Part shown: piece after piece, positions 1 to 64,000 of the stretch
Layout: each line of letters begins with the position of its first letter
Numbering within the stretch: position 1 is the first letter of the stretch
Source: Achromobacter deleyi
Lineage (GTDB): Bacteria > Pseudomonadota > Gammaproteobacteria > Burkholderiales > Burkholderiaceae_B
DNA: 64,000 nt
Assembly: GCF_016127315.1 (NCBI RefSeq)
Contig: NZ_CP065997.1
Coordinates: 434,001 to 498,000 of the forward strand
Direction of reading: 5' to 3'
Translations under genes and position numbers: made by a program
The notes under the pieces: generated by a model
The model's database searches: none
The model's input: the letters and a program-made list of their open reading frames with translations, nothing else
Told to the model about the DNA's origin: nothing

Positions 1-648
1 CCGGAAGTGATGATCCTGTCGAACATGGTGGAAAACGGCAAGCCCGTGGGCCTGAGCGATGCCGGCCAGGACTGGCACACCGACATGTCCTACAGCCGCA
101 CCATCGCCTTCAGCAACGTGCTGTACGGCATCCGCATCCCGGTGCGCGACGGCAAGTCGCTGGGCAACACCGAGTTCTCGAACATGCACGCCGCCTATGA
201 CGACCTGCCGCAAGCCTTGAAGGACGAGTTGGACGGCATGACCATCACCCACGACTTCAACAAGTTCTGGGAGATGATGCGGCGCGAAAAAGGCAGTACC
301 CGCCCGCCGCTGACAGAAGAACAGAAGCGCCGCAAGCCGCCGGTGTCGCACCCGGTGTTCCTGACGCACCCGATCACGGGCCGCAAGGTGCTGTACGCCA
401 ACCCCGGGTATTCCGTGAGGATCAACGAATTGCCCGAGGCGCGCAGCGCCGAGGTGCTGGACTTCCTGTTCCAGCACCAGTTGCAGGAGAAGTACCGCTA
501 TCGCCACCAGTGGCAGGAAGGCGACGTGCTGATGTGGGACAACATGGGGACCATCCATAACGCGGTGGCCGACTACCGCCCCGACGAGCCGCGCCTGATC
601 AAGCGCTGCCAGGTCATGGCGGACCGGTACTTCCCCGACCAATACTGA
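1..648 (+). CDS. TauD/TfdA-family 2-oxoglutarate/Fe(II) dioxygenase (5' end missing)
   Basis: The reading frame is open from the first base, so the N-terminus lies outside the window. The visible 215 residues carry the Fe(II)-binding HxD motif (WHTD, near the start) and the distal His in the IHNAVADY segment followed by the 2-oxoglutarate-binding Arg in RLIKRC, the arrangement of TauD/TfdA enzymes. These cytoplasmic enzymes hydroxylate a substrate while decarboxylating 2-oxoglutarate; the substrate cannot be read from sequence. It stands first in a co-directional cluster with a solute receptor 23 bp downstream, a 2-hydroxyacid dehydrogenase and a FAH-family hydrolase, which fits a role in catabolism of an imported organic acid. 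Confidence 0.85.
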   Translation, partial: PEVMILSNMVENGKPVGLSDAGQDWHTDMSYSRTIAFSNVLYGIRIPVRDGKSLGNTEFSNMHAAYDDLPQALKDELDGMTITHDFNKFWEMMRREKGSTRPPLTEEQKRRKPPVSHPVFLTHPITGRKVLYANPGYSVRINELPEARSAEVLDFLFQHQLQEKYRYRHQWQEGDVLMWDNMGTIHNAVADYRPDEPRLIKRCQVMADRYFPDQY

Positions 649-671
649 TACCAACACAAGGAGGAGACATC

Positions 672-1652
672 ATGAACACAAGAAAATGGACCAACCTGCT
701 GTGCGCCGCGCTGATCGGCGCGGGCGCCGCCGCGCCCGCCCTGGCCGACGACTATCCATCGCGGCCGATCCGCATGGAGGTCGGCTACGCGGCCGGCGGA
801 CCGACCGACGTGATCGCCCGCATCCTGGCCAAGCGCATGTCCGAGAGCCTGAAGGCCTCGATCGTGGTGGAGAACAAGCCGGGCGCCAGCGCATCCATCG
901 CCGCCAACGACGTGATGCGGTCGGAACCCGACGGCTACAAGGTGCTGGTGACCTCGCTCACCCTGAACGTGAATCCGCTGCTGTACCCCGAGCGCTACAA
1001 CTATGACGCCGTCAAGGACTTCACCCCCGTCGGCAATTTCGCCAAGCTGCCGATGGTGGTGGTGACGAGCTACGGCTCGCCCTACAAGACCATGCAGGAG
1101 CTGGTGGCCGCGGCCAAGGCCAGCCCGGACAAGCTCACCTTCGGCTCGTCGGGCATCGGCGGGTCGGCCCACCTGACGGCCGAGATGCTGTCCAACATGA
1201 CCGGCGCGCGCATGATGCACGTGCCCTTCAAGGGCAACGGGCCGGCCCTGCAGGAAATGCTGGCGGGGCGCATTTCGTTCATGTTCTATCCCAGCGTCGG
1301 CATCGCCAACTACGTGGCGCAGAAGCAGTTGCGCGTGCTGGCCATCGGCACGCGCGAACCGCAACCCGACTTTCCCGGCGTGCCGACGCTCGAAAGCCTG
1401 GGCTATCCCGGCTTCGACGAGGCCGCCACCTGGGTCGGCATGCTGGCGCCGCCCGCCACGCCCAAGGCCATCGTCGACAAGCTGAACCAGGCCGCCAACG
1501 AGGCCCTGGCCGATCCGGCCGTGCGGCAGCAGCTCGCCTCGCTCGGCGCCCTGGCCGACGGCGGCACGCCGGAGCAGTTCAGCCAGTTCCTGGTGCAGGA
1601 CCGCAAGCGCTGGGCCGACGTCATCAAGAAAGGCAATGTCAAAGGCGAATGA
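672..1652 (+). CDS. Bug-family (TctC-like) periplasmic solute-binding receptor
   Basis: A 326-residue secreted receptor. It opens with a signal peptide (basic MNTRK, hydrophobic core, likely cut after ALA before DDYPSRP), followed by the YPSRPIR and PGG/GPTD signatures of the Bug/TctC family of tripartite tricarboxylate transport receptors. These bind carboxylates in the periplasm. A GGAGGA ribosome site at 660-665 supports the start. No TctA/TctB membrane partners are adjacent, which is common for the many orphan Bug proteins of Alcaligenaceae. Its ligand is unknown; context suggests the substrate of the flanking catabolic genes. Confidence 0.92.
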   Translation: MNTRKWTNLLCAALIGAGAAAPALADDYPSRPIRMEVGYAAGGPTDVIARILAKRMSESLKASIVVENKPGASASIAANDVMRSEPDGYKVLVTSLTLNVNPLLYPERYNYDAVKDFTPVGNFAKLPMVVVTSYGSPYKTMQELVAAAKASPDKLTFGSSGIGGSAHLTAEMLSNMTGARMMHVPFKGNGPALQEMLAGRISFMFYPSVGIANYVAQKQLRVLAIGTREPQPDFPGVPTLESLGYPGFDEAATWVGMLAPPATPKAIVDKLNQAANEALADPAVRQQLASLGALADGGTPEQFSQFLVQDRKRWADVIKKGNVKGE

Positions 1653-1674
1653 TGGCCCACCGGAGCAGCCTGCA

Positions 1675-2832
1675 ATGAGCGCCCGGCTGGACGATTGCTA
1701 TTCCATCGAGCGCCTGCGCGCCGCGGCCCGGGCGCGCCTGCCGCGGCCGGTGTTCGACTTCTTCGACGGCGGCGCCGAAGACGAGATCACGCTGCGCGAG
1801 AACGTCGGCGCGTTCCAGCGCCTGCGGCTGGCGCCGCGGGTGCTGCGCGATGTCTCGCGGGTCGACCTGGCCGGGCTGCTGCTGGGCGCGCCCGCCGCCC
1901 TGCCCTGCGCCATCGCCCCCACCGGCGCGGTCGGCTTCGGCTGGCGTGGCGGCGACGTGGCGCTGGCGCGCGCCGCGGCGCAGGCCGGCATTCCCTACGC
2001 CCTGTCCACGTCCGCCACCGCGTCGATCGAGGAGATCGCCGACCGCGCGCCCGGCCGGCTCTGGTTCCAGGCCTACATCCTGCAGGACAAGGCCCGGCTC
2101 GCGGACCTGATCCGGCGCGCCGCCGTCGCCGGCTATGAGGCGCTGATGATCACGGTGGACCTGCCGGTGGGCGGCAAACGTGAACGCGACCTGGCGCACG
2201 GGCTGGCGTTCCCCATGAAGCTCAATCCGCGCAACGTCTTCCAGTTCGCGCGCAAGCCCGCCTGGTCGCTGGACATGCTGCTGCGGCGTCCGCCGGCCAT
2301 GCCCAGCCTGGCGGGCCTGGCGCCGGTCGCCGCGGACCGCAAGGCGATGAAGTCCGTCGCCGGCCGCAACTACGATCCGGCGTTCAGGCTCGACGACCTG
2401 GCGCGGCTGCGCGACGGCTGGCAAGGCAAGCTCATCGTCAAGGGCGTGGTCAATGCCCTGGACGTGGACGCCATCGTCGGCATCGGCGCCGACGCGCTGG
2501 TCGTCTCCAACCACGGCGGCCGGCAGCTCGACACCGGCATCGCAACGCTGGCCGCCTTGCCGGAAGTGATCGCCGCCGCGCGCGGCCGGGTGCCGGTGCT
2601 GCTGGACGGCGGCGTGCGGCGCGGCAGCGACATCTTCAAGGCGCTGGCGCTGGGCGCGGCGGGCGTGTTGACCGGCCGCGCCACGCTCTACGGCGTGCTG
2701 GCGGGCGGCCACCCCGGCGCCTGCAAGGCGCTGGAGATATTGCGCGACGAACTGGCGCGCACCATGCAACTGTGCGGCGCCGACACGCTGGCCGCCATCG
2801 ATGAAACCATGCTGAGGACGATATCCCCATGA
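1675..2832 (+). CDS. FMN-dependent alpha-hydroxyacid dehydrogenase
   Basis: About 385 residues, the usual length of the LldD/mandelate dehydrogenase/glycolate oxidase family, which oxidises 2-hydroxyacids to 2-oxoacids with FMN. Family signatures are the N-terminal FDFFDGGAEDE stretch, the active-site SNHGGRQLD segment that carries the catalytic His and Arg, and the FMN-phosphate region LLDGGVRRGSD. An upstream in-frame ATG at 1636 exists inside the preceding gene, but the ATG at 1675 has a GGAG site 10 bases upstream and begins where family homology begins. Specificity (lactate, mandelate or another acid) cannot be told. Confidence 0.88.
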   Translation: MSARLDDCYSIERLRAAARARLPRPVFDFFDGGAEDEITLRENVGAFQRLRLAPRVLRDVSRVDLAGLLLGAPAALPCAIAPTGAVGFGWRGGDVALARAAAQAGIPYALSTSATASIEEIADRAPGRLWFQAYILQDKARLADLIRRAAVAGYEALMITVDLPVGGKRERDLAHGLAFPMKLNPRNVFQFARKPAWSLDMLLRRPPAMPSLAGLAPVAADRKAMKSVAGRNYDPAFRLDDLARLRDGWQGKLIVKGVVNALDVDAIVGIGADALVVSNHGGRQLDTGIATLAALPEVIAAARGRVPVLLDGGVRRGSDIFKALALGAAGVLTGRATLYGVLAGGHPGACKALEILRDELARTMQLCGADTLAAIDETMLRTISP

Positions 2833-3251
2833 GCGATCCCCTGTCGCTGTGCCACAACCAGGTCATGGCGTTTTTTCGCGACCTGGACGAGAACCGCTAC
2901 GACGACCTGGTGCGGCGTCTCGCCCCCGACGGCGTCTGGCTGCGCCAGGGCCAGACGCTGGCCGGCCGCGACGCCGTGCTGGCGGCGCTGGCGCGCCGCT
3001 CCCCGACCCAGCGCATCCACCACCTGATCAGCAACCTGGCGGCGCACGCCTGGAACGCGGACCGCTGCGCGATGCGCGCCTACATGCTGGTGGTGCGCCA
3101 CGACAGCGGCGCGGCGCTGTCCGGCCCCGCGCCGTTGACGGGCATCGATAGCATCCGCACCACTCACATCGAACTGGCGCGCCGCGACGGCGCATGGCTC
3201 ATCACCCGCATGGCCAACGACGATCCCGGTTTTTCCGCCCAGGCGGCCTGA
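2829..3251 (+). CDS. SnoaL/NTF2-like fold protein
   Basis: A 140-residue protein starting in an ATGA overlap with the hydroxyacid dehydrogenase, so the two are translationally coupled. The sequence has the pattern of SnoaL-like / ring-hydroxylating beta-subunit-like NTF2 folds: an N-terminal helix with FFRDLDENRYDDLVRRLAPDGVW, a GRDAVLAALARR helix, a middle HLISNLAAHAW strand, and a C-terminal DGAWLITRM strand. Members can be isomerases, dehydratases or non-catalytic partners. The exact function is unknown; the operon position suggests a step in the same catabolic route. Confidence 0.7.
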   Translation: MSDPLSLCHNQVMAFFRDLDENRYDDLVRRLAPDGVWLRQGQTLAGRDAVLAALARRSPTQRIHHLISNLAAHAWNADRCAMRAYMLVVRHDSGAALSGPAPLTGIDSIRTTHIELARRDGAWLITRMANDDPGFSAQAA

Positions 3252-3262
3252 AGGAACCCACC

Positions 3263-4027
3263 ATGAAATGGATACGCTGCACCCACGACGGCCAGACGTT
3301 CTACGGCATCCTCGACGACGACCGCGTCACGCCGGTGCGCGGCGACCCGTTCAACGGCCATGAAAGGCGCAACGAATCGCTGCGCCTGGCCGACGTGCGG
3401 ATCGAGGTGCCGGTTATCCCGCCGACCTTCTATTGCGTCGGCCTGAACTACGTCCAGCACATCGGCACCGAGGGCAAGAACATCCCCGCCCAGCCCGACG
3501 TCGGCTACCGCGCCAACAACGCGCTGCGGGCGCACGGGCAGGACGTGCTGATGCCGGCCGACGCCACCCGCGTGCACTACGAGGGCGAGCTGGTGGTGGT
3601 GATCGGCAAGCGCATGAAGCACGTGCGGCCCGACGAGGTGCGCGCCGGCATCCTCGGCTACACCATCGGCAACGACGTCAGCGCGCGCGATTGGCAGGCG
3701 TCCGACCGCACCTTCTGGCGCTCCAAGAACACCGACACCTTCAAGCCGATGGGCCCCTGGATCGAGACCGATCCGGACCTGGCGCGCATGGAGACGGTGG
3801 TCAGCGTCAACGGCCGCGAGAGCACCCGCTTCGGCACCGCCGACATGCTGTTCGGCGTCGACACATTCATCAGCACCATGAGCCGCTATCTCACCCTGCA
3901 ACCCGGCGACATTCTCTGGATGGGCACCGACGGCCATTCGCCCGACCTGCGCGACGGCGACGTGGTCGACGTGACGCTGACCGGGCTGGGCACGCTGAGC
4001 AACCGCTTCGTGCGGCTGCCGGACTGA
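3263..4027 (+). CDS. Fumarylacetoacetate hydrolase (FAH) family protein
   Basis: About 254 residues with the FAH-family fold core: the CVGLNYVQH segment, the metal-binding HYEGELVVVIG motif, the GYTIGNDVSARDWQ segment, and GPWIETDPD. Members hydrolyse or decarboxylate diketo acids, usually at the end of aromatic or hydroxyacid degradation. The ATG at 3263 follows an AAGGAA ribosome site; the earlier in-frame ATG at 3194 lies within the SnoaL-like gene and adds residues without homology. This is the last gene of the plus-strand cluster and faces a convergent LysR gene. Confidence 0.88.
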   Translation: MKWIRCTHDGQTFYGILDDDRVTPVRGDPFNGHERRNESLRLADVRIEVPVIPPTFYCVGLNYVQHIGTEGKNIPAQPDVGYRANNALRAHGQDVLMPADATRVHYEGELVVVIGKRMKHVRPDEVRAGILGYTIGNDVSARDWQASDRTFWRSKNTDTFKPMGPWIETDPDLARMETVVSVNGRESTRFGTADMLFGVDTFISTMSRYLTLQPGDILWMGTDGHSPDLRDGDVVDVTLTGLGTLSNRFVRLPD

Positions 4028-4069
4028 TCGCCGGCGGGCCGCTCCGGGTGGCAATGCCCGGAGGCCCGC

Positions 4070-4960
4070 TCAAGCCGCGGGAAACTGGCGCTCGACCAGC
4101 GCCAGCGCTTTTTCCTGCAGCGGCGAACGGTCCTCGTCCGGCCAGATCACCTGGCTGACCGAACGCGCCTGGTGCTCGAAGCCGATGAAACGCGTGCCCA
4201 CCAGGCCGCTACGCGACAGGCAGGACGGCACGATCGACACGCCCAGTCCCTGCGACACCAGCGAGGCCACGCTGAGCCAGTGGCGCACCTCGTGGCGGAT
4301 CACGGGCATGAAGCCCGCCCCCACGCACAGCGACAGCACGGTCTCGTAATAGCTGGGCGAGGCGGCACGGGCGAAGAATACGAAGTCATCGGCGGCCAGC
4401 TCCGCCAACGCCAGCGACGGCCGCCCGGCTAGCGGATGGCTCTGCGGCAGGCACACCACGAACGGCTCGGCCAGCAGGTCGCGCGCGGCCACGCCGGCCG
4501 GCACCGGGTTGGCGTGGATGAAGCCCAGGTCCTGCTCGCCGCGCCGCACCGCCTCGATCTGGTCGTGCGAATTCAGCTCGGTCAGCACGTGTTCCACGTC
4601 CGGCAGCTCCGCCCGCATCGACGCCAGCAGCGCCGGCAGACCGCGATACAGCATCGAGCCCACGAAGCCGATGCGCAGGCGGCCGCGCAGGCCGGCGTCG
4701 ACCCGCTGCACCAGCATGCGCACGTCCTCGGCCTGGCGCAGCAGCGTCAGGGCCTCGCGGTACAGCACCTGGCCGGCGGCGGTCAGTTCGACATGGCGGC
4801 TGGTGCGCGCCAGCAAGCGCGCGCCGACGTTGTCCTCGAGCTGGCGGATGGCGTAGCTCAGGGGCGGCTGGGAAATATGCAGGCGCGCGGCGGCGCGGCT
4901 GAAGTGGCGCTCTTCGGCCACGGCGATGAAATAGCGCAGCAGGCGCGGATCCAGGTCCAT
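4070..4960 (-). CDS. LysR-type transcriptional regulator
   Basis: A 296-residue LysR regulator. The N-terminal winged helix-turn-helix is clear (LLRYFIAVAEE, FSRAAARLHISQPPLSYAIRQLE), followed by a periplasmic-binding-protein-like effector domain. The start at 4960 is preceded by an almost ideal GGAGGAGA ribosome site. It is convergent with the FAH gene and divergent from the acyl-CoA dehydrogenase, with 140 bp between. LysR regulators commonly act on the divergent neighbour, so control of the 5101-8978 operon is the likely role (inference). Confidence 0.92.
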   Translation of the reverse strand: MDLDPRLLRYFIAVAEERHFSRAAARLHISQPPLSYAIRQLEDNVGARLLARTSRHVELTAAGQVLYREALTLLRQAEDVRMLVQRVDAGLRGRLRIGFVGSMLYRGLPALLASMRAELPDVEHVLTELNSHDQIEAVRRGEQDLGFIHANPVPAGVAARDLLAEPFVVCLPQSHPLAGRPSLALAELAADDFVFFARAASPSYYETVLSLCVGAGFMPVIRHEVRHWLSVASLVSQGLGVSIVPSCLSRSGLVGTRFIGFEHQARSVSQVIWPDEDRSPLQEKALALVERQFPAA

Positions 4961-5100
4961 CGGTCTCCTCCCTGGGCGAGCCTGGCGGCGGCGCCCGAGA
5001 TTCATATTTTTATTGGATAGGTCTACACCAAAACGGTATTTGTATAGATTAATCCATCATCGCACCATGCCGGAAACTCCCTTTTGCGCAGGATGCCGCC

Positions 5101-6810
5101 ATGGATACCCCCGCCCAGTCCCCCGCCACCCCCAGCGCCACCGCCACGCCCATCCCGGACGCGCGCGGCCTGAACCTGTTCCGCGCCGATCCCTACGCCG
5201 CGCCGCTGGCCCGGCGCTACCTGCCGCCGGCGCTGCACGCGCACCTGCTGCCGCACCTGGACCGCCTGGGCGAACTGGCGGGCGGCCTGATGGACGAACT
5301 GGCGGCCACCGCCGACAAACATCCACCCACCCTGTCGGTGCGCAGCCGCGCCGGCGCCGACGAATCGCGCATCGACAAGCATCCGGCCTATGTCGAACTG
5401 GAACGCCTGGCCTACAGCGAATTCGGCCTGGCGGCCCTGTCGCATCGCGGCGGCGTGCTGGGCTGGCCCGAGCCGATGCCGGCCGCCGCCAAGTACGCGC
5501 TCAGCCACCTGTTCGTGCAGGCCGAGTTCGGCCTGTGCTGCCCGGTCAGCATGACCGATTCGCTGGCGCGCACGCTGCGCAAGTTCGGCGACCCGGCGCT
5601 GGTCGAACGGGTGCTGCCGCAGGTCACCAGCCAGGATTTCGACGCGCTGCGCCAGGGCGCCATGTTCATGACCGAGCAGGGCGCCGGCTCGGACGTCAGC
5701 GCCACCGAGGTCACGGCCCGGCGCCAGGACGACGGCAGCTGGCGCATCCACGGCGACAAGTGGTTCTGCTCCAACCCCGACGCCGGCTTCGCCATGGTGC
5801 TGGCGCGCAGCGAAAGCGAGCCCGGCCTGAAGGGCGTGTCGCTGTTCCTGCTGCCGCGCGACCTGGCCGACGGCACGCACAACCACTACCGCATCCTGCG
5901 CCTCAAGGACAAGCTCGGCACCCGCTCCATGGCCAGCGGCGAGATCCGCCTGGAAGGCGCGGTGGCCTGGCTGGTGGGCGAGCGCGGCAAGGGCTTCAAG
6001 CACATGGCCGACATGATCAACAACTCGCGCCTGTCCAACGGCATGCGCGCGGCCGGCCTGATGCGCCGTGCCGTCACCGAGGCCACCTACGTCTCGCAGC
6101 ACCGCCGCGCGTTCGGCAAGCGCCTGATCGACATGCCGCTGATGCAGCGCCAGCTGGTGAAGATGACCGTGTGGGCCGAGCAGGCCCGCAGCGTCATGTT
6201 CCAGACCGCCCGCGCGCTGGCCGACACCGACCAGGGCCAGGGCGACCCGGCGCTGGCGCGCATCCTGACGCCGCTGATCAAGTTCCGCGCCTGCCGCGAT
6301 GCGCGCAAGGTCACCGGCGACGCCATGGAAGTGCGCGGCGGCTGCGGCTACATCGAGGAATGGACCGAGCCGCGCCTGGTGCGCGACGCGCACCTGGGCT
6401 CGATCTGGGAAGGCACCAGCAACATCGTGGCGCTGGACGTGCTGCGCGCCATCAAGAGGGAAGGCTCGCTGCCCGCGCTGCGCCGCCATATCGACCAGTT
6501 GCTGGCCGACGGCCTGCCCTGCCCGCCCGCACTGGCCGCCACCCAGGCCGATGCGCTGGAACGGACCTATGCGCTGGCCGAACACGCCGCGCAGGGCGAC
6601 CACGCCGAACTGGCGCGCCAGGCCGCCTCGCTGCTGTACCACGCGGTGTCGATGGCGGCGCTGCGCTGGGAGGCGGCCGGCGACGGCCTGGCCAGCCGCG
6701 CCCTGCTGGCCGACCAGGTGCTGCAGCATCGCCTGGCGCCGCGCGACCCCTATGCCATTCCCCCCGACGAAAGCGCCGCCAGCCGCGGCATCCTGCAACA
6801 CGCGCTGTAG
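5101..6810 (+). CDS. AidB-like acyl-CoA dehydrogenase
   Basis: A 569-residue flavoprotein of the acyl-CoA dehydrogenase superfamily. It shows the long N-terminal domain and the FMTEQGAGSDVSATEV substrate/FAD segment typical of AidB-type members, then SNGMRAAGLMRRA, a GYIEEWTEPRLVRDA active-site region, and IWEGTSNIVALDVLRA near the FAD site. AidB itself binds DNA in the alkylation response, but many relatives oxidise acyl-CoAs. With a Bug receptor and a CoA transferase immediately downstream, a catabolic dehydrogenase is more likely. This gene starts the operon divergent from the LysR gene. Confidence 0.85.
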   Translation: MDTPAQSPATPSATATPIPDARGLNLFRADPYAAPLARRYLPPALHAHLLPHLDRLGELAGGLMDELAATADKHPPTLSVRSRAGADESRIDKHPAYVELERLAYSEFGLAALSHRGGVLGWPEPMPAAAKYALSHLFVQAEFGLCCPVSMTDSLARTLRKFGDPALVERVLPQVTSQDFDALRQGAMFMTEQGAGSDVSATEVTARRQDDGSWRIHGDKWFCSNPDAGFAMVLARSESEPGLKGVSLFLLPRDLADGTHNHYRILRLKDKLGTRSMASGEIRLEGAVAWLVGERGKGFKHMADMINNSRLSNGMRAAGLMRRAVTEATYVSQHRRAFGKRLIDMPLMQRQLVKMTVWAEQARSVMFQTARALADTDQGQGDPALARILTPLIKFRACRDARKVTGDAMEVRGGCGYIEEWTEPRLVRDAHLGSIWEGTSNIVALDVLRAIKREGSLPALRRHIDQLLADGLPCPPALAATQADALERTYALAEHAAQGDHAELARQAASLLYHAVSMAALRWEAAGDGLASRALLADQVLQHRLAPRDPYAIPPDESAASRGILQHAL

Positions 6811-6865
6811 CCTGGCGCATCACGACGCCGGCGGCACAGCCGGCGCGCCCCCACTGGAGACAACC

Positions 6866-7843
6866 ATGAAACGCCTGTTCACCCCCTTGCTGCTGGCGCT
6901 CGCCGCCATCGCCGCCGTGCCGCCCGCGCTGGCGGCCGACGCCTATCCGTCGCGCCCCGTCACGCTGGTGGTGCCGTTCCCGCCCGGCGGCCCGACCGAC
7001 GCGCTGGCGCGCCGTCTGGCCGAAAAACTCAAGCAGCCGCTGGGCCAGACCGTCATCGTCGAGAACCGCGCCGGCGCCGGCGGCAACATCGGCTCCGAGT
7101 ACGTGGCTGCCGCCAAGCCGGACGGCTACACCCTCCTGTTCGGCACCTCCGGCCCGCTGGCCATCAACGTCAGCCTGTACAAGAACCAGGGCTACAACCC
7201 CGAGACCAGCTTCGCGCCCATCATCCGCATCGGCCACCTGCCCAACATCCTGGTGGTGAACCCCTCGATTCCGGCCAACAACGCGCAGGAGCTGATCGCC
7301 TACGCCAAGAAGAATCCGGACAAGCTCAGCTACGCCTCGTCCGGCAACGGCGCGTCGTCGCACCTGGCCGGCATCCTGTTCAACCAGATGGCCGGCACCC
7401 GCATCATGCACATCCCGTACAAGGGCACCGGGCCGGCGCTCAACGATCTGCTGGGCGGCCAGGTGTCGATGTCGTTCACCGACATCCTGACGGCGCTGCC
7501 GTACATCAAGGCCGGCAAGCTGCGCGCCATCGGCCTGGCCAGCGCGCAGCGCTCGGACGCGCTGCCGGACCTGCCGACGCTGTCCGAACAGGGGCTGTCG
7601 GGCTATGACGTCAGCGTGTTCTTCGGCATCGTCGCGCCCAAGGGCACGCCGGCCGAGACCGTGGCCAAGCTGAACCAGGCGTTCCAGGCCGCGCTATCCG
7701 ACCCCGCGATCGAACAGACCCTGCACAACCAGGGCATCGTGCGCGCCCAGGACCAGACGCCGCAGGGGCTGTCGTCCTTCATCACGACCGAAGTGCCCAA
7801 GTGGCGCACGCTCATCAAGAGCGCCAACGTTTCCATCGACTGA
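6866..7843 (+). CDS. Bug-family (TctC-like) periplasmic solute-binding receptor
   Basis: A 325-residue receptor with a signal peptide (MKRLFTPLLLALAAIAAV, cleavage after ALA before DAYPSRP) and the YPSRPVTLVVPFPPGGPTDA signature of Bug/TctC proteins. A GGAGA ribosome site sits 6-10 bases before the ATG. It lies between the AidB-like dehydrogenase and the CoA transferase, so its ligand is probably the acid activated by the latter. It is clearly a paralogue of the receptors at 672 and 13571. Confidence 0.92.
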   Translation: MKRLFTPLLLALAAIAAVPPALAADAYPSRPVTLVVPFPPGGPTDALARRLAEKLKQPLGQTVIVENRAGAGGNIGSEYVAAAKPDGYTLLFGTSGPLAINVSLYKNQGYNPETSFAPIIRIGHLPNILVVNPSIPANNAQELIAYAKKNPDKLSYASSGNGASSHLAGILFNQMAGTRIMHIPYKGTGPALNDLLGGQVSMSFTDILTALPYIKAGKLRAIGLASAQRSDALPDLPTLSEQGLSGYDVSVFFGIVAPKGTPAETVAKLNQAFQAALSDPAIEQTLHNQGIVRAQDQTPQGLSSFITTEVPKWRTLIKSANVSID

Positions 7844-7856
7844 CCGCAGAGGCTTC

Positions 7857-8978
7857 ATGGCTCCCAAGCTCCCCGACGCCGGCGCCCTCGCCGGCTGCAA
7901 AGTGATCGACCTGTCGCGCGTGCTGGGCGGTCCGTACTGCACCCAGATCCTGGCCGACCACGGCGCCGACGTGCTCAAGATCGAGCCGCCCGGCGGCGAC
8001 GAGACGCGCGGCTGGGGGCCGCCTTTCCTGGGCGATACCGCGTCGTACTTCGTCGGCGTCAACCGCAACAAGCGCGGCATGACGCTGGACCTGTCGCAGG
8101 CGGCGGGCCAAGAGCTGCTGCGCCACCTGCTGGCCGACGCCGACGTGCTGGTCGAGAACTTCAAACCCGGCACGCTGGAGAAGTGGGGCCTGGGCTACGA
8201 CACCTTGAGCGAACGCTTTCCGAAACTGATCCACTGCCGCGTCAGCGGCTTCGGCGCCGACGGTCCGCTGGGCGGCCTGCCCGGCTACGACGCCTGCGCG
8301 CAGGCCATGTGCGGGCTGATGAGCGTGAACGGCGAAGCCGACGGCGACGCCACCCGCGTCGGACTGCCGGTGGTCGACATGGTGACGGGCCTGAACGCGG
8401 CGGTGGCGATCCTGCTGGCATTGAACGAGCGCGCGCGCAGCGGGCTGGGCCAGTTCCTCGACATCACGCTGTACGACTGCGCGCTGTCGCTGCTGCACCC
8501 GCACGCGCCCAACTATTTCTACAGCGGCAAGACCCCGGGCCGCAGCGGCAACGCGCATCCGAACATCGCGCCCTACGAGACCCTGCCCACCGCCAGCGGC
8601 CCGATCTTCCTGGCGGTCGGCAACAACCGCCAGTTCGCGCAGCTGGCGCAAGTGCTGGAGGCGCCGGCGCTGGCCACGGACCCGCGCTATGCCGCCAACG
8701 CCGACCGGCTGGCGCACCGCCAGGCCCTGCGCGACGAGCTGACCGCCCTGCTCGCGCATCACGAGGCGGCGGCGCTGGCCGACCGCCTGCTGCGCGCCGG
8801 CGTGCCGGCCGCGGCCGTGCAGACCGTGGACCAGGCGCTGGCGCACCCGCACACGCGCCATCGCGGCATGGTGCTGGAACAGGACGACTACCGCGGCGTC
8901 GGCTCGCCGATCAAGCTGTCGCGCACGCCCGCCACGCTGCGTCGCCTGCCGCCCGACCTGGCGCCTACGGAACCCTGA
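7857..8978 (+). CDS. CaiB/BaiF (class III) CoA transferase
   Basis: A 373-residue class III CoA transferase. The N-terminus (GCKVIDLSRVLGGPYCTQILADHGADVLKIEPPGGDETRGWGP, seen in parts) is the family signature, and the catalytic Asp is expected in the GLPVVDMVTG segment. Such enzymes move CoA between carboxylic acids through an aspartyl-CoA anhydride. It follows the Bug receptor by 13 bp and ends the operon, just before a strong terminator. Together with the dehydrogenase it suggests activation and oxidation of an imported acid. Confidence 0.9.
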   Translation: MAPKLPDAGALAGCKVIDLSRVLGGPYCTQILADHGADVLKIEPPGGDETRGWGPPFLGDTASYFVGVNRNKRGMTLDLSQAAGQELLRHLLADADVLVENFKPGTLEKWGLGYDTLSERFPKLIHCRVSGFGADGPLGGLPGYDACAQAMCGLMSVNGEADGDATRVGLPVVDMVTGLNAAVAILLALNERARSGLGQFLDITLYDCALSLLHPHAPNYFYSGKTPGRSGNAHPNIAPYETLPTASGPIFLAVGNNRQFAQLAQVLEAPALATDPRYAANADRLAHRQALRDELTALLAHHEAAALADRLLRAGVPAAAVQTVDQALAHPHTRHRGMVLEQDDYRGVGSPIKLSRTPATLRRLPPDLAPTEP

Positions 8979-9001
8979 CGCGCCCCGCGCGACCGCGATC
9001 C

Positions 9002-9028
9002 ACGCCCGCCTCGAAGCGGGCGTTTTTT
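9002..9028 (+). terminator. Rho-independent terminator
   Basis: An inverted repeat (ACGCCCGC / GCGGGCGT around a TCGAA loop) runs straight into seven T residues, about 25 bp after the CoA transferase stop. It closes the 5101-8978 operon. Confidence 0.85.
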
Positions 9029-9269
9029 TCGCGGCGCCAGGCACTCCTGGCGATTCGATCCGCCGCGATCGCGCTGCGCATTTATCGTGCCCAGCCACAC
9101 CCGCTTGCATGGTTTTCATGCGCAGACAATTGGTTGCATCACTGTTGCATCGCCCCGCACAAGGCCGCTTTGGACTTTTCTCCGTCACCTCGGACCCGCC
9201 AGCAACCGCCGGTCCCGGCGTTGCCCAGACGCGACTCCCCCAAATCGAAAGAGAACAAGGAGAAAGACG

Positions 9270-10673
9270 ATGGCCACGAACGATGCCCCGGACGCCGCGC
9301 AGCAAAGCGCCCCGCTCAAGCGGGTGATGGGTCCCAAACTGTTGTTGCTGTTCATCGTCGGCGACATCCTCGGCACCGGCGTCTACGCCCTGACCGGGCA
9401 GGTCGCCAAGGAAGTCGGCGGCGCGGCCTGGCTGCCGTTCCTGGTGGCCTTCGGCGTGGCGCTGCTGACCGCGCTGTCGTACCTGGAACTGGTCACCAAG
9501 TATCCGAAAGCGGCGGGCGCCGCGCTCTACGTGCACAAGGCGTTCGGCGTGCACTTCCTGACCTTCATCGTCTGCTTCACCGTGATGTGCTCGGGCCTGA
9601 CCTCGGCCGCGACCGCGTCGCAGGCCTTCGCGGCCAACCTGTTCGCGGCCTTCGGCATCGAGGCCGACAAGGCCTGGATCACCACCGGCGCGCTGGGCTT
9701 CATGGCGCTGGTGATGCTGGTGAACCTGCGCGGCGCCTCCGAGAGCGTGCGCGCCAACGTGGTGCTGACCCTGATCGAACTGTCGGGCCTGCTGATGGTG
9801 ATCCTGCTGGGCTTCTACGCCATGTCGGAAGGCCAGGCCGATTTCTCGCGCGTCATCGCCTTCGACACGCCCGAAGACAAGAGCGTGTTCCTGGCGGTCA
9901 CCTCGGCCACGGCGCTGGCATTCTTCGCCATGGTCGGCTTCGAGGACTCGGTCAACATGGCCGAGGAGACCCACAACCCCAGCCGTATTTTCCCCAAGGT
10001 GATGCTGACCGGCCTGGGGCTGACGGCGGTGATCTACGTGCTGGTGTCGATCTGCGCGGTGGCGCTGGTGCCGGTGGGCGAGCTGGCCAGCAGCAGCACG
10101 CCGCTGGTGCTGGTGGTCAAGCGCGCCGCGCCGGGCCTGCCGGTGGAATACATCATGCCGGTGATCTCGATGTTCGCCGTGGCCAACTCGGCGCTCATCA
10201 ACATGATGATGGCCAGCCGCCTGCTGTACGGCATGTCGCGCCAGGGCGTGCTGCCGGCCTTCCTGGCGCACGTGCATCGCCGCAACCAGACGCCGTGGAC
10301 GGCCATCCTGTTCACCACCGCGCTGGCCTTCGGCCTGATCATCCTGGTGGCGCTGGCCGACTCCGAAGCCATCCGCGCGCTGGGCGGCACCACCGCCCTG
10401 CTGCTGCTGGGCGTGTTCGCCTTCGTCAACGTCGCGGTGCTGGTGCTGCGCCGCGACCAGGTCAAGCACGAGCATTTCCGCATCAACCGCATCGTGCCGT
10501 GGCTGGGCGCCGCCGCCTGCCTGTTCCTGGTGACGCCGCTGACCGGCCGCGACGTGATCCAGTACCAGGTGGCCGGCTGGCTGCTGCTGCTCGGCGTGGT
10601 GATGTGGGGCCTGACCTACCTGGCGCGCAGCCGCGAGGACAAGATGCGGCTGGATCCGTCAGCGCTGGAGTAA
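9270..10673 (+). CDS. APC-superfamily amino acid permease
   Basis: A 467-residue inner-membrane protein with about twelve hydrophobic segments. The first helix has the unwound substrate site GDILGTGVYALTG typical of APC transporters, and later helices include FAMVGFEDSVNMAEE and NPSRIFPK. It imports or exchanges amino acids or related compounds. The start at 9270 follows an AAGGAGA site at 9255-9261 and gives a short polar N-terminus; a longer in-frame extension to 9087 has no membrane or family character. It is convergent with the gamma-glutamyltransferase gene 5 bp away, which hints at a linked role in gamma-glutamyl compounds. Confidence 0.9.
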   Translation: MATNDAPDAAQQSAPLKRVMGPKLLLLFIVGDILGTGVYALTGQVAKEVGGAAWLPFLVAFGVALLTALSYLELVTKYPKAAGAALYVHKAFGVHFLTFIVCFTVMCSGLTSAATASQAFAANLFAAFGIEADKAWITTGALGFMALVMLVNLRGASESVRANVVLTLIELSGLLMVILLGFYAMSEGQADFSRVIAFDTPEDKSVFLAVTSATALAFFAMVGFEDSVNMAEETHNPSRIFPKVMLTGLGLTAVIYVLVSICAVALVPVGELASSSTPLVLVVKRAAPGLPVEYIMPVISMFAVANSALINMMMASRLLYGMSRQGVLPAFLAHVHRRNQTPWTAILFTTALAFGLIILVALADSEAIRALGGTTALLLLGVFAFVNVAVLVLRRDQVKHEHFRINRIVPWLGAAACLFLVTPLTGRDVIQYQVAGWLLLLGVVMWGLTYLARSREDKMRLDPSALE

Positions 10674-10678
10674 GGCCT

Positions 10679-12436
10679 TTAACCGCCTTGCGCCAACCCT
10701 TCGCGGCGCGGGTCGACCCCGCCCTGCAGGCCGTCGGCATCGATCACGATGCCATGGATGCCGCTGGGGAAGTCCGTGATCTTCACCGGATGTCCCATGC
10801 GCTCCAGGGCCGGCGCCAGCGCCTCCAGCGCGGTGCCCTTCTCCAGCTCGGTTTCCTTGTTGCGGCTGCCCATGTTCGGCAGGGCCGCCGCGGCCTGGAT
10901 GTCCAGCTTCCAGTCCAGCACGGCCACGATGGTCTTGGCGACGTAATTGATGATGGCGCTGCCGCCCGGCGAGCCCACCAGCAGGTAGGGCTTGCCATCG
11001 CGCAGCACGATCATCGGCGCCATCGCGCTGCGCGGGCGCTTGCCGGGCTCGACGCGATTGGCCACCAGCCGCCCTTCCGGATCCTTGAACGACGACGAGA
11101 AATCGGTCATTTCGTTGTTCAGCAGGAAACCGCGCACGAAGATCTTGCTGCCGAATTCGTTCTCGATGGTGGTGGTCATCGACAGCGCGTTGCCGTCCGC
11201 GTCCGCCGCCACCAGGTGGCTGGTCGAGGGTTGTTCCAGGGCGTTGTCACGCGCCAGCGACAGCAGCTTGCCTTCGGGGTCGCCGGGCAGCGCCACCTTC
11301 ATGCTGCGGTCGGGCTGGATCAATGCGCCGCGCGCCCGCAGGTAGGCCGGGTCCAGCATCGCGCGCACCGGCACGCGGACAAAGTCGGGATCGGCCACGT
11401 AGAAATCGCGGTCGGCGAAGGCCAGCCGGCCGGCCTCGGCGAAATAGTGCACCGCCTCGACGCTGCCGGGCGCATAGCGGCCCATGGGGTACTGCTCCAG
11501 CTCGCCGAGCATCTGCAGCACGGCGATCGGGCCGCTGCTGGGCGGGCCCATGCCGCACAGCTCATAGCCGCGATAGGCGCCGCAGACCGGGTCGCGCTGG
11601 CGCGCCTGGTAGCCGGCCAGGTCGGCCAGCGCCAGGTCGCCGGGCTTGGGATGCGCGTGCACCGCCGCCACGATGTCGCGGGCGATATCGCCCTGGTAGA
11701 AGGCGTCCGCGCCGCCCTGCGCCACGGCCCGCAGCGTGGCCGCGAAGGCGGGATTCTTCAGCACGTGGCCGACCGGCCAGGCGCTGCCGTCGGGCGCGTA
11801 GAAATAGGCCGCGGCGGCCGGCTGGCGCGGCAATTCCTTGTTGCCCGCCAGCAGCTTGTGCAGGCGCGGCGAGACCGCGAAGCCCTGCTCGGCCAGCCGG
11901 ATGGCGGGCTGGAACAGGTCGGCCCACGGCAGCTTGCCCTGGCGCTTGTGCGCCATCTCCAGGCCGCGCAACAGGCCCGGCACGCCCACCGCCATGCCAT
12001 TGTTGACCGCCTGCGCGAACGGCAGCGGCTTGCCGTCGGCATCCAGGAAGCGGTCGGGCCGGGCCGCGGCGGGCGCCGTTTCGCGGCTGTCGTAGGTGAC
12101 GATGGCGCGGTCCTTGGCCGAGTACACCACCATGAAGGCGCCGCCGCCGATGCCGGAGGATTGCGGCTCGACCAGGTTCAGCACCAGCTGCGTGGCGATG
12201 GCGGCGTCCACCACGCTGCCGCCGCGCTTGAGCATTTCGTCGCCGGCCGCGGTCGCCAGCGGATTGGCCGCCACCATCATGTAGTGCGGCGCGCGCACCA
12301 GTGTGCGCGCCTGGCTGCCGCTGGCGGCTTCCGGGTTCAGGTCCTCGGCCGCGGTCGGCGTGCGGGCCCAGGCGGACGGCGCCGCCGCCAGCGCGGCGGC
12401 GAACAGGAGGGCGGCGGTGGAACGGCGCACGCGCAT
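10679..12436 (-). CDS. ggt: Gamma-glutamyltransferase (Ntn hydrolase)
   Basis: A secreted proenzyme of about 585 residues. A signal peptide (MRVRRSTAALLFAAALAAAPSAWA) is followed by the large-subunit segments GGSVVDAAIATQLVL and SSGIGGGAFMVVY, and the small subunit begins at the autocleavage Thr in the PSTSHLVAADADGNA stretch near residue 400. The EFGSKI and GSPGGSAIINYV segments match the substrate pocket. It cleaves gamma-glutamyl bonds of glutathione and similar peptides in the periplasm. The ATG at 12436 has a GGAG site and gives a proper signal peptide; an upstream ATG at 12472 is less likely. Confidence 0.93.
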   Translation of the reverse strand: MRVRRSTAALLFAAALAAAPSAWARTPTAAEDLNPEAASGSQARTLVRAPHYMMVAANPLATAAGDEMLKRGGSVVDAAIATQLVLNLVEPQSSGIGGGAFMVVYSAKDRAIVTYDSRETAPAAARPDRFLDADGKPLPFAQAVNNGMAVGVPGLLRGLEMAHKRQGKLPWADLFQPAIRLAEQGFAVSPRLHKLLAGNKELPRQPAAAAYFYAPDGSAWPVGHVLKNPAFAATLRAVAQGGADAFYQGDIARDIVAAVHAHPKPGDLALADLAGYQARQRDPVCGAYRGYELCGMGPPSSGPIAVLQMLGELEQYPMGRYAPGSVEAVHYFAEAGRLAFADRDFYVADPDFVRVPVRAMLDPAYLRARGALIQPDRSMKVALPGDPEGKLLSLARDNALEQPSTSHLVAADADGNALSMTTTIENEFGSKIFVRGFLLNNEMTDFSSSFKDPEGRLVANRVEPGKRPRSAMAPMIVLRDGKPYLLVGSPGGSAIINYVAKTIVAVLDWKLDIQAAAALPNMGSRNKETELEKGTALEALAPALERMGHPVKITDFPSGIHGIVIDADGLQGGVDPRREGLAQGG

Positions 12437-12564
12437 GAGACGAACTCCAGGATGACGCCGGACGGCCGGCATGGACGTCCATGATAGACAAGACCCGCGG
12501 CGCTGTCGCAGCGCCCCCGCCGCGCCGTAGAATGCGGGATTGCGCCGATATCCCCCTTTGCTCC

Positions 12565-13458
12565 ATGCGCCTGCGCCACATCGAGATCTTCGAAGCGATC
12601 CGCCGCACCGGCTCCCTGACCCAGGCCGCGGCGGCGCTGCACATCACCCAGCCCGCCGCCAGCAAGCTGCTGGCGAGCGCCGAGGCGCAGTTGGGCTTCA
12701 AGCTGTTCGAGCGCGTCAAGGGCCGCCTGGTGGCCACGCGCGAGGCCGACATCCTGACGCCCGAAGTGGCGCGCCTGAACCAGGACCTGGACAGCGTGCG
12801 CCGGCTGGCCGCCAGCCTGCGCGACCGGCCCCACGCACACTTGCGGCTGGGATGCGCCCCGGCGCTGGGGCTGGGCCTGCTGCCGGGCGTGGTGCGCGAC
12901 AGCCGCGCGGCCCAGCCCGGCCTGACCTTCGACATCCACACGCACCACAGTACCGAACTGGTGCGCGGCATGCTGACGCGCGAACTCGACCTGGCCGTGA
13001 CCTTCGACACCCGCGACACGCCGGGCCTGGAACGCATCGAGCTGGGCCATACCGAACTGGTGCACCTGGGCCGCGGCCCCGGCGGCGACGGCCCGCTGGC
13101 GCTGGCCGACATCGCCGGTGACGCGTTGATCCTGCTGGACGCCAGCGACGCCTCCGGCGCACTGCTGCGGATGGCGCTGGATGCGCAGGGCCTGGACCCG
13201 CACGCCGCCGTACGCGTGCAGACCCATTACGTGGCCTGCGCGCTGGCCCAGGCCGGCGCGGGCGACGCCATCGTCGATGCCATCACGGCCCAGGCCATGC
13301 TGCGCCCCGACATGCGCCTGCGGCGGCTGTCGCCGGCCCTGCGCGTGCCGATCAGCGTGCTGGCGCGCAGCCAGGACCCGCTGTCGGCGCTGCACCACGA
13401 CCTGATCGACCGGCTGCGCGCGGCCTGCGACGCCAGCCAGGCGGCGCTGGGCGCGTAG
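12565..13458 (+). CDS. LysR-type transcriptional regulator
   Basis: A 297-residue LysR protein with the N-terminal winged helix (MRLRHIEIFEAIRRTGSL, AAALHITQPAASKLLASAE) and an effector-binding C-terminal domain. It is divergent from ggt; the gap of about 130 bp would hold both promoters, so ggt is the likely target (inference). The start at 12565 was chosen because family homology starts there, although the frame is open to 12481. Confidence 0.9.
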   Translation: MRLRHIEIFEAIRRTGSLTQAAAALHITQPAASKLLASAEAQLGFKLFERVKGRLVATREADILTPEVARLNQDLDSVRRLAASLRDRPHAHLRLGCAPALGLGLLPGVVRDSRAAQPGLTFDIHTHHSTELVRGMLTRELDLAVTFDTRDTPGLERIELGHTELVHLGRGPGGDGPLALADIAGDALILLDASDASGALLRMALDAQGLDPHAAVRVQTHYVACALAQAGAGDAIVDAITAQAMLRPDMRLRRLSPALRVPISVLARSQDPLSALHHDLIDRLRAACDASQAALGA

Positions 13459-13503
13459 CGGGCGCCGCTCACGCAGCCTTCGCCGCCGGGATGCGGCGGC
13501 CAT

Positions 13504-13529
13504 GAAAAAGGGCGCCCGAGGGCGCCCTT
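13504..13529 (-). terminator. Rho-independent terminator of the Bug gene
   Basis: Read on the minus strand, the repeat AAGGGCGCCC/GGGCGCCCTT is followed by a run of five T. It lies about 40 bp beyond the stop codon of the minus-strand receptor gene. Confidence 0.75.
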
Positions 13530-13570
13530 CGCGTGGCAGGCGGCGGGCCGGAGCCCGCGCCATCAGCGCA

Positions 13571-14554
13571 TCAGTCCAGCTTGATGTTCTGCTTCTTCAC
13601 GACGTCCTTCGCCCAGTCGTACTGTTCCTTGATTTCCTTGGCGAACTCTTCCGGCGTGTTGCCCGACGGGGCCGAGCCCTGGTCGTCCAGCGCCTTGATG
13701 ACCTTGGGGTCCTTCAGGGCAACGACGGCGGCGTCGCGCAGCTTGTTGACGACGTCCATCGGGGTGCCCTTGGGCGCCAGCAGGCCGTACCAGACGGGCT
13801 GGTTCAGCACCGGGAAGCCGGCTTCCTTGAAGTTCGGCACGCCCTTGAGCGAGGCGATGTTGTCGGGCCAGGCGATGGCCATGGCGTTCAGCTTGCCGGC
13901 CTGGATCTGCGGCATCGAGGACGGCAGGTTGTCGAAGATGATTTCGATCTGGCCGCCAACGGCGTCGGCCACGGCCGGGCCCGAACCCTTGTAGGGCACG
14001 TGCACGATGTCGGTGCCCGTGGCCATCTTGAACGACTCGCCCATCAGGTGCAGCACGCCGCACGTGCCCGAGCTGCCGTACGAGTACTTGCCGGGGTTCT
14101 TCTTGAGTTCCTCGACGAAGCCCTTGAAGTCCTTGGCCGGGAACTTCGGGTTCACCGCGACCACGTTGGCGGTGTTGGCGAAGTTGGTGACGGCCTGGAA
14201 GTCCTTGATCGGATCGTAGGGCAGGTCGTTGGGGCGGCACGCCGGGTTGACGGCCATCGTCGAGACGGTGGCGATCGACAGCGTGTAGCCGTCCGGCGCG
14301 GCGCGCGCGGCTTCGGCCGCGCCGATGGCGCCACCGGCGCCGCCCTTGTTTTCCACGACCATCGGCTGGCCCAGTTCCTGGCTCATGCGCTGCGTCACGA
14401 GGCGCGCGATGATGTCGGTGGAGCCGCCGGGTGCGAACGGGACGATGACGCGGATCGGCTTGTTGGGGTACTTGTCGGCGGCATGCGCGGCCGACGCACC
14501 GATGGTGCCGACGGCCAGCGCGATGGCGACCGCGAGGGAGCGAACTTTAGTCAT
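13571..14554 (-). CDS. Bug-family (TctC-like) periplasmic solute-binding receptor
   Basis: A 327-residue receptor with a signal peptide (MTKVRSLAVAIALAVG..AAHA) followed by DKYPNKPIRVIVPFAPGGSTD, the Bug signature. The minus-strand start is preceded by a GGAGGAAAC ribosome site. The frame stays open far upstream, but those residues overlap the divergent transporter gene and lack family character. It stands alone with its own terminator; the ligand is unknown. Confidence 0.92.
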   Translation of the reverse strand: MTKVRSLAVAIALAVGTIGASAAHAADKYPNKPIRVIVPFAPGGSTDIIARLVTQRMSQELGQPMVVENKGGAGGAIGAAEAARAAPDGYTLSIATVSTMAVNPACRPNDLPYDPIKDFQAVTNFANTANVVAVNPKFPAKDFKGFVEELKKNPGKYSYGSSGTCGVLHLMGESFKMATGTDIVHVPYKGSGPAVADAVGGQIEIIFDNLPSSMPQIQAGKLNAMAIAWPDNIASLKGVPNFKEAGFPVLNQPVWYGLLAPKGTPMDVVNKLRDAAVVALKDPKVIKALDDQGSAPSGNTPEEFAKEIKEQYDWAKDVVKKQNIKLD

Positions 14555-14798
14555 TAGTGTGTTTCCTCCAAGTGTGCGAGCCCGTATGTGAACGGACCGT
14601 TTTGTGGCGCACCCGTCTGTAGACAGGCAAGCAGTTAACGGTGGGGGCGCATCGCTTAGTATGCAGGGCAGAAAGCCGTGCTGTTTTGAGTTGCTTGTGG
14701 CACACGCGCCCGCCAGAATGACGGAGAATAGCAGCAAATGCTTACGATCGCATAGCGAGCCGATCCCCGGCCGGCGCGCTCGAAAACACTCCTTCTCC

Positions 14799-15698
14799 AT
14801 GTCGGTCGCACTGCTGGTTTTCCCTGATTTCATGCTGGTCGCGCTGGGTTGGGCGCTGCGCCACAAACTGGATTTCTCGCGCGAGTTCTTCGCCGGCGCC
14901 GAGCGCCTGGTGTACTTCGTGCTGTTCCCCGCGCTGCTGTTCCAGTCCATCCTGCGCACGCCGATCAGCGCCGGCAATGCCGCAATACTGTTGCAGGCGA
15001 CGGCGGCGGTGATCATCTCCGGCGTGGCGCTGTCGTGGCTCGCCGGCCTCGTGCTCAAGCCCTCCTCGCTGGGACTGGCGTCATCGGCGCAATGCGGCTT
15101 CCGCTTCAACACGTATATCGGACTGGCCCTATCGGCCAGCCTGGGCGGCGCGCAGGGGCAGACGGTGATGGCGCTGATCATCGGGTTCGCGGTGCCGATG
15201 GCGAACGTGGCGGCGGTGTACGGACTGGCGCGCCACAACGGCGGCAACCTGCTGCGCGAGCTGGCGCGCAATCCGCTGGTGGTGTCGACGCTGGCGGGGC
15301 TGGCGTGCAATCTCGCGGGGCTGCAGCTGCCGGGGCCGGTGGACACGGTGCTGGCGCGGCTGGGCGCGGCGGCGATCGCGCTGGGGATTCTCTGCGTGGG
15401 GGCCAGCCTGTCGTGGGAGGGCGGCAAGGGTTATGGCGGCTTGATCGCGTGGATGCTGGCGGTGAAGCTGGTGGCGTTGCCGCTGGTGGCGCTGGGCGTG
15501 GCCAGGTTGCTGGGGCTGGCGCCGATGGAGGCGCGGATGCTGTTGCTGTTCGCGGCGTTGCCGACGGCTTCGGCGGCTTATGTGTTGGCGATGCGGATGG
15601 GGGGAGATGGGAGGATGGTGGCTGTGCTCATTTCTCTGGGGACGTTGTTTTCTGCGTTGACGATTCCTGCTTGGGTGTTGTTGGTGGGGAGTGCTTAG
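14799..15698 (+). CDS. AEC-family (auxin efflux carrier-like) transporter
   Basis: A 299-residue membrane protein with about ten hydrophobic helices. The sequence FPDFMLVALGWALRHK at the start, the NTYIGLALSAS central segment and the C-terminal LLLFAALPTASAAYVLA helix match the AEC family, which moves organic acids such as malate or exports other small molecules. It is divergent from the third Bug receptor with 244 bp between them. The last 100 bp shift towards G/T-rich codon use compared with the rest of the gene. Confidence 0.87.
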   Translation: MSVALLVFPDFMLVALGWALRHKLDFSREFFAGAERLVYFVLFPALLFQSILRTPISAGNAAILLQATAAVIISGVALSWLAGLVLKPSSLGLASSAQCGFRFNTYIGLALSASLGGAQGQTVMALIIGFAVPMANVAAVYGLARHNGGNLLRELARNPLVVSTLAGLACNLAGLQLPGPVDTVLARLGAAAIALGILCVGASLSWEGGKGYGGLIAWMLAVKLVALPLVALGVARLLGLAPMEARMLLLFAALPTASAAYVLAMRMGGDGRMVAVLISLGTLFSALTIPAWVLLVGSA

Positions 15699-15896
15699 GG
15701 GCTACTTTGTTTGCGCGGCTCGAGGGGCGTTTATTGCGGGGGTTCTTTCTTCGTAGGTCGCCCCTCGCGGCGGCGTTGGGCCGTGATGGTGGGCGCACAG
15801 TGGCCGTGATTAGAGATTGGGACTACGGGGGCCACATCCTGTGGGTGGCGAGGTAGTCGGTCAGTGACGTGGTACGGCGGCGCCATCTAGCGGCGC
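15699..15896. other. Intergenic, no gene recognised
   Basis: Between the AEC transporter and the terminator I see no convincing coding frame, RNA gene or repeat. Composition is rich in G and T. It is the last chromosomal stretch before the ICE. Confidence 0.5.
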
Positions 15897-15897
15897 G

Positions 15898-15932
15898 AAA
15901 AAAAGCCGCCCCTCTCGGGGCGGCGTTTTTTT
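15898..15932. terminator. Bidirectional terminator, probably the original fumC terminator
   Basis: Seven A, a perfect stem GCCGCCCC/GGGGCGGC, then seven T. It can work on both strands. The ICE joins the chromosome inside its T run; reading across the empty site would place this hairpin about 10 bp beyond the fumC stop codon, in the right orientation. Confidence 0.8.
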
Positions 15933-15933
15933 G
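15927..15933 (+). repeat. attL core (direct repeat)
   Basis: TTTTTTG at the left chromosome/ICE junction, repeated at 60787-60793. It overlaps the T run of the hairpin terminator. Seven bases of low complexity are weak alone; the support is the contiguity of fumC and terminator when the intervening DNA is deleted. Confidence 0.6.
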
Positions 15934-16108
15934 TTTCACGATGACTCCAGTGCCGCAGTTCGCTGGACTACGCCAAGGCTCGATACAGCAGGTTTATCAA
16001 TAGCGTAGGCGAGTTCAACATATGCCGGTGCTTTCCGAAACTTGACCCGGCTTCCCCTCGCGTGGCTCCCATGCGGCTCCTGGAAACCGGGCTTTCCGAG
16101 GAGTCATC
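15934..16108. other. ICE left end, non-coding, ahead of integrase
   Basis: 175 bp between attL and int with no gene. It should hold the int promoter and integrase arm sites. At 16028-16046 the segment GTGCTTTCCGAAACTTGAC resembles 60757-60779 at the right end, a possible arm-type site (weak). A GGAG site precedes the int ATG. Confidence 0.45.
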
Positions 16109-17314
16109 ATGGCGAAGATCAAGCTCACCAAGTCCGCAGTCGATGCGGCAAGGCCCCAGGCGCAGGCCATCGAACTGCGGGATACCGTGGTGCCCGGCTT
16201 CCTGTGCAAGATCACCCCGGCGGGCCGCAAGGTGTTCATGCTCCAATACCGCACGAACGCGGGCGAGCGCCGCAAGCCCGCCTTGGGCCAGTATGGGGAA
16301 CTGACCGTCGAGCAGGCCCGCGTCATGGCGCAGGAGTGGCTGGCCGAGGTACGCCGGGGTGGCGACCCCAGCTCGGCCAAGAACGCCGCCCGAAAAGCTC
16401 CGACGATGAAGGAGTATTGCCACACCTTCATGGAGGACTATTCCAAGCAGCGCAACAAGCCCAGCACGCAGCGCGGCTATCAGGGGGTCATCGACCGTTG
16501 CATTATCCCGATCCTGGGACGGATGAAGGTGCAGGATGTGAAGCGCCCGGACGTGGCCGCGTTGATGAAGAAGCTGGCCTACAAGCCGGCCGAGGCGAAC
16601 CGCACCTTCGGCGTGCTGCGCAAGATGTTCAACCTGGCCGAAGTGTGGGGGCTGCGCCCGGACGGCACGAATCCGTGCCGTCACGTCCCGATGTATCCGC
16701 CGGGCAAGGAAACCCGGCTCATCGTGGACGATGAACTGGTGCGGATCTTCCGCCAGTTGGAGAAGCTGGAGGCGGAAGGGTTGGAGAACTACGTCACCCC
16801 ACTGGCGATCCGGCTGCAATTCGAGTTTGCGGCCCGGCGCTCCGAAATCTGCCCGCTCGAATGGAGCTGGATTGATCTGGAAAAGCGCCGCGTGGTGTGG
16901 CCCGACAGCAAGACCGGCGGCATCTCCAAGCCCATGAGCGAGGAAGCCTATCGGCTGCTGTCCACCGCGCCGCACCTGGAAGGCTGCCCCTACGTTCTGC
17001 CGTCACCCAATGACCCGAACCGGCATCTGACCCACGGCGAGCACTATGGCGGCTGGAAGCGCGTACTCAAGGCCGCTGGCGTGCCGCACGTCGGCACGCA
17101 CGGCATCCGCCATCGCTCGACCACCGACATTGCCAATTCCGGCGTGCCTACCAAAGTGGGCATGAAGCTGACGGGCCACAAGACCGTGGCGATGTTCATG
17201 CACTACGTCCACACCGAGGACAAGCCGGTGCGCGAGGCGGCCGAGCTGGTGGCCAGCCGGCGCCAAACGATCGTTGGCGCGCGACAGCGCCAGCCCCAGG
17301 AGGCCGTAGCATGA
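16109..17314 (+). CDS. int: Tyrosine-recombinase integrase of the ICE
   Basis: A 401-residue integrase. Residues 1-90 form the arm-type DNA-binding domain (KIKLTKSAVDAARP, LGQYGELTVEQAR), a SAM-like core-binding domain follows, and the catalytic domain carries Arg near 242 (AARRSEICPLEW), the HGIR box at 331-334, His in LTGHKT near 357, and the nucleophile Tyr in MHYVH near 366. It cuts and joins attP and attB for integration and, with an excisionase, excision. It is the first gene of the element and overlaps the DUF1016 gene by 4 bp. Confidence 0.95.
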   Translation: MAKIKLTKSAVDAARPQAQAIELRDTVVPGFLCKITPAGRKVFMLQYRTNAGERRKPALGQYGELTVEQARVMAQEWLAEVRRGGDPSSAKNAARKAPTMKEYCHTFMEDYSKQRNKPSTQRGYQGVIDRCIIPILGRMKVQDVKRPDVAALMKKLAYKPAEANRTFGVLRKMFNLAEVWGLRPDGTNPCRHVPMYPPGKETRLIVDDELVRIFRQLEKLEAEGLENYVTPLAIRLQFEFAARRSEICPLEWSWIDLEKRRVVWPDSKTGGISKPMSEEAYRLLSTAPHLEGCPYVLPSPNDPNRHLTHGEHYGGWKRVLKAAGVPHVGTHGIRHRSTTDIANSGVPTKVGMKLTGHKTVAMFMHYVHTEDKPVREAAELVASRRQTIVGARQRQPQEAVA

Positions 17315-18474
17315 ACAACAAGACACTTTCCGCAAAGGCAGCCAAGGGCGCCGCCGTGCCTGCCGGCTACGCCGGCATCCACGGCGGCATCGTGGAGCTG
17401 CTTGATGCCGCCCGTCGCGCGACGGCGCGCAGCGTCAATGCGCTGATGACGGCCAGCTATTGGGAAATCGGTCGCCGCATCGTGGAGGCCGAGCAGCAGG
17501 GCAAGCGGCGAGCGGGGTATGGCGAACAGTTGATCGAACGGCTGTCTGCCGACCTGACCGCGCAGTTCGGGCGCGGGTTCAGCCGCCCGAACTTGCAGCA
17601 GATGCGCTCGTTCTTCCTGACCTGGCCAATTCGCCAGACAGTGTCTAGCGAATCTTCCCCCGCGCCGTCACCGGGGCGCTCCCTGCTGGTGCAGGGCCGT
17701 CCCGCGCGGCTGGACAAACTGGCCCAGGTCTTCCCGCTGCCGTGGTCGGCCTATGTGCGGCTGCTGATGGTCAAGGATGACCATGCACGCCAGTTCTATG
17801 AGGCCGAAGCCCTGCGCGGCGGCTGGAGCGTGCGCCAGCTCGACCGGCAGATCGGCAGCCAGTTCTACGAACGCACGGCGCTGTCGAAGAACAAGGCGGC
17901 GATGCTGGTCAAGGGCGCCGTGCCGACGCCGGCCGATGCCGTCACGACCGCTGATGCGATCAAAGACCCCTATGTGCTGGAGTTCCTCGACCTCAAGGAC
18001 GAGTATTCCGAATCCGATCTTGAACAAGCCTTGATCCGGCGACTTGAGGACTTCCTGCTTGAACTTGGCGATGGCTTTTCCTTCGTCGGAAAGCAGCGCC
18101 GGCTTCGCATCGACCAGACGTGGTATCGCGTCGATCTGCTGTTCTTCCATCGAAAGTTGCGCTGCCTGGTCATCATCGACTTGAAGCTGGGCAGCCTGAC
18201 CCATGCGGACGTGGGCCAGATGCACATGTATTGCAACTACGCGAAGGAACACTGGACGTTCCCCGAGGAAAATCCGCCCGTGGGCTTGATTCTCTGCGCC
18301 GACAAGGGACATGCGCTGGCGCGCTACGCGCTGGAAGGCTTGCCGTCGAAGGTGATGGCAGCGAACTATCGGATGGTGCTACCGGATGCCGAAGTGCTGC
18401 AAAAGGAACTGGAGAACACGCGGCGGCTGATCGAATCTCGCGTGACGATTCTCCCCAAGAAGCGCAAGCGATAA
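17311..18474 (+). CDS. DUF1016/YhcG-type PDDEXK nuclease-like protein
   Basis: A 387-residue protein starting in an ATGA overlap with int, so both are made from one transcript. The N-terminal half is the DUF1016 N domain (SYWEIGRRIVEAEQQGKRRAGYG, LSADLTAQFGRGFSRPNLQQMR). The C-terminal half is a PDDEXK nuclease fold: YRVDLLFFH near 273 and IIDLKLG near 289-292 give the D...(D)xK metal site, then GQMHMYCNYAKE. Family members are predicted nucleases found on mobile elements and near defence genes. Here it may act in DNA processing, exclusion of related elements or defence; no experiment can be cited for this copy. Confidence 0.85.
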   Translation: MNNKTLSAKAAKGAAVPAGYAGIHGGIVELLDAARRATARSVNALMTASYWEIGRRIVEAEQQGKRRAGYGEQLIERLSADLTAQFGRGFSRPNLQQMRSFFLTWPIRQTVSSESSPAPSPGRSLLVQGRPARLDKLAQVFPLPWSAYVRLLMVKDDHARQFYEAEALRGGWSVRQLDRQIGSQFYERTALSKNKAAMLVKGAVPTPADAVTTADAIKDPYVLEFLDLKDEYSESDLEQALIRRLEDFLLELGDGFSFVGKQRRLRIDQTWYRVDLLFFHRKLRCLVIIDLKLGSLTHADVGQMHMYCNYAKEHWTFPEENPPVGLILCADKGHALARYALEGLPSKVMAANYRMVLPDAEVLQKELENTRRLIESRVTILPKKRKR

Positions 18475-18564
18475 CCGGGCGTCCCGGCGTTCCGCCGTCG
18501 GGTTCGCGGGCTTCGCCCCGCGCCTCGTGCCGAGTCGCGGCCATTCGGCTTTGCCCCCTGACGC

Positions 18565-18803
18565 CTCCGGCCCTCTCGGGCCTGCGCGCTCCGCTTGCCC
18601 CCCAAAGCCGAGTGTGTGCAATGGGCGGGTGTAGGCGGTCTTGCTGTTCCCTTCACCGTATCACGGCGTTCTCGCCGTCAAGGGCGACGCGCGCCCTGCG
18701 CGCTTGCGTCCTGGTGGCCGTCTGCGACCCCTGACTGCTTGCGCTGCGCAGTGCTGGCGACGGTTCCGGGCAATTCCGCCCGAGCAACCGGAGCACGATC
18801 ATG
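18565..18803 (+). repeat. Leader repeat copy 1, upstream of radC
   Basis: About 235 bp closely matching 19355-19590. It starts with CTCCGGCCCT, includes AAAGCCGAG, a very conserved block from 18633 (AGGCGGTCTTGCTGTTCCC) and ends with the ribosome site and start codon of the radC-like gene. It holds a GCCGTCAAGG motif at 18674-18683. It fills the 326-bp gap between the DUF1016 gene and radC; no other gene is seen there. Confidence 0.85.
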
Positions 18804-19310
18804 TCGCAACTGTCCTTTTCCTCATTCGATACCTCGCTGATGGTGCGTGACTCACAGGGCCGCTACCTGTTGGCGACTGCCGACCAGATTCTGGAGGCCG
18901 CGCGCCAGGCCATCGAGCACAAGATGCAGCGTGGTGCGTCGTTCAGTTCGCCGGCAGCGGTCAAGGAGTACCTGTGCGCCAAGCTGGGTGGCTTCGAGCA
19001 TGAGGTGTTCGCAGTGCTGTTCCTCGATACGCAGCATCGCCTGATCGAATACGCCGAAATGTTCCACGGCACCATCGACAGCGCATCGGTGTATCCGCGC
19101 GAAGTGGTCAAGGAGACACTGCGGCTCAACGCGGCGGCGGTCATCATTTCGCACAACCACCCGAGCGGGAACCCCGAGCCGAGCGCGGCCGACAAGGCGA
19201 TGACCGCGCAGCTTCGGCAGGCGCTGGCGCTGGTGGACGTTCGCACGCTGGATCACATCATCGTTGCGGGGAGCCGCACCACGTCATTCGCCGAACGCGG
19301 CCTGCTTTGA
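18801..19310 (+). CDS. RadC-family JAB/MPN-domain protein
   Basis: A 169-residue protein made of the RadC/JAMM domain. The metal motif HNHPSGNPEPSAAD places His117, His119 and Asp130, and the upstream MFHGTIDSASVYPREVVKETL strand-helix is typical. The catalytic-type fold suggests a metal-dependent hydrolase, but the biochemical role of RadC proteins is unsettled; the historic link to recombinational repair has not held. Copies are common on ICEs and plasmids. It lacks the N-terminal HhH region of chromosomal RadC. It is followed 5 bp later by its own terminator. Confidence 0.9.
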   Translation: MSQLSFSSFDTSLMVRDSQGRYLLATADQILEAARQAIEHKMQRGASFSSPAAVKEYLCAKLGGFEHEVFAVLFLDTQHRLIEYAEMFHGTIDSASVYPREVVKETLRLNAAAVIISHNHPSGNPEPSAADKAMTAQLRQALALVDVRTLDHIIVAGSRTTSFAERGLL

Positions 19311-19315
19311 CCATA

Positions 19316-19336
19316 GGGGGCTTCGGCCCCCTTTTT
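19316..19336 (+). terminator. Terminator after radC
   Basis: GGGGGC / GCCCCC stem with a TTCG tetraloop and five T. It separates the radC transcript from the next leader repeat, so each leader seems to start a separate unit. Confidence 0.8.
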
Positions 19337-19354
19337 GCTGCGCCCGGCGGCGCA

Positions 19355-19590
19355 ACTCCGGCCCTCGCGGGCCTGCGCGTGCTGCGCATTTGCCGAAAGC
19401 CGAGGTGCGTGGAGGTGTGAGGGAGGCGGTCTTGCTGTTCCCTTCACCGTATCACGGCGTTCTCGCCGTCAAGGGCGGCGCGTGCAAGCACGCTTGCGGC
19501 CTGTGGCCGTCACTGACCCCTGACTGCTGCGCTGCGCCGTGCTGGCGACGGTTCCGGGCAATTCCGCCCGTGCAACCGGAGATCGTCATG
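19355..19590 (+). repeat. Leader repeat copy 2, upstream of the Cys-rich protein gene
   Basis: Second copy of the ~235-bp leader. Identity is highest from 19424 (AGGCGGTCTTGCTGTTCCC) to the start codon, including the stretch GGCGACGGTTCCGGGCAATT. The GCCGTCAAGG motif is at 19465-19474. Both copies end exactly at a start codon, so the repeat is a shared 5' control region, not a random duplication. Confidence 0.85.
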
Positions 19591-19980
19591 AACGACAAAT
19601 CACACGTTTCCCTCGAACAGCATGTTTGCCTCGTTTGCGGCGCGGCGTTCGATACCGGCGCCATCCTGCTGGACAAGCGCCTGCGCGCGAGCATGGAGCG
19701 CCACACGGCGACCGGCTGGGGCCTGTGCCCCGAGCATCAGAAGCTGTCCGACGATGGCTTTGTCGCGCTGGTCGAATGCGACCCGCAACGCAGCGGTTCG
19801 CAAGCAGGCGGGCGCATGAAGCCCGAGCAGGCATACCGGACGGGCCGGCTGGCTCATCTACGGCGCACGGTGTTCGCGCAGGTGTTCAACGTGCCGATCG
19901 CGGACGAGCAGGCTTGCGTCTTTGTCGAGCCTGGCGTGATCGAGCAGTTGCAGTCGATGACGGCGACAGCGGCGAGCTGA
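19588..19980 (+). CDS. Small Cys-rich protein of unknown function
   Basis: A 130-residue protein beginning MNDKSHVSLEQHVCLVCGAAFDTGAILL. The CLVCG pair plus a later CPEH pair (GWGLCPEHQKLSDDG) suggests a single zinc ribbon or zinc finger. I do not recognise a named family beyond proteins of similar type on Tn4371-like elements. The start is fixed by an ACCGGAG ribosome site and by the end of the leader repeat. Its control by the same leader as radC suggests the two are expressed together. Confidence 0.75.
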   Translation: MNDKSHVSLEQHVCLVCGAAFDTGAILLDKRLRASMERHTATGWGLCPEHQKLSDDGFVALVECDPQRSGSQAGGRMKPEQAYRTGRLAHLRRTVFAQVFNVPIADEQACVFVEPGVIEQLQSMTATAAS

Positions 19981-19998
19981 TCGCGCCGCGCTGCTTTC

Positions 19999-20037
19999 GG
20001 TGCGTCGCTCCTTCGGGGGCGGCGCACCTTTCTTTTT
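19999..20037 (+). terminator. Terminator after the Cys-rich protein gene
   Basis: A 13-bp stem (GGTGCG.. / ..CGCACC with two wobble pairs) closed by a TTCG loop and followed by TTTCTTTTT. Confidence 0.8.
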
Positions 20038-20500
20038 GCTGCGCCCGGTGCCTGTCTCCGCGCCTGCGGCGCTGCGCGCTTCGCTTGCCTCCAGGGGAAA
20101 GCCCTGCGGGCTATCCCCGCCGCGCAGGCTTGGCGCCCCTGAACGCCGCCGACCCGGCTGCGCCGGATCGGCCAGACAGCAGCCGCACCAGGCCCACGAT
20201 GACTTGCGTGTGCTCGTCCTGATCCTGTTGCTTCTTCGCCGTTGAAGTTCGGGCGTCCCCGGCCACCTGGGAGATGGCCGGTCGCGCTGTCGTGCTGCGC
20301 ATCGAACCCCCTGCGGGGTTTCGCCCCTGACGGGCTTCCATCGTTCCCTCGCTCCGCTCGGCTGACGCCTCCGGCCCGGCTTCCAGCTTCGGGCCTGCGC
20401 GCTTCGCTTGCCGTGCGGTCGGCGTGTGGGAAGGCCGTTGCCATGTCCAGCCGTCTCCCCTGACCTCATCACCTTGTCCGCGACTGTAGCCCGCGCCCGT

Positions 20501-20579
20501 GTGCCGTCAAGGCGCGCAGGGCCGTGTCCTCGCTGCGCTGCGGGCCGCACCAACCCTGCGCTTGCCTCCTTGACGGCAC
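20501..20579. repeat. 12-bp perfect inverted repeat
   Basis: GTGCCGTCAAGG at 20501-20512 and its reverse complement at 20568-20579, 55 bp apart. The core GCCGTCAAGG also occurs in each leader repeat (18674 and 19465), so it may be a protein-binding site used across this region. Confidence 0.6.
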
Positions 20580-20755
20580 CCGTTCGCGCGCTCCTGACCG
20601 TCGCGGGCGATGAACTCAGGAAAGACGGTGGCAACAGGGCCAACCGGGTTCCTCGTGCCGACCGCACCGAACAGCCGAAAGGCTGGGCTCCGAATCTAGG
20701 AATCCGGTGTGCGGCGTGAACAGCAAACCCTTTTTTCTTTGTCAGGAGAAATGCC

Positions 20756-21580
20756 ATGCAACTCGCATCCCGCTTCGCTTCCCGTTCCCCGGTGCTGCGT
20801 TCGGAACGTCCCTTGTCCGATGACCAAATCCGGGCCGTGGCCCCGTCCATCTTTGCGGAGGCACCGCACGAAAGCCGCTCCGAGCGGTACAGCTACATCC
20901 CCACCGCCACCGTGCTGCAAGAACTGCGCGGGGAAGGCTTCGAGCCTTTCATGGTGACGCAAACCCGCGTGCGCCACGACGACCGCCGCGACTACACCAA
21001 GCACATGATTCGGCTGCGCCACGCCAGCCAGATCAACGGCCGCGAGGCCAACGAAATCATCCTGCTGAACTCCCATGACGGCACCAGCAGCTATCAGATG
21101 CTGGCCGGGATGTTCCGTTTCGTTTGCAGCAATGGCCTTGTCTGCGGCGACACCGTGGCGGACGTGCGCGTACCCCACAAGGGCGACGTAGCCGGGCACG
21201 TCATCGAAGGCGCTTACGAAGTCCTGCACGGCTTCGACCGGGCGCAGGAATCGCGCGATTCCATGCGCGCCATCACGCTCGACGGCGGGGAATCGGAAGT
21301 GTTCGCCCGCGCTGCGCTGGCGTTGAAGTACGACGAGGACAAGCCCGCACCCATCACGGAATCGCAAATCCTGATGCCGCGCCGCCATGACGACGACCGC
21401 CGCGACCTGTGGAGCGTGTTCAACCGCACGCAGGAGAACTTGACCAAAGGCGGCCTGTCCGCCCGCGCCGCGAATGGCCGCCGCCAGACCACCCGGCCCG
21501 TGCAGGGCATCGACCAAAGCGTGCGCCTGAATCGCGCCCTGTGGCTGCTGGCCGATGGCCTGCGCCAGTTGAAAGCCTGA
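20756..21580 (+). CDS. DUF932-family protein
   Basis: A 274-residue cytoplasmic protein of the DUF932 family, common on plasmids and ICEs. Characteristic parts are SERYSYIPTATVLQELRGEGFEPF, KHMIRLRH, NSHDGTSSYQMLAGMFRFVCSNGLVCGD and the HVIEGAYEVL segment. Its function is not established; relatives from phages and plasmids sit near recombination and anti-defence genes. An AGGAGAAATGCC ribosome site precedes the ATG. It is the first gene of a run that continues with the ParB-like gene. Confidence 0.88.
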   Translation: MQLASRFASRSPVLRSERPLSDDQIRAVAPSIFAEAPHESRSERYSYIPTATVLQELRGEGFEPFMVTQTRVRHDDRRDYTKHMIRLRHASQINGREANEIILLNSHDGTSSYQMLAGMFRFVCSNGLVCGDTVADVRVPHKGDVAGHVIEGAYEVLHGFDRAQESRDSMRAITLDGGESEVFARAALALKYDEDKPAPITESQILMPRRHDDDRRDLWSVFNRTQENLTKGGLSARAANGRRQTTRPVQGIDQSVRLNRALWLLADGLRQLKA

Positions 21581-21658
21581 ATCCCCACGCGGCAGGGGCA
21601 GGCAGCAGCCCTTGCCGCTTCTCTCGCTGCTGCATCCCAACCGCTAGGAGAAATCACC

Positions 21659-23719
21659 ATGAACGCCGTACTCAAAACCGAAACTATCGCCATCGAAGCC
21701 GCCGCACCGCTGGAAGTGGCCGACCCCGCCAAGAACCTGATCTTGGTTCCCCTCTTGCAGTTGCTGCCGCGCCGTTCCAAGCGCAACGCGCGGACGACCC
21801 CGCGCCAGTCCATCCCCGAACTGGCCGCGAGCATTGCCCGCATCGGCCTGCTGCAAAACCTGATCGTCATCCTCGCCGCCGATGGCGAGCAATACGAAGT
21901 CGTCGCAGGCGACCGCCGCCTGACCGCCTTGAAGCTGCTGGCGAAGAAGAAGCGCATCCCCGCCGACTACGAGGTGCCGTGCCTGCTGGTGTCCGATGCC
22001 TCGGCCCGCACCGTCAGCCTCGCGGAGAACGTGCAGCGCGAGAACATGCACCCCGCCGACCAGTTCGCGGCCTTCGCCGCGCTGGTCAAGGAAGGCCGAC
22101 CCATCGAGGACATTGCCGCCGACTTCGGCGTGTCCCCGCTGGTGGTGCAGCGCCGCTTGAAGCTGGCGAACGTCTCGCCGCGCCTGATGGCCGATTACCG
22201 CGCCGGTGGCGTGACGCTGGAACAGTTGATGGCCTTGACCATCACCGACGATCACGCCGCGCAGGAAGCCGCGTTCTATGGTGCGCCGGAATGGCAGCGC
22301 AGCCCGTCCAAGCTGCGCGAGCGCCTGACCGAGCGCGAAATCGACGCCACGCACGCGCTGGTGCGCTTCGCCGGGCTGGACACCTACCGGCAGGCAGGCG
22401 GTGGCGTCCGCCGTGACCTGTTCGCCGAAGGCGATGCCGGAACCTACCTCACCGATACCGGAGTGCTGGAAACGCTGGTGCGCGACAAGCTGGCAACGCT
22501 GGCCGAGGACGTGCGCGCCGAGGGTTGGGCGTGGGTGGAGGCCGTGCCGCATCTGGCCTACGAGGAACGGCAGACGTTCCAGAACGCACCGCGCCACCGC
22601 CGCGAGCCGACCACCCGCGAGGCCCGCCGCATCGCCTCGCTGGAAACCCGCCTCGAAAAGATCGACGCCGAACTGGAAGATGCCTGCGACGCCGAGGACG
22701 AGGCCAAGGCCGAGAAGCTGGAACAGCGCCGCGATCAGGTGGTCGGGGAACTGCAAGACGCGGAGGACGCCTTGCAAGGCTATGCGCCCGAGGTGCGCGA
22801 CGTGGCCGGTGCCATCGTCACCATCGACCGCAACGGCGAGGCCGCCATTCATCGCGGCCTGCTGCGCGAAGCCGAGGCCAAGGCGCTGCGCACGCTGGAA
22901 AAACTGCGGCGCGGTTTCGGCAGCACCGAAGGCGAAGCCGCCAACAACGAGCGCGAGGACGACGACGCGCCCAAGGCCGCGAGCCTGTCCGACCGGCTGG
23001 CGCAGCGGTTGAGCGCCCACCGCACGGCGGCGCTGCAAATCGAAGTTGCACGGCATCCGCACGTCGCGCTGGCCGCGCTGGTGCATGGCATGGTGCAGAA
23101 CGTCTTGCAGCCCCACACCTACGGCGATGGCCTGCCGCTCGGCGTGCGCCTCACGGCGCAAGACCGACTGGAAGGCATGGCCCCGGACTGGCCGGAATCG
23201 CCCGCCGCCGTGGCGCTGCGCGAACTGCAACAGGTGGCCGGTGAAGCCTTGCCGGAGGACAGCGCCGAACTGTTCGCCGCGCTGCTGGTGAAGTCGCAAG
23301 ACGAACTGGTGCGCCTGCTGGCGGTTTGCGTGGCCGCGACGGTGGACGTGGTGACGCCCCGCGCCACGACGCACCAGCCCGGCGAGGAACTGGCGCAGGC
23401 CGTGGGCCTCGACATGGCCGCATGGTGGAAGCCGACTGCGGAAAGCTACTTCACGCACGTTCCGAAGGTTGCGATTTTGGATGCCGTGGGCGCGTTCGCA
23501 CCGGAATCCGTCACCCGGCTGGCGAAGCTCAAGAAGGCCGACATTGCCAGCGAAGCGGAACGGCTGGCCGATGGCACGGGCTGGATGCCCGCCATCTTCA
23601 AGGCCGAAGGCCCGCAGCAGGCAACGCAGGAAGGCGCGCAGGAAGAAGGCCCGGCGCAGGACGCCCCGGAGGATGCCGAGGCAATGGCGGATGAACCCGC
23701 CGAGGCGCTGGCCGCTTGA
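21659..23719 (+). CDS. Large ParB/RepB/Spo0J-family protein
   Basis: A 686-residue protein. Residues about 25-130 form the ParB N-terminal domain (IPELAASIARIGLLQNLIV, then VVAGDRRLTALKLL and SLAENVQRENMHPADQF, the GxxRxxA and ENxxR boxes), followed by a helix-turn-helix (IEDIAADFGVSPLVVQRRLKLA). The rest is much longer than in partition ParB proteins (usually about 300 residues), with an acidic, coiled-coil-like stretch near 315-370 (LETRLEKIDAELEDACDAEDE). It is far from parA (28603), so it may act in element maintenance or gene control rather than as the cognate centromere protein. Confidence 0.88.
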   Translation: MNAVLKTETIAIEAAAPLEVADPAKNLILVPLLQLLPRRSKRNARTTPRQSIPELAASIARIGLLQNLIVILAADGEQYEVVAGDRRLTALKLLAKKKRIPADYEVPCLLVSDASARTVSLAENVQRENMHPADQFAAFAALVKEGRPIEDIAADFGVSPLVVQRRLKLANVSPRLMADYRAGGVTLEQLMALTITDDHAAQEAAFYGAPEWQRSPSKLRERLTEREIDATHALVRFAGLDTYRQAGGGVRRDLFAEGDAGTYLTDTGVLETLVRDKLATLAEDVRAEGWAWVEAVPHLAYEERQTFQNAPRHRREPTTREARRIASLETRLEKIDAELEDACDAEDEAKAEKLEQRRDQVVGELQDAEDALQGYAPEVRDVAGAIVTIDRNGEAAIHRGLLREAEAKALRTLEKLRRGFGSTEGEAANNEREDDDAPKAASLSDRLAQRLSAHRTAALQIEVARHPHVALAALVHGMVQNVLQPHTYGDGLPLGVRLTAQDRLEGMAPDWPESPAAVALRELQQVAGEALPEDSAELFAALLVKSQDELVRLLAVCVAATVDVVTPRATTHQPGEELAQAVGLDMAAWWKPTAESYFTHVPKVAILDAVGAFAPESVTRLAKLKKADIASEAERLADGTGWMPAIFKAEGPQQATQEGAQEEGPAQDAPEDAEAMADEPAEALAA

Positions 23720-23733
23720 CCCGCGCCAATGGC

Positions 23734-23761
23734 AAGCGCCCCGGCCTCGACCGGGGCGCTT
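23734..23761 (+). terminator. Hairpin after the ParB-like gene, no T tract
   Basis: Perfect 11-bp stem AAGCGCCCCGG / CCGGGGCGCTT, 15 bp beyond the stop codon and just before the ribosome site of the next small gene. With no T run it may protect the mRNA 3' end or attenuate rather than fully terminate. Confidence 0.55.
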
Positions 23762-23781
23762 CGCTGGAAGGAGAAGCCCAC

Positions 23782-23991
23782 ATGACCCGCACCACAAACA
23801 GCCGCCCGCGCATGGCGGCGACCTATGCCCCCGGCACGGTTCGCGCCCGCCGCTGGCATGGTGAAGGCGACGTGCGCGGCTATCGCCCACCCTCGGGCTG
23901 GATGGCCTGCGCCGACCTCACCGACATTCACCCCATCACGGGCCGCGTCCTGCCGCGCGCCGTGTGGTGGCTTATCGAAACGAAGGAATAA
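23782..23991 (+). CDS. Small protein of unknown function
   Basis: A 69-residue basic protein (MTRTTNSRPRMAATYAPGTVRARRWHGEGDVRGYRPPSGW..). GGAAGGAG lies about 10 bases upstream of this ATG, which is why it is preferred to the in-frame ATG at 23716 that overlaps the parB-like stop region. No domain is recognised. It sits between two hairpin regions. Confidence 0.6.
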   Translation: MTRTTNSRPRMAATYAPGTVRARRWHGEGDVRGYRPPSGWMACADLTDIHPITGRVLPRAVWWLIETKE

Positions 23992-24741
23992 CCGCGATCG
24001 GCACCGCGCCCTGGGCGCGGTGGTCGCAAAAATCCGGGCGCGGCAGTGGCCGCGCCCGGTGTTCAAGCCCAAAGCAAGTCGCCCCGTCGCTGCCTTCGAT
24101 CAGGCGGCGACGGGGCGAGCGCGCAATGGTCTTGCGCGCGGCACGGCAATCGGTGCCCGCTGGCGCGGGCAAGGTGTCTATACCGCCCCGCCGCGATGGT
24201 CGGGGCGCGCGGGACTACGCCCCGGCTTGCTGCGGCAGGTTGCGCGGATGCGTGCCGTCCTCAACGCTGGTGGTTCCCGCCCATCACGTCACGAAGGACG
24301 GTTCACGGACAACCCGCCCGGCATCGCTATGGAGCTTCCACACCACGCCTCAAGACCTGCGCCGCAAGGTGCGGCAAGGGCGTTCTCGCCTGTCGTCGGG
24401 GGATTGACCTGGCCCGCGTCAGTGGGCGTGCCGGAGAAGCCTTCGGGCGGGGATGCCGAGCCGGCCCCATCTCCTTTCGGAGCGGTTCGGCCCAAAGCGT
24501 CCTTGTCTCGTTGTGAATCCTGGCGGGGGCGCGGCTGCGCCTCGGGCTTCATGGCTGCAACCGTCCGGCGAAAACAATTTCCCCGCCGCTGCGCGGCTTC
24601 CTCGCGCAGCAAATTCTTTTCGCCTCCCGGTTCTCCACTGCGTTTCGACCGCAGGCAGTGCAGCCAGCCCGTCCCCCGCCGGCCGGATCACAACAAGGAC
24701 GCGATGGGCGCGAACCTTGTTCAACCGAAAGGAGAAACATC
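23992..24741. other. Non-coding stretch with a six-hairpin array
   Basis: 750 bp with no convincing gene. The first 215 bp hold six consecutive inverted repeats (listed separately). The remaining ~530 bp show nothing recognisable apart from the GGAGAAA ribosome site of the DUF736 gene at its end. Confidence 0.6.
24002..24207 (+). ncRNA. Six consecutive hairpins; candidate structured RNA or DNA site
   Basis: Perfect stems at 24002-24022 (9 bp), 24034-24059 (11 bp, CCGGGCGCGGC), 24081-24116 (10 bp, GCCCCGTCGC, extendable to 14 with one wobble), 24119-24139 (8 bp, GCGCGCAA), 24155-24170 (6 bp) and 24184-24207 (7 bp). They follow each other with gaps of 2-21 bases and do not overlap. There is no open frame through the array that looks like protein. 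It could be a small RNA, a long 3'-UTR, or a single-strand initiation site for replication. Confidence 0.45.
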
Positions 24742-25056
24742 ATGGCCAACATCGGCACGTTCACCACCGACAAAGACGGCTTCACCGGCACGCTGCGCAC
24801 CCTGACGCTGAACGTCAAGGTCAAGCTGGTTCCCAACGACAAGGGGGACAACGAGAAAGCCCCGGACTACCGCGTCCAGGCCGCAGGCCACGACATCGGC
24901 GCGGCGTGGAACAAGACCAGCGAGGCCGGGCGGGAATACAAGTCCGTGAGTCTCGACGATCCTTCGTTCCCGGCTCCGGTCTATGCCCGCCTGATCGAAA
25001 ACGAGGACGGCACGCACGACCTGATCTGGTCGCGCAGCAAGCCCCAGGCGGCGTGA
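24742..25056 (+). CDS. DUF736-family protein
   Basis: A 104-residue protein ([24 protein letters not shown]) of DUF736, a family found almost only on conjugative elements of Proteobacteria. The C-terminal [14 protein letters not shown] and [19 protein letters not shown] segments are typical. Function is not known. AAAGGAGAAACATC before the ATG is a strong ribosome site. A perfect hairpin follows the stop codon. Confidence 0.88.
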
Positions 25057-25062
25057 CCGCCG

Positions 25063-25092
25063 CAGCGCCCCGCCCATCGCGGCGGGGCGCTG
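25063..25092 (+). terminator. Hairpin after the DUF736 gene, no T tract
   Basis: Perfect 12-bp stem CAGCGCCCCGCC / GGCGGGGCGCTG with a 6-base loop, 7 bp beyond the stop codon. It lies between convergent genes. As with 23734-23761, a T run is missing. Confidence 0.55.
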
Positions 25093-25119
25093 TGCTGCTG
25101 GTCGCAGCACATCATCACG

Positions 25120-25425
25120 TCACGCGCGCGGCTTCGCCGCGTCGCGCTCCTTCAACACCGACTCCAACTCCCGGCGCACCTGCGCCAGCAGCTCGTCGGC
25201 CTTGTGCGGGCTATCGCCCGCGTAGGCCAGCGTCAGCAGCGTGAGCGGGTGGATCTCCATCACCTCGCACAGCTCGGCCAGCTTGCTCAGGGTCGGGCTT
25301 TTGAGGTCGCGTTCGAGGGTACTCATGTAGGTGCGGCTGGACACGTCAGAGAAGGCTTCCTGGCTCAAGCCACGCGCCTTTCTGACCGTCTTCAACGCCT
25401 TTGCCAATGAATACCCAGCCGCCAC
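25120..25425 (-). CDS. XRE-family helix-turn-helix regulator
   Basis: A 101-residue protein with an N-terminal Cro/C1-type HTH (LAKALKTVRKARGLSQEAFSDVSSRTYMSTLERDLKSPTLSKLAELCEVM, seen in parts) and a short helical tail. The start is GTG at 25425 with GAGGG ten bases upstream. It is divergent from the DUF2958 gene, and a CTATAG/CTATAG repeat in the gap could be its operator. It probably represses itself and the rightward promoter. Confidence 0.85.
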   Translation of the reverse strand: MAAGYSLAKALKTVRKARGLSQEAFSDVSSRTYMSTLERDLKSPTLSKLAELCEVMEIHPLTLLTLAYAGDSPHKADELLAQVRRELESVLKERDAAKPRA

Positions 25426-25462
25426 CTATGGTTTCCCTCAAAAAACCAAGATGACAGCCCAT

Positions 25463-25490
25463 TGCGCCCTATAGGACTACAATCTATAGT
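25463..25490 (+). promoter_or_regulatory. Putative promoter with palindromic operator
   Basis: TTGCGC (25463-25468) and TATAGT (25485-25490), 16 bp apart, form a reasonable rightward -35/-10 pair. Two palindromic hexamers CTATAG (25469-25474 and 25484-25489) overlap it, spaced 15 bp centre to centre. It lies between the divergent XRE and DUF2958 genes. Confidence 0.45.
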
Positions 25491-25668
25491 GTTCATTTGG
25501 TGTTGCTATCCGTTTTTGTGCCTTTACGGAAATCCGCATCGGCGGGTTCCGGCAAAACCACGGAGCCACGTCCGTGCTTGCGCACGAAGGCACAAATCCG
25601 GCTCGGCAGTTCTGCGCTTTGGCGCGAAACCGCATCCGTGCATCATTGGATTCGTGGGATTACCGACC

Positions 25669-26019
25669 ATGCCCCAGCCACTTGCCACCGACCCGGAACG
25701 CGCGCAACTGCTCGCCAACGGCGAGGCCCGTGCCGCTGGCGAGGCCATCGACCCGATGCCCGTGGTGCGCCTGTTCACGCCCGACGCGCATGTGACCTGG
25801 CTGCTGGCGGCGCTCGATCCCGCCGATGGCGACACCGCTTGGGGCCTCATCGACCTGGGGATCGGGATGCCCGCGCAAGGCACCGTCAAGCTGTCCGAAC
25901 TGGCCGGCATCGTCGGGCCGCGCCAGCAACCCGTGCTACGCGACCTCTATTTCCGTCCCACGCGCACGCTGTCGGAATACACCCGGCTGGCCAAGCGCGA
26001 CGGAGCGATCCCGGACTGA
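25669..26019 (+). CDS. DUF2958-family protein
   Basis: A 116-residue protein. The pattern ..MPVVRLFTPDAHVTWLLAALDP, then WGLIDLGIGMPAQGTVKLSEL and LYFRPTRTLSEYTRLA is that of DUF2958, another family typical of Tn4371-like ICEs and plasmids. No catalytic motif is visible and no function is established. The ATG at 25669 marks the start of family homology; the frame is open further upstream through the regulatory gap. Confidence 0.85.
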   Translation: MPQPLATDPERAQLLANGEARAAGEAIDPMPVVRLFTPDAHVTWLLAALDPADGDTAWGLIDLGIGMPAQGTVKLSELAGIVGPRQQPVLRDLYFRPTRTLSEYTRLAKRDGAIPD

Positions 26020-26326
26020 ATACGTCCTACTGTGACTTTTTCAGTCTGGTGTCATACCGGGTAAGTCTCAATCCGCATTCTTGCGGCGTAGCCCCACCAC
26101 TCTGATCCAAATAGACATGATGCCTGGCGCGGGCTGCGGCAGGCTGGCTTGTGCAGTACCCCCTTTCGGGCGCTGCCGCCGCAGCATTGAGACGAATACC
26201 GCAACGCATCGGAGCCAATCGGTCTTGACAGCCCCATCCGCCTTTTTACCCCATGACGTTCCGACGAGGGCGATGTAGCGCGTAGTTCTTCCGTGGCGGC
26301 GAGTCCTGTTTGCAGGAGGAGGCGTC
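26020..26326. other. Intergenic, nothing clear
   Basis: 307 bp between DUF2958 and DUF2285 genes. Apart from a short GTCTCAA / TTGAGAC inverted repeat (near 26066 and 26188) and the AGGAGGAG ribosome site at the end I see no gene or motif. Confidence 0.4.
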
Positions 26327-27088
26327 ATGGTCAATCCTCATCACCTCGCGCATTGGTATCCAACTGCGGCATACCTCTACGTTCTGTGGCTGGATGCGCT
26401 CGCGCTCGCTTGGGAATACCTGCGCAGGCATCCCGACTACCGGCTCGACTGGCTGCGCCGTCATCGCCGGCCTGAAGCGGCGCATCGCTGGGGATTGCGC
26501 CTGCTGGAAGACCCGGCCCTGGATGCGCGTGACGCGCATCCCGCTTGGCTGCCTGGTCATGCGGCCGTGGTGCAGCTCTACCCCGACGCCGATCCGCCGC
26601 CGGACGCTACCGCCTTCGCGTTCTGGCGCATCCCCGGCCACAAGCACCTGCTCCACGACGGCAAAGGGCTGTCGCTGATCGCACGCAGCCCAGGCCGTTG
26701 TCTGCGCTTCACGCTCGCGCCCGGCCTGGAAGACGGCATGGCTGTCGCCTATGCCCACCGCGGCGGCGCTGTCGCGGCTGCGCGCAACCAGCCGCCCGGC
26801 GTGGGCCTTGCTGTCGCCAAACCACGGCCCACACCTGCCGCGCTGCTGGAACTGCACACCTTGCAGGCGCTCGACGCGACTCTGGCGGGCGCGTCCTTGC
26901 GCGATGTAAGCGAAGGGCTGTTCGGTGCCGACGCCGTGGCTGATTGGTACAGCGACGGCGGCCTGCGCTCCAAGGTGCGCCGCCTGGTGCGGCGCGGCGA
27001 TGCGCTGATGCGCGGCGGCTATCGCCGCCTAGCACAACTGCCCCCGCTTGAGAAGGGTCGTTTTGAAGGCGACGCAAAACGACCCTGA
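26327..27088 (+). CDS. DUF2285-domain protein with N-terminal DUF6499-like region
   Basis: A 253-residue protein. The first 60 residues (YLYVLWLDALALAWEYLRRHPDYRLDW) match the short domain found ahead of DUF2285 in such ICE proteins; the C-terminal half (LHTLQALDATLAGASLRDVSEGLFGADAVADWYSDGGLRSKVRRLVRRG, seen in parts) is DUF2285, which includes a helix-turn-helix-like region. It is likely a DNA-binding regulator of the element. AGGAGGAGGCGTC precedes the ATG, an unusually strong ribosome site. Confidence 0.8.
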   Translation: MVNPHHLAHWYPTAAYLYVLWLDALALAWEYLRRHPDYRLDWLRRHRRPEAAHRWGLRLLEDPALDARDAHPAWLPGHAAVVQLYPDADPPPDATAFAFWRIPGHKHLLHDGKGLSLIARSPGRCLRFTLAPGLEDGMAVAYAHRGGAVAAARNQPPGVGLAVAKPRPTPAALLELHTLQALDATLAGASLRDVSEGLFGADAVADWYSDGGLRSKVRRLVRRGDALMRGGYRRLAQLPPLEKGRFEGDAKRP

Positions 27089-27171
27089 GCAGAGGGGCCT
27101 CGTTTTCTGAGACTGCCTCCATCCGGTTGCGCTGTGTGGCCGGGCGTTTTCAACCGATGGAGGTTCACACT

Positions 27172-27453
27172 ATGCGTCCCGCTCCCTTGCGGCCTGCCGC
27201 CGCTGTCTCGACCGCTGCCGCGCAGCCCCAACGCTATCTCACCAACGACGAAGCCGCCGACTACCTGCGCCTGTCGCCGCGCACGCTGGAAAAGCAACGC
27301 GTGATCGGCGGCGGCCCGCGTTTTCGCAAGTTCGGCCGGCGTGTCATGTACGCCGTGGCCGATCTCGATACCTGGGCGGCCGACCGCAGTTTCGAGACGA
27401 CTTCCGATCCCGAATACGCCGAGCAGCACTCGGCCGACAGCCGTGCGCGCTGA
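27172..27453 (+). CDS. Excisionase/AlpA-like HTH protein
   Basis: A 93-residue protein with a MerR-type winged HTH of the excisionase family (YLTNDEAADYLRLSPRTLEKQRVIGGGPRFRKFGRRVMYAVADLDTWAA, seen in parts). Such proteins bend DNA to steer integrase towards excision or act as regulators. It lies next to repA, 11 kb from int, so either role is possible. ATGGAGG upstream of the ATG at 27172 is the ribosome site. Confidence 0.75.
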   Translation: MRPAPLRPAAAVSTAAAQPQRYLTNDEAADYLRLSPRTLEKQRVIGGGPRFRKFGRRVMYAVADLDTWAADRSFETTSDPEYAEQHSADSRAR

Positions 27454-27467
27454 TCGGCGGCGCGCGG

Positions 27468-28313
27468 GTGGCCTCCGCCGTGTCCAAACCGTCGCAGGAG
27501 CGCGAACAGCTCGACCTGTTCCGCGCCTTGCCCGGCGACATGGCGCCGCGCGACAGCCAGGACTTGATGGCCTATCCGTTCTTCTCGCTCGGCAAGTCGA
27601 AGCGAGTCAAGCCCATCGACTTCCGTGCTGGCAACGTGACGATCCGCGTGGAAGGCACGCAGGAGCACGGCATCGCCACGATTTGGGATGCGGACATTCT
27701 CATTTGGGCGGCCTCGCAGATCGTGGAAGCCAAGGACGCAGGCTTGCGGCCGTCGCGGCTGATGCGCGCCACGCCCTACGAGATCCTGCGCTTCATCGGG
27801 CGCGGCAAGTCGCTGCGCGACTACCAGCGCCTCAAGGCCGCGCTGGATCGCCTGCAATCGACCACGGTGGCCACCTCCATCCGCGAGACGACGGGGCGGC
27901 GCCTGCATCGCTTTTCGTGGATCAACGAGTGGAAGGAACTGGCCGATGCCAGCGGCACGCCGCTGGGCATCGAGCTGATCCTGCCGGATTGGTTCTATGC
28001 GGGCGTGTTCGATGCGGCCCTGGTGCTGACCATCGACCCGGCGTACTTCCGGCTGACCGGCGGCATCGAGCGGTGGCTGTACCGCCTGGTGCGCAAGCAC
28101 GGCGGCAGGCAGGCGCACGGCTGGCAGTTCGACTTTCGCTACCTGCACCAGAAATCCGGCAGCACCGCGAAGCCCTACGACTTCGCCTGCGACCTGCGCG
28201 CGCTCGTCGCGCGGCAGTCGCTGCCCGGCTACGTCCTGGGTATCGAGCGGATGTCGGACAACGGCATGGAGCTGCTGACCTTCCGGCCCGTGCCGCAAAC
28301 GGCACGGGGATAA
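27468..28313 (+). CDS. repA: Replication initiator protein A
   Basis: A 281-residue initiator of the plasmid RepA type (DUF-like 'replication initiator protein A'), with the sequence LDLFRALPGDMAPRDSQDLMAYPFFSLGKSKR at its start and YRLVRKHGGRQAHGWQFDFRYLHQKSG in the C-terminal winged-helix part. It begins with GTG 15 bp after the HTH gene. Immediately downstream are three direct repeats and an AT-rich segment, the layout of an iteron origin. RepA-driven replication of the excised circle would help the ICE survive cell division. Confidence 0.88.
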   Translation: MASAVSKPSQEREQLDLFRALPGDMAPRDSQDLMAYPFFSLGKSKRVKPIDFRAGNVTIRVEGTQEHGIATIWDADILIWAASQIVEAKDAGLRPSRLMRATPYEILRFIGRGKSLRDYQRLKAALDRLQSTTVATSIRETTGRRLHRFSWINEWKELADASGTPLGIELILPDWFYAGVFDAALVLTIDPAYFRLTGGIERWLYRLVRKHGGRQAHGWQFDFRYLHQKSGSTAKPYDFACDLRALVARQSLPGYVLGIERMSDNGMELLTFRPVPQTARG

Positions 28314-28337
28314 CTCCGGGAGAGCCTGTGGATGGTG

Positions 28338-28401
28338 TCGTGCTATCAGGCGTGCGGAGTATCGTGCTATCGGGCGTGGGACTATCGTGCTATCAGGCGT
28401 G
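28338..28401 (+). repeat. Three iterons of a putative origin
   Basis: The 17-bp unit TCGTGCTATCAGGCGTG occurs at 28338-28354, 28362-28378 (one change, A to G) and 28385-28401. Spacing is 24 and 23 bp, about two helical turns, so RepA would bind the same face. The array starts 25 bp after the repA stop codon. Confidence 0.85.
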
Positions 28402-28445
28402 CCGATCGGCCGCAAACCCGCGCCAGCATTGGGTTTGCGCGCCCT

Positions 28446-28475
28446 CTAACTTCCCTAACTTAATTTCTCTAACTT
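28446..28475 (+). other. AT-rich repeats, candidate DNA unwinding element
   Basis: Three CTAACTT repeats at 28446, 28455 and 28469 in the only clearly AT-rich stretch nearby, 45 bp after the iterons. This is the usual position of an unwinding element in iteron-type origins. Together with 28338-28401 it forms a candidate oriV. Confidence 0.6.
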
Positions 28476-28602
28476 TTAGTAGAGCAACGCCGCTGCGGTG
28501 GACAACCACCATGCGGCCAGAAACGGCAGGCAATCTCAGCCACCAGATAACAGGTTTTGCAGGCGAATCGAAGCAAGGCTTTCCAGCTTGGAGGGCCGCG
28601 CC

Positions 28603-29241
28603 ATGATCGTCGCTCTGCTGAACCAAAAAGGCGGCGTGGGCAAGACCACGCTCGCCACGCACATTGCCGGCGAGCTGGCGATGCGGGGGCAATCGGTGAT
28701 CCTGCTGGACGCCGACCCACAGGGTTCATCGCTGGACTGGACACAGCGCAGAAGCCAGCAAGGCTTGCCACGGCTATTCAGCGCCGTGGGCCTCGCACGC
28801 GAAACGCTGCACCAAGAGGCACCAGAACTCGCCAGACGGGCTGATCACGTCGTCATCGACGGGCCGCCCAGGATCGCCGCCTTGGCGCGCTCCGCGCTGC
28901 TGGCGGCCGAGCGCGTGCTGATCCCGGTGCAGCCCAGCCCCTACGACCTGTGGGCCAGCGCCGAGATGGTGGCGCTGATCCGCGAGGCGCAGGTGTTCCG
29001 GCCGCTGCTCCGCGCGGCCTTCGTCATCAATCGGCGCGTCAGCACCACGGTGATCGGGCGCGAAGCGCGCCAGGCGCTCGCCGACCAGCCGCTTCCTGCG
29101 CTGCGCTCGGAAGTGCATCAACGCATCGTGTTCGCCGACAGCGTGGCCGCTGGTCGGCTTGCACGCGAGACGGCGCCTGACAGCGCCGCCGCGCTCGAAA
29201 TCACCGCCCTGGTGGATGAACTGCTGCGGTGGCCGACATGA
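28603..29241 (+). CDS. parA: ParA-family partition ATPase
   Basis: A 212-residue ParA/MinD-type ATPase with deviant Walker A (NQKGGVGKTT, residues 7-16), Walker A' (LLDADPQGSSLDW) and Walker B (VVIDGPPR) motifs. It is the short ParA form without an N-terminal HTH. It positions or segregates replicating DNA on the nucleoid. The ATG has a TTGGAGGG site. The downstream RHH gene overlaps it by 4 bp and is the probable centromere-binding partner. Confidence 0.93.
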   Translation: MIVALLNQKGGVGKTTLATHIAGELAMRGQSVILLDADPQGSSLDWTQRRSQQGLPRLFSAVGLARETLHQEAPELARRADHVVIDGPPRIAALARSALLAAERVLIPVQPSPYDLWASAEMVALIREAQVFRPLLRAAFVINRRVSTTVIGREARQALADQPLPALRSEVHQRIVFADSVAAGRLARETAPDSAAALEITALVDELLRWPT

Positions 29242-29522
29242 CAGCAAAGCCGCCACCGAACAGCAAACGCGCAGCAAAGCGCGTCGGCATCGGCGCGCGT
29301 CCGCCTGCGAATCCGCACGCAGAAGCGTGGATTCGGCAGGGTGACGCCGATGCGCTGGGCAAGGGCGACTTCTACACCGCCCGCCTGACCCTCGACATCA
29401 CGCCCGCCATGCGGGCGCGCATCAAGGTGTCGGCCTTCACGCAAGGCGTGACCGTGGCCGACCTGCTGCGCGGCCTGCTGGAGCGCGAGTTTTCAGAACA
29501 CCGCAGGGAGAACACGCCATGA
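29238..29522 (+). CDS. Ribbon-helix-helix ParB-like partner of ParA
   Basis: A 94-residue protein starting in an ATGA overlap with parA. The basic N-terminus (KPPPNSKRAAKRVG) is followed by an RHH fold (ARLTLDITPAMRARIKVSAFTQGVTVADLLRGLLEREF, seen in parts). Small RHH proteins after a short ParA are typical centromere-binding and autoregulatory proteins. The tight coupling supports this role. Confidence 0.75.
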   Translation: MTAKPPPNSKRAAKRVGIGARPPANPHAEAWIRQGDADALGKGDFYTARLTLDITPAMRARIKVSAFTQGVTVADLLRGLLEREFSEHRRENTP

Positions 29523-30064
29523 ACGCATCCGCTTCGCTTGCCAATGTATCCATTGCCTTCGCGACCACCGCTGCGCTCGCAGCCCCTTCCGTCCAGTCTG
29601 CCAGCGCGCCGCTGACGCGCGTGGCGTTGGCCTATATCGAACCGCGCTTCAAGCTCTACCTGCGCTTCGGCGAACCTGCGCGCACGCGCCAGCTCGACCG
29701 CTGGCGGCGCTGCGCGGTGTTCCTGCCGGGCGCCATGTTCTGCCGCATCCGCTGGCAGGCCAACGACTACGGCACGATTCGCTGGCAGCTCATGGTGATG
29801 CAGGCTTGCACGCCGCTCGATGCGGCGCAGCGCATTCCCGGCGTGCAGCCGGGCGCGCGCCTGCTGCTGCACGCCGAGGGCGAGGATCAGGTGCGCGCCG
29901 TGTTGGAGCGCATCGACGCCATCGAGGCGCTAGGCATTGCGCCGGTCGCCGTCTCGCCCGCGTACTGGCGCACGCTTGCCAACCGGCTCGCCGCACGCTT
30001 GCCGCTGCCCGAATACACCGCCGAGCGGCACGCCGCCTGGCTGACCGGGAGGGCGCTGCCATGA
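29519..30064 (+). CDS. DUF2840-family protein
   Basis: A 181-residue protein overlapping the previous gene by 4 bp. The segment YIEPRFKLYLRFGEPARTRQLDRWRRCAVFLPG and the later RWQANDYGTIRWQLMVMQA are those of DUF2840, found between parA and traF in Tn4371-like elements. No catalytic motif is seen. It is coupled to traF by another ATGA overlap. Function unknown, probably transfer or maintenance related. Confidence 0.82.
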   Translation: MNASASLANVSIAFATTAALAAPSVQSASAPLTRVALAYIEPRFKLYLRFGEPARTRQLDRWRRCAVFLPGAMFCRIRWQANDYGTIRWQLMVMQACTPLDAAQRIPGVQPGARLLLHAEGEDQVRAVLERIDAIEALGIAPVAVSPAYWRTLANRLAARLPLPEYTAERHAAWLTGRALP

Positions 30065-30660
30065 CGCTTCCATCCGCCGCTGCCGGTGCAACCAGCAGTC
30101 CGCCGCGTCCTCGCTCGCGCCTGCGCGCTCGACTCGTGCTGGCGGGCTTGTCCGCCTGTGGCCTCGCTGCGCTGGCCTGGGCGTCCTTCGTGCATCCGCT
30201 GCCGCGCCTGATCTACAACCCGTCCGACAGCGTGGCGGTCGGCTGGTATCGCGTCGATCCGCAGGGCCACGGCATTGACTCGCTGCCACGTCCTTTGTCC
30301 GTGGGCAGCATCGTCCTGACCACGCTGCCGCCAGACGCTGCCGCGCTGGCCGCGCAGCGCGGCTACCTGCCGGCGCGCGTGCCGTTGCTCAAGCGCGTGG
30401 GTGCCGTCACGTCGCAGGAGGTGTGTATCACTGGCCGCGTTGTCCGCATCGACGGCATGCCTTCGGCTGCCGTGCTGCCTGCCGACCGCTGGGGCCGGCC
30501 GCTGCCATCCTGGCAGCAATGCCGTCGCCTTGAACCCGGCGAACTGTTCCTGCTCAGTGTGACTAACCCGGCGTCGTTCGACAGCCGGTACTTCGGGCCG
30601 GTCAGCGCGTCCGCCGTGATCGGCGTCGCGCGACCGGTCTGGCTGGAGACACGGCCATGA
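30061..30660 (+). CDS. traF: TraF, S26-family conjugative signal peptidase
   Basis: A 199-residue membrane-anchored peptidase. A single transmembrane helix (residues 27-44) precedes the catalytic Ser in YNPSDSVAVGWYRV (about residue 54-56); the general base Lys is in PLLKRVGAV near 110. In RP4 the equivalent enzyme matures and circularises the TrbC pilin; a trbC gene is present here at 51697. The gene overlaps DUF2840 by 4 bp. Confidence 0.9.
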   Translation: MTLPSAAAGATSSPPRPRSRLRARLVLAGLSACGLAALAWASFVHPLPRLIYNPSDSVAVGWYRVDPQGHGIDSLPRPLSVGSIVLTTLPPDAAALAAQRGYLPARVPLLKRVGAVTSQEVCITGRVVRIDGMPSAAVLPADRWGRPLPSWQQCRRLEPGELFLLSVTNPASFDSRYFGPVSASAVIGVARPVWLETRP

Positions 30661-31112
30661 TGGGCGCCGATTCACTGCGCGTCATCGTGCTATCAGGCGT
30701 GCCAGTCCGGTGGCTTTCCACGTGTCGTCGCGCGTGCAGTGCGGGTGCATTCGCACCGCGCCTCGCGCTGCCTTCGGCGCAGCCGTCCAACGTGCAGGCG
30801 TCTTGCCTCGAACGCGCCTGGGCTGCGGCCCTCATCGCGCTGGTCTGCGCGTTGGCCGGCGCGCTGGCTGCAAGCAGCGCAGCGCCGCCGGGCCGCCGAC
30901 GCCCGGAGCGACAGCGAGGGGCAAAGGCGGAAGGCAAGACAAAAGGGGGCGGCACCTGTCGGCCCGCAAAGCCAGTCTGCACGTGGGGGTGGCGCGGCAC
31001 GGCGCGGCTTCGCCGCCGTGCCGCTGGGGGCGCGTGGCCCGCGCCGATACAGACATGTCCGCGTGCTTTGCACGACCGGACACGCCGGAGCTTGCAGGGA
31101 GCGCAGCCATGA
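30657..31112 (+). CDS. Uncertain small ORF between traF and relaxase
   Basis: A 151-codon frame that overlaps traF by ATGA at its start and the relaxase gene by ATGA at its end, the same coupling used by the genuine neighbours. It predicts one hydrophobic helix (AWAAALIALVCALAGALAA) and an Arg-rich tail. Against it: biased, low-complexity composition, no recognised family, and the region also contains an iteron copy and two strong inverted repeats, which suggest non-coding control DNA. I rate it as possible only. Confidence 0.35.
   Translation: MMGADSLRVIVLSGVPVRWLSTCRRACSAGAFAPRLALPSAQPSNVQASCLERAWAAALIALVCALAGALAASSAAPPGRRRPERQRGAKAEGKTKGGGTCRPAKPVCTWGWRGTARLRRRAAGGAWPAPIQTCPRALHDRTRRSLQGAQP
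30685..30701 (+). repeat. Isolated fourth iteron copy
   Basis: An exact copy of TCGTGCTATCAGGCGTG, 2.3 kb from the three copies at the origin, with neighbouring bases ATCG... and ...CC also shared. It lies 24 bp after the traF stop codon. Confidence 0.8.
30994..31082 (+). other. Two strong inverted repeats upstream of the relaxase: candidate oriT
   Basis: First stem GCGGCACGGCG (30994-31004) pairs with 31014-31024, 11 bp without mismatch. Second: TGTCCG+CGTGC (31056-31066) pairs with GCACG+CGGACA (31070-31082) around TTT with a 2-base bulge. They end 27 bp before the relaxase start. Relaxases often sit next to their oriT, so this is a fair candidate; no nick consensus is identified. Confidence 0.4.
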
Positions 31113-33082
31113 CCGACCGCCGCGACGACGATTTCCGCATCCGCCCCAGCGCCCCGAAGAATCGCGGCCAGGGCTTTGTCTCCAAGGTGCTCAAGCAGGC
31201 AGGCAAGGCCAGCGGCGGCAAGTCCTCGGTGCGCCGTCCTGGGACGGCTGGCGGCACCGGGAGGGGCACCGGCCAGCGGCCCGGTTCGCGCCTGGGGCGC
31301 GGCCACACGGCGGCGCGCTTCGCGGGGGCGAAGCTCACGCCCATGTCGCGGCGCGTGACCATCAAGACGCTGCTGGTCAACCAGCGCCAGGCCAGCCCGC
31401 AGTCGCTCGCCAAGCACCTGCGCTACATCGAGCGCGATGGCGTGGGCCGGGACGGTGAGCCAGGCCGGGCCTACGGGCCGCAGACCGATGAAGCCGATCT
31501 TGATGCCTTCAAGGAACGCTGCGCCGACGACCGGCACCATTTCCGCTTCATCGTTTCCCCCGAGGATGGCGCCGAGCTCGAAGACCTGCGCACCTACACG
31601 CGGCATCTGATGGGGCGCATGGAAGCCGACCTGGGCACGCGGCTGGAATGGGTGGCTGTCGATCACTGGAACACCGACAACCCGCACACCCACCTGATCG
31701 TGCGCGGGCGCGACGACACCGGCAAACACCTCATCATCGCGGGCGACTACATCGCCGATGGCTTTCGGTATCGCGCGGCCGAGCTGGCGACCGAATGGCT
31801 GGGGCCACGCACCGAGCTGGAGATCCAGCAGGCCTTGCGGCGCGAGGTGGAGCAGGAACGGTGGACGAGCCTGGATCGCACGCTCAAGCGCGAGGTCGGC
31901 GACGATGGCCAAGTGCAGATCGAACGCTTCAACGAACCGCGGCTGCAACGCCAGCGCCTGCTGCTGATCGGCCGCCTGCAGCGTTTGCAGCGCCTGGGCC
32001 TGGCCGACGAGGTGCAGCCCGGCACCTGGGGCATTCATGCCGATGCGGAGAAGACCTTGCGTGCCCTGGGCGAGCGTGGCGACATCATCCGCACCCTACA
32101 GCGGGCCATGAGCGGCGCGCCGCGCGAACTGTCGGTGTTCGAGCCGGGTGATGACGGCCGCACGATCGTCGGCCGCGTGGCCGCGAAGGGGCTGGCCGAC
32201 GAGCTGCGCGACCGCGGCTATCTGGTCATCGACGGTGTGGACGGCAAGGCTCACTATGTCGCGCTCAATGCTCGCGACGAGCTGGCGAACTATCCGACCG
32301 GCGCCGTGGTGGAGGTGAAGGGGGCGGCCGACGTGCGCGCGGCCGACAAGAACATCGCCGCGCTGGCGAGCGGTGGCCTCTACCGCGCCGATCATCACCT
32401 CGCCATTGCACAAGGTCAGGCCGTGCCCGGCCGAGATCCGCAGGAAGTCGTGGCGGCCCACATCCGCCGCCTGGAAGCCCTGCGCCGTGCCGGTATCGTG
32501 GAACGGGTGGCCGACGGGCTATGGAAGGTGCCGGACGATCTGCCCGAGCGTGGCCGCCAATACGACGCGCAGCGCCTGGGCGGCGTGGCCGTGGAAGTGA
32601 AATCGCACCTGTCCATCGAGCGGCAGGCGCGCGCGATCGGGGCTACCTGGCTCGACCAGCAGTTGATCGGCGGCGGCTCGGGTCTGTGCGACCTGGGCTT
32701 TGGAGCGGAGGCCAAGCAGGCGATGCAGCAGCGCGCCGACTTCCTGGCCGAACAGGGACTGGCCGAGCGGCGTGGGCAGCGCGTAATCTTCGCGCGCAAC
32801 CTGTTGGGCACGCTGCGCAATCAGGAACTGGCGCAGGCCGCGAAGGATATATCCGCCGAAACTGGCCTGGAGCATCGGCCCGTGGCCGACGGGCAACGGG
32901 TAGCTGGTCCGCCCTGCAAAATTCATCCCCGAGCCAAGCTGACCCGCGATGCGCCGCGCGAGCGCGGGATTTCCTGGACATGTCGCGCTGGTGCGAGTTG
33001 CACGAGCGTCGCGATCAGGCGCAACAAAAGGCCCTTGAGCCCCAGGCGCACGATGGCGCGCAGCAGCCATCGGATGTTGTAG
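31109..33082 (+). pseudogene. Relaxase (DUF3363 type), 3' end lost to IS insertion
   Basis: The original gene encodes a VirD2-like relaxase with a C-terminal DUF3363 domain. The N-terminal nuclease is intact: FRFIVSPEDGAELEDL, then the metal-binding VDHWNTDNPHTHLIVRG box. About 598 native residues are left; at 32906 the frame runs into the IS and ends after some 57 foreign residues at 33082. The missing tail of about 62 residues lies beyond the IS (34524-34711). The catalytic part may still work, so loss of transfer is likely but not certain. The start is coupled to the preceding frame by ATGA. Confidence 0.88.
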
Positions 33083-34517
33083 CCGGCCGCACACAGCACC
33101 GCATGCAGCGCGTCGCCCTTTGCGCCCTGCAGCCAGCACCGATCCATCCCGTTGTCGTGCTTGAGGTGTCCGATGGCCGGCTCCACCGCCGGCCTTCTCT
33201 TGAGCCAACGCCGCTGCAGGTCTGTCAATGACTTGAAGCGGCCCCGGTGGATGATCTCGATGTCTGGATTGGCCGCATCCACGCCCCGGAACCCCAGGTC
33301 CACCACCGCCTGCTTCGGGCTGGCGCCGGTGTCCTCCGTGAGGATCCTCACCTGTTCGAGTTGCTCGGCCAGCGTGTGACCGTCGTAGGGGTTGCCCGTG
33401 AAGCTGCGAGTGCCCACCACCAGGCCCTGCTTGTGCGTGACGGCCACGCTCACCTTCACGCCGAACTCGTAGGGCTTCCTGGCCTTGCCCTTGCCGATGC
33501 ACTCGGCTTCCGGCGCGTGCAGGGCGTAGAGCTTGTTCTTGTCCTTGGGCTTCTGGGTGCGGATGCGCTCGGCTCGGCCCATCAGTTCACGCAGCCTGTG
33601 GATCGTCAGGGGCGACGCATCGACGGCTTGCGCCATCTTGCGTTCGACCTCGCGCAGCACGATCCCCAGCACCGTGCGCTGGCGCTTGAGCACGCGCTGA
33701 AGGCGCTTGAACTGCTTGGCATGGGCGTAGCCGCCGGCCTTGCGCCGCAGGGTCTTGCCTTCGCGGGCGAAGGTCTGCTTGAGCGCGATACCGGCGCGCC
33801 TGGCCGCAGCCACGACCTTGTGGCGGGCGATCTCCAGCAGGCGGGAGTCCACCGGGTGGGCGATGGCCTTCTCCTGGACGGTGGTGTCCACGATCACGCG
33901 CTCGAATTCGGCCGGCTTGATCGCCGTGGAGGCCACCGCCGTGTCGATGGTGGCCTTCAGGAGTTCCTCGATGCCAGCCTCGCCCAGGGCTGAGCGGAAA
34001 CGCCCGATCTGGGTGGCATCGCAGGGCAGGCGCGGTTCGTAGAAGGTCATGCCGCTGAAGTGCTGCCACACGACGTTCTCGGCCCAGCGCTCGACGAGCT
34101 CTTCATCGCTGAGCTTGTAGGCGTGCTTGAGATACAGCAGGCTGGCCATGAGGCGTGTGGGAAGACGCGGGCGGCCCGCTGCGGCGACACCGGCGCCTGC
34201 GACTTGCAGCGAGGGGCCGAAGAGGTCGTCGTGTTCGAGGACTCGGCCGGTGCGAGCCTGGCGTGCGAAGTACGGGGCCAGTGTCGCTTCGATCTGGGGC
34301 CAGGGAAGCCGGCTCGCCAGCACCGCCAGCGGGTGGCGCAGGTCGATCATCTCGGTCAGGCGGGGGCGGAAGAAATCGGCCGTGTCGGGGGTCTCGGGCA
34401 TTGCACAAATCTCTCAGGAATCAGCTGCCTGTTCAACGGATTCCGGGGGATTCGGTGGACCAGAATCGATCATGAATCCAGTGTTCATGCGGGTTGTGGG
34501 GGATTTGCAGGGCCGAC
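32907..34517. mobile_element. IS element (IS4/IS5-superfamily DDE type), 1611 bp
   Basis: The ends are imperfect inverted repeats: GTCCGCCCTGCAAA on the left and, reversed, GTCGGCCCTGCAAA on the right. They are flanked by TAGCTG(G) on both sides (32901-32907 and 34518-34524), a 6-7 bp target duplication. Removing the element and one repeat restores the relaxase reading frame exactly (..RVAG-IYRRS..). It carries one transposase gene on the minus strand. Family placement among IS5- and IS1182-like groups is uncertain. Confidence 0.85.
32923..34401 (-). CDS. DDE transposase of the IS inside the relaxase gene
   Basis: A 492-residue transposase with an N-terminal region (FFRPRLTEMIDLRHPLAVLASRL, LPTRLMASLLYLKHAYKLSDEELVERW seen in parts) and a DDE core: VIVDTTVQEKAIAHP with the first Asp, VVDLGFRGVD with the second, and the Glu region AVEPAIGHLKHDNGMDRCWL, typical of IS4/IS5-like enzymes. 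The gene is intact, so the IS may be mobile. The frame fills almost the whole element. Confidence 0.88.
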   Translation of the reverse strand: MPETPDTADFFRPRLTEMIDLRHPLAVLASRLPWPQIEATLAPYFARQARTGRVLEHDDLFGPSLQVAGAGVAAAGRPRLPTRLMASLLYLKHAYKLSDEELVERWAENVVWQHFSGMTFYEPRLPCDATQIGRFRSALGEAGIEELLKATIDTAVASTAIKPAEFERVIVDTTVQEKAIAHPVDSRLLEIARHKVVAAARRAGIALKQTFAREGKTLRRKAGGYAHAKQFKRLQRVLKRQRTVLGIVLREVERKMAQAVDASPLTIHRLRELMGRAERIRTQKPKDKNKLYALHAPEAECIGKGKARKPYEFGVKVSVAVTHKQGLVVGTRSFTGNPYDGHTLAEQLEQVRILTEDTGASPKQAVVDLGFRGVDAANPDIEIIHRGRFKSLTDLQRRWLKRRPAVEPAIGHLKHDNGMDRCWLQGAKGDALHAVLCAAGYNIRWLLRAIVRLGLKGLLLRLIATLVQLAPARHVQEIPRSRGASRVSLARG

Positions 34518-34523
34518 TAGCTG

Positions 34524-34711
34524 GCATCTACCGGCGCAGCGTCATGCTCGCCAGCGGGCGCTACGCGATGCTCGATGACGGCATGGGATTCAGCCTAGTG
34601 CCGTGGAAACCAGTGATCGAGCAACGGCTAGGTCAGCAACTTGCTGCCACTGTACGCGGCGGTGGTGTGTCATGGGAGATTGGACGGCAGAAAGGCATGT
34701 CCATCATCTGA
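34524..34711 (+). pseudogene. Severed 3' end of the relaxase gene
   Basis: This frame resumes AGIYRRSVMLASGRYAMLDDG and runs through FSLVPWKPVIEQRLGQQLAA to the natural stop, about 62 residues. The sequence is the expected DUF3363 C-terminus and continues the frame lost at 32906. It has no start signal of its own. Confidence 0.85.
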
Positions 34712-34786
34712 CGAGCAACCTGCTTCCGACGAGTCGAAACTGCGCCCATCCACGATCTGCATTCTCCCGCAATGGCGAGAGGCCAA

Positions 34787-36211
34787 CTAAGCGATGCGAG
34801 GCAGCGTTAGATCAAATTTAGTCGCTGTATCGCTGGACGTTGCCTGCACATGTCCACCATGAGCTTCGGCAATTGATTTGACGATGGCCAGCCCTAGCCC
34901 TGCACCTGCGTTCTTTCGTTGGCGGGCAGGATCTACTCGGAAAAAGCGATCGAATAACTTCGGCAGATCAGCCTCCGAAATTCGCTCGCCCGGATTTTCG
35001 ACACTTATCGTTGTCCATCGCTCATCTTGCGCCAAAGCGACTGTAATACGCGACCCATAGGGAGTATGACGGATTGCGTTGGAAAGAAGATTGTTGAGCG
35101 CCCGCAGCAACATCTCACGATCCGCCCGTATTGGTTCGGCAGCACCCTTTGCGTAAAGTGTGATGTTGCGGTCTTCAGCTAATGCCTCGAAGTAGTCAAA
35201 CAAACCTCGGATCAACTCAGCCAAGTCGATTTCGCCGAGGCGGAGATTTCGAGGGTCATTTTCCGTTTGAGCTAGAAACAACATGTCGCCGATCATGCGA
35301 CTCATGCGATCAAACTCCTCCAAGTTGGAGTAGAGGATCTCCCGATATTCCTCTGCACTGCGGGGTTGCCCGAGCGCCACATGGGACTGCGTAATCAGGT
35401 TGGTAACGGGTGTACGCAACTCGTGCGCAATGTCGGCGGAAAAGTGCGACAGGCGGACAAACCCTTCCTCGATTCTGGCCAGCATGTCGTTGAAGGCGAC
35501 CACAAGTTCAGCCAGTTCTATAGGTACGTCCAGAGGATCAAGTCTCACATCTAGCTTTGAAGAGCGGATCGTGCGAATCTCCTCGTTGACCTTGCGGATT
35601 GGAAGGTGGCCCCATTGCACGGCCAGCCAAGCCACCCCGAGCGCAATGCAGAGAACAAGGCAGGTCGCCCACCAGAGCATGCGCTTGAACTCTGCCAAGA
35701 AATCGAGATGAAAGCCGATGTCCATGGCAGCGACGATGCGGTAGCCAGGTGCCGCCGAATCGTCGGCAGGCAGTTGTAGCGCCACACCTCGATAAGACCT
35801 CTGATTCTCTTGCCACACCGTCAAATCGTCGGCGGTGATGCGGTTGACCAACTTTTTGCTGCTGGCAAGTTTCGACAGGTCAGGACCCGGCGTGGCATAG
35901 ATGGTATTGCCCGGCCGATCATAGACACCATAGGTCATCCCATGATGTCCTGCCACTGCATTGGCTAAATGCTGCCGCAACTCATCTTTGTCCATGTCAT
36001 TAGCGATCTGTCGCAACGGCTCTGCCAAGGCCGTGACCACTGCGTCCAGTTCATGGGCGTCCTGTTGGGCAAAGTGGTGCTCCAGGGATCTAACGACAAC
36101 CCAGTTGAACGCTAGAAATACCAAGGTAGTGGCAATGCCAACCAGGGCCGTGACCCTCAATGCAAGCGACGCGGGACGGCTTCGCCGTGGCTTATGGCGC
36201 GAGGTCATCAT
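34787..36211 (-). CDS. copS: Heavy-metal sensor histidine kinase (CopS-like)
   Basis: A kinase of about 474 residues. It has an N-terminal membrane helix (near 18-42), a periplasmic sensor of about 145 residues, a second helix ([21 protein letters not shown]), HAMP, the H-box [14 protein letters not shown] (His near 263), N-box [14 protein letters not shown] and G-boxes ([18 protein letters not shown]). This is the CusS/CopS/PcoS type that senses periplasmic copper or silver. It overlaps copR by about 20 bp; two adjacent ATGs (36211 and 36208) could serve as start. Confidence 0.9.
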
Positions 36212-36884
36212 CAGGCGCATCGAGCGTGTATCCCATGCCACGTACAGTGTGGATGAGCTTTGGATTGAACGCATCGTCGATCTTTGCGCGCAGACGACGG
36301 ATGGCCACATCAATGACGTTGCTGTCGCTGTCGAAATTCATGTCCCATACCTGAGACGCAATCAACGAACGCGGCAGAACTTCACCCTGTCGGCGTGCCA
36401 GCAGTTCGAGCAACGCGAACTCCTTGCTGGTGAGATTGATGCGCTGACCAGCGCGCGTTGCACGTCGGCGCGGCAAGTCCAGCACCAAATCGGCAACTTG
36501 GATGCGATCAGGCTGGCTCGGAGCGCTTCCGCGTCGCAGCAGCGTCCGCACCCGCGCCAGCAATTCCGAGAACGCGAACGGCTTGACGAGATAGTCGTCT
36601 GCCCCCAGTTCCAACCCCTTGACGCGGTCATCTACGCTGCCACGTGCGGTTAGAAATAGCACAGGGACTTGTTTGCCAGCATCTCGCAGCGAACGCACGA
36701 TGCGCCAGCCATCGACATCCGGCAGCATGACATCCAAGACCACCAAATCGTAGGTCTCGCTCATGGCCAAGTGGTGTCCGTCCAATCCGTTACGCGCCAG
36801 ATCCACGACGAACCCTGCCTCCATGAGACCTTGGCGGACGTAATCCGCCGTCTTGTTCTCGTCTTCAACGACCAACAGCTTCAT
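36192..36884 (-). CDS. copR: OmpR-family response regulator (CopR-like)
   Basis: A 230-residue regulator with a receiver domain ([20 protein letters not shown]; phosphoacceptor Asp51 in VVLDVMLPD) and a C-terminal winged helix ([40 protein letters not shown], seen in parts). It pairs with the adjacent kinase and is divergent from copA. A perfect palindrome in the gap is the probable binding site. The start at 36884 gives the canonical N-terminus; an ATG four codons earlier is possible. Confidence 0.92.
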
Positions 36885-36999
36885 CGCATGCCCCATGAAA
36901 TCGCTGCGGCGTAAGGAATTTTGCCGCCCACGATGCCCCATTCATTTGCTTCTTAGGGGCAATGTAATAGTCGCTTCCTGCCACGAAGATGACGCGACC

Positions 37000-37015
37000 A
37001 TTACATGAATGTAAT
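37000..37015. promoter_or_regulatory. Cop box (CopR operator)
   Basis: ATTACATGAATGTAAT is a perfect 16-bp palindrome centred between copR and copA. It matches the cop-box pattern known upstream of copper operons controlled by CopR/PcoR-type regulators. A half site TGTAAT lies at 36963-36968. Position fits activation of copA and of copRS. Confidence 0.75.
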
Positions 37016-37139
37016 CCAAGGGTCATTCATCCGAAAGTGGTCACTCCATAGCATGACCTCCATGCGTCGAACCGTGCCGCCCAAGACCAAAGGCGGCTCT
37101 AAAGACGACTTTCAAGTTATCTATGGAGGATTTCAGGCC

Positions 37140-39041
37140 ATGCCGCCTCGTTCGCCCTTTGTAATCGCGCCCCCACTGGGCCTGTCTCGTCGGCGTTTTG
37201 TTCAGGGGCTGGCCGCTGGCGGCGTCCTGGCCGGGCTGTCCACCCCGGCGCTCAGGGCATTTGCCCAACAAGGCTCCGCGACGCGCGGTGCCGCCCCTGT
37301 GCTGAAGGGCACCGAGTTCGACTTGGTGATCGCCGAATCGCCCGTGAACTTCACGGGCAAGCCAGGCGTGGCTACGACCATCAACGGCTCGCTGCCGGCA
37401 CCGACATTGCGTTGGCGTGAGGGTGACACCGTCACAATCCGTGTGACCAACAAGCTGCGTGAAGCCACATCCATCCACTGGCACGGGATCATCCTGCCGT
37501 ATCAGATGGATGGCGTGCCGGGCATCAGCTTCAATGGCATCGCTCCCGGCGAGACCTTCACGTACCGCTTCAAGGTTCAGCAAAGCGGCTCCTACTGGTA
37601 CCACTCGCACTCCGGCTTCCAGGAACTCACGGGCATGTACGGGGCGATCATCATCGACCCCGCTGGTGCCGAGACCATCCGCGCCGACCGTGACCACGTG
37701 CTGCTGTTCTCGGATTGGACCGACGAAGACCCGATGCGGGTGTTCACCAAGCTCAAGTCCCAAAGCGGCTACTACAACTACAACCAACCTACCGTCTTCG
37801 ACTTCTTCCGGGACGCCTCGCGCGACGGCATGGCCGCTGCGATCGACAAGCGCAAGATGTGGAACGAGATGCGGATGAATCCGACGGATCTCGCCGATCT
37901 GTCTGCCGCCACGCTGACCTATCTGGCCAACGGCGTCACCCCCGCCGGCAATTGGACGGCGCTGTTCCGACCGGGTGAGCGCGTGCGGCTGCGCATGGTC
38001 AACGGTGCGGGCAACACCTTCTACGACGTACGCATTCCCGGACTGAAACTCACGGTGGTGCACGTCGATGGTGTTGACATGGAGCCGGTGACGGTCGATG
38101 AGTTCCGATTCGGTCCGGGCGAAACCGTCGATGTGATCGTCCAGCCACGGGATGACGCTTACACGATCTTCGCCCAGGCGATGGACCGGACAGGCTACGC
38201 GCGGGCCACGCTGGCCGTGCGTGAAGGTCTTCAAGCTCCCGTGCCTGCCCTCGATCCGGTCGAATGGCTGACCATGAACGACATGATGGGCAGCATGATG
38301 GGGGGCATGGACCACGGCGGGTCCGGCCAAGCCATGGAGATGACGGGCATGACGGGCATGACGGGCATGACCGGGATGACCGGGATGGGCTCGGGTTCGA
38401 TGTCCGGGATGGATCATGGGGCGATGGCTGGCATGAATCACGGCGCCATGAACCACGGTGGCATGGCGATGGATCACAGCCAACACGCCGCGGCGGCGGG
38501 GGGACTGGCCGTGCCCAGCACTACTGCTCGCCACGCTCGCACCGAGTATGGTGCCAGCACGGACATGCGCGTTGACATGGCGCGCACCAACCTCGATGAC
38601 CCCGGCATCGGACTGCGCAACAACGGTCGGCGAGTGTTGACCCTCGCGGATCTGCATACCCCGTCGGGGCCGCTGGACAAGAGAGGCCCTGGCCGGGAGG
38701 TCGAACTGCACCTCACGGGCAACATGGAACGCTACGCATGGTCCCTGGACGGGCTGGAGTTCGGAAAGTCCACGCCGGTGCACTTCAAACACGGCGAGCG
38801 GCTGCGGGTCATTCTGCACAACGACACCATGATGACCCATCCCATGCACCTGCACGGCATGTGGAGCGAGCTGGAAAGCCCCGACGGTCGCTTCCTTGCG
38901 CGCCGCCACACCCTGCCGGTGCAGCCGGCACAACGCATCAGCTTCCTGGTGACAGCCGACGCGCTCGGCCGCTGGGCGTGGCACTGCCACCTGATGTTCC
39001 ACATGGATGCCGGCATGTTCCGCGAAGTCGTGGTGTCTTGA
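37140..39041 (+). CDS. copA: CopA, periplasmic multicopper oxidase
   Basis: A 633-residue multicopper oxidase of copper-resistance operons. The Tat signal is LSRRRFVQGLAAGG. Copper ligands are HWHG (113-116), WYHSHSG, and at the C-terminus HPMHLHGMW and HCHLMFHMDAGM. A central region rich in Met and His (MNDMMGSMMGGMDHGG, then five MTG units, then MNHG/MDHS motifs) is the copper-storing segment. It oxidises or sequesters Cu(I) in the periplasm. The start at 37140 follows GGAGG; upstream in-frame ATGs would disturb the Tat signal. Confidence 0.95.
   Translation: MPPRSPFVIAPPLGLSRRRFVQGLAAGGVLAGLSTPALRAFAQQGSATRGAAPVLKGTEFDLVIAESPVNFTGKPGVATTINGSLPAPTLRWREGDTVTIRVTNKLREATSIHWHGIILPYQMDGVPGISFNGIAPGETFTYRFKVQQSGSYWYHSHSGFQELTGMYGAIIIDPAGAETIRADRDHVLLFSDWTDEDPMRVFTKLKSQSGYYNYNQPTVFDFFRDASRDGMAAAIDKRKMWNEMRMNPTDLADLSAATLTYLANGVTPAGNWTALFRPGERVRLRMVNGAGNTFYDVRIPGLKLTVVHVDGVDMEPVTVDEFRFGPGETVDVIVQPRDDAYTIFAQAMDRTGYARATLAVREGLQAPVPALDPVEWLTMNDMMGSMMGGMDHGGSGQAMEMTGMTGMTGMTGMTGMGSGSMSGMDHGAMAGMNHGAMNHGGMAMDHSQHAAAAGGLAVPSTTARHARTEYGASTDMRVDMARTNLDDPGIGLRNNGRRVLTLADLHTPSGPLDKRGPGREVELHLTGNMERYAWSLDGLEFGKSTPVHFKHGERLRVILHNDTMMTHPMHLHGMWSELESPDGRFLARRHTLPVQPAQRISFLVTADALGRWAWHCHLMFHMDAGMFREVVVS
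38340..38384 (+). repeat. 9-bp tandem repeat in copA (MTG units)
   Basis: Five copies of a 9-bp unit (three ATGACGGGC, two ATGACCGGG) encode MTGMTGMTG... in the Met-rich part of CopA. Perfect repeats of this type can change copy number by slippage without a frameshift. Confidence 0.8.
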
Positions 39042-39066
39042 ACCCAGCGCACAAGGAAGACCAAGA

Positions 39067-40047
39067 ATGTCCAAAGCACTCCCCACTCGCGCACTGGCCA
39101 CGACGCTTCTGGCCCTGGTAAGCGTCGCCGCCCAGGCACAAGCACAGAACGACCATGCAGCGCACGGCCAGGCCGACGCTCAAACGGCCGCGCCATCCAC
39201 TCAGACCGTGGCTCCTGCCGCCGACCCGCACGCGGGTCACGCGACGTCGGCGAGCGGCTCGACCGCGGCCCCGGCCATGGATCACGGCAACATGCAGATG
39301 CAGGGCGGGTCGGCGCCTCCTGACGCCCGCGATCCGCATGGCTACTCCAATGGCCTGACATTGGGATCGGGCGACTACGCCGTACCCGGTGTGCCGCGGC
39401 TGATGCTGGCCGACGAACACAGGTTCTTCTCGTTGCGCGGCGAAACCCTGGAACGCCGCTTCACGCGCAAAGGGGACGATTCCACGGCCTACAACCTCCA
39501 GGCTTGGTATGGGACGACCTACAACAAGGCCGTCGTGAAGGCCGAAGGCGATATCGCCAAAGGAAAGCTCGAAAAATCGCGTACCGAGCTTCTCTGGGGG
39601 CACGCCGTCGCACCGTACTGGGACACCCAGCTCGGCGTTCGGGTGGATAACGGAAAAGGCCCGAGCCGTCAATGGTTGGCTTTCGGCATCCAGGGCCTCG
39701 CCCCCTACTGGTTCGAGCTGAAGGCGACGGGCTACGTGGGAAGTGGCGGACGTACGGCGCTGCGTGTCGAAGGCAGCTACGAGCTGCTGCTGACCCAGCG
39801 ACTGATTCTGGAGCCTCGTGCCGAATTGCAGTTCTATGGCAAGGACGACCCGGAACGCGGTATCGGCAAGGGCTTGGCCGAAGCGTCTGCTGGCTTGCGC
39901 CTGCGCTATGAATTCAGTCGCCAGTTCGCCCCCTACATCGGCGTGGAACGGGCGGGCAGCTTCGGACGCACAGCGGACTATGTGCGTGCCGAAGGTGGCC
40001 GCGCGCAGCAGACGCGCTGGGTGGCTGGCGTGCGATTCTGGTTCTAG
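39067..40047 (+). CDS. copB: CopB, outer-membrane copper-resistance protein
   Basis: A 326-residue protein with a signal peptide (MSKALPTRALATTLLALVSVAAQAQA) and a His/Met-rich linker (HAAHG, HAGHAT, MDHGNMQMQ), then the CopB/PcoB beta-barrel domain (AWYGTTYNKAVVKAEGD, ELLWGHAVAPYWDTQLGVR, and a C-terminal aromatic GVRFWF end). It is thought to allow copper movement across or storage at the outer membrane together with CopA. It follows copA by 25 bp. Confidence 0.93.
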   Translation: MSKALPTRALATTLLALVSVAAQAQAQNDHAAHGQADAQTAAPSTQTVAPAADPHAGHATSASGSTAAPAMDHGNMQMQGGSAPPDARDPHGYSNGLTLGSGDYAVPGVPRLMLADEHRFFSLRGETLERRFTRKGDDSTAYNLQAWYGTTYNKAVVKAEGDIAKGKLEKSRTELLWGHAVAPYWDTQLGVRVDNGKGPSRQWLAFGIQGLAPYWFELKATGYVGSGGRTALRVEGSYELLLTQRLILEPRAELQFYGKDDPERGIGKGLAEASAGLRLRYEFSRQFAPYIGVERAGSFGRTADYVRAEGGRAQQTRWVAGVRFWF

Positions 40048-40084
40048 AACCTTGTGGGTTTGATCATCTGATGAGAGGCAATCT

Positions 40085-40570
40085 ATGAACATGCACTACG
40101 ACAGAAGCCAGGGCAAAGTGCCGAGACGCCAAGCATTGATCGCTGGCTTGTTGGTGATGGCACTCGCAGGACCGAGCCTGGCGCAGAGCCGACCGATCGC
40201 CAAGGTGTGGAAGGACCCGAGCTGCGGTTGCTGCAAGGACTGGGTCTCACACCTGCAAGGCGCAGGCTTCGATGTGCAGGTTCTTGACACCGGGAACACG
40301 GCAGCGCGCACGCGGCTGGGCATCCCGCAGAAGTACGGTTCGTGCCACACGGCGCAGATCGGCGGCTATGCCATCGAGGGTCATGTGCCTGCCTCGGACA
40401 TTCAACGCTTGCTGCGCGAAGCCCCGCAGGCCATCGGCCTCGCGGCGCCGGGCATGCCGGTCGGTTCGCCCGGCATGGATGGTCCGGCCTATGGTGGACG
40501 CAAGGACGCCTACGACGTGCTGCTGATCGGGAAAAACGGTAGTAGCACGGTCTATCAGTCGCATCTCTGA
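40085..40570 (+). CDS. DUF411 metal-binding protein (copper island)
   Basis: A 161-residue exported protein: basic start, hydrophobic stretch (ALIAGLLVMALAGPSLA), then the DUF411 core with VWKDPSCGCCKDWVSHL and YGSCHTAQIGGYAIEGHVPASDI. The CxCC and CH groups suit Cu(I) binding. The family is regularly found in copper and silver resistance islands (sometimes called CopG), probably as a periplasmic metal chaperone. Confidence 0.88.
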   Translation: MNMHYDRSQGKVPRRQALIAGLLVMALAGPSLAQSRPIAKVWKDPSCGCCKDWVSHLQGAGFDVQVLDTGNTAARTRLGIPQKYGSCHTAQIGGYAIEGHVPASDIQRLLREAPQAIGLAAPGMPVGSPGMDGPAYGGRKDAYDVLLIGKNGSSTVYQSHL

Positions 40571-40603
40571 CCATCCATCAACTCTTTTCCGTGGAGATAT
40601 GCC

Positions 40604-40876
40604 ATGCAGCATCAGCACACACAGACCCCCAGCGATCGTCCCCGGTTCTGGCGATCGCGCTACGGCGTGGCGTTCCTCATCATCGCCGCTGTCGCCGCGT
40701 ATTTCCTGCTCAAGGAGCACACGGCACATGTTGCCGGCTATCTCCCCTTCCTGCTGCTGGCGGCTTGTCCGCTGATGCACCTGTTCATGCACCGTGGTCA
40801 CGGCCACGGCGGACACGATCATGCCGCGCGTCAGGGTGAGGAAGGTGCCGCACCCGCCAAGGAGCAGAAGCAATGA
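40604..40876 (+). CDS. DUF2933 small membrane protein
   Basis: A 90-residue protein with two membrane helices (YGVAFLIIAAVAAYFLL and AGYLPFLLLAACPLMHLFMH) and a His-rich tail (HRGHGHGGHDHAA). It matches DUF2933, found in copper and heavy-metal operons; His residues probably bind metal. It lies between DUF411 and the Cu ATPase gene. Stop codon is followed at once by a perfect 31-bp palindrome. Confidence 0.85.
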   Translation: MQHQHTQTPSDRPRFWRSRYGVAFLIIAAVAAYFLLKEHTAHVAGYLPFLLLAACPLMHLFMHRGHGHGGHDHAARQGEEGAAPAKEQKQ

Positions 40877-40907
40877 GTCGCGTGCTCGCACAGTGCGAGC
40901 ACGCGAC
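40877..40907 (+). repeat. Perfect 15-bp inverted repeat in the copper operon
   Basis: GTCGCGTGCTCGCAC, a single central A, and the exact reverse complement. It begins at the base after the DUF2933 stop codon. There is no T run after it, so it may be an mRNA stabiliser or processing site that sets different levels for the two halves of the operon. Confidence 0.8.
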
Positions 40908-40988
40908 GCCGCGCTTGTCTCCTTGCGCGCCTGCGGCCTGCTGCGATCACCAGACACCAACGGTTAACGGCGGAGGGCACTTGTCACT

Positions 40989-43469
40989 ATGAATTCACCC
41001 AGCAAGTCTTCAGGACATGAGCACGCAGGCATGGCGGCGGGTGCCACAACGTCCGGCCCGCATAAGCACCACCATCACGCCAGCCATGCCGGCAGTGACG
41101 ACGCGGGCGGGTCCTCAAGCCACTCGCAGCCCGATGCCGCGACGCGCGATCCGGTGTGTGGCATGGCGGTCACGGCGGCGTCGGAGCACCGCTCCACGCA
41201 CTTGGGGAACACGTACTTGTTTTGCAGCACCGGATGCAAGGCCAAATTCGACACCGATCCGGCGCGATATGCCAGCGGTGGCGCGGGCATAGGCACAGGC
41301 AGCGGCCATGCGCCGCATCACCATGCCAGCACCGCAGTTTCACCGGCCCCGGCGGCATCGCCAACCGCACCCGGAACGATCTACACCTGCCCGATGCACC
41401 CGGAGATCCGCCAGGATCATCCGGGAACCTGCCCCAAGTGCGGGATGACGCTGGAGCCCCTGCTGCCCGACCTCGACGACGACAACCCGGAGTTGCGTGA
41501 CTTCTCGCGTCGCTTCTGGTGGACCTTGCCGTTGACGCTCGTGGTCCTGGCGCTGGCGATGCTGGGCGAGCGGCTGCACCTGATGGACATGGCTACGCAG
41601 AGCTGGGTCGAGTTGGTGCTGTCGTTGCCGATCGTGCTGTGGGCCGGCTGGCCCTTCTTCTCCCGCGGCTGGCTGTCCGTGGTCAACCGCAGCCCGAACA
41701 TGTGGACACTGATCGGCCTGGGAACGGGTGCGGCATTCATCTACAGCGTCGTGGCAACCGTTGCGCCGGAAGTGTTTCCAGCCTCCTTCATGTCCATGGG
41801 ACGGGTCGGCGTGTATTTCGAGGCCGCCGCCGTCATCATCTCGCTGACACTGCTCGGCCAGGTGCTGGAACTCAAGGCCCGCTCCCAGACTTCGGCGGCT
41901 ATCAAGTCGCTGCTGGGGCTGGCGCCCAAGACCGCGCGGCGCATCAATGCGGACGGCAGCGAGGAAGACGTGCCGCTCAGCCATGTGCACGTCGGCGACC
42001 TGCTGCGCATCCGACCCGGCGAGAAGGTGCCGGTGGATGGCATCGTGCACGAGGGCAGCAGCTCGATTGACGAATCCATGCTGACCGGCGAACCGCTGCC
42101 CGTCAGCAAGCGCGCGGGCGACAAGGTCATCGGGGCCACACTCAACACCAACGGCGCGCTGGTCATGCGTTCGGAGCGGATCGGCTCGGACACCGTTCTA
42201 TCGCAGATCGTCCAGATGGTCGCCCAGGCGCAGCGTTCCAAGGCACCGATGCAACGCATGGCCGATGTCGTTGCCGGCTACTTCGTGATGGCCGTCGTCG
42301 CCATTGCGGTCACGACGCTCTTTGTATGGGGATTCTTCGGGCCACAGCCCACCTGGGTCTATGGACTGATCAATGCGGTGGCCGTCCTGATCATCGCCTG
42401 CCCGTGCGCGCTGGGTCTGGCCACGCCGATGTCGATCATGGTCGCAACGGGCCGTGGCGCCACGCAGGGCGTGTTGTTCCGCGATGCCGCGGCGATCGAG
42501 AATCTTCGCAAGGTCGATACCCTCGTCATCGACAAGACAGGAACCCTGACCGAAGGCCGACCTGCTTTCGATCAGGTCGTCGCAGCACGCGGCTTTACGA
42601 ACGATGAGGTGCTGCGTCTTGCGGCCAGCCTGGACCAGGGCAGTGAACACCCCCTGGCCGACGCCATCGTGCAGGCCGCGCGTGCCCAGGGCCTCCAACT
42701 CGTGAAGCCTCAGAGCTTTGAATCGGGAACCGGCATCGGCGTGCGCGGAAAGGTTGAGCACCGGCAACTGGCGTTGGGCAACACAGTGCTGATGGAACAG
42801 TCTGGCGTATCGGTGGAACCGCTCGTACCCCAGGCCGAAACTCTGCGCGGCGAAGGGGCCAGCGTCATGTACTTGGCTGTGGACGGGCAACTCGCGGGTT
42901 TGCTCGCCGTATCCGACCCGGTCAAGGGCAGCACCCCCGAGGCCCTGGCCGCGTTGAAGGCTGCGGGCCTGCGGGTCATCATGGCCACCGGGGACGGGCA
43001 GACCACCGCCAAAGCCGTCGGTGCACGCCTAGGCATCGACGAGGTGCATGGTGAGGTCAAGCCGGCGGACAAGCTCATGTTGATCGAGCGGCTGCAGAAA
43101 GAAGGCCGCATCGTCGCCATGGCCGGAGACGGCATCAACGACGCGCCGGCCTTGGCGAAGGCAGACGTGGGCATCGCCATGGGAACGGGAACCGACGTGG
43201 CGATGAACAGCGCTCAGGTCACGCTGGTCAAGGGCGACCTGCGTGGCATTGCTGTCGCTCGCACGCTCTCGGTGAGTACCGTGGGCAACATGAAGCAGAA
43301 CCTCATGTTCGCCTTCCTCTACAACGCGCTGGGCATCCCCATCGCCGCCGGGGTTCTCTATCCCCTCACGGGCTGGTTGCTGTCGCCCCTGATCGCAGCA
43401 TTGGCGATGAGCCTGAGTTCGGCATCGGTCGTGGGCAACGCCTTGCGGCTGAGAGCGAGCCGACTGTGA
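40989..43469 (+). CDS. Cu(+)-exporting P1B-type ATPase
   Basis: An 826-residue copper pump. The N-terminus is His-rich, then a YHS domain ([17 protein letters not shown].. [10 protein letters not shown], about 54-96), a heavy-metal-binding [22 protein letters not shown] module (from 132), then the ATPase: TGE loop (MLTGEPLP), CPC in [13 protein letters not shown] (near 470), phosphorylation site DKTGT (near 516), and [20 protein letters not shown]. It has no HMA domain, which marks the CopF/silP-like branch of resistance islands. It exports Cu(I) from cytoplasm to periplasm. Confidence 0.93.
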
Positions 43470-43609
43470 CCGAAACATCTTTCAGAACCAACAGGAGTCT
43501 GCTATCGCCCAGCGAACCGTTTCTTTCGTTCCACGCCGTTGCGAAGGTGCAAGCCTTATCTCGGCATTTCGTTCTTAAACCACCCTCACACATCAAGGTA
43601 GGAATCTCT

Positions 43610-43996
43610 ATGACCCGTTCACATTTCATCGCCAAGCTCGTCGCGCCGATCGCTGCTGGCCTGTTCGCCACCGCCGCATTCGCGCATCCTTCGCTGGTGT
43701 CTTCAACGCCGGCCGACAAGTCGCAGGTTTCCGCGCCAGCCACCATCGAGCTGAAGTTCTCCGAAACGCTGGTGCCGCAGTTCTCCGCCGCAAGCCTTGT
43801 CATGACGGGCATGCCGGGAATGGCGAGCCATGGCCCGATGAAGATCAACGCCAGCGTCGCGGGTGCCGGCGACGGCAAGACCATGGTCATCACGCCGGCA
43901 CAAGCGCTCCAGCCGGGCGACTATCGCGTCGAATGGCGTGCCGTCTCCTCGGACACGCATCCGATCACGGGTAACGTCACCTTCAAGGTGAAGTAA
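43610..43996 (+). CDS. copC: CopC, periplasmic copper-binding protein
   Basis: A 128-residue protein with a signal peptide ending AAFA, so the mature protein begins with the conserved His (HPSLVSSTPADKSQV). The Met-rich MTGMPGMASHGPM loop and the C-terminal SSDTHPITGNVTFKVK are typical of CopC/PcoC. It carries copper in the periplasm, probably to CopD. The ATG at 43610 follows AAGGTAGGAATC; the longer open frame lacks family character. Confidence 0.93.
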   Translation: MTRSHFIAKLVAPIAAGLFATAAFAHPSLVSSTPADKSQVSAPATIELKFSETLVPQFSAASLVMTGMPGMASHGPMKINASVAGAGDGKTMVITPAQALQPGDYRVEWRAVSSDTHPITGNVTFKVK

Positions 43997-44000
43997 GCCC

Positions 44001-44927
44001 ATGGCCGGGGATTGGTTGACCATCGTCCTGCGCCTGGCGCTTTATCTGGACCTGGCGGCGGCGTTTGGCGTCGCCATGTTCGGACTCTATGCTTTGGGCA
44101 ACGACGAGCGATCCTCGACGATCTCGCGCCGCTATCGCGTACTCATTGGCGCATCCGCCGCCATCGGCATTGTCCTGTCGATGTGGGGCATGACGGTCAT
44201 GGCCAAGGCCATGTCCGGCGCCCAAAGCTACGCGGAGCTGTCAACGCACGTTTTCGACATGCTCATTACGGGCACGCACATGGGCATCGCCTGGTGCATT
44301 CGCATCCTGGCGTTAGTGACGTGTGTGCTCATCGCCGTGTTGCGCATGAATTCAACACTGCGTTTTGCAGCGATGGCCGCTTCCAGTGGTGTGGCGTTGG
44401 CGACCCTTGCATGGGCGGGACATGGCGCCATGGATGACGGCGTGCGCGGATACATTCATCTCGCTTCGGACATCACGCACCTCTGGGCGGCCGGTGCCTG
44501 GGTAGGCGCATTGATCGCGTTCTTGGTGCTTGCGGCGAACAAACCAAATACCGGGCAAGGCTCAGTAGAGATCCTGAGCCGAACATCCAATGGTTTCGCT
44601 CGGATAGGTACTATGATCGTGGCGGCACTCGTCGTGACCGGAGCCCTGAATTACCTGTTGATCGCTGGGCCATCGCTTGATCCGCTCTTCTCAACGCTCT
44701 ATGGCCGCCTGCTCGTAGGAAAACTCCTGTTGTTCGGAGGAATGCTCGCGCTGGCGGCAGCCAATCGGTTTCGACTGAGCCCAAGTCTGGAAGCGGCATT
44801 GAGAACAGGCAACCACGCACACGCGGTCGTCAAGCTACGGCAGAGTCTGTTCACGGAGGCGACATTAGCCGTTCTGGTTTTGGCGAGCGTTGCGTGGCTT
44901 GGCATCCTTTCTCCCAACGGCACCTAA
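44001..44927 (+). CDS. copD: CopD, inner-membrane copper protein
   Basis: A 308-residue membrane protein with about eight helices, starting 4 bp after copC. His and Met residues lie in helices, for example GTHMGIAWCIRI, AWAGHGAMDDG and HLASDITHLWAAGAWVG. CopD/PcoD proteins are thought to pass copper from CopC to the cytoplasm or to metallation of CopA. It is the last gene of the main operon before an IS3 element. Confidence 0.92.
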   Translation: MAGDWLTIVLRLALYLDLAAAFGVAMFGLYALGNDERSSTISRRYRVLIGASAAIGIVLSMWGMTVMAKAMSGAQSYAELSTHVFDMLITGTHMGIAWCIRILALVTCVLIAVLRMNSTLRFAAMAASSGVALATLAWAGHGAMDDGVRGYIHLASDITHLWAAGAWVGALIAFLVLAANKPNTGQGSVEILSRTSNGFARIGTMIVAALVVTGALNYLLIAGPSLDPLFSTLYGRLLVGKLLLFGGMLALAAANRFRLSPSLEAALRTGNHAHAVVKLRQSLFTEATLAVLVLASVAWLGILSPNGT

Positions 44928-45005
44928 TCCTTGACTGGCACCAAATGACAGCACATGAATTGAATGTATGGAGTTGCCCCTGTAACTCAGGACACGCGGA
45001 CACCG

Positions 45006-45899
45006 TTAGGTTGATGACACCGCATTACGCCTGAACTCGCGAGGCGAGCGGTATTTCAGGGCTTTGTGTGGGTGGCGCTCATTGTAGTGTTCGAACGCGA
45101 TAGCCAGACGCGAGAGCGCCGTTGGTGCGTCGGACTTGTCCATATAGGCGACGTAATTGTGCTTCATGGTCTTCACGAACGATTCCGCCATGCCATTGCT
45201 CTGCGGCGAACGGACCGGTGTGGTCAGCGGCTCAAGACCCAGTTCGCGAGCAAAGCTGCGCGTGCGGTGGTCGATGTAGGCCGAGCCGTTGTCCGTCAGC
45301 CATTCGATGGACTGCGCGGCCTGCGTGGTGCCGAAGCGCTGTTCGACGGCGGCCAGCATCACGTCGCGCACCACATCACCGCTATGCCCGCCGGTCGTCG
45401 CTGCCCAGCTAATCGCCTCGCGGTCGCAGCAGTCCAACGCAAACGTCACGCGCAGCGGCGTACCATCGTCGCACCGGAACTCGAAGCCATCGGAGCACCA
45501 GCGGGTGTTGCTGCGGTCCACGGCAACGCGACCGTCATGCCGCCGCTTGTCTTGCCGCACGCCGGGGCGGCGCAGCAGCAACTGATGCTCCCGCATGACC
45601 CGATACACGCGCTTGACGTTGATGCACGGCGCACCGCTCTGCTCCCGACTGCGGCGCAGCAGCGCCCAGACACGCCGGTAGCCGTAGGTAGGAAGGTGCG
45701 CCACATGGGCCTGAATCTCCTCGACCAGCCCGGCATCGTTGGTCACGCGGGCACGGCGACCATCGCGCCAGTCGGACGAGCGAGCTCGCTTCACCGCCAC
45801 GGCAGAGCGCGCCACGCCGAGAACTTCGCAGACCGTCTTCATCGGTCGTCCCCCGGCAGCAAGGGCGAGCGCGCAATCAGGTTTTTTGAACGACCCCAT
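45006..45899 (-). CDS. IS3-family transposase OrfB
   Basis: A 297-residue integrase-core frame. HTH_21-like start ([29 protein letters not shown]), then the DDE catalytic core: [27 protein letters not shown] and [10 protein letters not shown] with the Glu region AESFVKTMK; the end [19 protein letters not shown] is typical of IS3 elements of the IS2 group. It is normally made as an OrfAB fusion by -1 frameshift. Confidence 0.9.
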
Positions 45900-46240
45900 T
45901 CCACGGCTTCTTTCAGGATTTCGACCTCCAGCGTCTTCTTCCCGAGTAGCCGTTGCAGCTCCTTGATTTCCTTGATGGCGGCGGCCAGCTCAGATGCCGG
46001 CACAACGGTTTCACCTGCCTTCACCGCCGCCAGACTGCCTTCCTGGTATTGCTTGCGCCAGCCGAACACCTGGTTGGCGTTGACGCCGTGCCGACGTGCA
46101 ACGGCCGACACCGACGCTCCCGGCTCCAATGTTTCCTGCACGATGGCGATTTTTTCTTGCGCCGTGCGCCGACGACGACGCTCCGGCTCGGTCAGAATTT
46201 CGATGCTTTCCACGTAATGACTAGGCTTACTGATAGGCAC
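45839..46240 (-). CDS. IS3-family transposase OrfA
   Basis: A 133-residue protein with an N-terminal HTH ([44 protein letters not shown], seen in parts) and a leucine-zipper-like segment ([26 protein letters not shown]). It overlaps orfB. The slippery heptamer A AAA AAC (45881-45887, minus strand) lies in the overlap in the correct zero frame (tcA AAA AAC), so ribosomes can shift -1 into orfB. Confidence 0.9.
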
Positions 46241-46390
46241 AAGACTATCCCTTATTTTAAGAGAGTCCTTGTGTCCTCAGATACGTGGGGCCGCTCCAAT
46301 GTAATGCACGGGTAAGCGATCTGTAGATCGCGCGCTTCTACATTTAACGGCGCGGCGCAAGTTGTCGTCGTTTTCACAAAGGAGTCGATC

Positions 46391-46675
46391 ATGAAATCGC
46401 AAATTGTCATTGCCGCCCTGTTGAGCGCCCTCTCCGTGCCTGCCTTCGCCGGTCATGCAGCAGCCCAGGCAGCCAAGGAGATGGTTCCGCTGGCTGACGG
46501 GGGAACGCTGTACGTCTTCAAGGATGGAAAGATGGCACAGGAAAGTCGCTTCGGACGCGCCGTGTATCAATCCATCGGCGCCTCAGTGGCGACGAAGGAC
46601 GGGCGGAACATTGCCATTACCAGCAATGAAGTTGCTCGCCTCAGCTCGCTGCTTGAACAGGAGCACGGCGGGTAA
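46391..46675 (+). CDS. copK: CopK-family periplasmic copper-binding protein
   Basis: A 94-residue protein with a signal peptide (MKSQIVIAALLSALSVPAFA) and the CopK core: LADGGTLYVFKDGKMAQESRFGRAV, then GASVATKDGRNIAITSNEVARLSSLL. CopK proteins bind Cu(I) and Cu(II) in the periplasm and are known from metal-resistant betaproteobacteria. AAAGGAG precedes the ATG. The IS upstream may have separated it from the copper operon promoter or now supplies transcription. Confidence 0.85.
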   Translation: MKSQIVIAALLSALSVPAFAGHAAAQAAKEMVPLADGGTLYVFKDGKMAQESRFGRAVYQSIGASVATKDGRNIAITSNEVARLSSLLEQEHGG

Positions 46676-46822
46676 TTCGCGCGATCTGCTGATGCCTCCC
46701 AATGGCGTCAGAAAGAAGTCCCAGCGCCTGTCCGATTCGGATAGGCGCATGGCCTTCGGTGACTACCCCGGACAGAAGATTCAATGTGTAGGTTCAAATA
46801 ACACTTAATAGGAGATTGATTT

Positions 46823-47749
46823 GTGGAGCTTCGTCATCTACGGTGTTTCCTCGCTGTAGCAGAGGAGCTTCACTTTGCCCGCGCTGCCGAGCGGTTGCAC
46901 ATCGACCAATCTCCGTTATCTCGCACCATCAAGGAGTTGGAGGAAGAACTCGGCGCACGCCTGTTTGTCCGCACCACTCGCAGCACACAACTGACCCGCG
47001 CTGGACGGCTGTTTCTGGAGCACGTTCAGCGAGTCTTTACAGTGCTGGAGCAGGCCCGCGATAGTGTCAAGTCCGCCGCCAACGGCTTTTGCGGCCAGTT
47101 GCGTATTGCCTTGTCCGATGGCGTCACGCCTTCGCGCCTGCCGGCATTGCTGGCGCGCAGCCGCGAAGAGGACCCCGAGGTGGAAATCCGATTGTTCGAG
47201 GTGCCTTTGGATCAGCAGATCAAGGGGCTTCATAGCGACCTGTATGACGCGGGCTTCTCGATGGCAGGGGATGCAGGTGATGGCATCATCGTCACTCCTG
47301 CATGGGAAGACGAATTGATGGTGGCGGTACCAGCCCGCCATCCGGTGCTTGCCTTCAAACAGATCCCGCTGAAGGAGGTGTTGCGCCATCCGCTGGCGCT
47401 GGGCGACCCAGCAGTGTGCGAAGGCCACGCGCGCCAGGTCGATCGGTTCCTACGCACATGCGGACAAGAGCCGCTGATCGCGCAGCGCGTGGCGACCTTC
47501 GACGTGATGATGACTTTAGTCTCCGCCGGCTTAGCATTGGGCTTGGCGGGCGAGGCGCACATTGCTTCCAGCCGCGAGCCGGGAGTCGTGGCCCGGCGCT
47601 TGGCGGGCAAGCCGACTATGCTCATGACCTATCTGCTGCGCCGCGATACGGAGCCGTCCGAAATGCTGGCTCGATTTATCGAACGAGTAGATTTTATTGA
47701 TTCGGCTGATGAACTCGGCATCCCCGAAGACCTTCCACGCGACCGATAG
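46823..47749 (+). CDS. traR: LysR-type regulator at the traR position
   Basis: A 308-residue LysR regulator starting with GTG (AGGAG eight bases upstream). The HTH is LRCFLAVAEELHFARAAERLHIDQSPLSRTIKELEEELGARLF (seen in parts), followed by an effector domain. A LysR gene at this place, ahead of eexN-traG-trb, is called traR in Tn4371-type ICEs. It probably controls transfer genes. Name is given from position and family only. Confidence 0.8.
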   Translation: MELRHLRCFLAVAEELHFARAAERLHIDQSPLSRTIKELEEELGARLFVRTTRSTQLTRAGRLFLEHVQRVFTVLEQARDSVKSAANGFCGQLRIALSDGVTPSRLPALLARSREEDPEVEIRLFEVPLDQQIKGLHSDLYDAGFSMAGDAGDGIIVTPAWEDELMVAVPARHPVLAFKQIPLKEVLRHPLALGDPAVCEGHARQVDRFLRTCGQEPLIAQRVATFDVMMTLVSAGLALGLAGEAHIASSREPGVVARRLAGKPTMLMTYLLRRDTEPSEMLARFIERVDFIDSADELGIPEDLPRDR

Positions 47750-47762
47750 TAGGAATAAGGCT

Positions 47763-47990
47763 ATGAACAAAGTGATATTGCTGATATTGGTCACTGCACT
47801 GCCTGCATGCGGTCCTTCTCAACCTTCGGAAACCGTGGATGCGCTCGTAGCCAATCCCGAACGCATCAAAGAGATTCAACGTCAATGCAAGGAAGACCGC
47901 GCGAAGGTTGGCGACGAACTATGTCTGCGTGCTGCCGAAGCCGCCAAACGGCGATTTTTCGGTGATCGGCCAGAGCAAAAATCCAAGTAG
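47763..47990 (+). CDS. EexN-family lipoprotein (entry exclusion)
   Basis: A 75-residue lipoprotein: signal peptide with lipobox ALPAC (Cys16), then the EexN/TrbK pattern VANPERIKEIQRQCKEDRAKVGDELCLRAAEAAKRRFFG with two Cys. Such proteins sit in the inner membrane or periplasm and stop entry of the same type of element. It follows the LysR gene by 13 bp. A second, related lipoprotein is encoded at 55593. Confidence 0.8.
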   Translation: MNKVILLILVTALPACGPSQPSETVDALVANPERIKEIQRQCKEDRAKVGDELCLRAAEAAKRRFFGDRPEQKSK

Positions 47991-48041
47991 GTTATCTCTC
48001 GGTCGCTTCGCTGCGACGAAGTTCTCGCTGTTACCTCACTA

Positions 48042-48073
48042 CGCCGCAATGCGCTCGCGCTTGCGGCGTTTTT
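48042..48073 (+). terminator. Terminator after eexN
   Basis: Stem CGCCGCAA / TTGCGGCG around an 11-base loop, followed by five T. It ends the traR-eexN unit, so traG and trb genes need their own promoter in the 135 bp that follow. Confidence 0.8.
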
Positions 48074-48207
48074 ATTGCTTTCGCCACTAAAGGAAATCTG
48101 ACTTTTTGGGCCTAAATTGCCGCCACATCGGCCTTTGACCGACCTGCGCGAACGCCTTGATCCTCAGTGCTGCGGCACCTCTGTGTGTCGTGATCGGAGG
48201 CGAGGTT

Positions 48208-50208
48208 ATGCAAGGGACGAACGTGCTGTTCGGTCAGATCGCCGTGGTATTCGGCATCGTGATCGCCGGAGTGTGGGGCGCCACACAATGGACAGCAGCA
48301 GCCCTTGGCTACCAGCTACGCCTTGGCTCGCCCTGGTTCGACTTCCTCGGCACGCCGGTCTATCACCCGTGGCGGCTGTTCGAGTGGTGGTTCTTCTTCG
48401 ACGCCTACGCGCCGCGTGTGTTCGACACCGGCGGCGCCATCGCGGGCGGCAGCGGTCTTGTCGCCGTGCTGGTGGCGATTGGCATGTCGATCTGGCGCTC
48501 GCGGCAATCGCGCCTGGTCACAACCTACGGCTCGGCCCGTTGGGCGAACGCGGATGACATTCGCAAAGCCGGCCTCACACAGCCGGCCGGCGTGTTCCTC
48601 GGCCAGCATGATCGTCAGTACCTGCGGCACGAAGGGCCGGAACACGTCCTGACTTTCGCACCCACCCGCTCGGGCAAAGGTGTCGGCCTAGTGGTGCCGA
48701 CGCTGCTTTCGTGGCCCGCGTCAGCCGTCATCCACGACATCAAGGGCGAGAACTGGCAGATCACAGCCGGCTGGCGCTCGCACTTCTCGCATTGCTTGCT
48801 GTTCAACCCGACCGATGCGAAGTCGGCGGCCTACAACCCGCTGCTGGAAGTTCGGCGCGGCGCACATGAAGTGCGCGACGTGCAGAACATCGCCGACATT
48901 CTGGTCGATCCCGAAGGCGCGCTGGAGCGCCGCAACCATTGGGAGAAGACTTCGCACGCGCTGCTAGTCGGCGCGATCTTGCATGTGTTGTACGCGGGCG
49001 AGGACAAGACGCTGCGCGGTGTCGCCAACTTTCTGTCCGACCCGGCCAGCCCGTTCGAGCTGACCTTGCACCGGATGATGACCACGCCGCATCTCGGCGA
49101 TGGCCCGCATTCGGTCGTGGCCTCGGCGGCGCGCGAAGTGCTCAACAAGTCGGACAACGAGCGTTCCGGCGTGTTGAGCACCGCCATGTCGTTCCTCGGC
49201 CTGTACCGCGACCCGACGGTGGCCGAAGTCACCTCGCGCTGCGATTGGCGCATCGCCGACCTGATAGCGGCCGAGCATCCGGTGTCGCTGTACCTCGTGG
49301 TGCCGCCTTCGGATATTTCGCGGACGAAGCCGCTCATTCGCCTGATCCTCAACCAGATCGGGCGGCGCCTCACGGAATCGCTCGATGGCTCCGACGGCAT
49401 CGAGCGCCGCCACAAGCTCCTGCTGATGCTCGACGAGTTCCCGGCGCTGGGGCGCCTCGACTTCTTCGAGACGGCGTTGGCCTTCATGGCCGGCTATGGC
49501 ATCCGCAGCTTCCTCATCGCCCAAAGCCTGAACCAGATCGACAAGGCGTATGGGCAGAACCATTCCATCCTCGATAACTGCCATGTCCGCGTGACGTTTG
49601 CGACGAACGACGAACGCACGGCCAAACGGATTTCCGAGACGCTGGGCACGGCTACCGAGCTACGCGCACAGCGCAACTACGCGGGCCACCGGCTCGCGCC
49701 GTGGCTGGGGCACCTGATGGTGTCGCGCCAGGAAACCGCGCGCCCGCTGCTGACGCCGGGCGAAGTGATGCAGCTTCCGCCCGACGAAGCCGTGGTGATG
49801 GTGTCCAGCGTGGCGCCCATCAAGGCCAAGAAGCTGCGCTACTACGCAGACAGCAATTTCAAGCAGCGCGTGCTGCCGCCGCCTGTGCTTGCAGGCAGTC
49901 AGTACACAGATGCGCCGCCATCGCGGCCCGACGACTGGAGCGGGCTGGCGATTCCCGCCATGCCCGCCGCACCGGCTCCAGCTCCCGCTGATGAGCTGGG
50001 CAGTACCGACGACGGCGGCCCGCGCCGTCAGCCCGAACTCTCCGAAACCGTCGCCTACGACCCCGAGCGGGCGGCATCCGCAGCCGACCTCGCGCTGCTC
50101 GATGACGACGACGACCTGCCGCTTCCCCTTCCTCGCCAGCTTGATCCTGCCATGCAGCGCACGGCCCGGCTGGCCTCCCTCGACCCCAACGACGGAATCG
50201 AGCTATGA
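48208..50208 (+). CDS. traG: TraG/VirD4-family type IV coupling protein
   Basis: A 666-residue coupling ATPase. Two N-terminal membrane helices anchor it; Walker A is APTRSGKGVGLV (near 152) and Walker B LLMLDEFPALG (near 405), with the FLIAQSLNQIDKAYG motif typical of TraG. It links the relaxase-DNA complex to the mating channel. ATG at 48208 has GGAG upstream; an in-frame ATG at 48157 is possible. It overlaps the next gene by ATGA. Confidence 0.95.
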   Translation: MQGTNVLFGQIAVVFGIVIAGVWGATQWTAAALGYQLRLGSPWFDFLGTPVYHPWRLFEWWFFFDAYAPRVFDTGGAIAGGSGLVAVLVAIGMSIWRSRQSRLVTTYGSARWANADDIRKAGLTQPAGVFLGQHDRQYLRHEGPEHVLTFAPTRSGKGVGLVVPTLLSWPASAVIHDIKGENWQITAGWRSHFSHCLLFNPTDAKSAAYNPLLEVRRGAHEVRDVQNIADILVDPEGALERRNHWEKTSHALLVGAILHVLYAGEDKTLRGVANFLSDPASPFELTLHRMMTTPHLGDGPHSVVASAAREVLNKSDNERSGVLSTAMSFLGLYRDPTVAEVTSRCDWRIADLIAAEHPVSLYLVVPPSDISRTKPLIRLILNQIGRRLTESLDGSDGIERRHKLLLMLDEFPALGRLDFFETALAFMAGYGIRSFLIAQSLNQIDKAYGQNHSILDNCHVRVTFATNDERTAKRISETLGTATELRAQRNYAGHRLAPWLGHLMVSRQETARPLLTPGEVMQLPPDEAVVMVSSVAPIKAKKLRYYADSNFKQRVLPPPVLAGSQYTDAPPSRPDDWSGLAIPAMPAAPAPAPADELGSTDDGGPRRQPELSETVAYDPERAASAADLALLDDDDDLPLPLPRQLDPAMQRTARLASLDPNDGIEL

Positions 50209-50669
50209 GCCACTACCGCCTCAACCTGTTCATCCAGCCGGAGCACGCCAAGCGTCTGGACGAGCTGGCCGCCAAGAAAGGCGTGTCCAAGTCGTCCATC
50301 GTCGCCGCTGCCTTGGCGTCCTGGCTATCGCCGGACGCGGCAGACCAGCGCGAGGCCGCCATCGCCAAGCGGCTGGATCGCCTTTCGCGCCACGCCGAGC
50401 GCATGGAGCGCGACCAGAACATCGCCATCGAAACGCTGGCGCTGTTCATCCGCTACTACCTCACGGTCAGCACGCCAGTTCCCGAGGCACACCAAGACGC
50501 GGCGCGCGCCCAGGGCAAGGCGCGGTTCGAGCAGTTCGTGGAGCAGTTGGGCCGTCACCTACTGCGTGGGCGCAGCCTGGTGCGCGATGTGGTGGAGGAA
50601 CTGCACCCCGACCCGATGCGGATGGATGACGCGGCGGCAGTTGCCGAAGCGCAGGAGCGCGCCTCATGA
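50205..50669 (+). CDS. CopG/ribbon-helix-helix protein of the transfer operon
   Basis: A 154-residue protein with an N-terminal RHH domain (YRLNLFIQPEHAKRLDELAAKKGVSKSSIVAAAL, seen in parts) and a helical C-terminus. It is coupled by ATGA to both traG and trbB. The position between traG and trbB is constant in Tn4371-like ICEs. It is likely a regulator or accessory factor of transfer. Confidence 0.82.
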   Translation: MSHYRLNLFIQPEHAKRLDELAAKKGVSKSSIVAAALASWLSPDAADQREAAIAKRLDRLSRHAERMERDQNIAIETLALFIRYYLTVSTPVPEAHQDAARAQGKARFEQFVEQLGRHLLRGRSLVRDVVEELHPDPMRMDDAAAVAEAQERAS

Positions 50670-51700
50670 GCGCCGCGCCTTCGTCCTTCGCCACCTCGCT
50701 CGACCGCCGCATTCAGATGCTGCGCACGGCGATGGGGCCGCTAATCGCCGCCGCGCTCGAAGACCCGGACGTGGTGGAAATCATGCTCAACCCGGATCGC
50801 ACCTTGTGGATCGACCGGCTTTCCTCGGGTCGCGCACCGATGGGCGTGGAGCTGTCCGAAGCGGACGGCGAGCGAATCATCCGCCTTGTCGCCGCCCACA
50901 TTGGCGCAGAAGTCCATCGCGGCCAGCCGCTGCTGTCCGCCGAGCTGCCCGAAACCGGTGAACGCTTCGAGGGCATCTTGCCACCGGCCGCGCCGGGGCC
51001 GGCCTTCGCGCTGCGCAAGCGCGCCATCGGCGTGATTCCGCTGGAGCGGTACGTCATCGACCGAATGATGACCAGCGCGCAGGCGGGCTTTCTCGTTCGC
51101 GCCGTGCGCGAGCGACAGAACGTGTTGATCGCCGGGGCTACCAGCAGCGGCAAGACCACGCTTGCCAATGCGCTGCTGGCCGAAATCGCCGCGACGGGCG
51201 ACCGCGTGCTGGTGCTCGAAGACACGGTGGAACTGCAATGCGCGGCCCGCGACCACGTTCCGCTGCGCACGCGGGCGGGCGTGGTGTCCATGACCGAACT
51301 GGTGCGCTCGTCCATGCGCTTGCGGCCGGATCGCGTGGTCGTCGGCGAGGTGCGCGGCGCCGAGGCGCTGGATCTCATCAAGGTGTGGGGCACGGGCCAT
51401 CCGGGCGGCATCGCCACGATCCACGCTGGTTCCGCGCTGGGCGCGCTGCTGCGCCTAGAGCAACTGATTCTCGAAGTGGCGGTGAACCCGCCCCGTGCGC
51501 TGATCGCGGAAGCGGTCAACGTGGTCATCCACATCGCCGGGCGCGGGCGCAAGCGCCGCATCGAGAGCATCGCCCGCGTCGTCGGCTTCGATGGCGTGGG
51601 CTACCACCTGGCGGATGCGCTGGAGGCTCCATTCCCGGAGCTGCTGCCGCAGTCCGACTTTTCCTCCCTGTCCCCTGACCACTCTGGAGAACTGCCATGA
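50666..51700 (+). CDS. trbB: TrbB, VirB11-like transfer ATPase
   Basis: A 344-residue hexameric secretion ATPase: Walker A GATSSGKTTLANA (near 157), Asp box VLEDTVELQ, Walker B RPDRVVVGEVRGAEAL and His box GHPGGIATIHAGSA. It powers pilus assembly and substrate transfer at the cytoplasmic face of the channel. Length is normal for TrbB. Confidence 0.95.
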   Translation: MSAAPSSFATSLDRRIQMLRTAMGPLIAAALEDPDVVEIMLNPDRTLWIDRLSSGRAPMGVELSEADGERIIRLVAAHIGAEVHRGQPLLSAELPETGERFEGILPPAAPGPAFALRKRAIGVIPLERYVIDRMMTSAQAGFLVRAVRERQNVLIAGATSSGKTTLANALLAEIAATGDRVLVLEDTVELQCAARDHVPLRTRAGVVSMTELVRSSMRLRPDRVVVGEVRGAEALDLIKVWGTGHPGGIATIHAGSALGALLRLEQLILEVAVNPPRALIAEAVNVVIHIAGRGRKRRIESIARVVGFDGVGYHLADALEAPFPELLPQSDFSSLSPDHSGELP

Positions 51701-52074
51701 CGCACGTTGATGCTTTCCGTATTTCCGCAAATCCGCTTCCTCGGCCCGCACGGCTGGATGGCCTGGCTCGCCCGGCCATGCAAGGCTTGATGCTCGCTGC
51801 CTTCATGCTGCTGCTTGCGGGCACTGCGCAGGCCGCCGGCTCCTCGATGCCCTGGGAAGGCCCGCTGCAATCCATCCTCGAATCCATCCAGGGGCCGGTG
51901 GCGCGCATCGTCGCGGTCATCATCATCATCGCCACGGGCCTCGCGCTCGCGTTCGGTGACACGTCGGGCGGCTTTCGCAAGCTGATCCAGATCGTGTTCG
52001 GCTTGAGCATCGCCTTCGCCGCGTCCTCGTTCTTCCTGTCGTTCTTCAGCTTCTCGGGCGGGGCCGTCGTATGA
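51697..52074 (+). CDS. trbC: TrbC, conjugative pilin
   Basis: A 125-residue VirB2-like pilin precursor: long signal segment ending AQA, a short mature part with two hydrophobic helices (PVARIVAVIIIIATGLALAFG and IQIVFGLSIAFAASSFFLSF), likely cut and cyclised with TraF. It overlaps trbB by ATGA. Confidence 0.93.
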   Translation: MTHVDAFRISANPLPRPARLDGLARPAMQGLMLAAFMLLLAGTAQAAGSSMPWEGPLQSILESIQGPVARIVAVIIIIATGLALAFGDTSGGFRKLIQIVFGLSIAFAASSFFLSFFSFSGGAVV

Positions 52075-52343
52075 GTGCCCCGGACACCTTCGCGGCCGGG
52101 TTCGAGGTGCCGCTGCATCGCTCGCTCACCGAGCCGATCCTGCTGGGCGGCGCACCGCGCACCGTGGCGATCGCCAACGGCACCTTGGCCGCCGCTGTCG
52201 GGCTGGGCCTGCAACTGTGGATTCCCGGTGTCGTGCTCTGGATCGTCGGCCATTCGCTGGCGATGCGGGGCGCGCGCGTCGATCCGCAGTTCATGGCCGT
52301 GTTCGCGCGGCACATCAAGCACCGCCCGCTGCTGGACGTGTAG
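52071..52343 (+). CDS. trbD: TrbD, VirB3-like inner-membrane protein
   Basis: A 90-residue protein with the typical start FEVPLHRSLTEPILLGGAPR and one or two helices (VAIANGTLAAAVGLGLQLWIPGVVLWIVG, seen in parts). It is part of the inner-membrane complex of the mating channel and works with TrbE. Confidence 0.93.
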   Translation: MSAPDTFAAGFEVPLHRSLTEPILLGGAPRTVAIANGTLAAAVGLGLQLWIPGVVLWIVGHSLAMRGARVDPQFMAVFARHIKHRPLLDV

Positions 52344-52357
52344 GGGAGGACGCCGCG

Positions 52358-54829
52358 ATGCTGAACCTCGCCGAATACCGCCAGCGACCGGCCTTGCTCG
52401 CCGACTGGCTGCCCTGGGCCGGACTGGTGGCACCGGGCGTCGTCTTGAACAAGGACGGCAGTTTCCAGCGCACGGCGCGCTTTCGTGGCCCCGACCTCGA
52501 CAGCGCGACGCAAGGCGAGCTGATCGCCACATCGGCGCGCTTGAACAACGCGCTGCGCCGCCTGGGTTCGGGCTGGGCGCTGTTCATCGAAGCCGAGCGC
52601 CGGTCTGCCGCCGACTACCCGCACTCCGATTTCCCCGAACCGCTGTCCTGGCTGGTCGATGAAGAACGCCGCGCCGCCTTCGAGGATTCGGGCAACCACT
52701 TCGAGAGCGGCTATCACCTGACGCTGGCCTACCTGCCGTCCGAGGAATCCCGTGCTCGGGCCGCGGGCCTGCTGTACGAAAACCGGCCCACCGAAGGCGT
52801 GGATTGGCGCGAGCGGCTGCACGCCTTCGTCGCTGAAACGGATCGCATCTTCGACCTGCTCGATGGCGTGATGCCGGAGATCGCCTGGCTTGATGACAGC
52901 CAGACGTTGACCTACCTGCATTCGACCGTCTCGACGCGCCGCTACCGCGTCGGCGTTCCCGAAGTGCCGTTCCACATCGACGCGCTGCTGACCGATTCCG
53001 CGCTGGTCGGTGGCCTGGCGCCGATGCTGGGCGACCAGCACCTGCGCGTGGTGTCGGTGCGCGGTTTCCCGACCTCGACCTGGCCGGGGATTCTGGACGA
53101 CCTCAACCGCCTGGGCTTCGCGTATCGCTGGAGTACGCGCTTTCTGTGCCTCGACAAAGCCGAGGCGGAAAAAGAACTCGCCCGACTGCGCCGCCAGTGG
53201 TTTGCGAAAAGGAAGAACGTCATCGCGTTGCTGCGCGAGACGATCTTCCAGCAGGAAAGCCCGCTGGTCGATACCGACGCCAACAACAAGGCCGCCGACG
53301 CCGATGCTGCCTTGCAGGAGCTGGGCAGCGATCAGGTCGCCTTCGGCTACCTGACGGCGACCGTCACCGTCATGGACGCGGACGCCGCCGTTGCCGACGA
53401 GAAGCTGCGCATGGTGGAGCGCGTCATCCAGGGGCGCGGCTTCGTCACCATCCCCGAAACGCTCAACGCCGTGGATGCGTGGCTGTCGTCCATTCCGGGC
53501 AACGCATACGCCAATGTCCGCCAGCCCATCGTCTCGACGCTGAACCTGGCGCACATGATGCCGGTGTCGGCGGTATGGGCCGGCCAGGAACGCAATGCGC
53601 ATCTCGATGGGCCGCCGCTGATCGTCACGCGCACAGACGGCGCCACGCCGTTCCGGCTGGTGACGCACATCGGCGACGTGGGCAACACGCTGGTGGTTGG
53701 CCCCATCGGCATGGGCAAGTCGGTGCTGCTGGCGACGATGGCGATGCAGTTCCGCCGCTATCGCGGCTCGCGCATCTTCGCCTTCGACATGGGGCGCTCG
53801 ATCCGCGCGGCCATCCTGGGCATGGGCGGCGAGCACTACGACCTGGGCGCGGACGACGAGATCGCCTTCCAGCCGCTGGCGCGCATCGACCGAGAGGGCT
53901 ACCGCACCTGGGCCAGCGAATGGGTGGAAGGCCGCCTGCTGCACGAAGGCGCGGCCGTCGGCCCGGACGAGAAGGCGGCCATCTGGTCTGCGCTGGGGAG
54001 CCTGGCCAGCGCGCCGGTGGAGCAGCGCACGCTCACGGGCCTGACGGCCTTGCTGCAATCGAACACCTTGCGCCAGGCACTCGCGCCCTACGTCCTGGGC
54101 GGCGCGCACGGCAGGCTGCTGGATGCCGACCACGACCGCCTCGGCACATCCGACGTGCAGGCGTTCGAGATGGAGGAGCTGATGCACAGCAAGGCTGCTG
54201 TGCTCGCGGTGCTGCGCTACCTGTTCGCGCGCTTCGAGGAGCGGCTGGATGGTGCGCCCACGCTGCTGATCCTCGATGAAGCCTGGCTGTTCCTCGATGA
54301 CCCGGTGTTTGCGGCGCGCATCCGCCAGTGGCTCAAGACGCTGCGCAAGAAGAACGTCAGTGTCATCTTCGCCACGCAGTCGCTCGCGGACGTGAAGGAT
54401 TCGGCCATCGCGCCGGCCATCATCGAAAGCTGCGCGAGCCGGATTTTCTTGCCGAACCCGCAAGCGACCGAACCGCAGATTCGCACGATCTACGAGGGCT
54501 TCGGCCTCAACAGCCGGCAGATCGAGATCGTCGCCACTGCGCAACCCAAGCGCGACTACTACTACCAATCCCGCCTCGGCAACCGCGTGTTCGACCTCGA
54601 CCTGGGGCCGGCGACGCTGGCCTTCGCGGGCGCTTCCACGCCACAAGACCAGCGCGCCATTGATGAAGTTCTTGGCCGCGTGCCGCAGGACGCCGGCGTG
54701 CCCGGCTTCGCGGGCGCCTGGCTGCGCCATCGCGGCCTCGATTGGGCGGCAGACCTGCTGCCCTCGTTCCCCGGCCTCACGCCGGATTCCCTCCGTACCG
54801 CTGACCACCCCCAGGAGAACCTGCCATGA
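52358..54829 (+). CDS. trbE: TrbE, VirB4-like transfer ATPase
   Basis: An 823-residue ATPase, the normal length of TrbE/VirB4. The N-terminal domain begins LNLAEYRQRPALLADWLPW; Walker A is VGPIGMGKSVLLA (near 447), Walker B LLILDEAWLFLDD (near 636), followed by VSVIFATQSLADV. It energises channel assembly. A GGGGAGGA site precedes the ATG. It overlaps trbJ by ATGA. Confidence 0.95.
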   Translation: MLNLAEYRQRPALLADWLPWAGLVAPGVVLNKDGSFQRTARFRGPDLDSATQGELIATSARLNNALRRLGSGWALFIEAERRSAADYPHSDFPEPLSWLVDEERRAAFEDSGNHFESGYHLTLAYLPSEESRARAAGLLYENRPTEGVDWRERLHAFVAETDRIFDLLDGVMPEIAWLDDSQTLTYLHSTVSTRRYRVGVPEVPFHIDALLTDSALVGGLAPMLGDQHLRVVSVRGFPTSTWPGILDDLNRLGFAYRWSTRFLCLDKAEAEKELARLRRQWFAKRKNVIALLRETIFQQESPLVDTDANNKAADADAALQELGSDQVAFGYLTATVTVMDADAAVADEKLRMVERVIQGRGFVTIPETLNAVDAWLSSIPGNAYANVRQPIVSTLNLAHMMPVSAVWAGQERNAHLDGPPLIVTRTDGATPFRLVTHIGDVGNTLVVGPIGMGKSVLLATMAMQFRRYRGSRIFAFDMGRSIRAAILGMGGEHYDLGADDEIAFQPLARIDREGYRTWASEWVEGRLLHEGAAVGPDEKAAIWSALGSLASAPVEQRTLTGLTALLQSNTLRQALAPYVLGGAHGRLLDADHDRLGTSDVQAFEMEELMHSKAAVLAVLRYLFARFEERLDGAPTLLILDEAWLFLDDPVFAARIRQWLKTLRKKNVSVIFATQSLADVKDSAIAPAIIESCASRIFLPNPQATEPQIRTIYEGFGLNSRQIEIVATAQPKRDYYYQSRLGNRVFDLDLGPATLAFAGASTPQDQRAIDEVLGRVPQDAGVPGFAGAWLRHRGLDWAADLLPSFPGLTPDSLRTADHPQENLP

Positions 54830-55581
54830 AAACCCATGCCTCCAAACTCGCCGCGCTGACCGCTGCTTGTGTGCTCGCCTTCGGCATCGCGCAACCCGCG
54901 CACGCCTTGTTCGGCGTCGGCGACATCGTGCTCGACCCGACCAATCTTGTGCAGAACACGCTCACGGCGGTTCGCACGCTGGAGCAGATCAACAACCAGA
55001 TCCGCCAGCTCCAGAACGAAGCGCAGATGCTCATCAACCAGGCGCGCAATCTGGCCAGCCTGCCGTCCAGCGTGGTCGGCCAATTGCGCGCCAATCTGGC
55101 GACCACCCAGCGGCTGATCGCGCAGGCCAAGGGCCTGGCCTATGACGTGACGAGCATCGACCGGGAGTTCGCGCGCCTGTATCCCGAGAAGTACGCCGCC
55201 ACTGTGAGCGGCAATCAGATATACCTCGATGCGCAGGAGCGTTGGAAGAACACGCTCAACGGCCTGCAAACCACCATGCAGATGCAGGCACAGGCGTCGC
55301 AGAACCTGAGCGACGACGAAAGCGTGCTGGCCGACCTCGTGGGCAAGAGCCAGTCGGCCGAGGGTGCGTTGCAAGCGATGCAGGCCATGAACCAGTTGCT
55401 GGCCTTGCAGGCCAAGCAGTCGATCCAGACGCAGCGGCTTCAGATCACGCAAGACCGCGCGGCCTCGCTGGAGCTAGCGCGGCAAGCGGCGGCCACGGAG
55501 CGCGGGCGCGAGGTGACGCGCCGCTTCCTGGGCGAAGGCACGCCGTACACGCCGCAGCCCGTCAATTTCTACAACCGCTGA
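54826..55581 (+). CDS. trbJ: TrbJ, VirB5-like periplasmic protein
   Basis: A 251-residue secreted protein with signal peptide ending AHA (KLAALTAACVLAFGIAQPAHA, seen in part) and the family start LFGVGDIVLDPTNLVQNTLTAV, then long helices rich in Gln and Asn. It is a minor pilus or adhesion component. Confidence 0.92.
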   Translation: MKTHASKLAALTAACVLAFGIAQPAHALFGVGDIVLDPTNLVQNTLTAVRTLEQINNQIRQLQNEAQMLINQARNLASLPSSVVGQLRANLATTQRLIAQAKGLAYDVTSIDREFARLYPEKYAATVSGNQIYLDAQERWKNTLNGLQTTMQMQAQASQNLSDDESVLADLVGKSQSAEGALQAMQAMNQLLALQAKQSIQTQRLQITQDRAASLELARQAAATERGREVTRRFLGEGTPYTPQPVNFYNR

Positions 55582-55592
55582 TGGAGGCTGCC

Positions 55593-55919
55593 ATGCAACG
55601 CACGCCCATCGTGTTCGCTTTCGCCGTCCATGCGCTTGTGCTGGCCGGCTGTGACCGGCCGCAGCAGGTGCCGGTGAATGCGCTCACCAGCGAACCGGCC
55701 CGGCTGCACGCGCTGCGCGCGCAGTGCCGCGCGGGCGAGCACGACGGCGCGCTTTGCGCGCAGGTGGCCCAGGCCGACCTGCGGCGCTTTCTCTCCGGCC
55801 AGGCCGGGCCGAATGAGTACCAGACGCTGGCCGACCTGCCGCCGATCCCGCCCAGCTTCGATGAACCCGCCGATGGCAGCGCGGCAATCGCTCTGCCTGG
55901 GCAGGAGGACTCGCCATGA
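55593..55919 (+). CDS. trbK: TrbK/EexN-like entry-exclusion lipoprotein
   Basis: A 108-residue lipoprotein with lipobox VLAGC (Cys20) and the same core as the eexN product at 47763: SEPARLHALRAQCRAGEHDGALCAQVAQADLRRFLSG. The tail is longer and Pro-rich. In RP4, trbK between trbJ and trbL gives entry exclusion. ATGGAGG upstream fixes the ATG at 55593 over one at 55581. Confidence 0.82.
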   Translation: MQRTPIVFAFAVHALVLAGCDRPQQVPVNALTSEPARLHALRAQCRAGEHDGALCAQVAQADLRRFLSGQAGPNEYQTLADLPPIPPSFDEPADGSAAIALPGQEDSP

Positions 55920-57268
55920 ACGACGTGACGGTCATCGACCGCTTCCTCGACACCTTCTCGCGCTACATCGACTCGGGCTTTGGCCTGTTGCACGGCGAAG
56001 TGGCGTTTCTGACCGCCACGCTGATCGTCATCGACATGACGCTCGCCGGGCTGTTCTGGGCGATGAGCCATGCCACCGGCCAGGGCGAGGACGTGATCGC
56101 CAAGCTGATCCGCAAGGTGCTGTACGTCGGCGCCTTCGCCTACATCATCGGCAACTTCAACTGGTTGGCTGGCATCGTGTTCCGCTCCTTCGCCGGGCTG
56201 GGCCTGACGGCCAGCGGCTCGACCCTGAGCATGGAGAACTTCCTGCAACCGGGCCGGCTGGCGAAGGTCGGCATCGACGCCGGTGCGCCGATCCTGAAAC
56301 AGATCGGCGACATGGCGGGCTTCCCCGAAGTCTTCGTGAACATCACGCCCATCGTCGTGATGTTCCTCGCTTGGCTGATCGTCCTGCTGTGCTTCTTCGT
56401 GCTGGCGATCCAGCTTTTCATCACGCTGATCGAGTTTAAATTGACGACGCTCGCGGGCTTCGTGCTGGTGCCGTTCGCGCTGTGGAACAAGACGGCGTTC
56501 CTGGCCGAGAAGGTACTGGGCAACGTGGTGTCGTCGGGCATCAAGGTGCTGGTGCTGGCCGTCATCGTGGGCATCGGCTCGGGCTTGTTCGCCGAGTTTC
56601 AGGTGCAGCCGGCCGAGCCATCCATCGACCACTCCGTGGTCGTGATGCTGGCCTCGCTGACGCTGTTGGCCTTGGGCATCTTCGGGCCGGGCATTGCGAC
56701 CGGGCTGGTGTCCGGCGGCCCGCAACTCGGCGCGGGCGCGATGGCCGGTGCCGCGCTGGGTGCAGCCGGTGCTGCTGTTGCCGTGGGCGCTGCGGCCACG
56801 GGCGTCGGCGGCGCGGTCGCCGCCGGGGCGCGCATGGCACCCGCAGCCGCCAAGCTGGCCGGCAGCGGAGCGCGTGCCGCCACCGGAGCCGCCAGCAGCG
56901 CACGGTCGGCGTTTCAGGCGGGATCTGCATCCGCCGGCTGTGGCCTCAAGGGCGCTGCCGCTGGTGTCGGCAATGTCGCCAAGACCGGCGCACAGGCGGC
57001 CGGGCAGAAGGTGGCCGAGGGCGCACGCTCGATGAAAGAGCGTGTCGCCGCTGCTTTCCGGCCCGATGACGCCGGATCGGCTTCGGGAGCCGGTGCCGCG
57101 CAGGCGGCAAACGAGCCGACCCCATCCGCTGCACAACCCGCCTGGGCCAAGCGCCTGCACCGCAGGCAACAGATCACCCATGCCGCAACCACCGCCGCCC
57201 ACACGCTGCGCGGCGGCGACGGCGGCAGCTCCAGCCAGGGGCCAAGCCTTCGCGATTCCGATTCCTGA
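55916..57268 (+). CDS. trbL: TrbL, VirB6-like polytopic channel protein
   Basis: A 450-residue protein with about six helices in the first 250 residues (start VIDRFLDTFSRYIDSGFGLLHGEVAFLTAT, seen in part) and a long Ala/Gly-rich cytoplasmic or periplasmic tail from about 260 onwards. It forms part of the DNA path in the inner membrane. It overlaps trbK by ATGA. Confidence 0.93.
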   Translation: MNDVTVIDRFLDTFSRYIDSGFGLLHGEVAFLTATLIVIDMTLAGLFWAMSHATGQGEDVIAKLIRKVLYVGAFAYIIGNFNWLAGIVFRSFAGLGLTASGSTLSMENFLQPGRLAKVGIDAGAPILKQIGDMAGFPEVFVNITPIVVMFLAWLIVLLCFFVLAIQLFITLIEFKLTTLAGFVLVPFALWNKTAFLAEKVLGNVVSSGIKVLVLAVIVGIGSGLFAEFQVQPAEPSIDHSVVVMLASLTLLALGIFGPGIATGLVSGGPQLGAGAMAGAALGAAGAAVAVGAAATGVGGAVAAGARMAPAAAKLAGSGARAATGAASSARSAFQAGSASAGCGLKGAAAGVGNVAKTGAQAAGQKVAEGARSMKERVAAAFRPDDAGSASGAGAAQAANEPTPSAAQPAWAKRLHRRQQITHAATTAAHTLRGGDGGSSSQGPSLRDSDS

Positions 57269-57286
57269 TCCTCAAGGAGAACTTCC

Positions 57287-57991
57287 ATGCGATTCAAACG
57301 ACCGCAGGTGCGCTACGCCGATGCGCCGCAACCTGCCACCCCGTACCAATCCGCGGCGCAAGTCTGGGACGAGCGCATCGGCTCGGCCCGCGTGCAGGCG
57401 AAGAACTGGCGCCTGATGGCGTTTGGCTGCCTGACGCTGGCGGTGTTGATGGCCGGCGGCCTCGTCTGGCGCTCGGCGCAGTCCATCGTCACGCCCTATG
57501 TGATCGAGGTGGACAACGCAGGCCAGGTGCGCGCCGTTGGCGAAGCCGCCACGCCGTACCGGCCCAGCGATGCGCAGGTGGCTTATCACCTGGGCCGTTT
57601 TATCGGGCTGGTGCGCTCGCTATCCATTGACCCCATCGTCGTCCGCCAGAACTGGCTCGATGCCTACGACTACACGACCGACAAGGGCGCTGTGGTGCTC
57701 AACGAGTACGCCCGCGTGAACGATCCGTTCGCGCGCATCGGCAAGGAGTCGGTGACGGTGCAGATCACCAGCGTGACCCGCGCCAGCGACACGTCTTTCA
57801 ACGTGCGCTGGACGGAGACGCGCTTTGTCAATGGCGCGCTGGATCGCACCGAACGCTGGAACGCCGTGGTTTCCATAGTGCAGCAGACGCCGCGCACCGA
57901 GCAGCGCGTGCGCAAGAACCCCTTGGGCATCTACGTCAACGGGCTGTCGTGGAGCCGTGAACTGGAAGCGAACGAAGGAGCAAAACCATGA
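57287..57991 (+). CDS. trbF: TrbF, VirB8-like protein
   Basis: A 234-residue assembly factor with one helix (LMAFGCLTLAVLMAGGLVWRSA) and a periplasmic domain showing TPYRPSDAQVAYHLGRFI and VRWTETRFVNGALDRTERW. It nucleates the channel core. AAGGAGA precedes the ATG and it overlaps trbG by ATGA. Confidence 0.94.
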   Translation: MRFKRPQVRYADAPQPATPYQSAAQVWDERIGSARVQAKNWRLMAFGCLTLAVLMAGGLVWRSAQSIVTPYVIEVDNAGQVRAVGEAATPYRPSDAQVAYHLGRFIGLVRSLSIDPIVVRQNWLDAYDYTTDKGAVVLNEYARVNDPFARIGKESVTVQITSVTRASDTSFNVRWTETRFVNGALDRTERWNAVVSIVQQTPRTEQRVRKNPLGIYVNGLSWSRELEANEGAKP

Positions 57992-58980
57992 ATGATCTTT
58001 TCCGTAAATCCGTCCTGCCGGTAATTCTGTTTGTCCTGGCGGGCTGCGCCACGCAGGGCAAGCCGCCGCCCGTTATCTCGCTCGATGAAACCGTGCAGGC
58101 CCAGCCGCTGCCGGAACCACCCGCGCCGGTGGAAGTGGTCAAAGTGCCCGAGCCGCTGGCGCTGCCGGCGCAGTTGAAGCCAATGCCCGAGGCAGAAGAC
58201 GCCAAGCCCGCGCCGGAACCGACCGACGAGAAGGTGCGCGTCTCGCGGGCCAATACGGAGGCCCGCGTTGCGCCCACGCGCGAGGGCTACGTCAACGCGA
58301 TTCAGGTGTGGCCTTTCACGGATGGCGCGCTGTATCAGGTCTATGCGGCCGTGGGCCGCGTAACCGTGATCGCGCTCCAGCCGGGCGAGGAACTGGTGAC
58401 GGTGGCCGCCGGCGATACCGTGCGCTGGATCGTCGGAGACACATCGAGCGGCAGCGGCGATGCGTTGCGGGTCAATGTGATGGTGAAGCCGATCCGCTCG
58501 GGCCTGAAGACCAATCTGGTCATCACGACCAGTCGGCGCACTTACCTGCTGGAACTGACCTCGACCGAGAAGACGTGGATGGCATCGGTGTCCTGGGAGT
58601 ACCCGAAGGACAAGATGCTGGCCTTGCAGCGCCAGGCGCAGGCGGCGAGTGCCGCTGCGCCAGTCGATGCCGGGCTGTCGCTGGAGAAGATCCGCTTTCG
58701 CTACGCCGTCAGCGGCAGCAATCCGCCGTGGAAGCCGCTGCGCGCCTTCGATGACGGCGAGAAGGTCTATATCCAGTTTCCCGCTGGCATCGCGCAAGGC
58801 GAGCTGCCGCCGCTGTTCGTCATCGGCGCGCAGGGCGATGGGCAACTGGTGAACTACCGCTTCCGCTCGCCGTACTACATCGTGGATCGCCTGTTCGGCG
58901 CGGCCGAACTGCGCCTGGGAGGCGACAAGGGCGACGTGGTGCGGATCGAGCGCACGGACGGCGTGGCGCGGAGGAACTGA
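57988..58980 (+). CDS. trbG: TrbG, VirB9-like lipoprotein
   Basis: A 330-residue protein with a lipobox FVLAGC (Cys20), a Pro/Glu-rich linker, and the VirB9 domain (GYVNAIQVWPFTDGALYQVYA, then VSWEYPKDKMLAL and the C-terminal NPPWKPLRAFDDGEKVYIQFP). It contributes to the outer-membrane core. Confidence 0.94.
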   Translation: MNDLFRKSVLPVILFVLAGCATQGKPPPVISLDETVQAQPLPEPPAPVEVVKVPEPLALPAQLKPMPEAEDAKPAPEPTDEKVRVSRANTEARVAPTREGYVNAIQVWPFTDGALYQVYAAVGRVTVIALQPGEELVTVAAGDTVRWIVGDTSSGSGDALRVNVMVKPIRSGLKTNLVITTSRRTYLLELTSTEKTWMASVSWEYPKDKMLALQRQAQAASAAAPVDAGLSLEKIRFRYAVSGSNPPWKPLRAFDDGEKVYIQFPAGIAQGELPPLFVIGAQGDGQLVNYRFRSPYYIVDRLFGAAELRLGGDKGDVVRIERTDGVARRN

Positions 58981-58981
58981 C

Positions 58982-60256
58982 ATGAGCCAGGACGACACTC
59001 CAGACCATGCCGCGCCACAGGCGGGCAAGGTGGCGCCCGAGGCGGTTGCGCTGCGCGCCCAGCCGCGCCCGGTCACGCGGCTGAACCGGCGCACGCTGGC
59101 CATGCTTACCGGCGGCCTGTCGGTCGCTGTGCTCGGGGCTACGATCTGGTCATTGCAGCCGCATCGACGCGGCGCGGGCGAGCAGACCGAGCTTTACAAC
59201 GTCGATCGCGTCTCGAAGTCCGAAGGGCTGGATGGCCTGCCGACCGACTACTCGAAGCTGCCGCCGAAGGTGCCAGAGCTGGGGCCGCCGCTGCCGGGCG
59301 ATCTTGGCCCGGCCATCGTGAAGTCGCAGCAGCCGGTGACGCCAACCTATGCGCCGCCGGGGCACGACCCGGAGGATGCGCGACGCAAAGAAGCGGATGC
59401 GGCGGCGGCTTCGTCAGTGTTCTTCCGCTCGGATGGCCAAGGCCAGAGCGCCGCCACCGTGGCGCAGGCCGCGCCGGGTGCGCCTGGCGGCGCAAGCACG
59501 CTCGCGGCCTTCGACCATCTCGCCGCCGGGCCGGCCTCGACGGCGGCCCAGCCTGCCGACCCGACCACCATGCAGAACCGGCAAGACCAGAAAGAGGCGT
59601 TCCTGAAAGGCGGTTCTACGGAAACCCGCAATTCCGGCAATTTGGCGCTGCCAGCATCGCCGTATCAGGTAATGGCCGGAACGGTGATCGCCGGTGCGCT
59701 GGTGACAGGCATCAAGTCCGACTTGCCGGGCGACGTGATCGCCACGGTGACGGAGCCGGTCTACGACACGGCGACGGGCAAGTTCCTGTTGATCCCGCAG
59801 GGCTCGCGCATCCTGGGCAAATACAACAGCCAGGTGAGCTACGGGCAGAGTCGCGTGCAGGTAGTGTGGAACCGGGTCATCCTGCCGGACACGTCCTCGC
59901 TGAAGCTCGACAACCTTGCGGGCACTGACCCGGCCGGATATTCCGGCCTTGAAGATGGCGTCGATTGGCATTGGGATCGGGTCTTTGCTGGCGCGGCGCT
60001 GACGACGCTGCTGGGCGTAGGCGCCGAGCTGGCCGCGCCGGAGAACCGGCAGGGCGGCAACCGCATCGTGATCGCCGGGCGCGACAGCGCGCAGGACAGC
60101 ATCAATCAGGTCGGTCAGGAGATGACCCGGCGCAACATGAACATCCAGCCGACGCTGACCGAGCGGCCGGGCCTGCCGGTGAGGATCATCGTCAACCGCG
60201 ATCTGGTGTTGCGACCGTACCAACCGATGTTCTTCCAGCGGGGGGCAATGCAATGA
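58982..60256 (+). CDS. trbI: TrbI, VirB10-like protein
   Basis: A 424-residue protein with one helix near residues 40-58 (LAMLTGGLSVAVLGATIWSL), a Pro-rich periplasmic stretch and the VirB10 barrel domain (YQVMAGTVIAGALVTGIKSDLPGDVIATV, IPQGSRILGKYNSQVSYGQSRVQVVWNRV, seen in parts). It spans inner and outer membrane parts. It starts one base after the trbG stop. Confidence 0.95.
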   Translation: MSQDDTPDHAAPQAGKVAPEAVALRAQPRPVTRLNRRTLAMLTGGLSVAVLGATIWSLQPHRRGAGEQTELYNVDRVSKSEGLDGLPTDYSKLPPKVPELGPPLPGDLGPAIVKSQQPVTPTYAPPGHDPEDARRKEADAAAASSVFFRSDGQGQSAATVAQAAPGAPGGASTLAAFDHLAAGPASTAAQPADPTTMQNRQDQKEAFLKGGSTETRNSGNLALPASPYQVMAGTVIAGALVTGIKSDLPGDVIATVTEPVYDTATGKFLLIPQGSRILGKYNSQVSYGQSRVQVVWNRVILPDTSSLKLDNLAGTDPAGYSGLEDGVDWHWDRVFAGAALTTLLGVGAELAAPENRQGGNRIVIAGRDSAQDSINQVGQEMTRRNMNIQPTLTERPGLPVRIIVNRDLVLRPYQPMFFQRGAMQ

Positions 60257-60498
60257 GCACGACCAAGAAGCTGCGGCTTGGGCCGCTGCCAAAACTGGAG
60301 TCCACGAAGCTGACCTTTGCGTGCCCGGCCAGCCTGAAAGCCGACCTCGACCGCTATGCCGCGCTACACGCGCAGACCTACGGCGAAGCAGTCGATGCGA
60401 CAACACTCATCCCGCACATGCTGGAGGCATTCATGGCGGGAGATCGTGGATTCAGGAAGGACACGGCAACATGGAGCGCGCCATCGAAGCCGACGTGA
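60253..60498 (+). CDS. DUF2274-family protein
   Basis: An 81-residue protein (KLRLGPLPKLESTKLTFACPASLKADLDRYAALHAQTYG, seen in part) of DUF2274, the usual last gene of Tn4371-type trb operons. It looks like a small RHH-type DNA-binding protein. It overlaps trbI by ATGA and is followed by a hairpin. Confidence 0.88.
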   Translation: MSTTKKLRLGPLPKLESTKLTFACPASLKADLDRYAALHAQTYGEAVDATTLIPHMLEAFMAGDRGFRKDTATWSAPSKPT

Positions 60499-60786
60499 TG
60501 GCGTCGCTCACACCCTGCGGCATTCATCGAACGCGCAGCCTTGGAGCTGCGCGTTCTTCATTCTGGATGCCACCAATCCACTGGACTATGATGGTGAAAC
60601 AAGCCCGCCGCCCCTCGGCAATCCAGCACGATCAGGTGCGATCCGGCTTTCTCTCCCGACGCTCCTATGTGGCTCCTAGCCAATCAAGCCGCAGTCCTGC
60701 GACGCGGCCCCAAAAAGAGCTAACCTACTGTCCCATATACGGTTTCAATCCTTGCGTGCTTTGCACGAAAGACTTGACACCAGAAC
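60499..60786. other. ICE right end, non-coding
   Basis: About 290 bp without a gene. It has the terminator after DUF2274 and, at 60754-60768, GCGTGCTTTGCACGA, which also occurs in the hairpin upstream of the relaxase. The last 20 bp before attR contain GACTTGACACC. Confidence 0.5.
60529..60561 (+). terminator. Terminator of the traG-trb operon
   Basis: Perfect 11-bp stem GAACGCGCAGC / GCTGCGCGTTC with a CTTGGA loop, followed by TTCATTC. T-run is weak, but the position, 30 bp after the last gene, fits. Confidence 0.65.
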
Positions 60787-60793
60787 TTTTTTG
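60787..60793 (+). repeat. attR core (direct repeat)
   Basis: TTTTTTG, the same 7 bp as at 15927-15933. It lies 8 bp before the fumC stop codon (minus strand). Confidence 0.6.
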
Positions 60794-60801
60794 CCGCGGG
60801 A

Positions 60802-62193
60802 TTACTTGGTGGCGTTGGTCATACTGCCGGGGACGACCCATTCGGCGAACTGGGCTTCGGTGACGTAGCCCAGGGCCAGGGCCGACTCCTTCAGGGACAG
60901 GCCTTCCTTGTGCGCCTTCTTGGCGATCTGGGCGGCCTTGTCGTAGCCGATGTGGGGGTTCAGGGCGGTGACCAGCATCAGCGAGCGGTCGACCAGTTCG
61001 GCGATGCGTTCGCGGTTGGGCTGGATGCCGGCGGCGCAGTGCTGGTCGAAGCTGGCCATGCCGTCGGTCAGGAGGCGCACCGACTGCAGGAAGTTGTGGA
61101 TCACCAGGGGCTTGTAGACGTTCAGTTCGAAGTTGCCGCTGGCGCCGCCGATGTTGATGGCGACGTCATTGCCCAGGACCTGGGCGGCCAGCATGGTGAT
61201 GGCTTCGCACTGGGTCGGGTTGACCTTGCCCGGCATGATGGAGCTGCCGGGTTCGTTTTCGGGGATGCTGATCTCGCCCAGGCCGGAACGCGGGCCGCTG
61301 GACAGCCAGCGCACGTCGTTGGCGATCTTCATGAGGCCGGCGGCGAGCGACTTGAGGGCGCCGTGGGCGAACAGCAGGGCTTCGTGCGAGGCCAGGGCCT
61401 GGAACTTGTTGGGCGCGGATACGAAGGCGGTTTCGGTGGCGTGGGCCAGTTCGGCCGAGACCTTGGCGGAAAACTGCGGGTGGGCGTTCAGGCCGGTGCC
61501 GACGGCGGTGCCGCCGATGGCGAGCTGGTGCAGGCCAGGCAGCGTCGCGCGGATCTGCTGTTCGGCCAGGTCGAGCTGGGCGACGTAGCCGGACAGCTCC
61601 TGGCCCAGCGTCAGCGGGGTCGCGTCCTGCAGGTGGGTGCGGCCGATCTTGACGATGTCGTAGAACTCGGCGCTCTTGGCGGCGAAGGTGGCGCGCAGGG
61701 TCTTCAGGACCGGCAGCAGGTGGTGCTCGACCTGGACGGCGGCGGCCACGTGCATGGCGGTGGGGAAGGTATCGTTGGACGACTGGCCGCGGTTGACGTG
61801 GTCGTTGGGGTGCACCTTGCGTTCTTCGCCGCGCACGCCACCCAGCAGTTCCGAGGCGCGGTTGGCCAGCACCTCGTTCATGTTCATGTTGCTCTGCGTG
61901 CCCGAGCCGGTCTGCCACACGGACAGCGGGAATTCGTTGGGCCACTTGCCGGCGATGACTTCATCGGCGGCGCGGATGATGCCGTCGGCGATCTTGGGAT
62001 CGAGCTCGCCCAGGTCGGCGTTGACCTTGGCGGCCGCGCGCTTCAGGCGCGCCATCGCGATGACCAGCGGCTCGGGCATCTTTTCGGTGGAGATCGCGAA
62101 AAAATGCAGCGACCGCTGCGTCTGCGCGCCCCAGAGGTGATCCTCGGGGACTTCGATGGGGCCAAAGGTGTCTTTTTCGATGCGGGTCTTCAT
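60802..62193 (-). CDS. fumC: Class II fumarate hydratase
   Basis: A 463-residue enzyme, the normal FumC length, that interconverts fumarate and malate in the TCA cycle without an iron-sulphur cluster. It begins [23 protein letters not shown] and has [19 protein letters not shown], the HPNDHVN segment and the family signature [13 protein letters not shown] (near 317-329). The ATG at 62193 starts the conserved protein; the frame stays open upstream through the divergent promoter. Its 3' end lies 8 bp from the ICE and its terminator has been displaced. Confidence 0.96.
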
Positions 62194-62272
62194 GGCGCTT
62201 ACTGCTCCGTGGCGGCGTCCGTCGCGGCCCGAGGCGTGGCGCCAGGCCGGACTTATTTGAGAATAGCAATCA

Positions 62273-62308
62273 CTAATAAGATTAGCAGAAACCCGAATTC
62301 CTATAATT
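62273..62308 (+). promoter_or_regulatory. AT-rich divergent promoter region, fumC/tsaE
   Basis: In the 171-bp gap between the two divergent genes there is a consensus -10 hexamer TATAAT at 62303-62308 reading towards tsaE, and a palindrome CTAATAAGATTAG at 62274-62286. A matching -35 is not clear. This is the likely common control region. Confidence 0.4.
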
Positions 62309-62364
62309 GCGTTCAATCCGTGTTCCCATCCTGACTTTTTACCACTCGCCTCCCGACCCGCGCC

Positions 62365-62904
62365 ATGTCCGCCCCCCTCAGCAGCCTGACCCTGCACCTG
62401 CCCGACGAAGCCGCCACGGAAGCGCTGGCGCGCCAGCTCGCCCCCCTTGTCTCCGGCCGTGAAACCGGGCTGGCGGGCGCATGTATCCATCTTCAGGGGG
62501 ACCTGGGGGCAGGAAAAACGGCCTTCTCCAGGGCATTGTTGCGGGAATGCGGCATCACAGGCCGAATCAAGAGTCCAAGCTACGCGCTGCTTGAATCCTA
62601 TAAAGTTTCTAACTTATACTTCTATCATCTTGATTTTTATAGATTTAGTGATTCGCGCGAATGGTTGGACGCCGGATTCCGGGATTTGCTGCGTGAGGAT
62701 GCGGTCGTTTTGATTGAATGGCCGGAACGGGCCGAGGGCCTGTTGCCCCCTCCCGACCTGCAGATTTCCCTGGCGTATGCCGGCCAAGGACGCGATGTCA
62801 CGCTGAACGCGCACACCGCTCGAGGACAAACATGGTTGAACGCGATTGTCCCCCCGCCCGACACGGCGCCCTCCCCGCGGCAGGCGCCACCCGACGTCGC
62901 CTGA
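62365..62904 (+). CDS. tsaE: TsaE, ATPase of tRNA t6A synthesis
   Basis: A 179-residue protein with Walker [16 protein letters not shown] (from about 47), [10 protein letters not shown] and the later [22 protein letters not shown] (seen in parts), the TsaE/YjeE pattern. It drives the TsaBCDE threonylcarbamoylation of tRNA A37. The stretch 62588-62660 uses AT-rich codons unlike the rest of the gene. It overlaps the amiC start by 73 bp, a common arrangement for these two genes. Confidence 0.93.
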
Positions 62905-64000
62905 TCAGCGTCGCCGCCACCCTGCTCGTCCTGCCGGTGGTACCGCGGCTGGCGCAGGCCGCCACCATCCTGGCCGTGCGTACCTGGCCGGCCGATGAAT
63001 ACACCCGCGTCACGCTGGAACTGGACAGCGAGCTCAAGGCCGAACAGTTCACCCTGGAAAATCCCCACCGCCTGGTGGTGGATATCGAGGGACTGACCCT
63101 GAGCGCCGCGCTCAATGACCTGGTCTCCAAGGTCCGCCCCGACGATCCCTACATCCAGAGCCTGCGCGTGGCGCAGAACCGTCCCAACGTGGTGCGGCTG
63201 GTGTTCGATCTGAAGCAGGCCGTGGCGCCACAGGTGTTCACGCTCAAGCCGGTGGCCGACTACCAGTACCGCCTGGTGCTGGACCTGTATCCCAAGATCG
63301 CGCAGGACCCGCTGGTCGCCATCCTGAACAAGGGCGGCCCCGACGCCGACGATCCGCTGGCGCGCATCCTCGAAGACATCCAGCGCAATCCCGCCACCCG
63401 CGCCGACCCGCCCGAGCCGCCGCGCGTGCGCGGCCAGCAGCCGGCCGCGCCGCTGCCGGTGCCGAAGTCGCCGCCCGCCAGCGCCGGCCGCGGCAAGCAG
63501 CGCATGCTGACCATCGCGCTGGATCCCGGCCATGGCGGCGAGGATCCGGGCGCCATCGGCGGCAGCGGCCTGCGTGAAAAAGACGTGGTGCTGCGCATCG
63601 CGCGGCGCCTGAAGGCGCTGATCGACAGCCAGCCCTACATGCGCGCCTACCTGACGCGCGACGACGACTTCTTCGTGCCGCTGCACGTGCGCGTGCAGAA
63701 GGCGCGCCGGGTGCATGCCGACCTGTTTGTGTCGATCCACGCCGACGCCTGGATCAAGCCTTCGGCCAACGGCTCGTCGGTGTTCGCGCTGTCGCAGCGC
63801 GGCGCCACCAGCGCCCAGGCGCGCTGGATGGCCGACAAGGAAAACGCGGCCGACCTGATCGGCGGCGTCAACCTGGGCAGCCACGACCGCCAGGTGGCCA
63901 AGGTGCTGCTGGACCTGTCCACCACCGCGCAGATCAACGACTCGCTCAAGGTCGGCAACGCCTTCCTGGACGAGATCAAGAAGATCAACCGGCTGCACAA
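62832..64000 (+). CDS. amiC: N-acetylmuramoyl-L-alanine amidase, AmiC type (3' end missing)
   Basis: The frame is open from ATG 62832 to the window end, 389 codons. A twin-arginine signal ([19 protein letters not shown], cut after AQA) is followed by an AMIN domain (RVTLELDSELKAEQFTL.. about 45-140), a linker, and the Amidase_3 zinc domain from about residue 225 (ALDPGHGGEDPGAIG, then FVSIHADAW). It cleaves septal peptidoglycan during daughter-cell separation; AMIN directs it to the septum. The start is inside tsaE in another frame. Confidence 0.92.
   Translation, partial: MVERDCPPARHGALPAAGATRRRLISVAATLLVLPVVPRLAQAATILAVRTWPADEYTRVTLELDSELKAEQFTLENPHRLVVDIEGLTLSAALNDLVSKVRPDDPYIQSLRVAQNRPNVVRLVFDLKQAVAPQVFTLKPVADYQYRLVLDLYPKIAQDPLVAILNKGGPDADDPLARILEDIQRNPATRADPPEPPRVRGQQPAAPLPVPKSPPASAGRGKQRMLTIALDPGHGGEDPGAIGGSGLREKDVVLRIARRLKALIDSQPYMRAYLTRDDDFFVPLHVRVQKARRVHADLFVSIHADAWIKPSANGSSVFALSQRGATSAQARWMADKENAADLIGGVNLGSHDRQVAKVLLDLSTTAQINDSLKVGNAFLDEIKKINRLH

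Follow-up and report, generated by a model that had tools for sequence, protein, structure and literature searches.

Does an ICE that sits integrated among chromosomal genes also carry the means to be copied like a plasmid? The question is raised by the window, a 64,000-nucleotide stretch of DNA from Achromobacter deleyi (contig NZ_CP065997.1, positions 434,001 to 498,000), in which the initial annotation recognized three 17-bp direct repeats and an AT-rich stretch between repA and parA, likened the layout to a plasmid oriV, and suggested that the excised element can replicate and be partitioned. The interval given there, 27468-28480, takes in repA as well as the presumed origin.

The element and its repeat array

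The window contains an integrated ICE with a Tn4371-type backbone, comprising an excisionase, repA, parA, a DUF2840 protein, a traF-like peptidase, a relaxase, traG, and trb genes, with the TraF_Ti and RlxS profile matches below their curated cut-offs. A tyrosine recombinase gene (16109-17314) adjoins chromosome-type genes, and the traG/trb transfer genes extend to about 60256. Copper-resistance cargo (multicopper oxidase, CopB, metal ATPase, CopC, and CopD) lies between the relaxase gene and traG at 37005-44927. The att 8-mer of Tn4371 is absent at the element's ends, where no convincing att repeat was seen, and the likeness to Tn4371 rests on the backbone genes. The host genome, a single contig of 6.99 Mb, holds three copies of repA with the array. 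Elements with this RepA are common in the host's family, with relatives (E <= 1e-20, distant ones included) in 56 of 268 genomes; six genomes have four to seven matches each (G221, G236, G336, G264, G328, and G346). Two RepA relatives were also found on viral contigs.

Features from the rdfS-like gene to the ribbon-helix-helix gene, in window coordinates
Feature	Coordinates	Strand	Support or conservation
rdfS-like excisionase (HTH_17)	27172..27453	+	Pfam HTH_17 8.8e-10; 'excise' domain below cut-off
repA, RPA-family initiator, 281 aa	27468..28313	+	PF10134 3.2e-88
DnaA-box-like TGTGGAT	28327..28333	+	TGTGnAY within 20 nt before iteron 1 in 135/140 loci; shuffled segments 0.7%
Iteron 1	28338..28354	+	sequence repeat
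Iteron 2	28362..28378	+	G instead of A at position 11
Iteron 3	28385..28401	+	sequence repeat
Inverted repeat CGCAAACCC / GGGTTTGCG, between iterons and AT-rich part	28411..28439		arms in 85/142 loci; 22/142 once shuffled
AT-rich presumed unwinding element, three CTAACTT	28446..28480	+	29% GC; 3 or 4 TAAC in 139/140 loci
Second DnaA-box-like GGTGGACAA	28497..28505	+	GGTGGAYAA or TGTGGAYAA in 110/140 loci; shuffled segments 0.1%
parA, ParA family partition ATPase	28603..29241	+	NF041546 5.7e-78; ATG 28603, GGAGGG at 28590
Small ribbon-helix-helix-like protein, possible ParA partner	29229..29522	+	RHH_10 2.2e-4, under Pfam cut-off

The three repeats, of the form TCGTGCTATC[A/G]GGCGTG, lie between repA and parA just as first described, with start-to-start distances of 24 and then 23 nt. 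The AT-rich stretch with its three CTAACTT copies (28446-28452, 28455-28461, and 28469-28475) is equally evident, with a GC content far below the 66% of the window as a whole. Iteron origins typically have several direct repeats of about 17-22 bp, roughly two helical turns apart, and beside them an AT-rich element with short repeats, and the present array shows both. A search for such triplets (a 17-mer and two further downstream copies, each step 17-60 nt, at most one mismatch) found this single place in the window and none in 60 Markov-1 randomized windows. The initial annotation had missed the two DnaA-box-like motifs, one before the array and one after the AT-rich part. Both are conserved among relatives yet, in the window, fall short of the full DnaA-box consensus. 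GC skew makes no clear turn at the origin.

The array is strongly conserved among related elements. In the genome collection, 78 of the 80 loci with the best RepA matches listed carry three iterons spaced by precisely 24 and 23 nt. The two exceptions are L057, with two iterons 28 nt apart, and L086, with two by the strict pattern and a diverged third copy. The AT-rich part contains on average 3.11 TAAC motifs across 140 loci, compared with 0.22 after shuffling. The inverted repeat between the iterons and the AT-rich part was found by a direct search for its arms; by eye, its loop seems to occur in both orientations among relatives (GCGCCAGCATT and AATGCTGGCGC type). The gene order upstream is also constant, with an excisionase gene directly before repA on the same strand in all 153 loci with enough upstream DNA (two more are too short). 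The rdfS-like gene probably starts at ATG 27172, where the list of open reading frames has TTG 27127, and repA is given with its listed GTG start, many relatives' matches beginning at residues 6-8.

RepA and its iterons vary together

RepA matches the RPA family (PF10134) across the whole domain, with 295.6 bits over profile positions 1-228 of 228 and a cut-off of 27. An AlphaFold2 model (pLDDT 71, pTM 0.66) predicts a tandem winged-helix initiator fold of the RctB/RepE type. The closest structures are RctB domains 2-3, followed by a Rep-iteron-DUE complex and RepE, with weaker likeness to RepE-iteron complexes. In this model, residues 236-249 form a predicted recognition helix, followed by a hairpin wing.

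The last four nucleotides of the iterons vary jointly between elements, reading CGTG, AGTA, or CAAC. These tails correspond to Cys, Tyr, and Ala, respectively, at RepA residue 241 in 81, 43, and 19 loci, a match in all 143. The tail is identical in all recognized copies at 135 of these loci, with one copy varying in the other eight. Each locus was classed by its commonest tail, with CGTA counted as CGTG, AGTG as AGTA, CAAA as CAAC, and CGCG as CGCA. In this way, 155 of 168 loci with RepA were classed: the 143 of the three large classes, plus CGCA (8), AACC (2), CAGG (1), and GACC (1). The 13 unclassed loci either have arrays with another front half (L097 and L232-L236) or a RepA of 32-35% identity (L237-L243).

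The signal is concentrated in a short part of the protein. The five top RepA columns, all within residues 233-241, share 0.83-1.37 of 1.37 bits with the tail class. Synonymous repA codons have regional means of 0.03-0.14 bits and a largest single site of 0.30, and mere linkage was rejected as the cause of the match on the strength of these low values (only three such sites lie within 233-241). The position of the peak also speaks against linkage, since columns 242-281 lie closer to the iterons and yet are less informative.

The same measure bears on the possibility that the repeats are a partition centromere (parS) serving ParA and the small ribbon-helix-helix protein. This would suit the array's location upstream of parA and the small protein of that type encoded after parA, and in type Ib par operons the centromere is often just upstream. 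The par proteins nevertheless carry little of the tail-class information, with at most 0.17 bits in the best ParA column and 0.22 in the best column of its presumed partner, against 1.37 for RepA. Tail class changes 29 times on a parA tree (137 rows) versus 16 on the repA tree (143 rows). Four loci (L096, L244, L251, and L252) keep the array and the AT-rich repeats with no parA or ribbon-helix-helix gene between repA and the DUF2840 gene, with the provisos that the L251 and L252 stretches span only 2.3 kb, so that a par locus may lie elsewhere in their records, and that in L244 and L252 the search pattern picks up a single iteron, the remaining two having been identified by eye. In three RPA-type plasmids (L099-L101), moreover, the array is downstream of repA and the ParA gene upstream of it. 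As the repeats neither co-vary with the par proteins nor disappear from stretches in which no par gene was found, we rejected the partition-site reading as extremely improbable.

Since the 143 loci include near-duplicates from two collections, counts on the tree carry more weight than the raw total. On a FastTree tree of repA codons 10-220 (143 rows), tail class has changed at least 16 times, and in phylogenetically independent pairs RepA and tail agree in 6 of 6 and 7 of 7. This co-variation strongly suggests that RepA binds the iterons and that the site is in use. It also weighs on the idea that the array is an unused relic of a plasmid ancestor and that the excised ICE is copied only from oriT by its relaxase, as reported for ICEBs1 and SXT/R391. 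A relaxase is indeed encoded (RlxS profile 589 bits, below the cut-off of 850), and relaxase-driven copying of ICEs has been published, as described in the available part of PMC4489591. Unused DNA would not be expected to keep the 24/23-nt spacing in 78 of the 80 loci listed as best RepA matches, or to change class jointly with RepA at least 16 times, and we regard the relic explanation as very unlikely; oriT may still be used in addition to oriV.

The match was also examined in a held-out set drawn from further genomes and plasmids (L246-L249, L254, L255, and L258-L329), from which 4 of 74 listed places were left out. Loci qualified if they had two or more iterons of known front half and a RepA with 78% identity or higher whose residue 241 is Cys, Tyr, or Ala; only exact tails counted. 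Any RepA identical to a training row, such as that of plasmid L248, was excluded, and the held-out RepAs differ from every training row after about residue 20, many of them only slightly. Among 39 distinct RepAs, every iteron matches in 34 and the majority in 36, or 105 of 115 iterons overall. All three repeats mismatch in two: L271 (Tyr; three CGTG) and L258 (Cys; CGCA, CGTA, CGTA). The other exceptions are L320 (Ala; CAAC, CCAC, CACA) and L291 and L292 (Tyr; CGTG, AGTA, AGTA), the last two of which look like recombination inside the array. L271, L291, and L292 thus all pair a Tyr241-type RepA with CGTG iterons, in all positions or the first, with apparent recombination junctions in or near the array, and are perhaps elements caught mid-switch.

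Beyond the main clade, the correspondence takes other forms. There, Leu or Arg at residue 241 goes with CGCA/CGCG tails, Phe with AACC, and Tyr in another helix context with GACC (L096). Mixed arrays are seen at 75-77% RepA identity. At least six iteron types have been found so far: CGTG, AGTA, CAAC, CGCA/CGCG, AACC/GACC, and several in which the front half differs (e.g., TCGGGGTTTTAGGCGCA). By eye, more types with other front halves (e.g., TCGGGGTTTTAGGCGCA and TCGGTGGATCGCCCGCA) were seen in L322-L329 and L232-L236, whose RepAs are more distant. Loci L232-L236 combine a changed front half (TCGGGGTTTTAGG) with a CGCA tail and a helix that remain alike, a hint that the two iteron halves may be read by the two winged-helix domains of RepA. 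In the first of these domains, R117D separates five loci with a GGGGTTT front from six sisters; two sphingomonad plasmids with a similar front carry Lys and Arg instead at this position. As a determinant of the front half, R117D is therefore only a hint.

A candidate origin of vegetative replication

Taken with the layout, these observations make it very probable that the integrated ICE has its vegetative origin (oriV) at 28320-28510, an iteron-type origin served by RepA. In the proposed mechanism, RepA, as a two-domain winged-helix protein, would bind the three iterons, its second winged helix (recognition helix at about 236-249) reading the four bases at each iteron's end. With assistance from DnaA bound to the boxes on either side, RepA would open the element rich in CTAACTT, after which the excised circle would begin theta-type copying. 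Since repA comes immediately after rdfS, the excisionase gene, a switch to excision would also bring synthesis of the initiator; oriV is thus probably switched on together with excision, and the circle would be copied and held until transfer or reintegration. What we infer here, namely replication of the excised ICE along with RepA binding, DnaA help, unwinding, the timing with excision, and copy number, builds on features of the sequence: the repeats, the AT-rich element, the DnaA-like boxes, the adjacency of rdfS and repA, the co-variation of RepA and iterons, and the same layout in plasmids. The likening of the locus to a plasmid oriV is backed by the last two of these in particular, the plasmids being small relatives. 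The excised ICE may also be partitioned, as the initial annotation suggested.

Alternatively, RepA may bind the iterons merely as a regulator that controls the parA-tra operon or its own supply, with the origin function lost in the ICE. Iteron initiators often regulate as well, the array is upstream of the parA operon, and RepA binding alone would yield identical co-variation. A plain operator, by contrast, needs neither AT-rich repeats (conserved in 139 of 140 loci) nor two DnaA-like boxes (135 and 110 of 140), and the whole module resembles that of small plasmids. We consider a purely regulatory role unlikely.

An active oriV would have consequences for how such elements coexist. Somewhat tentatively, we suggest that ICEs with this backbone form replication-specificity groups, defined by a short code in the RepA recognition helix and kept under plasmid-like incompatibility selection, under which excised circles sharing a specificity compete or handcuff each other. 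The group switches, at least 16 in number, would have arisen partly by recombination that leaves chimeric arrays. Such selection makes sense only if the ICEs live as replicons for part of their life. Among elements sharing a genome, like-class pairs are not significantly rare (12 of 63 pairs versus 16.4 expected, P 0.12), and incompatibility as the driver of class switching is accordingly a hypothesis. If these ICEs replicate from a dedicated oriV, they would amount to plasmids that have a refuge in the chromosome, and plasmid rules should govern how they persist and coexist.

Relation to known elements

Iteron origins in integrative elements are already known. One of the closest cases is SGI1, whose iteron oriV is experimentally supported and nearly identical in layout, according to the available portion of PMC7433901: its origin is immediately downstream of rep, with xis adjoining the module, and comprises 17-bp GC-rich iterons, a DnaA box, and an AT-rich region with three short repeats. 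SGI1 differs in having four iterons of another sequence and a Rep implied to be of the RepA_C kind, and it is mobilizable rather than self-transmissible, its replication requiring an IncC helper plasmid (PMC7433901, same portion). The excised form of SXT/R391 ICEs replicates and has an active partition system, but, in the sections available of PMC4489591, copying starts at oriT by the relaxase rather than at an iteron oriV. The blurring of ICE and plasmid has been published for other elements (PMC4489591 and PMC7433901, both as excerpted). ICEHin1056-like islands, together with pKLC102 and PAPI-1, have a predicted oriV with iteron-like repeats in an AT-rich region, and are likened here by description only (excerpt of PMC2258188). 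Colombi 2021 describes a gene of the Rep_3 type located between rdfS and traF, and raises the possibility of alternating ICE and plasmid lifestyles (PMC8627217, in excerpt).

Small RPA-type plasmids have a module of the same layout. L099-L101, from sphingomonads and Roseomonas, share an RPA RepA (40-43%) and, downstream of repA, iterons spaced 22-23 nt, TAAC repeats, and TGTGGATAA boxes. They differ in being plasmids, in the upstream parA noted above, and, like pPDL2, in having four to six iterons. Plasmid records L100, L101, and L102 (32-52 kb) each have one RPA gene and no match to Rep_3, the sole other Rep family searched. A repA-oriV mini-replicon of the sphingomonad plasmid pPDL2, also RPA-type, replicates, with the origin reported upstream of repA (PMC3516476, in the part available).

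For Tn4371-family ICEs, Ryan 2009 (PMC2789088, consulted in excerpt) reported repA and parA, with the excisionase, repA, parA, and transfer genes in the identical order, and considered a possible role of repA in replication; the words 'oriV' and 'iteron' are absent from that text. Our searches found no paper joining Tn4371 with iterons, though an earlier mention is possible in Toussaint 2003 (Tn4371), and papers on Tn4371 with oriV, PMC3590792 aside, do not describe this origin in their available portions. Neither this origin in Tn4371-type ICEs nor RepA-iteron specificity classes were found in the literature searched. With the classes, the old guess about repA (PMC2789088, as excerpted) can be put to binding and copy-number tests on natural alleles, and elements could be typed by replication specificity.

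Two further features of the region deserve mention. An exact fourth 17-mer at 30685-30701, between traF and the relaxase gene, was not counted as a RepA iteron, its tail being independent of RepA class. Among loci of the three large classes whose DNA extends far enough, 107 of 132 have a site like it (66/75, 27/40, and 14/17), with an AGTA tail in 0 of 27 AGTA loci and a CAAC tail in 0 of 14 CAAC loci. The relatives' version is often TCGTGCCATCGGGCGTG, and the copy could belong to oriT or a leader. The second feature is the stretch before parA (28476-28602 and its counterparts in relatives). In 137 of 140 loci, the distance between the third TAAC and the start of parA leaves the same remainder when divided by 3. 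Only eight loci interrupt the parA frame with a stop codon anywhere from the GGTGGAYAA-type box (in 110/140) to the start, and the region is perhaps a translated leader or an extension of ParA. In L095 and L225, the repA frame continues through the iterons and the AT-rich part to the parA start.
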